A stretch of 28,663 nucleotides of DNA, taken from positions 1 through 28,663 of the forward strand of contig JADGJG010000237.1 of the NCBI GenBank assembly GCA_027596195.1, given 5' to 3'. A model generated the notes under the pieces. It was not told the DNA's origin and did no database searches. It saw nothing but the letters and a program-made list of their open reading frames with translations. How positions within the stretch are numbered: the first letter of the stretch is position 1; each line of letters begins with the position of its first letter. The position numbers were made by a program, and so were the translations under genes. This stretch comes from Podochytrium sp. JEL0797. Its lineage: Eukaryota; Chytridiomycota; Chytridiomycetes; Chytridiales; Chytriomycetaceae. Below are positions 1 through 28,663 of the stretch, in pieces.

Positions 1-81
1 ACGATTTCTCCCCCCCTCCCCGTGGGGGTGTGCTCTCTCTTTCCATTTCGCGCGTATCGCCCCGCTTCCCAATTTTTTTGG

Positions 82-98
82 CCCCCCCCCCCCCCCCC
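82..98. repeat. poly-C homopolymer run (17 C)
   Basis: Seventeen consecutive C on the plus strand, inside the predicted second intron of the sirtuin gene. Long C/G runs recur at 1856-1873 and 2193-2204 and appear confined to introns and intergenic DNA here. Exact length may be unreliable because such runs are prone to sequencing error. Confidence 0.9.
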
Positions 99-134
99 TC
101 CGTCCTCCCTTTACAAGCTGCCGCAACACACTCA

Positions 135-555
<421 letters not shown>

Positions 556-1029
556 TTTTTTTTGGGGGAGGGAAAAAACGGGTGAGGGTTTTTGGGTTGG
601 AACCCCTCTTGTCCCCCCCCACCCCTACTTTTCTTTCTTTCCTTTACGACAACAGCAAGGGTGAGAGGAATCCGAATCTGGGCTCATGCAACGCGTTTAG
701 TTGGAAAAATCAACGGTTCCTTGCATTCCCCGATCCCGCCATCCAACGTGGAAAAGAGCGTCTTAACGTCGCGCCTATGCGAGCAAGAAAGATTTTATGA
801 TGAAACTGAAAGGCTGCGTGTGGGCGTGGTTCAAGAATTTAATTGTGATAAGAAAGCAAATTATTGAAAACCCCAATGCCCCCCCCCCTCTAAATCTTCA
901 CGATCATTTGTTTAAATATTAATACTTCATTTGTTTTGTTTGTTTTAAAAATTAACCCACAGCGCCACCAGAATCCCACTTGACCTCGACCACCAACCAA
1001 AGCCAATGACGGAACGCGACCGCAGTTCT
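556..1029. other. Sirtuin 5' flank; no confident gene
   Basis: This is the upstream side of the sirtuin start. A plus-strand reading frame is open from about 592 to 867, and its second half (about 700-840) has protein-like composition without recognisable motifs. It could be a 5' exon of the candidate at 1030-1349 if a GTGTGG donor near 826 joined the CCGCAG acceptor at 1029, but nothing else supports this. The bases 880-960 are AT-rich. Confidence 0.4.
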
Positions 1030-1349
1030 CACAGCATTCCAAGCCGAGCTCCGAAACCCCGCATCTGGTCTTTGCACGCATTGCGATTCCACCCACCACC
1101 CACAGCGGCAACCTGACCGGTACATTTCCGCGTCCACACCGGGCGAGAAACTTTACTTTTACTTCATCTGTGGATATTGGTCCTCAGATGAAATAAAGGC
1201 AATACGTCGCGCCAATGAGGATTCGGAAGTGTTTGGTCAAGTTGCATGGCGTTGGAGGACCATATCCGGCTTCGCTGCTTGGCGGGGAGACCAGCGAGAG
1301 CCGCTTCGCGTTCGATTGTTTCTTGGGTTTATGGTGGTGTTTGGCTGCG
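1030..1349 (+). CDS. Possible exon of an unrecognised protein
   Basis: A reading frame runs to a TAG at 1347-1349 after an in-frame TGA at about 1006-1008. A good splice acceptor (CCGCAG, ending 1029) would start an exon here. The translation has a CxxC (LCTHC) followed by His-rich residues, then GEKLYFYFICGYW and a charged stretch SSDEIKAIRRANEDSEVF, which read like real protein. A canonical AATAAA lies about 100 nt downstream (1447-1452), consistent with a plus-strand transcript end. I recognise no family. Two other frames are also partly open here, so this could be chance or a decayed gene. Confidence 0.3.
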
Positions 1350-1571
1350 TTTAGTGGTGAAGGCGTTTTTTGTGTGGGAAGAAACGGAAAAGGGAATTGG
1401 GAGAAAGCCTCAGAAGCGGGAAACCCCCTTCAAAACAAGGTGTCCCAATAAAGCATTACAACAATGACCAATGATTAAGGGAACAGAAGGAAGTCTGAAG
1501 CCCGGAACGCGAGTTCTAATCCCATTTCCCTTACTCTCTTACTTTTATTTAAACTGTAATTTTATTTCCAG

Positions 1572-1746
1572 AGGAGGAGGCAAGCTGTTTGTTGTCGCGG
1601 TGGGCCAGAGAAACCGCAGCCATGCCGTGTCGTTCTCGGATCTCTCACCCCTGCGCACCAACCCGTATCCGCAATCGTCGTCATCAGCTCCCGCCGAATT
1701 CCTCAACCTCCACCTCTGCTGCGCCTACCAGTCAAGCTGGATTTAA
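1572..1746 (+). CDS. Possible isolated exon, unrecognised
   Basis: A strong acceptor (TTTATTTCCAG ending 1571, with a CTGTAAT-like branch site about 20 nt upstream) precedes a frame that reads GGGKLFVVAVGQRNRSHAVS and continues to TAA at 1744-1746. A second frame is also open beyond 1746. No donor partner upstream is obvious, and it may belong with the candidate exon at 1030-1349. There is no family match that I can name. Confidence 0.2.
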
Positions 1747-2272
1747 AAGTATTGGCCTCTTTTAGAACGCGTTCGCTCCCGCCTGCATCCTCCATCACCC
1801 TCATCACCTCAACCCATCTTCTCTGCAAAAACCCACAACACACGCGGCTGCATCACCCCCCCCCCCCCCCCCCGTAGTAGCCTCCTCCTGCGCCGAAATT
1901 AAGATATATACTACAAATGTCGTCTTTAGAAGCGCGTCGCTGTAAAAAGAGCGTCATCGTGATCCCCTCCACCCGCACTGAAACTCGCAAACAGGCGGGT
2001 GTCCATACTTTCGCGCATGCTACGACGCGATGGTAGTTTGCGGCGTCATGGGCGGGGAGGGTTTCAGCGCGTGGGAGAGGGGCTTGGGTGTGGTGGCAGG
2101 GGTTCGGCGCGGGTGCTCAGTCGTAACGCTTCTCCACATCCTCGTACCTCATAACGTTTTTTCAACTTCTCACCTATCAGTCTCTCTCCATAGGGGGGGG
2201 GGGGTAAAAGAAAGTGCGCGAGGAGCAAACATTTTAACCATGTTTTTATTACAACAACTTCAAAACAGCTGT
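1747..2272. other. Intergenic region downstream of the peroxiredoxin array
   Basis: Contains an 18-nt C run (1856-1873) and a 12-nt G run (2193-2204). Short frames here lack recognisable motifs and splice context. It lies just 3' of the minus-strand peroxiredoxin gene ending at 2273. I see no RNA gene. Confidence 0.5.
1856..1873. repeat. poly-C homopolymer run (18 C)
   Basis: Eighteen consecutive C in intergenic DNA, about the same length as the run at 82-98. Its length is probably variable between individuals or uncertain in the assembly. Confidence 0.9.
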
Positions 2273-3363
2273 TCACTTCTTGTTGACAGCAGCAAAGTAC
2301 TCCTTGGACTTGTTGACGTCCGCAACCATGCTCTTGGCTCCCTAATCGCGTAAAGAAAGCAAATCATCAGTATTCTCCCCAAAGGTCAAAATCGCCACAA
2401 AAAAGCAAATTTAAAACCAACCTTCTTCCAGTTCATTGGGCAAACGTCTCCGTGCAACTCGTGGAACTGGAACGCGTCAACAAGACGCTTGACCTCATCA
2501 ATCGAGCGTCCAATGTCCAAGTCGTTGATGGTGATTTGGCGCACGTTCTGCTTGGGGTCAATGATGAAGGTACCGCGGTAAGCGATGCCTTCGTCTTCCT
2601 TGAGGACGCCGTAGGCGGTCGCGATTTCCTTGGTCACGTCGGCGACTGCGGGTCAAATCAGCAATTTGGTTTTCATCGAATACAACGAAACAAGGCAATA
2701 CTTACGCAAAGGGATCTTCATTTCGCCCAAACCACCGTTCTCGCGGGCCTGGTTGATCCAAGCACTGTTGTGGAGAGAAAAGGGGGAGGGGGATTGTCAA
2801 ACCGCCGTGTCTCCCACTTGTCAAAAAACAAACTCACAGGTGAGAGAACTTGGAGTCGATCGAGCATCCAAGGATTTCTAATACAAAAGAAACACGTCAG
2901 CATCATTTTTTTGGATTTGAAATACATGTCGCGAAAACGCAAGAAATCAGTGGCTATCACGCACCCGTGTTGATCGCCTTGAACTCCTCGGCAGCCTCAG
3001 AGAAGGCAATGATCTCAGTGGGGCAGACAAAGGTGCTTTTGTGGGTGGAAAAAAAACGTGAGCTTGTTTGAAATCATTCGAGGTGGGATGACCCTGGGGT
3101 GTCCCATTGAGCATCACGTACAAGTCGAGAGGGTAGAAGAAGAGCACGACCCATTTGCCCTTGTAGTCGGACAAAGCAACATCCTTGAACTGCTTGTTGA
3201 CCACGGCGGCTGAGGTGGGGTATAAAATTAGTCACGTGGGTCTTTCTCGGATGACCGCCAAGCCTGGAGACCATCCGGCAAAGGCGGATTTTGCATTAAC
3301 GAAATTCATACCGGTCTTGAACTGAGGGGCGGGGTGGCCGATGCGGGCAAGGTTGGAAGACAT
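2273..3363 (-). CDS. Typical 2-Cys peroxiredoxin, cytosolic form (copy C)
   Basis: Seven exons (3363-3312, 3209-3122, 3035-2965, 2877-2838, 2764-2706, 2645-2422, 2341-2273) give 200 aa, the normal length for a cytosolic Prx1/Tsa1-type thiol peroxidase. Visible motifs are the peroxidatic site [13 protein letters not shown], the GGLG loop, GTFIIDP, the resolving site GDVCP and a C-terminal YF (SKEYF). GGLG plus YF is the signature of enzymes sensitive to hyperoxidation. It reduces H2O2 and alkyl peroxides using thioredoxin. The N-terminus ([15 protein letters not shown]) has no targeting signal. The start is fixed by the ATG at 3363 opening exon 1. It is the last of three tandem same-strand paralogues, 101 nt from copy B. 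Its last two exons and the intron between them are almost identical to those of copy A. Its third-exon boundary lies 4 nt away from that in the other two copies. Confidence 0.93.
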
Positions 3364-3464
3364 GTGTTTTTTTTTGCGTTTTTTTGTTTTTGTTTTTGTT
3401 TTCCCGGGATGTCGCGACATTTAAAAATTTGAAATCAAACCCTGAAATATAGAATTTATTATTC

Positions 3465-4559
3465 TCAGTTGCTTCCATAAACATCGTTGAAGTAGGATTT
3501 AGACTCCTTTGGGTCCGCAATCATGGTCTTGCCTCCCTTTTTAAAACAAACGCACAGTTTAGAAAAGAAATACGCGGGATGACGATCGTTTTTGAGGGAA
3601 CAAACCTTCTTCCACGACGCAGGACACACTTCGCCATTCTTCTCATTGAACTGGAACGCCTCCACCAAACGGAGCGTTTCGTCCACCGAACGCCCGACGC
3701 CCAGGTCGTTCATACTGATATGCTTCACAATTTGCTTGGGGTCAATGATGAACGTGCCACGGAGGGCCAAGCCAATATCGTCGCCTTGGTCAACCAACAC
3801 GCCGTAGTCACTAGAAATTTGCTTCGTGATATCGGCGACTGTTGCGCGTTTAGAAACAGAAAAAGGGGGGTTACGCGCTTCATAACTCATTACTCACTCA
3901 GCGGAATCTTCATATCGCCCAATCCGCCCTCCTTGCGCGGCTGGTTGATCCACGCGAGGTGAGAGTGCTTCGAATCGACGGAACATCCAACCACTTCGCA
4001 ACCAATCTTCTTGAACTCGGCAGCACGCTCCGAAAACTCAATGATCTCAGTGGGGCAAACGAAAGTGAAGTCTGGAGGTGAGCGGAGGTTTTTGTGCGGT
4101 GAGGGTGTGATGTGTACTTTCTGGGTCAGCATGCAAGAATGCGAGCGAAACTCGAGCGCATGGACATACCGAGAGGGTAGAAGAAGAGCACGAGCCATTT
4201 GCCCTTGTAGTCATCGAGGGAAACGTTTTCGAAGGCCTGGTTGAGAGAGTTTTGTGAATTTGAAATCAAACACAGATTCATGGCAGAAGATTGACCGGCA
4301 CGAAACTCTGAATGAATACATACTTTGTCGACCACTGCTCCGGCCGAGAAGCCAGGCGCCTGGTGGTTGGAAAACGAAGAAGATCAGAGAACAGCGCAGG
4401 ATGCTCGCTTTCTCGCTCCAACAAAATCACCTTCTGCTGGACACGCGCAAAGTAGTGGCTCGCAAACGGAGTGGCGCTGAAGAGGCGCTGCTGCTGAATG
4501 CGGGGAGCAAAGGAAAGGGCACGGCGGGCAAACATTTTGGCGATGTTTTTTGTTGCCAT
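3465..4559 (-). CDS. Typical 2-Cys peroxiredoxin, probable mitochondrial form (copy B)
   Basis: Six exons (4559-4431, 4359-4324, 4236-4170, 4071-3898, 3838-3606, 3536-3465) give 236 aa. The first 43 residues are rich in Arg, Ser, Ala and Phe without acidic residues ([17 protein letters not shown]...), as in a mitochondrial presequence. The core follows: [13 protein letters not shown] with the peroxidatic Cys, [24 protein letters not shown], the resolving Cys in GEVCP, and a YF near the C-terminus (KSYFNDVYG). The enzyme would reduce peroxides in the mitochondrion. It is the most diverged of the three tandem copies, with two introns of its own at the N-terminus, so it is the older paralogue. 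The start codon lies only 39 nt beyond the stop codon of copy A. Mitochondrial location is inferred from the N-terminus. Confidence 0.92.
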
Positions 4560-4598
4560 ATTTTGGCCGCATCATTCATATATTTCAAAATCAAACAT

Positions 4599-5605
4599 TC
4601 ACTTCTTGTTGACAGCAGCAAAGTACTCCTTGGACTTGTTGACGTCCGCAACCATGCTCTTGGCTCCCTAATCGCGTAAAGAAAAACAAATCATGAGTAT
4701 TCTCCCCAAAGGTCAAAATCGCCACAAAAAAGCAGAGTAAAAAAACCTTCTTCCAGTTCATTGGGCAAACGTCTCCGTGCAACTCGTGGAACTGAAACGC
4801 GTCAACAAGACGCTTGACCTCTTCAATCGAGCGTCCAATGTCCAAGTCGTTAATGGTGATTTGGCGCACGTTCTGCTTGGGGTCAATGATGAAGGTACCG
4901 CGGTAAGCGATGCCTTCGTCTTCCTTGAGGACACCGTAGGATTTGGCGATCGACTTGGTCACGTCGGCGACTATTTTTTTCAGTTTCAGTCAGCGCAAGC
5001 ACAAACCAACTCCTCCGCCTGGCTACAAAGCCTTTCAAAAGTTGAAACACTCACGCAGCGGGATCTTCATTTCGCCCAAACCGCCGTTCTCGCGGGCTTG
5101 CTTGATCCAAGCACTGCCAAGGAACAAAAATAAGGCACAATTACATAAAGGTAATGCACAAGACTCACAGGTGAGAGAACTTGGAGTCAATCGAGCATCC
5201 AATGATTTCTAAAGGGGAAGCGCGGATTTCAAATTCGTCAGTAAACAACAAGCGAACATGGTTCTCCTCACCCGTGTTGATCTTTCGGAACTCCTCAGCA
5301 GCCTCCGAGTATGCAATGATCTCAGTGGGACAAACGAAGGTGAAGTCTGGGAGTCCATTTTAGGTAAAGAGGGAGAATGCAAAAACTCCTATCAATGGTT
5401 TACCAAGCGGATAGAAGAAGAGCACGACCCATTTGCCCTTGTAGTCGCTGAGCTTGATGTCCTTGAACTCCTGGTTGAGCACAGCAGCCGTCGAGAACTG
5501 AGGGGCTGGGTGCCCGATCCTCGCGATTTCGGAAACGGGCGCGGCGTGTTCAATCTTCTGCTTCTTCTCGGGTTCGTCCTGGGCCTTTCTCTTCGTTTGG
5601 GTCAT
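4599..5605 (-). CDS. Typical 2-Cys peroxiredoxin with basic N-terminal extension, possibly nuclear (copy A)
   Basis: Six exons (5605-5404, 5346-5272, 5208-5169, 5113-5055, 4970-4747, 4667-4599) give 222 aa. The N-terminus [17 protein letters not shown] has two basic clusters about eight residues apart, resembling a bipartite nuclear localisation signal, before the shared [13 protein letters not shown] core start. Catalytic motifs are intact: [29 protein letters not shown] and SKEYF. Like the other copies it should be a thioredoxin-dependent peroxidase of the hyperoxidation-sensitive class. The final 224-nt and 69-nt exons and the intron between them nearly match copy C, whereas upstream exons are clearly more diverged, suggesting gene conversion. 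It starts 111 nt from the end of the ZFAND1-like gene. Nuclear location is only an inference. Confidence 0.92.
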
Positions 5606-5716
5606 CTATGAGCAACCGAATGAGTGGATGGGACCAACCAAAGCGAAGCAATGGCGAAGCAAACCTTGGTTTTTTTGCAGGTTTTTTGTGGGGGGTTTTT
5701 TATTTTTTTTTTCACG

Positions 5717-6721
5717 TCACTTTTCGAAAAGAGAAACCCGTTCCAATGCAACGCTTCCAGCTTGCTGTAACTTCCCCTCAGCAATCAAAAAAGATAGAGA
5801 TTCATTCATGGGCAACTCTTGTCGCGTTTCCCAGTCGAACAGGGCCAGTTTCTTGTCTGCGGAATCACCCACGTTGTTGAAGTTGGCAACTTTCCCAATC
5901 ACAGCAATCTTGTCCACGAGTTTTCCAACTGGCCAGTCCTTGTGAAAAAACAGCGGCTGCGAGTCAAGAGATGATTCGCGCGGGAAATAAACGCGAAAAT
6001 AAACGCGTGATTCGCTGGGAATCGACGATTCTCCCTGAAATCAACAGCAGTTCAGAATTTGCAGGCAAGAAATCGAAATATCTCTCACACCCACCCACCT
6101 TTGCACTCTGCTTCAGCTTCATCAATTCGATCTTGTAATTGATTTTCTTTTTGGCAACAATCGGAGCAGCAGGTTTCGCCGCCGCGGATTCCTTCGCGAT
6201 ACCCGAATCCTTCTTGATCCCGAGCTTCGAATTCACGAGATTCTGAATCGCCTCCTTCTTTTCCTGTGCCTGTACGGCTTGTTGCGGGATCGACGGACAT
6301 GTGTGGTCAACCGCGTGGCGGTGGGCGAGGCAAAAGTTTTGGTTGCAACCTGGACACAGGCTGACAATCTTTTCAACAGTGGGACAGGTGGGGAGGCTGC
6401 AGGGAGTCTTCTCTGAGGGGAGGGCCCCAATGTCGGAAATCGAAATCTGCGAAGGAAGGTTCCCGACTGAGCAGTCAGGCCAAAGGCAGGTAGATTTAAG
6501 TACGTACGACTCGATCGATGCTGTTGGCGCAGTTGTGGTGGAGTCGGTGATCGCGGCTTGTTGGGTGTTTTGGGTGTTTGAGTTTGACATGCTTTTGACG
6601 ACTGAAGAACGCGCGGCACTCACCAGAATGTGAGAGTGCATTGAGGGCATTTGAAGGGCAAGAAATCAAGCGTGTTGCAGCCTTCGCATGCGCAATGTTG
6701 GCCAACCTGTGGGAGTTCCAT
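5717..6721 (-). CDS. ZFAND1/Cuz1-type protein: two AN1 zinc fingers plus C-terminal ubiquitin-like domain
   Basis: Exons 6721-6624, 6556-6508, 6446-6099 and 6034-5717 give 270 aa, matching the usual length (about 270) of ZFAND1/Cuz1. The N-terminus reads GQHCACEGC..DFLPFKCPQC, the ZFAND1 signature. The 67-nt first intron splits the finger, and exon 2 supplies FCRDHRLHHNC, two residues shorter between the His ligands than usual. The second AN1 finger is PCSLPTC..CPGCNQNFCLAHRH..DHTC. A KINYKIELMKLKQ helix follows, and then a ubiquitin-like region opening with ESRVYFRVYFPRES. In yeast and humans this family binds Cdc48/p97 and the proteasome and helps clear arsenite-induced stress granules. That role is family knowledge, not seen here. 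The start ATG at 6721 is 89 nt from the VPS53 stop. The first finger's intron boundaries are my choice because they restore the zinc ligands. Confidence 0.88.
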
Positions 6722-6810
6722 TTTGGGGGAAAGTTGTGGTGGCCGAAACCCAGCCAATCTCTCCCGATTTGTGAACACACGCACAGACAAACAAACAACT
6801 TTATAAGTTT

Positions 6811-9805
6811 CTAATTCCACATCTTTCCAAACTTGAATTTCCCCGTGATTGCTGGCTTTGCCAACGGCTGTTCCGCTGCCGCCCCGACGCGTTGCTGGAA
6901 GCATTCCAAAATGGGCAACTGCTCGGCGCGTTTCAACCCCTATCAAATGCAAACTATTGATTAACCAACAAATTATTGCGTCAATCTCAACCTGCTCACC
7001 TTCAACTCCAAAATCTTTTGCAAAGCCGTCGAATCCCCCTCCGGAAACAACAACACAAACGTCTCCACAATCCCGGACGGCGGCTCCGGAGTCCTCAACA
7101 CGACTTTGAGTAGCTGTTCGACCTTCAGAACGCCCTTTCCGAGAATCTTCAAAAACGCGGCGGGTGGAGGCACTTTGGCGTCCGACGTTGGACTCAGTTC
7201 CGAGTGGTTCCCGACGTGGGTCATTTGAATCAGGATGGTTTTGAGGGCGTGCGTGTCGAGAAGGAGTTGTTCGGCACCCACTTCGGAGATGGGTCGACAT
7301 CGGTAGATGGACGCGTGGAATTTGTTCAGGAATGATCTGGAGGAGTGTTAACGCACGAAACATCCTTGATGAATCAAAAATCACGTACTCTGAAAACTTG
7401 TCAAAAAACGTTCTCAAATACTTGGGGGTCGTCAAGTATTTGCGAATCAGCGCGACAGAATTGGTCAACGACGTTGAAATCAACGTGATATATTCGCTTT
7501 GGTCGCCCACGCTGTCCATGGTGCCCCAGGGCCGCTTGAGCATGACTGTGATGGCGGAATCGGCCATCATTTCGACAATGTTGGCGAGAGATTTGATGGC
7601 CATTCCAGTTACGCTGTGGGATTGATAAGGATTAGGTTCATCTGGCAAGAAGTGAGGGGGCGAAAGGATTGATACGCACTTGATGAAAGCCTCGTTCTCT
7701 TGGGAAAATGAAACACTCGTTTTGAATCGCTCGTCAATCTTTTCAATCAGCTTTTCTTCCAGCTGGAAATTGAAAATGCCAGAATATCGCGTTAGATTCT
7801 TCTTCAGTAACGCTTTCGCGACGGCAATGAAGCCCAAACCTGTCCAGCCGTTTGAGCGCAATAATCCGCCGTGTTGATGATCAAACAAGCCATCCTCATT
7901 TCATCCTCTGTATAGTACTTTTTATCGTCCCTGCAGAAAAATTCAAAAGTCAGAAACATAAAATATGAAGTCGGTCACAATCACCTTGGCAGTTTGGCTG
8001 CCAGAACTTCCGAATACACCTTGAGCCACTTCCCAAACAACCGACAGAGGTCCAAAAATGTCTTGTTGGTGGACAGTTTCGAACATTGCACAAGCGTTTG
8101 TCGGTAAAACAAGAACAGATCAGTGGAGGAGCTCAAGACAGCTTCCTCTTCTTCGGCATCCGAAGAAGTTTTGTAGGTTTCCATCATAGTTGCAATGTTT
8201 CTGCGTAAAGGAGGGTGGGATGAGTAGGAAGGAACAGAGGGGAAATATCAACGTGCTTCGTACTTGTTTTCGGACTCGATATACAAACGCAAATAGGGCT
8301 CAAAGCAGTTGGAAATTATGGCTCTGAATTTGCTGGGCTCGATTGGTGCATCGTCGTCCTGATTCTAACGTGCGAGGGATGCTCGTCAGCCGTGAACGTT
8401 GGAAACTGGGAAATATACTCACTCTCGGTGCAAACCTGCCTCCCACCTTCCCTTCAAACTCAATCGTCTGCTGAATTGCCATCAACATGATTTTGACGTC
8501 AATCGTGCTTTCGGTTTGCATCAACACGTCCGAAATGTCTTTCCTATAATCAAGCGGAACACCACGGGGAAAAGAAATCAGTAACAATCCAAGCTCGCCT
8601 GTAAATAATATATACATACTTTGTGTCTGCACAAAACCTCTCACAGAGGTTCTCAGCCACCTTCCAATGCGGCGGAAACACGGGCGCATGCTCTTCGTCA
8701 TGGGCTTTGAGCAAACGCTTGAGCCACGCGTATCGTCGACTCACAGAGTCTAGCGACGCGATTTCTTGGTTTTGCCGAAATATGGCTTTGTATTCTTTGA
8801 GTTGAAGGTCGCAGTACCAGTTGATGAGTTCGGTTCTGCGTTTGAAGTTTGTTGAGATGAGTTTTTGGAATTCATTCGTAAAGCTGAATGTCGAAATATT
8901 AAACGTACTGAACATCTGAGCCTAATACTTGAATTGCAAAGCAAGAATCCGAGAGTTGATTGACCACAGATCGCAGAGCACCTCCGACAAATCTGAGAGA
9001 GAAATACACGACATAAATAATATCCAATATATCGATTGCTTTACCCTGCATCAAAGTCGTTGAAGATTTGACGTTTCAAATCGATTCGCAGTTGAACAAC
9101 GCGTTCCAAGAGAACAGCAATCTGCGCCACGTTTCGGAAACTCTCAAAGTAGTTGCTCAGCTTAATGATCACCTGAATTATAACCCATCAATAGGCGGAA
9201 TCGATGGGGAAGAAGGCAAGGCCTGTGTTGATTCTTTTTCCAACACTCACTTCAAACAGTTGAGCAACATCGAGATACTCTTTTCGAGCCATGATTGTCT
9301 TCATGTGATCTAATGAGGATGCCAGCATTTGTAGTTTTTTGACGGTAGCCATCGAGAGCATGAGATTCTTTTTCGCTTGATCGAGAGAAGTGATTTCACG
9401 CGTGATATCCTGAACAAGCTGCTCGGAAGCAGCTGCTTTTTCGCGAATGCGTTTGATCTTTTCAAACAAGACCTTTGATAAAAACAGAATGATTCGTCAA
9501 AAAACGCGTCGCGCAGAACCCGGATTTTAAATGCTTACAACAATCGATTGCTTGCACTCATCAAACTCCGTCTTTGCATTAACTCCCTTCTCAGCCTGGT
9601 GCCTTACGAGAGTTGTAATGTCGTGGTCCATGGTGACAAGTTTCTTGCGGATGCGATCACGCAGCGATTCGGCATTCGACTGGGAGTTTGGGAATATCAT
9701 GGAGATGTACAGCACGGGATCGAAATCGAGGGCATCGAGTGGATCGCCGTGGGCGTGGCGCGTCGCAGCCTCGGGAGGGTCATTTGCGGTGGCGACGACT
9801 GACAT
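6811..9805 (-). CDS. VPS53: VPS53 subunit of the GARP/EARP vesicle-tethering complex
   Basis: Thirteen exons (9805-9539, 9472-9251, 9172-9045, 8992-8909, 8835-8620, 8543-8423, 8364-8264, 8200-7985, 7930-7840, 7762-7680, 7613-7389, 7336-7000, 6939-6811) give 739 aa, within the family range. Recognisable stretches are FDPVLYISMIFPNSQS near the N-terminus, the coiled-coil EITSLDQAKKNLMLS, ASLDSVSRRYAWLKR in the middle and GAEQLLLDTHALKTIL with RAEQLPILECFQQRVG near the C-terminus. GARP (Vps51-54) tethers endosome-derived vesicles at the trans-Golgi network. In-phase exon lengths support the model. The intron at 8908-8836 was chosen over a 25-nt alternative because it gives the expected family spacing. 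An upstream in-frame ATG at 9853 would add 16 residues but lies at the neighbouring gene's start, so 9805 is preferred. It is expressed divergently from bS6m. Confidence 0.93.
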
Positions 9806-9853
9806 TTTTGGGCCAGCGTTTTCTTTTTTCGAGGCCCAAAAACACCAACACAA
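9806..9853. promoter_or_regulatory. 48-bp divergent intergenic region between VPS53 and bS6m start codons
   Basis: The two ATGs point away from each other with only 48 bp between them, so promoter elements and both 5' UTRs must overlap coding sequence or be extremely short. No TATA box is visible. A direct ACACCAACACAAATG sequence precedes the bS6m start and leaves A at -3. Confidence 0.6.
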
Positions 9854-10483
9854 ATGCCCCTCTACGATCTCGTTTGCATTGCTCGACGCACCAAGCCGCG
9901 GGCTGTTGGTGCTGCCGCGGCATCTACGCTGGGAATGTTCTCTGAGGACGAGTCGGTGCGTTACTCGATCTCTTAGTATCCCCGTTGCTGACGTTTCTTT
10001 ACTTGTCCCTACGTGTCACTCTCTCCTGTCCCGCGCCGTTCTCCTCTTGCTGTGAATCCGAATCCGCCATTGCATTCTCTCCATCCCACCAACGAACCAT
10101 GCCTCGAAATCCCCCACCAAACACCACACCCCAACTTCGCAACACCCCCCTACGAACGAAACCACCTCTGCATCGAATAGAAATGGAAGGAAGAGATTGT
10201 CAAGCCGTTGATGAAGACGGCTGCCATCCACATCCTCGACAACGACGGCGTTGTGCGTGGGTTCCAGCGCATGCAGGCCATGGAGCTTCCGTACCGCATG
10301 CGCAGACACCAGGAGACGTTCTCGCACGGAATCACGTGGGCCATGCAGTTTGATGCGTCGCCAGAAACGATGGCGGGTTTGAGGAGGGCGTTGAGCATGG
10401 ACGAACGTGTTGTGAGATACTCGGTGGTCAAGCTGGGAGATTCGCTGAAGGATTGCACGGGAGCGTACAAAGTTCCGGTTTAA
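9854..10483 (+). CDS. Mitochondrial small ribosomal subunit protein bS6m (MRP17-like)
   Basis: Exons 9854-9955 and 10181-10483 are separated by a 225-nt intron and give 134 aa, close to yeast Mrp17 (about 131). It begins MPLYDLVCIAR, like bacterial and mitochondrial S6. Exon 2 carries the S6 core IHILDNDGVVRGFQ, LPYRMRRHQETF, and DERVVRYSVVKLGDSL. It is a small-subunit mitoribosome protein that binds 16S-like rRNA with bS18. The acceptor could alternatively be 12 nt further downstream (after AAATGGAAG), which keeps the frame and shortens the protein by four residues. The intron includes a TGCTGAC branch-like site but it lies far from the acceptor. An AATAAA lies at 10492-10497, and the ERG7 start is only 61 nt after the stop. 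Confidence 0.92.
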
Positions 10484-10544
10484 ATTGGGGGAATAAACTG
10501 TGCTTTTTAAGTAAATTTGAGGGGGTGAGAGAAAGTTCCAAAAA

Positions 10545-13500
10545 ATGACCATTCATGCCAAGACGGACCCAACGAAATGGCGTCTCTCCGTCGATGAAGG
10601 CCGCCAAATCTGGCAATATGTCGAAGACGAACTCGAGCTTGCCAACTGGCCACAGACCGACTACGACAGATACTGGCAGGGCTTGCCGCTCAAGGTATCG
10701 ACGCACAAGCCAATATCTGGGTGACAACCCTCTCATCCACACATGCGTAACCTTCACCAGCAGGATGGCAAAGTGTTTCCCAAAGCTGAAACTCCTCTCG
10801 ATGCTGCCAGGAACGGATTCCGCTTCTTTGAGAAACTTCAAACGGAAGACGGACACTGGGCGGGTGAGATATTCCCCACTGATTTACCTCGAGGACATGG
10901 CATGTACCCCGAAACTAACTGCCTGGATCGCCAACTAACGCAGGTGAATACGGTGGTCCCATGTTCTTGATCCCCGGCCTCGTGATCGCGATGTACATCA
11001 CCAAAACGCCTTGGAAAGCGGGCCAACAAATCGAACTCATTAACTATTTGCGTGCGAGAGCACACAAGGAAGACGGAGGCTGGGGAATGTAAGCGCTTGA
11101 ATTTCCCCATCGTAATCAGCCCATCTGTTTTGACACCACGCCATCATTTCCCCGAAATTTTTTTCGCCCGCATCACAGCCACATTGAATCCGTTTCGTCT
11201 GTTTTCGGAACCGCCCTGAATTACGTCGCTCTCCGATTGTTGGGTCTAGGGCCGGATGATATTGCTTGCGTCAAAGCGCGTGCGCATTTGCACAAACTTG
11301 GTGGAGCCACAGGAATTCCTTCGTGGGGAAAGTTTTGGCTCTCGTGCTTGAACGTGTATGAGTGGGAAGGAAATAACCCTGTTCCACCAGAGCTGTGGTA
11401 TGTGTAATTTTATGAGTTTGTGCCTCGGGCGGGGATATCTGATGGCGCTTGTGTTTGCCCGCAGGTTGCTCCCTTATGCTGCTCCGATCCATCCGGGCCG
11501 CATGTGGTGCCACTCGCGTTGTGTTTCTGTTCCAATGAGTTACTTGTATGGACGTAAATTCAAGGCTGAATTGGACCCGTTGTTGTTGTCTCTCAGAACG
11601 GTAGAAGCGCGTCCTCTTTGGGTTGGCAACCACTTTCACTGACGAAAAGCGCAGGAATTATATGTTCAACCATACGAATCCATCAACTGGGACAGTCAGA
11701 GAAACAATGTTGCCAAAGTGGACCTCTTTTTGCCGCACACCAAGTTGATGGATTTCTGCAACGGTTGGTTTGCACTTGATTTTGCTTCAAGCACTCCCAT
11801 TTCTGACCCTCTGACGCACCGCAGAGATTCTTGTTTTGTACGAAAAGTTTCCCGTGTTCAGAAAGCCGGCTCTGAGTGCGGCGTTGGACCAAATTCGCTA
11901 CGAAGACATCAATACCGACTTTTTGGATATCGGACCAGTTGAGTCAACCCCGTTGATTGATTATGCACCCTTTCTAACCTCGAACTCGGCAAAAGGTCAA
12001 CAAAGTGATGAACATGATCGCCGTCTGGCTCGTGGATGGACCTGACTCGAAAACATTCCAAAAACACGTTTCGCGCGTCGACGACTTTCTCTGGAAATCG
12101 AGTGAAGGACTCCTCATGAACGGGACCAACGGCTCTCAACTCTGGGACACTTCGTTCTGTGTGCAAGCCCTCGTCGAAACGGGACTCGCCGAAGACCCCG
12201 AATTCAAACGCCCGCTTCTCAAGGCGTACGACTTTTTGGACGTGACGCAAATCCAGCACGATCCCATCATTGATTTCAAAACGTGCCACCGCCACATTAG
12301 CAAAGGTGCGTGGCCGTTCAGTACGAGACATCAGAGTTACACTGTGAGTGATTGCACGGCGGAAGGGTTGAAGGCGACGCTGTTGTTGCAGAACAAGGTT
12401 GTGTTTCCCAAGGAGTATCAGATGAAGAGGATTTCGGAGAACCGCTTGTTTGATTCTGTGAACGTGTTGTTGTCGATGCAGAATGGAGACGGCGGGTTCG
12501 CGTCGTATGAGTTGGTGAGGGGTCCCAAGTGGTTTGAGTGGTTGAATCCCGCCGAGGTGTTTGGGAATATCATGGTGGAATACACGTATCCTGAATGCAC
12601 GACAAGTGTGGTGCTTGGGTTGGCGGAATTCAGGGAACATTATCCCAACCATCGAAGAAAGGAAATCGAGTAAGTTTTTGATTCTTCTTTATTTCTCGTT
12701 TGGGAAGATGACTGACGCTTTTCGATTTTAGCGCCACGATCGCGAGGGCCGTCAAGTACATTTTGAACATTCAAAGGGCCGATGGAAGTTGGTACGGGTC
12801 GTGGGGAATCTGCTTCACCTACGCTGGTCTCTTTGCTCTCAATAGCTTGGCATCGGTTGGTCAATACTACCATAACAGGTATTTATCCGTTATCTTTTCA
12901 TCGCGCGGAAATGATTTCTTTCCGGTCGTTTACTCAATCTCCAAAATCTCAAATCTTTTTGGCAGTGAACCTGTTCGTCGCGCTTGCGAGTTCCTTATTT
13001 CTAAGCAACGTGAAGATGGCGGGTGGGGCGAATCGTTCAAGGTTTGATCGTGTTTTTTCCCCTTATCTTTTTACACGTGATTCGCGACAAGCACTCAAAT
13101 ATTCGCGACCGCTCCTCAGTCATCCGAAACGTACGAGTATGTGCACCATGAAAAGTCGCAAGTAGTTCATACGAGTTGGGCCTTGTTGGCCCTCATGGCT
13201 GCTGAATACCCCGTGCAAGAACACTTGGCGAAGGGAATCAAGGTAAATGAATATCGGCCATCTAAGTTCAACTCTCGTTTTTTGTTTACGAGCGCTTGCG
13301 GTTACTGATCGAAAAAAATTTCGTTTGTGTGACGAGCAGTTGATTATGGCGCGACAGCAGCCGAATGGAGAATGGCTCCAGGAAGCTATTGAAGGAGTGT
13401 TTAACCACAACTGCATGATCAGTGAGTTAATTTTTCTTTAATTTGCTTGCGAGGATAACGCGTTTTAATCTTGAAATCTGGCGCAGGTTATCCCAACTAT

Positions 13501-13563
13501 AAGTTTGTTTTCACCATATGGGCCTTGGGAGTGTACTCCAAGAAGTATGCGATTAAAGAATAA
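10545..13563 (+). CDS. ERG7: Lanosterol synthase (2,3-oxidosqualene cyclase)
   Basis: Thirteen exons (10545-10694, 10761-10863, 10944-11088, 11179-11397, 11465-11600, 11655-11763, 11825-11937, 11996-12669, 12732-12878, 12966-13041, 13120-13242, 13340-13421, 13487-13563) give 717 aa, near the usual 730. The catalytic motif DCTAEG is at residues 444-449, so Asp444 is the proton donor, matching Asp456 in yeast. QW-type repeats are visible ([57 protein letters not shown]), as is [19 protein letters not shown]. The enzyme cyclises oxidosqualene to lanosterol at the ER or lipid-droplet membrane, the first cyclic step of ergosterol synthesis. The start at 10545 gives the expected TDPTKWRL opening. 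Exon 2 has a tandem CAGCAG acceptor that may add or drop one Gln. The gene starts 61 nt after bS6m and ends 51 nt before the glycogenin start. Confidence 0.96.
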
Positions 13564-13614
13564 AGGAGATAAGAAAAGTGTGGAGGCAAAAAAAAACAAC
13601 CCTGATTCCTGAAC

Positions 13615-16600
13615 ATGCCGAAAGCGTTCGCAACGCTGATCACCAACGATCAGTACATCCGCGGTGCATGCAGCTTGGCCCATTCGTTGCGGAAGTCGGG
13701 GACTCAGCACGATGTCGTTGTTCTCGTCCCACCGAATGCGCTTTCGAATGGGGCTTTGTCCACTCTGTACCGAGTGTTCGATCGCATCATATATGTTCCC
13801 TTGTGGACAAACACGGCCAACCAGGAGAACCTTGCGCTCCTCGGCAGGCCTGAGCTTGACATCACCTACACCAAGCTGTATTCCTTCGATCCGAACCTGA
13901 TGAGTCCGTACGAGCAAGTCTGTTTCATTGATGCCGACGCCTTTGCCGTGCAGAATGTCGACACTCTGTTCTCGTTCCTCGATGGGGGTGCCATGTTTGC
14001 TGCCGCTCCGGATGTGGGGTGGCCGGATATCTTCAATTCGGGAGTGTTTGTGATGCGACCGAACCAAGCCGTGTTTGATTCTCTGATGTGGCAGGCCAAT
14101 TATGGAGGAGGATCCTTTGACGGTTCGTATCTATTTCAGGTGCACTTGTACGTATTCTGATCTTTCTTCCAGGCGGTGATCAAGGCCTGCTGAACCGCTT
14201 CTTTTCGTCCTGGGCCGGATTCCCCTCCTCCGATTCCCCGATCACCCCCCCAAATTGTCCACCACCACCCTTCTGCCCTCCAGAACTCAAACGAGCTGCC
14301 CGTCTACCATTCACGTTCAATGTGACTCCGTCGGCAGTTTATTCGTATCTCGTGAGTTTTTTTTGAGTTTGGGAGTCACGAACACTCACCCCTTGTTGGA
14401 ACTTTCAAGCCTGCGGTGAAGGAATTCAAGTCCACCATGTCGATTATTCACTTTGCGGGTCATGTAAAACCATGGGATCAGTATCGATTCAGTGACGGAA
14501 CCGTGTGGAATCGGTATGTTTTTGTTTTTGTCCCTCGTGCTTGTAAACTCTGAAGTTTCTTTGTTTTCGTCGACCCATCCAGATCCATGTCGGATGATAC
14601 AGCCGAATTGCACAACGCGTGGTGGAGAATTTATGACGATTTGGTCAAGAGTTGGATTAAGCACGACGTTGTGAGTAGTTTTTTTGTTTGTTTTGATTCG
14701 TCTTTCTCTGCCTCGTTTTCTTGTTTCCTCACAATCTTCAAAACCAGGAGCAAAAAAAGGAAGCCGAGAAGTCGAGATTCAAGTCGAGTTTGGCGTCTCT
14801 CCCGAAACCGTCTGGAGGCAGCGATTGCGACGGCGGGTCTGGTTTCGGTGGGGCCGACGCATCGGGACGCACTGACGAATCTGGCCATGATGGCTCTCGA
14901 GGTGTTGGTGGATCGGGGAGCCAGGAGGACCCTGCGAAAAAGTATTACCCCTATTACGACGACAAGTCGCGTGACTTTGTTGGAGGCGATGGTGGAAACT
15001 CGGCGCCGAACCAAGCCCCTACGGATCATCATTCTGGCCCGAGCAACGAGGGCGGGCAGTCCGAACAACCCCAATACCACCACGGCAGTCACGCGAGCCA
15101 TCAGTCTTGGGTGAACCACGAACACCAAGATTCCCACCATTCTCCTCACCAGAAGCAACCCTTGGAGCAGCAACACCAGCAGCATCACCAATACCCTGAA
15201 GAAGCCCACCATGAAGAGCAACACCACCACGACTCTCACGGCCACGAGATTCACTACCCGCAACGCGATCCCCCTCACCATGCTGTTGGAAACCATCAAC
15301 CCTCTGAGCAGCAACAGCAGCAGCAGAACCGTCATCATTGGCACCAGGAAAACAGCAATCAACATCAGCAACACCACCAACACCAACCGAGTGAGCAGCA
15401 GAACCACCACCAATCCTCGGAACAACATCACCAACACCACCCACGCTACTACCAACCCGAACCATGGACCCACACTCCCCACAACGAAAACGTGTCCACC
15501 TTTGACGATATCCTCCCCGTCCATCCAACCCCTCACAAAAACCTACCCCCCGTCCCGTTTTACACGGAATCGAACCCCATCCAAGTCGCTCACAATTACG
15601 ACAACTGGTACAAGCATACGCCAACGAAGCATGTGGATACGTCCGCGAGGGGGTACCAGAACTACGACAGTTGGTACCATCACGAGGAGCATCACCATGA
15701 CGGGTCTGGGGAGCAGCAGCAACGGAACGAGCACCATTCGGAACAGCAGCAGCAGCATTATTATCATCACCAGGAGCAGCATCATCAGGAGCAACATCAA
15801 CAACAGCACCAACAGCACCACGAATATCGCCCCGAGCACCACCAAGACCAACACGCTCAGCACTCCAACAACCACTACGACCACCACTCTAACGACCAAC
15901 ACGCCCAGCACTCCAACTACCACCAGGAGCATCACTCGAATGACCACCACGAGCACCACTCCAATGAGCACCATCACTCGAACGGCCACAACGAACACCA
16001 CTCTGAGCACGCCTCTGACCAACAGCAGCGTCACTGGGACGAGAATCCGAGCCACCAACCATGGGAGCAGCATCAGCAGCAGCAACATCAACCGCAGCAC
16101 GAGTATCATCACCAACAGGCTGACAACTCCCACCGCAACTCGCCTTCGGTTCAACATCAACAACACCACCAGGGACACGACCATCACCAAAATCAGCAGC
16201 AGCAACAGCACTATTACCATCAGTCAACCCACCAACCGTTTGACGCGTCCAGCTACCACTTGAAGAAACCCATTGCTGCCGCGGCTGAATCCTCGAACGC
16301 GATAACCAAACCAGCTCCACAGCAACCTCGCCGCAAATCCAACGGCGGAACGGCCGCTGTTTCCGCTACTGCATCCGCAAATGCTGTCATGGAATCCTCG
16401 AGCGAAGATTACACCACGGGTTCCGAAAGCGACTACTCCACTTCGGACGTCGAGCACATCCCCGAATTCGCAGAACCCGAACAACAACAAGAAGACGACA
16501 ACGATATCCCACTCAACTTCAAAACGTCGCGGTACGACTGGAACTATTCGGAAGCCACTCCCCCGAGTTTGGCGAAACGGTCGTCGTCCATGTCGCTGTC

Positions 16601-18537
16601 GCGCAAGAATAGTTCGGCGTCGTTGAGTGGACTGTTGGGTGACGCCGAGGTGTTTTATGTGGTTGTGCCGAAAGATGCGGACGTGTTTGATGACATGTTT
16701 GGGGCCGTTGTATCTGCGCGTGAGATGGCGCGTGTGGATTTGAATGGGGTGCCGTTGGCGTTGAAGGCGCGGTTGGGAAAGTTGGGGGAGATTGAGGTTG
16801 TGGCGAGTAATGTGGTGTTGACGTTGCAGTTGAGTTTTTTTTTGTGAATTTTTTTTGTGTTTGTTTTGATTGGGTCTGATTTTAAATTTTTGTTTTCTTG
16901 CAGGAATACGTCGACAATCTGCAATATCCTTTCCGTCACCGTGTTGCCGCAGTCGGCCAAAAGCTCGAGGGCCACCACCCCCGTCGCGGCGTCAGCGACC
17001 CTGCGTCAACTTACATCGAATTTGACTCTGCTTCCGGCATCCATCCAGTCTCCTACGACCATCAATGCTTCTCCCGTTGTGGGCGAAAAATCCAAAAAGA
17101 AGAAGAAGCGAAAGTCCAAGAAGTCTGCGTCGTCGTTGTCTTCTGGGTTGTCGCAGGCGATCAATGGGGAGCCTGAGGTCGTAAAGAAGGATGAATCTGA
17201 GGTTGTGGAGAACGAGGAAGCGTTGGCGGTGGATGTGACGCCGGAAGAGTTGGAGCGGATTGTGGCCAAGATTGAAAAGAACACGGCTCTTGCGGCGGAG
17301 GGTGGTGCTGCGCCGGCCAGGCTTTCGTATGCGTCCGTTGCTGCGAAGGGATCTGAGGTGGCTTCAGTGAAAGGTATTGTTTTGACATGATTTCGATTCT
17401 CGTTGGCTTTTCTCACTCGAAAACACCCCACCAGCCCCCCTTTCGGTGGCCATCCCACACCCACCAACAGGCGCACGCTACCTTGGCGGCGCCGTGGTTC
17501 CACCCACCACCTCCTCCTCGACCTCCTCGTCCCCCACCTCCTCCCCATCCACCACCCTCCTCGCCGCATTCACCGACCCCACTCTCCAACCGCAACACCG
17601 CCACGCAATCCAACTCCTCACCACAGAACTCAGGTCGCGCAGCCAAACGATCCAATCTCTGGAAGACCGCGTGCGCGCCCTCGAGGCTGAGAAGTACGAG
17701 ATTCTCGAACAAGCCGCTGCGGCCGTGGCTCTCGCTGCGACCCCCACGCCCACTACACCGACGTTGCAGCGTAAAAAGAGTTTTGTCTCGTTTGCGGAGG
17801 TGGCGGCTGTGGCTGCCAAGACGCGTACTTGTATTGTACCGGTGGATGATGAATGGGATCATGCGATTGTGCATGATGTGGATGCGGGGTTGTCCGAGTT
17901 TGTTGGGGGTGGGCCGTCGTTGCCGTTGTTGGAGCCGGAGGTTCTGGTTGCGGAGTTGAGTTCGGATGAGCTGACGAGGGTTGAGGAAATGAACGGGGAG
18001 GGTGTGGAGGAAGTGAAGGGTGTAGAGGAAGTGGAGGAAGTGGAGGTTGTTGAGGAAGAGAGTGTTGTGGAACCAGGCCTCGAGGAAGTGAAGGTTGTTG
18101 AGGAAGAGGAACTGAAGGTTATGGAAGCCGAGAAGGTTGTCGAGGCCGAGCAGGTTGTGGAGGAAGAGAAGGATGTGGAGGAGGAGAAGGTTGTTGAAGC
18201 CGAGCAGGTTGTGGAGAAAGTGAAGGTTGTCGAAGCCGAGCAAGTTGTGGAGGAAGTGAAGGTGGCGGAGGAGGAGAGTGTTGTGGAAGCCGAGAAGGGA
18301 GCGGAGGAGCTAAAAATTGTAGAGGAAGTAAAGGGTGTGGAGGAGGAGAAGGCTGTACAGGAGGAGAAGGTGGTGGACAAGCGCCGTCTGTCGGTTGCTG
18401 AGAAGGTTGCCTTTTTTGAAGCTCTTGCTGTTGAAGAGAAGGTCGCACCTGTGAAGGAAATGGAGGAGGTTGCGAGGAATGTGCCAAGCCACGTGAGTGT
18501 CGCAACGCGTGTGCATGATGCGTCGCGTTTGGGGTGA
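13615..18537 (+). CDS. Glycogenin with a very long low-complexity C-terminal extension
   Basis: Exons 13615-14122, 14173-14351, 14410-14513, 14583-14670, 14748-16828, 16904-17373 and 17435-18537 give about 1510 aa; glycogenins are usually 300-700. Residues 1-290 form a complete GT8 glucosyltransferase: FATLITNDQYIRGA, the manganese-binding DAD at 106-108, FNSGVFVMRP, GDQGLLN, VYSYLPAVKEF and HFAGHVKPWD. Tyr226 aligns with the self-glucosylated Tyr195 of rabbit glycogenin. It primes glycogen synthesis by building a short glucan on itself. After residue 294 come a Gly/Ser/Asp segment, a His/Gln-rich region (about 395-800), a Ser-rich region, a lysine block KKKKKRKSKK near 1051, a coiled-coil QTIQSLEDRVRALEAEKYE, and an acidic repeat tail. 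No clear glycogen-synthase-binding C-terminal motif is seen. The downstream exons could belong to a separate gene, but splice phases are continuous. AATAAA at 18598-18603 fits the 3' end. Confidence 0.85.
15060..16260 (+). repeat. His/Gln-rich low-complexity coding region in glycogenin
   Basis: About 400 codons dominated by CAC/CAT and CAG/CAA, giving runs such as HHQHQPSEQQNHHQSSEQHH and imperfect units of the type DHHEHHSNEHHHSNGHNEHH. The long open frames on the other five readings here are by-products of this composition. Such tracts are prone to length change and often mediate condensation or metal binding, but neither is shown here. Confidence 0.85.
17985..18370 (+). repeat. Degenerate Val/Glu/Lys tandem repeats in the glycogenin tail
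   Basis: Repeating units of about 12 residues of the form VVEAEQVVEEEK/VKVVEAEQVV extend over roughly 130 residues (about 1328-1457 of the predicted protein). DNA units are GA-rich on the plus strand (GAGGTTGTGGAGGAAGAGAAG-like), so the minus strand carries a long Ser/Thr open frame that I regard as a shadow. The pattern suggests a charged extended helix or coiled coil. Confidence 0.8.
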
Positions 18538-18780
18538 TGAAGAGGAGATTGGTGGTGTTGTTGGTGGAGCTTTGCCTCCAAAGTTTTTTAAGTTGAAAAT
18601 AAAAGAATTCATTGTTTCGCTCTTGAGAACAAAATAAACTAAAAAATCTTATCGCGGGTGACGTCATTTCTTTTCGATGAATCGCGGGAATTTGTCCTCT
18701 CCACTTTTTTTTGATCTCCAAAACCAGCGTGAAGCCCCCTTCGCCCACCACCGCCTCGCGCCCTTTCCCTCCGCTACTTT
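18538..18780. promoter_or_regulatory. Intergenic region holding glycogenin 3' end and CPSase promoter/5' leader
   Basis: AATAAA lies at 18598-18603 for glycogenin, followed by AT-rich sequence and a possible TGACGTCA palindrome at about 18659-18666 (GTGACGTCAT), which is a CRE/ATF-like site. The fungal Gcn4/CPC1 site is TGACTCA, so this is related but not identical. A pyrimidine-rich stretch then leads into the uORF. Confidence 0.45.
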
Positions 18781-19076
18781 ATGTATAAGCACGCCTTCGA
18801 GAAAGTCAGCAACGATTACATTTCTGAACAGGTGAGGATTATCCCTTCCCAACTATCCGCAAATCCCTGCTGGGCTGCGCAGTTGGCGTCCCTGCTCTAT
18901 GGCCGTGCGTGCTGCGATGCAATGCGTGTGGCCTCTGTGTCTTCCTGCTGCGATGCGGGGACGTGCCCTGGGCCATCTTCTGCTTCACTTTCCCCTCGCT
19001 ATCATATCTGCTTGTGCCACCCTAAACACGTGCTGACGAGATATATTTTTTGCAGATCTACGAACTCAGTCTCTAA
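18781..19076 (+). CDS. Arginine attenuator peptide (AAP)-like uORF, split by an intron
   Basis: Exons 18781-18831 and 19056-19076 encode 23 residues ending at TAA. Positions 10-19 read SNDYISEQIY. They align without gaps to the Neurospora arg-2 AAP, whose equivalent core is Ser10, Asp12, Tyr13, Leu14, Ser15, Asp16, His17, Leu18, Trp19; Asp12, Tyr13 and Ser15 are identical and the other differences are conservative. In ascomycetes the nascent AAP stalls the terminating ribosome when arginine is high and blocks translation of the CPSase small subunit downstream. The uORF ATG has a weak context (T at -3), suitable for leaky scanning; the main ATG has A at -3 and lies 48 nt after the uORF stop. 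The intron falls exactly between Gln17 and Ile18. Function is inferred from position and core match. Confidence 0.85.
18832..19055 (+). other. Intron interrupting the AAP-like uORF
   Basis: A 224-nt GT-AG intron (GTGAGG...TTTTTTGCAG) with a TGCTGAC branch site 18-22 nt before the acceptor. It is longer than most introns in the window. The uORF frame stays open through the whole intron, so an unspliced transcript would encode a 108-residue uORF ending at 19107, lacking the C-terminal AAP residues. Confidence 0.85.
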
Positions 19077-19124
19077 ACAAACCCGCGAATCTACTGCTCC
19101 TTTCTGATCAACTACTACTACACG

Positions 19125-20534
19125 ATGCTCGCCAAGTCCTTGTCCCGCGCCGCGGCCCCATTGTTTGCCTGCCGCGCCGCCCCCTTCACCTACGCCCCCA
19201 AGACACTCGCACACGCCCACTTTGCCAAACGCACCCTTGCTTCCATTGCTCCCGACTCCAACAAGCTATCTCTCTCTGTGGCGCCGCCAGGCTCGCTGCC
19301 CGAACCTCCGTCGCTCCCAGCGGCACTGCACCTCGCCACTGGCTACTCGTTCGAGGGCGTGTCTTTCGGTGCGCCCATCAGCGGCAAGATCTCTGGCGAG
19401 GTTGTGTTCACGACGTCGCTTGTGGGATACACTGAATCCATGACGGACCCGTCGTACACGGGCCAGATTCTCGTGTTCACGCAGCCGCTGATTGGCAACT
19501 ACGGCGTGCCCAGCGACGCGGCGCGCGACGCGTTTGGGCTCAGCCGCTTCTTTGAGAGCAACCGCATCCAGGTGCGCGCGATTGTCGTCAACGACTACGC
19601 AGCAAAGCACTCGCACTGGGCCGCTGTCGAGTCGCTGGGCCAGTGGTGCGCGCGCTACGGCGTCCCTGCCATCAGCGGCGTCGACACGCGTGCCATCGTC
19701 ACACTTCTTCGCGCGCGTGGCTCTACTCTCGGCGAGGTTGCCGTCGCTGAAGTGAATGCGCCAATCCCGCCCCCCGCTGCCGAAGTGCCGAACCCCAACA
19801 AGGCCAATCTGTGTGCTCAGGTCTCCACATCCGACGTCTACACCATCAACCCCACCGGCGATGTCCACATTGCCCTTGTCGACTGCGGCGTCAAGCAGAA
19901 CATCATCAAGTGTCTGGTCGCCCGCGGCGCAAAGGTCTCGGTCGTGCCGTGGGACCACGACCTGGCCAACGACTCCACTGGCTTCGACGGCATCTTCCTG
20001 TCCAACGGCCCCGGTGACCCCTCCTACATGGGCAAGACGGTCGCCAACATCAAGGCCGTCATGTACAGGGACGCCACGCGCATCCCGACTCCCATCTTTG
20101 GCATCTGCATGGGCCACCAGATCCTCGGTATGGCCGCCGGCTACAAGACGTACAAGATGCCATTCGGAAACCGCGGCCACAACCAGCCCTGCAACGACTT
20201 GACCACGGGCCAGTGCGTCATCACATCGCAGAACCACGGGTACGCCATTGACGACTCTGTCTCGGTCCCAGGTTGGATGACGTACTTCCGTAACGCCAAC
20301 GACGGGTCCAATGAGGGCGTGCGTCACAAGTCGTTGCCGTACTCGTCCGTGCAGTTCCACCCGGAGGCGTGTGGTGGTCCCCTGGACACTGAGTATTTGT
20401 TTGACAACTTTTTGAACGAGGTGCGTGCCTTTAAGCGCGAACGCAAGAGAACCGAGCCTGTGGCGGAGGTGGTTCAGCTCAAGACGCGTTACATTCCTGG
20501 GGTCGCGGGGGTGCGTTCGACGGTTGAGTTTTGA
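19125..20534 (+). CDS. CPA1: Carbamoyl-phosphate synthetase, arginine-specific small (glutaminase) subunit, mitochondrial
   Basis: A single uninterrupted 469-aa frame. Residues 1-40 are rich in Ala, Arg and Ser without acids (MLAKSLSRAAAPLFACRAAP), a mitochondrial presequence. The CPSase small-chain N-terminal domain follows (GEVVFTTSLVGYTESMTDPS), then a class I glutamine amidotransferase: FLSNGPGDPSYM, GICMGHQILG with nucleophile Cys328, GNRGHNQPC, QNHGYAID, and QFHPEACGGP with His412 and Glu414. It releases ammonia from glutamine for the large subunit to make carbamoyl phosphate for arginine. The mitochondrial form, as in Neurospora arg-2, feeds ornithine carbamoyltransferase. Expression is probably repressed by arginine through the upstream AAP. 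The absence of introns in this gene contrasts with its intron-rich neighbours and its codon use is very GC-rich. The long antisense frame is a composition shadow. Confidence 0.96.
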   Translation: MLAKSLSRAAAPLFACRAAPFTYAPKTLAHAHFAKRTLASIAPDSNKLSLSVAPPGSLPEPPSLPAALHLATGYSFEGVSFGAPISGKISGEVVFTTSLVGYTESMTDPSYTGQILVFTQPLIGNYGVPSDAARDAFGLSRFFESNRIQVRAIVVNDYAAKHSHWAAVESLGQWCARYGVPAISGVDTRAIVTLLRARGSTLGEVAVAEVNAPIPPPAAEVPNPNKANLCAQVSTSDVYTINPTGDVHIALVDCGVKQNIIKCLVARGAKVSVVPWDHDLANDSTGFDGIFLSNGPGDPSYMGKTVANIKAVMYRDATRIPTPIFGICMGHQILGMAAGYKTYKMPFGNRGHNQPCNDLTTGQCVITSQNHGYAIDDSVSVPGWMTYFRNANDGSNEGVRHKSLPYSSVQFHPEACGGPLDTEYLFDNFLNEVRAFKRERKRTEPVAEVVQLKTRYIPGVAGVRSTVEF

Positions 20535-20785
20535 GTTTAATGTATACTTTTGTTTTTCTCTTGTTGCCTTTTTCAAACTTTCGGTGCAAAATAAGAAAAG
20601 AACTGTTTTCCTTTATCGAATAATGCCTTAAAAACTCCAATTTTTTTGGCATCTTTTTGTGAGGAGGGGGGTGGAGAAAGGCGAGGAAGGAATCGGGTTT
20701 CTCACTTTCACCAACCTCTTTTAAGCTTTTCTCCTCCTTTTTTTCTTAAAGCAGAAGGATCGATGGAATTTTATTTGGTTCACTC
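20535..20785. terminator. Convergent 3' intergenic region between CPA1 and F-box gene 1
   Basis: About 250 nt between two converging stop codons, with T- and A-rich stretches suitable for 3' ends on both strands. No gene is visible. Confidence 0.5.
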
Positions 20786-22937
20786 TCAATAATACTCCGA
20801 GTCAAGGATATCGTACTCATATTCATCATCATCCTCCGAGTCGTATTCAGACGACGTGCCCTTCGAGCTTGGCCACTTCTTCAGCCAATCCTCATGTGAG
20901 TCGACAAACTTCATCACGTCAAACTCTTGCACCTTCCCTGGCAAAATGTCCTCAAGCACAGCAGTCTCCCTCGCAATGTCTTGAACCAGCAAGTCAACAG
21001 CAACGCCCAACTTGCTTTCGAACATCTTCCCCTCCTTCACCACCAAATTCACACGGGTTTCAAACTCCTTGCGCCACGCGAAGAAAGGATCCCGTTCCAC
21101 CACCCAGTCGAATTCCCGCGTAAAATCCATGCCACTCGACGACAAGAACGCAACGAAAATATCTGACGTGGCATTGACACCCGTTGACATCATCCTGGAC
21201 ACCGACACGGATCGATTGAATTCATGCGCCACCAAACGGACGGCCTCGTCTTCGTCAAACAGATCTGGTGCCGTCAACGCGTTGCGACACCCCGAGAAAC
21301 TTGCCCTGTCCTCAAACGAGGAAACATTTGTGATCTTGCGAAGATGATGGTGCACGTTGTGCACCTCGTGGGACGGCAAATCCGCCAACAGGGCCAATTC
21401 CGGCGATTGCTGCGACACCAGCAGATCAAGATCCTCCACCGCCTTCATGGATCTGACTTGCTTGCAACTTTTCTCATGAATTCGGCGATACACTCGAGCA
21501 ATCCTCCGCGTGATCAGGTCCTGCCATTCCTCGGCATCCCGTTTCACAGCTTCCAAATCCGACTGCACATTCTTGTAATTCTTGTACCCAACCACATCCA
21601 CGTTGCGCGAAAGCCATTCCATAGCTCCAATGCGGCCCGAATAGAACGCACGTCCAATCCACGTGTTCAAAGGGAACAGCGACAGCATCCGTTTCCTTTC
21701 AAGCTGGCGTTGAACCTTCTGCAGAAATCGATCCGGCGTCATGTATCCGTGGTGGGAAAAGAACCACTTTTCATTTTCACGTTGAGTTTCGGCGAGGTGG
21801 TCCTCAAGGTGAGGAAACTCGGCGAGGGCTTCCGTCGTGCACTCCGTGTAGACTTCAAAAGGCGCGTGAAACAAGCTTTTGGCTTCGTCAAGGTATGGGA
21901 GTGGGTCGAATGCCGGGAATTCCTCGTTCCAAGCAAAGTTGTTGAGCGTCAGATGTGATTCATCATTGAACCGCTTTTCAAAATTCCACCCTATATGGGA
22001 TCCAGCCTCTGTCTTCCACTGTTCAGGGAGACCCTCCATTGCGAGGTTGCGGAGCACATCGAAGCGCGCACGGGTATCAATGATGGCACGCATCATGAGG
22101 ATCTGGTGGCTGATGGTGCGACAGATTTTGTTGAAGGAGCGGGGTGTAAGGAGTGCAGGTACGTCCAATGCATCGTAAAATCCTCCGCATTCCCTAAGGA
22201 CGTTGATGGGAATGGGGACGGGTCTCAAGGCGGCGAATCTGGAATTCATCCACAACATATGTCAATACGAGTCTAATGTAACCGCTTTCTTTCCCATCAC
22301 CTCTCAATGAGTTGAGCGGTCCGTTGCTTACGAAGGTGAGCCTGCTGCTGCTTTCGGGAGCCGCCGGAAAGCTTGGCCTGGTCCATTTGGCGTGTCCACT
22401 CAATGAAATTCGAATCGCTCGCCATGGTGACTGATGCAGAACGCGATTTGGCCGGGCATTTGGAGCACACGCGTTTCATGATGCACCACTTCACGTTTCT
22501 GGTCTTGGCGGGGCAAAATGCGCAGCCAACCTCTCAAGCGAGAGAGTTTGAGTTGGAGTGCACAACCAATGGGAAAGATCATTGGGAATACACACCTTCG
22601 AAAGCAAAACAATCACTTGCTTATCCGAGATCTGATCACGGAGTGATACTGGGATCGGCGGGTATCCCAACGCATCACGAAAGATGGTCCAGATTCTAAA
22701 AACACTCGATTGTTCACATGCCATTGATCAAATGCACTGAGGTCTCTCTCACCTCGAAGTCCTCGTCGTCAGGAACGCCAGGCGCTTATCGACACAGCCC
22801 AAGGTGAGCACATCGACGGGACGCAGATATTTGCCACAGATCTCGTCAAACAGCTCAGTGGGTAAGGCAGCGATACCAGAGAAGCCTTGGCGGGTGAAAG
22901 TTGTGACTGGGACGAGTTTCTTCTTGCGGGGAGCCAT
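20786..22937 (-). CDS. F-box protein with CxxC motif, intact paralogue 1
   Basis: Exons 22937-22753, 22695-22596, 22530-22301 and 22238-20786 give 655 aa. Residues 1-18 are basic (MAPRKKKLVPVTTF); residues about 20-60 form an F-box (IAALPTELFDEICGKYLRPV, then DVLTLGCVDKRLAFLTTR). Exon 3 carries Cys98-x2-Cys101, Cys117-x2-Cys120 (CAFCPAK...KRVCSKC), a layout seen in many fungal F-box proteins. Then follows an arginine/glutamine-rich helix (LRKQRTAQLIER). The long final exon is helical and ends in an acidic tail (SEYDSEDDDEYEYDILD). F-box proteins bind Skp1 and recruit substrates to SCF ubiquitin ligases, usually through their C-terminal part, which I cannot match to a known repeat. It is the first of a tandem family on the minus strand. 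Confidence 0.8.
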
Positions 22938-23067
22938 GTTTCGTGAAATTTTTAATTCTCCGCACCGTGACTTCCTCCTTCCTCTTCCCCCGTCTTCGTG
23001 AGCAAGAATTGAATCGAAGAAGAAATCAGTTTAGTTAAATTGAATGAACGGAGGTGGAAAAAATCCA

Positions 23068-25166
23068 TCAAGCATTGCCATCTTCATCTTCCGAAACAAC
23101 ACCATCTTCATCCTCTGAGTCGTGTTCATCAAGCTCCATCAGTCTCTTCATCGGAGGCCGCAGCCTAAATGTATCACCATACTCTGACTCGTATTTGTCC
23201 CACTCCTTCAGCCACTTCGTGCGGTCGAAAAACTCCCTCACGTCAAATTCCTGCACCTTCCCTGGCAAAATATCCTGAAGCACAACATTCTCCTTCACAA
23301 TGCATCGAACCAGCATACCAACTGCAAACGCAAATGTTCGTTTACACACCTTGGAACTGTCAAAGAGTCACTCCCTCGTTCATCACCAAACCCACACGGG
23401 TTTCAAACTCTTTACGAAACGCGCAAAAGTACCCCGTTGTGCCTCTACGTCATACTCCTTCGTATAATCCACGCCCATTGACGACATGAACACCTCACAA
23501 ACTTCAAATTTCCCAATAAAATTTGATTTCTCCTCCAGCCGGGTCAGCGACACGGATCGATTGAATTCATACGCCACCAAAAGGACTGCCTTGCTTTCGT
23601 CAAACAGCTCAGCTGTCAACGTTTGGCGACTCTCAGAAAACCCCAACCCTTGAGGATTGGTAAATCCGCCAAGAAGACCAATTCGGGAGATTGCTGCATC
23701 TCTAGCAGATCATTATCACGCGTCGCCCTCATGGATCTGACTTGCTCGCAACTTTGCGCGTGAATTCGGCGCTACACCCGAGCAATCCTCTGCGTCATCA
23801 TGTCCTGCCATTCCTCGAAACCCCGCCTCACAATTTCCAAATCCCACTCTGCATTCTTGTACCCAATCACATCCACGTTGCGTGAAAGCCATTCCACAGC
23901 TCCAATGCGACCCGAATATAACCCACGTTCATTGAGGTGGTTTGAAGGAAATAACCGCGGCATCCGCTCTCTTTCAAGACGCCGTTGAAGTTCCTGTAGA
24001 AAGGAGTCCTTGGCATTCACTCCGTGGAATTCGAAAAAGTAGACCGCATTTTCAAGTTGAGTTTCTACGAAATTTTTTAAGGTGGGGAAACTCGGCGCGG
24101 ACTTGCGCGATGCACTCCATGTAGACTTGGAAGGGCAACCAAAAGACCATTTTGGCTTCTTCAAGGTGAGGCAGTGGGTCAAATGCGGGGAATTCCTCAT
24201 CCATGCACGTGAGTCGAGCGCCAGCCTCGTTTCTGGACAGAACCGGTTTACGAACTTTCTCCCTTCAAGCGTCAACGTGTTGAATGGATATTGATCTGCC
24301 GTCCACGGCTCAGGAAGTCCCTGCATCGCGAGTTTGCGGAGGGCAATGAAGCGTGCATAGGTTTCGGTATGGATCCGTGCGGATTGGATCTCAGGGGCGA
24401 GGTTGAGAAGGAGGTTGGTGAAGGAGCGCGTCGTGAAGAGTGAAGGTACATGACATGCTTTGAGGAACGATCCGCATTCGGCGAGGATGGCGAGGGGAAT
24501 GGGGACGGCGGGTGACATGACAGCGATTCTGGAATTCGACCAAAACCAATCTACATCAATACGAGTCTGTTATATCTGCTATTCTTTGCCATTACCTCTC
24601 AATGATTTGAGTTCTCCGTTGCGCACGAAGCTGAGCCAACTGCTGCTTCCGGTTGCCTTGGGAATCAAATTTGGCACAGTCCATTTGACGCGTCCACTCG
24701 ATAAAATTCGAGTCGCTCGCCATGGTTACTGGGGCAGAATTCGATCTGCCGTGACATCTGGCGCACACGCGTTTCATGATGCACCACTTCACGTTTCTGG
24801 ACTTGGCGGGACAAAATGCGCAGCCCACCTGTCAAGAGTTTGAGTGCACAAAAAATGGGAAAGATCATTGGGAATACGCACTCTTGAAACCAAAACAATC
24901 ACTTGCTTGTCAGACATCTCATCACGGAGAGATAATGAGATCGGCGGATATCCCAGCGCATCGCGAAAGATGGTCCAGATTCTAAAAACACTCGATTGTT
25001 CACATGCCATTGATATAATGCAATAGGGTCTCTCTCACCTCGAAGTCCTGGTGGTCAGGAACGCCAGGCGCTTATCGACACAGCCCAAGGTGAGCACATC
25101 GACGGGACGCAGATATTTGCCACAGATCTCATCAAACAGTTCTGTGGGTAAGGCAGCAATGCCAAA
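23068..25166 (-). pseudogene. F-box/CxxC paralogue 2, degenerate
   Basis: The same four-exon layout as paralogues 1 and 3 is recognisable: F-box exon ending near 25039, IWTIFRDALGYPP exon near 24985-24870, CAFCPAKSRNVKWCIMKR exon 24828-24592, then a long exon from about 24530. Breaks: the first exon has lost its MAPRKKKLVP start, with similarity beginning only at GIAALPTELF (about 25166). A frame change near AWM (about 24210) is partly restored near FVET (about 24060). A TAT codon of the intact copies is TAG at 23774-23772. About 30 codons around the VHNVHHHLRKITN region are missing near 23640. The acidic C-terminus ends at 23068. This copy is unlikely to make a full-length protein. Confidence 0.85.
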
Positions 25167-25527
25167 ATGGCCATTCTGGAACGCGAGAAAATTGGTGCTC
25201 GCGCGACGACGTTGACCAGATGCTCCGACAGGATACGTTGCGTTCGGAGAAATGTTGTAACAGTCGATATTTAGAAGTGGCGGCAGCAGACGCGACGATC
25301 TCACAGTTGATGAGGCGGTACCGGCCGCAGCAACAACCGACGAGGATGAAGATGCAAGAGCAGACGACAAAACCGAAGAGCAAAACCGAAGAGGAAGGCG
25401 AAACCGTGGCACAGTTTCTTTGGGTTGCAAACGTGGAGAGGCATCAAGCAGTCCAATCCGGGAGCATACTCTACATTGAGAATAGCATATCCAAAATTTA
25501 TGGTCCTCAAGGAGGGGAATATTCGCA
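25167..25527. other. Unexplained segment replacing the 5' end of F-box paralogue 2
   Basis: The sequence bears no resemblance to the equivalent upstream regions of paralogues 1 and 3. On the plus strand an open frame (25220-25540) reads as charged, Gln/Lys-rich protein (KMQEQTTKPKSKTEEEGET, then VAQFLWVANVERHQAVQSGS). On the minus strand the frame is continuous with the truncated F-box exon. I recognise neither. It could be a displaced piece of another gene or an insertion; no terminal repeats were spotted. Confidence 0.4.
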
Positions 25528-25650
25528 ACTTTGCTCGTGAATTTGGCGATACACTCGAGCAACCCGCTGCGTCATGGCGTTCTCCCATTCCTTGACACTC
25601 CGCTTCACATTCTTGTACCCAACCACATCCTAATCCCGCGAAAGCCGCTC
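25528..25650 (-). pseudogene. Fragment of an F-box/CxxC paralogue
   Basis: Short similarity to the middle of the long exon: minus-strand pieces matching VDVVGYKN, a Glu-Trp segment and RVARVYRQIHE of paralogues 1 and 3, with part of the intervening region missing and no coding continuity on either side. It is a leftover of a further copy or of a rearrangement that also created the 25167-25527 segment. Confidence 0.7.
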
Positions 25651-25787
25651 CGCAAGCACTAACCATAAGAAGAATTATATCCAAGTTCTTATTTGCACGA
25701 GTCCCGGTGTTGGAATCATTTTTCTTCTCTCTTGGTTTTTTACACAAAATCAAAAATAAAATTACTGAACAAAACAAGCAGAAAAAA

Positions 25788-27971
25788 TCACATCAAACAA
25801 CACCCATCGTCATCCTCCGAGTCATATTCATCCGGCTCATACAACGCGTCCTGATTCGAGTCTGCCCACTTCTTCAGCCACTCTTCATGCAAGTCAACAA
25901 ACTCCTTCACGTCAAACTCGAGCACTTTCCCTGGCAATATGCCCTCAAGCACAGCATTCTCCTTCGAAACGTCGTCAACCAGCAAGTCAACCGCCAACGC
26001 AAAGTTTCGTTCGCATGCGCCGAAATTCTCAAAGCGCGCCACCCCCTCGTTCACCACCGCTTCCACACGAGTTTCAAACTCCTTGCGCCATTCGAAGAAA
26101 GGGCCCCGTTGTGCCTCCCCATCAAACTCCTGCGTATAATCCACGCCAATCAACGACAAGAACGCAGCAAAAATATCCGATGTCGCGTGAAGACCCACTG
26201 CAAACATCCGAATCAACGACACGGATCGATTGAATTCATGCGCAATCAAACGGAACGCCTCGTCTTCGTCAAACTGCTCAGCCGTCAACGCTTTGCGGCA
26301 CGCAGAGATACTTGGCCTGTCCTCAAACGAGAAAACATTCGTAATCTTGCGAAGATGATGGTGCACGTTGTGCACCCCGAGGATCGGCAAATCTGCCAAC
26401 AAGGCCAACTCGGGCAATTGCTGCACCTCCAGTAGATCATGTTCCCTCATCATCCTCATGGATCTGACTTGCTCGCAACTTTGCGCGTGGATTCGGCGAT
26501 ACACGTTGGCGATCCTCACCGTCACGATGTTCTGCCATCCCTCAGCACCCTGCTTCACAACTTCCAAATCCCACTGCGCGTTTTTGTACCCAACCACATC
26601 CAGGTTGCGTGAAAACCATTCCTCAGCTCCAATTCGACCCGAATATAAACCACCTCCAATGGGGCGGTTCGAAGGGAACAGTAAAAGCATCCGCTCTCTT
26701 TGCACACGCCGTTCAATCTCCTGCAGAAAAGCTTCCTTGGCATTCACGCCGTGGCGGTGGACAAAGAACTTTGCATTTTTCAGCTGAGTTTCCGCGAGAT
26801 GTTCCTCAAGGTGGGGAAACTCGGCGTGGACTTGCGCCATGGACTCCGTGTAGACTTGGAAGGGCAAACAAAACAATGTTTTGGCTTCGTCAAGGTGAGG
26901 CAGTGGGTCGAATGCGGAGAAGGCCTCGTTCCACGCATATGTTTCGAGCGTTGGCCTTATTTGTTCACTGAACGCGTGCTTGAACTGCGTAGCTTCAGTC
27001 GTCAACATGCCGAATGGATCTTGGTCCGTCGTCCACGGTTCAGGGAGACCCTCCATTGCGAGGTTGCGGAGGACAGTGAAGCGCGTTTGGATTTCTGCGC
27101 GTATGCGAACGGCTTGGATCTCGGGGGTGAGGGTGCGAAGGACGTTGGTGAAGGAGCGGGCTGTGAGGAGGGCCGGTACATCGCATGCTTTGCGAAACGA
27201 TCCACATTGGTTCAGGATGGCGAGGGGAATGGGGACGGGTGTCATGGTGGCGAATCTGCAATTTGCCCCCGACAAAAAATACCGGCAGATATCAATACAA
27301 GTCTTATGTTTGCAATTTCTGTGGCATAACCTCTCAATGATTTGAGCTCTCCGTTGCGCACGAAGCTGAGCCAGCTGATTCTTTCGGTTGCCCTGGGAAT
27401 CAAATTTGGCTCGGTCCATTTGGCGCGTCCACTCAAGGAAATTCTTGTCGCTGGCCATGGTGATTGAACCAGAGTACGATTTACCGTGGCATCTGGCACA
27501 AACACGTTTCATGACGCGCCACATCACGTTTCTGGTCTTCGCGGGGCAAAATGCGCAGCCCACCTGTCAAGAGGGAGAGTTTGAGTTTGAGTGCACAAAC
27601 AATGGGACAAGATCATTCGAAAGACACACCTTCGAAACCAAAACGATAACTTGCTTGTCAGAGATCTGATCGCGGAGTGATATTGGGATCTGCGGGTATC
27701 CCAACGCATCACGAAAGATGGTCCAGATTCTAGCAGCACTCGATTGTTCATATGCCATTGATAGAATGCAATAGGATCTCTCTCACCTCGAAGTCCTCGT
27801 AGTCAGGAACGCCAGGCGCTTATCCACGCAGCCCAAATTGAGCACATCGATGGGACGCAGATATTTGCCACAAATCTCGTCAAACAGTTCCGTGGGCAAC
27901 GCAGCGATGCCAGAGAAGCCGTGGCGGGTGAAGGTGGTGACGGGGACGAGTTTCTTCTTGCGAGGAGCCAT
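25788..27971 (-). CDS. F-box protein with CxxC motif, intact paralogue 3
   Basis: Exons 27971-27787, 27729-27630, 27563-27331 and 27255-25788 give 661 aa with the same structure as paralogue 1: basic start MAPRKKKLVPVTTF, F-box IAALPTELFDEICGKYLRPI, the CAFCPAKTRNVMW...KRVCARC motif, and a long helical exon containing SRNLDVVGYKNAQWDLEVVK and VHNVHHHLRKITNVFSFEDR. The C-terminus is acidic and ends DEYDSEDDDGCCLM; a terminal CCLM resembles a CaaX-like box but the preceding Cys makes this uncertain. The 75-nt third intron is a multiple of three and contains no stop in frame, so its retention would yield a longer protein. It is likely a substrate adaptor of an SCF ubiquitin ligase (family inference); the substrate is unknown. 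Confidence 0.82.
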
Positions 27972-28295
27972 TTGGAGATGATTTTTCCGCGCGTGACTGA
28001 CTCACTCTTGACTCGAAGAAATGACGGAGAAATTAGATTCTGTATTGGATTAATTGATATCTGAGGAATCATGCCAGTCCTCAATTCCAGAAATGTCGCT
28101 TTTCAACAAAGTCGTCGCGTCAAAATAAACACCAGAGTTTTTAGTTCGTCGATGTTTCTATTGGTGATTTCTTATTTTGCGTTCTTTTTTTGTGTCAATA
28201 ACGGGAACCAGTCCAAACCCCCTTTCCTTTATTTTCCGCAAACGGCTGGTTTCTACTGCTCCTGAAGCTGAACCTGCGCCTGCTTTCGTCGCGAT
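27972..28295. other. Upstream region of F-box paralogue 3; no gene seen
   Basis: Holds the presumed promoter of paralogue 3, on the minus strand. A short hydrophobic plus-strand frame (28071-28265) lacks splice or family support and is not called. Confidence 0.5.
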
Positions 28296-28349
28296 ATCTA
28301 TTCATTTTGGCGATGAAAATCCTCCTCCTCGTTGGACTTGGTTTTGGCG

Positions 28350-28600
28350 AGGGGGGTAGAACTGACATGGCCTTTGGAGCTCATGCGTTTTAGAATACAC
28401 CAAAAAATGGATTTGGCGGGACAAAATGCGCACCCAACCTGACAAGAGAGAGAGAGGGGGTTTGAGTGAACAATCAATGGAGAAAGTGGTTGGGAATTCA
28501 TTCCCCCGAAAGAAATTTGAAAGCAAGGCAATCACTTGGTTGTCAGAAATCTTGCTCCGGAGGATCGCGAAATATGATCCAAATTCTAACACTTCCTTAC
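28350..28600 (-). pseudogene. Truncated, degenerate F-box/CxxC paralogue 4
   Basis: Minus-strand remnants of exon 2 (RIWIIFRD, then after a deletion and frame change ISDNQVIALLS) and exon 3 (VGCAFCPAKS..FWCILKRM) are present in the right order. The second CxxC pair has decayed (CSKC-type to SSKG) and similarity stops after about 28370. The F-box exon is either beyond the right edge or missing. Confidence 0.8.
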
Positions 28601-28663
28601 CCCCGCGCGATAACTCTTGCTTGACTCGCGTTATTAGTAAGGAATGAGGGGAGAAGTTTGATA

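Follow-up and report, generated by a model that had tools for sequence, protein, structure and literature searches.

Predicted intron-split upstream open reading frames resembling the arginine attenuator peptide precede CPA1, CPA2 and an ornithine carbamoyltransferase gene in one fungal genome

The window, the whole stretch of 28,663 nucleotides of DNA that was analysed, contains on its forward strand the CPA1 gene, preceded by a short upstream open reading frame (uORF) that resembles the fungal arginine attenuator peptide (AAP). The features of the gene and of the region in front of it are the following.

18646..18654, forward strand: ATCTTATCG, a GATA-type 9-mer common to four arginine-gene leaders, candidate promoter motif
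18659..18666, forward strand: TGACGTCA, a CRE-like palindrome, found at CPA1 only
18781..18831, forward strand: exon 1 of the AAP-like uORF, ATG at 18781, 17 codons, peptide MYKHAFEKVSNDYISEQ
18832..19055, forward strand: predicted intron of 224 nt, phase 0, after codon 17, donor 8.57 and acceptor 7.55 bits
19033..19037, forward strand: CTGAC, resembling a branch point, 19 nt short of the 3' splice site
19056..19076, forward strand: exon 2 of the AAP-like uORF, IYELSL followed by TAA (19074-19076)
18781..19107, forward strand: frame that would be read if the intron were retained, 108 residues, stopping 17 nt ahead of the main ATG
19077..19124, forward strand: spacer of 48 nt from the uORF stop to the main start
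19125..20534, forward strand: CPA1, glutamine-hydrolysing carbamoyl-phosphate synthase (CPS) small subunit, 469 aa, single exon, Pfam PF00988 and PF00117

The sequence-only reading had placed a 23-residue AAP-like uORF ahead of CPA1. Its coordinates were confirmed, and the gene is identified by both Pfam families and by NCBIfam TIGR01368, against which the protein scores 427.5 bits (cut-off 307.35). CPA1 was the sole PF00988 match returned from the 24.4-Mb, 995-contig genome. The approximately 65 residues ahead of the CPSase domain are a probable mitochondrial presequence. No relatives of CPA1 were found among viral contigs, and the seven loci found in the genome contig set are all prokaryotic. 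The AAP is a standard example of a peptide that senses its ligand while being synthesised and, to our knowledge, is known in fungi on CPA1/arg-2 only. High arginine causes the ribosome to stall at the uORF stop codon (PMC11550727) and the D13N substitution abolishes this arginine-dependent stalling (PMC7969011).

The borders of the predicted intron are CAG/GTGAGG at the donor (18832) and TTTTTTGCAG at the acceptor, ending at 19055, and translation of the predicted splice gives the 23-residue product MYKHAFEKVSNDYISEQ/IYELSL. The bases directly before the uORF ATG are ttt and those directly before the main ATG (19125) are acg; the weak upstream context, the 48-nt gap and the context of the main start had all been described correctly from the letters, as had the 108-residue frame of the unspliced transcript and its end 17 nt short of the main ATG. 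The intron holds four more ATGs (18899-18955), so that retained transcripts would have extra start codons. Further upstream, an ATG at 18677 would open a 52-codon frame in another phase, overlapping the uORF, if transcription began above it, and in the CPA2 leader, described below, a comparable upstream ATG is found directly after the promoter motif. Transcription probably starts below the upstream ATGs of both CPA1 (18677) and CPA2, and the CPA1 uORF itself appears to be located in the transcribed leader.

Splice signals were calibrated on introns of the host genome, taken by spliced alignment from its actin, tubulin and Hsp70 genes with only GT-AG introns admitted. Of 41 aligned introns 34 were kept, seven being dropped by judgement (three in a broken actin-like copy and four poorly supported); the 34 are not fully independent because the three beta-tubulin genes include a near-duplicate pair. 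They range from 45 to 185 nt with a median of 68.5, the most frequent donors are GTGAGT (10) and GTAAGT (5), and the acceptors are CAG (21) or TAG (13). Against this set the donor of the CPA1 uORF (8.57) ranks first among the 20 GT dinucleotides in 18601-19124 and beats 21 of the 34 calibrated donors, while its acceptor (7.55) has the top score downstream of the donor and beats about 31 of the 34. CTRAY, which 19 introns of the calibration set contain, occurs here as CTGAC. The length is a misfit, 224 nt being greater than that of every calibrated intron (n=34, maximum 185). The placing of a 224-nt intron between residues 17 and 18, as first proposed, is borne out as a prediction by the top donor and the top downstream acceptor. 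Splicing also improves the likeness to the AAP: the core score against the Neurospora crassa peptide is 29 for the spliced and 20 for the unspliced form, and a stop codon near the AAP-like position arises from splicing only. An Hsp70 pair of equal scores was seen about 10.5 kb apart (C224 60445-62376 and 70961-72892), the result either of recent duplication or of faulty assembly, and an actin-like copy with several stops (C267 21322-23378), apparently a pseudogene, was found adjoining another actin fragment.

The N. crassa AAP reference was confirmed to be the sequence in PDB 2xl1; the second reference used for scoring was the AAP of Saccharomyces cerevisiae. The CPA1 peptide is identical to that of N. 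crassa at five of 23 positions (M1, S10, D12, Y13 and S15), and I14, E16, I18 and Y19 are conservative replacements (BLOSUM62 +2 each). The residue alignment first put forward therefore stands for the identical D12, Y13 and S15 and for the conservative E16, I18 and Y19, but not for Q17, which is neutral rather than conservative since BLOSUM62 gives 0 for Gln against His17. Chance was assessed with dinucleotide shuffles in which uORFs of 18-32 codons, either unspliced or with one plausible intron, were enumerated. With the N. crassa and yeast references averaged, the CPA1 score of 29 was reached by none of 18,505 shuffles (best 28.5). With N. crassa as sole reference two of 11,589 shuffles attain the CPA1 score; this figure is what speaks for a chance likeness, in which a random short frame would happen to lie beside a chance GT-AG pair, and on that reference the sequence case for CPA1 taken alone would count as just strong. 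Taken together, peptide and splice signals strongly support the prediction that the CPA1 uORF is of the AAP type, with an intron within its core.

Two further uORFs of this kind were found in the same genome. They were not the outcome of a planned test, since they surfaced in a control scan of second-CPS loci. The scan covered 1,540 overlapping 584-nt windows of fetched loci of this genome, partly redundant and including the loci fetched for their CPS and OTC genes, and eight of these reached or exceeded the CPA1 score, all in three arginine loci: three at CPA1, three on contig C494 and two on C13. Windows at the arginine loci score 29-40.5 and the best remaining window 18.5. C494 carries the one PF02787 match that was returned, which is to the large subunit of CPS (CPA2), and C13 carries an ornithine carbamoyltransferase (OTC) gene whose coding region is one open frame. 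The CPA2 uORF encodes MPYKHAFETTCADYISDQVFKRSSH and its stop lies 35 nt before the CPA2 start; the OTC uORF encodes MYTHAHEKVSADYISDQVFKSSAL and its stop lies 152 nt before the OTC start, a gap that removal of a second predicted intron in the leader would shorten to 67 nt. Both score 32, which was reached by none of 7,118 shuffles of the CPA2 sequence (best 31) and none of 25,075 shuffles of the OTC sequence (best 29). Aligned without gaps, the CPA2 peptide and the yeast AAP have the same residue at 12 of 25 positions.

The three peptides are 23 (CPA1), 25 (CPA2) and 24 (OTC) residues long, and their core blocks are DYISEQIY, DYISDQVF and DYISDQVF respectively, compared with DYLSDHLW in PDB 2xl1. 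All three contain D-Y-[IL]-S-[DE] with x-[ILV]-aromatic after it. Residue 17 is Gln and residue 19 Tyr or Phe in each of them, the references having His17 and Trp19, and the distance from the Asp to the stop is 13 codons in CPA2 and OTC and 12 in CPA1, one under the references. The base at -3 is T at all three uORF ATGs and A at all three main ATGs, and the weak uAUG followed by a stronger main AUG in each leader would fit leaky scanning. That such uORFs stand in the leaders of three different genes of a single pathway, with common N-termini and good splice sites, makes a chance likeness extremely improbable. The AAP reading thus becomes wider than first proposed: the comparison strongly supports a predicted three-gene set of intron-split AAP uORFs. 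Paralogous uORFs of the same genome served here as a stand-in for related genomes.

Within the core, DYISDQV is the same in CPA2 and OTC despite four nucleotide differences, all at synonymous third positions. Over the whole uORF the differences at first, second and third codon positions are 4, 7 and 12 between CPA2 and OTC and 7, 7 and 11 between CPA1 and CPA2, but 8, 8 and 6 between CPA1 and OTC, with no third-position excess, so that the whole-uORF signal of selection on the peptide would have to be called mixed.

The uORFs also have Y[KT]HA[FH]E near the N-terminus in common, a feature outside the reference core. A genome-wide search with TAYAMRCAYGCNYWYGAR, a pattern for Y[KT]HA[FHLY]E built from the three uORFs themselves, gave four mismatch-free places, three of which are the uORFs. 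At up to one mismatch there were 37 places genome-wide and 26 for the reversed-pattern control, and of the 34 places outside the three uORFs, short stretches at 33 (all but the one on C358) were read, with no AAP-like uORF found. The core pattern DYIS[DE][HQ] had five other matches, as many as its reversed control, the best scoring 17.2 against 36.8-42.0 for the three uORFs; this search is blind to splits within the motif, and thus missed CPA2 and OTC, and both searches are blind to uORFs with other N-termini. The shared YxHAxE, lying outside the AAP core, speaks in favour of the idea that conservation of the uORFs reflects an ordinary inhibitory role, or some other property of the peptide, rather than the sensing of arginine. 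The common block DYIS[DE]Q[VI][FY] is, on the other hand, the part with the likeness to the fungal AAP, and each of the three genes acts in the arginine pathway, so that conservation of this other kind seems very unlikely.

A second OTC gene, on C36, is identical to the C13 OTC at 285 of 338 aligned residues and is without its N-terminal extension. No AAP-like uORF was found upstream of this paralogue. Lacking both the extension and the uORF, the C36 copy may be a cytosolic enzyme that escapes arginine attenuation.

In the CPA2 uORF (C494, minus strand, 3943 joined to 3887) and the OTC uORF (C13, 73822 joined to 73888) the predicted introns are 55 nt (donor 8.2, acceptor 5.0) and 65 nt (donor 9.1, acceptor 8.8) long, and both are of phase 1 and interrupt the conserved Tyr codon, a shared site which suggests that the two probably descend from one split uORF. 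The predicted intron of the CPA1 uORF is a different one, of phase 0 and four codons beyond the CPA2/OTC site. The leader introns could be explained either by the common tendency of introns to lie near the 5' end or by selection for keeping them. In the OTC leader a second intron, with a weakish donor (4.9) and an acceptor of 3.5, is predicted at L066 7490-7574 (C13); it lies beyond the uORF stop and contains an ATG at 7541. Its junction would lie 63 nt past the uORF stop, and translation of the uORF could trigger junction-dependent mRNA decay.

That all three uORFs are cut in the core, yet the coding regions of CPA1 and OTC are single open frames (by eye, the first 1.3 kb of CPA2 shows three introns or more), can be taken as a sign that splicing is regulated. 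AAP control would then be combined with a second switch, in which arginine or growth state shifts intron retention and the retained transcripts are without the arrest peptide. Arginine reportedly affects splicing of the arginase transcript of Aspergillus nidulans, which counts in favour of such a scheme; a literature search for this effect found no such paper. Fungal leaders with uORFs and alternative splicing are also known (PMC5640933). The sequence-only reading had raised retention as a second switch on arginine synthesis, and here it was not upheld. The frames of the retained transcripts are mutually unlike (108 residues in CPA1, 15 in CPA2 and 25 in OTC), of 5,000 shuffles of the CPA1 intron 492 likewise leave the retained frame free of stops, and the splice signals are good rather than marginal. 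The CPA1 intron folds with a z of -0.37, 71 of 200 shuffles folding at least as well, and no Rfam family matched 18300-19300 at E values up to 1. The differing retained frames and the unremarkable structure of the CPA1 intron give no support for regulated retention, which we regard as unlikely. On the same fold and Rfam results a structured RNA switch or splicing-controlling riboswitch in the CPA1 intron was rejected. The 108-residue frame was likewise discarded as a conserved product; it has no parallel in CPA2 or OTC and past the splice site is unrelated to them.

It is highly probable, in our assessment, that the uORFs are AAPs, that CPA1, CPA2 and one OTC form an AAP-controlled set, and that only spliced mRNA encodes the peptide, with splicing being constitutive. 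Transcription would run through the uORFs, and each uORF intron, taken as an ordinary spliceosomal intron, would be removed constitutively; as the AAP core is split in all three, the arrest peptide would be encoded by the spliced mRNA only. After splicing, scanning ribosomes would now and then initiate at the weak uORF AUG and translate the peptide. At high arginine they would be expected to stall, while at low arginine they would be released or would scan past the uORF and CPA1 would be made. With CPA2 and one OTC under the same kind of uORF as CPA1, the two synthetase subunits would be repressed together with the enzyme that uses carbamoyl phosphate next.

Compared with the AAPs of N. crassa arg-2 and S. 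cerevisiae CPA1, the element described here has the orthologous gene, the uORF length, the place of D-Y-[IL]-S-[DE] and the weak uAUG in common. Unlike them it is split by an intron, has Tyr or Phe in place of Trp19 and Gln in place of His17, and also lies ahead of CPA2 and OTC. Among basidiomycetes, Cryptococcus CPA1 likewise has a conserved AAP uORF, with strong ribosome occupancy and a transcript that is increased in an NMD mutant (PMC7049704); the passage on this uORF speaks of CPA1 alone and mentions no intron in it, whereas here CPA2 and OTC are included. In Toxoplasma gondii the ApiAT1 leader encodes an AAP-like uORF peptide with a critical Asp and an arginine-dependent effect, and conserved function would be a remarkable convergence according to the authors (PMC8370653). 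As here, an AAP-like peptide is found on an arginine-related gene other than CPA1, though that gene is an apicomplexan transporter and the present ones are three fungal biosynthetic genes with clearly related uORFs. Introns and uORFs occur together in other fungal leaders, those with some TPP riboswitches and that of N. crassa SAM decarboxylase, and the RNA motif reported by the authors was not found to act via splicing (PMC5640933). In these leaders splicing keeps or removes uORFs, while in the present case the intron lies inside the functional peptide. In the partial texts searched, with the comparative study of Hood et al. 2007 outside their scope, no AAP on CPA2 or OTC and no intron inside an AAP uORF was found; nor did two AAP core strings occur in the paper texts searched.

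If the AAP reading is true, a nascent-peptide sensor can spread as a regulon over three linked functions of one pathway, and Gln17 and Tyr/Phe19 provide natural variants for studying the stalling mechanism. AAP control would also reach deep into fungal history. That the host is an early-diverging fungus, as had been proposed, is plausible, a radial-spoke protein gene being present in the genome and CPA1 and CPA2 being separate genes. The radial-spoke gene, which is absent from 14 prokaryotic control genomes, indicates flagella, and the host appears to be a zoosporic fungus; separate CPA1 and CPA2 genes with presequence-like N-termini would fit a fungus. A bolder and rather doubtful suggestion is that flagellated fungi use the AAP as a splicing-licensed module for the whole pathway, acting on both CPS subunits and OTC, copied between genes together with its intron and with retention as a second means of release, of which the single-gene AAP of ascomycetes and basidiomycetes would be a reduced remnant.

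Four copies of the GATA-type motif ATCTTATCG were counted in the fetched sequence of this genome (109,930 bp), and CPA1, CPA2, OTC and the OTC paralogue each have one of them upstream, a count to be read with the motif having been chosen by eye from the leaders beforehand and the promoters of other genes having been sampled in part. Besides that at CPA1 the sites are as follows.

L065 4113 (-): ATCTTATCG upstream of CPA2
L066 7132 (-): ATCTTATCG upstream of OTC, in reverse orientation
L067 2105 (-): ATCTTATCG upstream of the OTC paralogue

The motif lies 135 (CPA1), 131 (CPA2) and 155 (OTC) nt before the uORF ATG and 73 nt before the start of the paralogue, and is a candidate site for an arginine or nitrogen regulon. 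The palindrome TGACGTCA is absent from the 700 nt ahead of the uORF ATGs of CPA2 and OTC.

Both OTCace_N matches returned are of the ornithine type, and OMP decarboxylase is present. With single matches for the small and large CPS chains and only ornithine-type OTCace_N, there is no aspartate carbamoyltransferase among the matches returned, and the pyrimidine CPS-ATCase (URA2) is missing from one of three: the assembly, the search or the organism. Elsewhere in the window, on the reverse strand at 3465-5000, neighbouring peroxiredoxin-like exons appear by eye to be tandem copies, and 4594-4989 matches both AhpC-TSA and the 1-Cys peroxiredoxin C-terminal domain.
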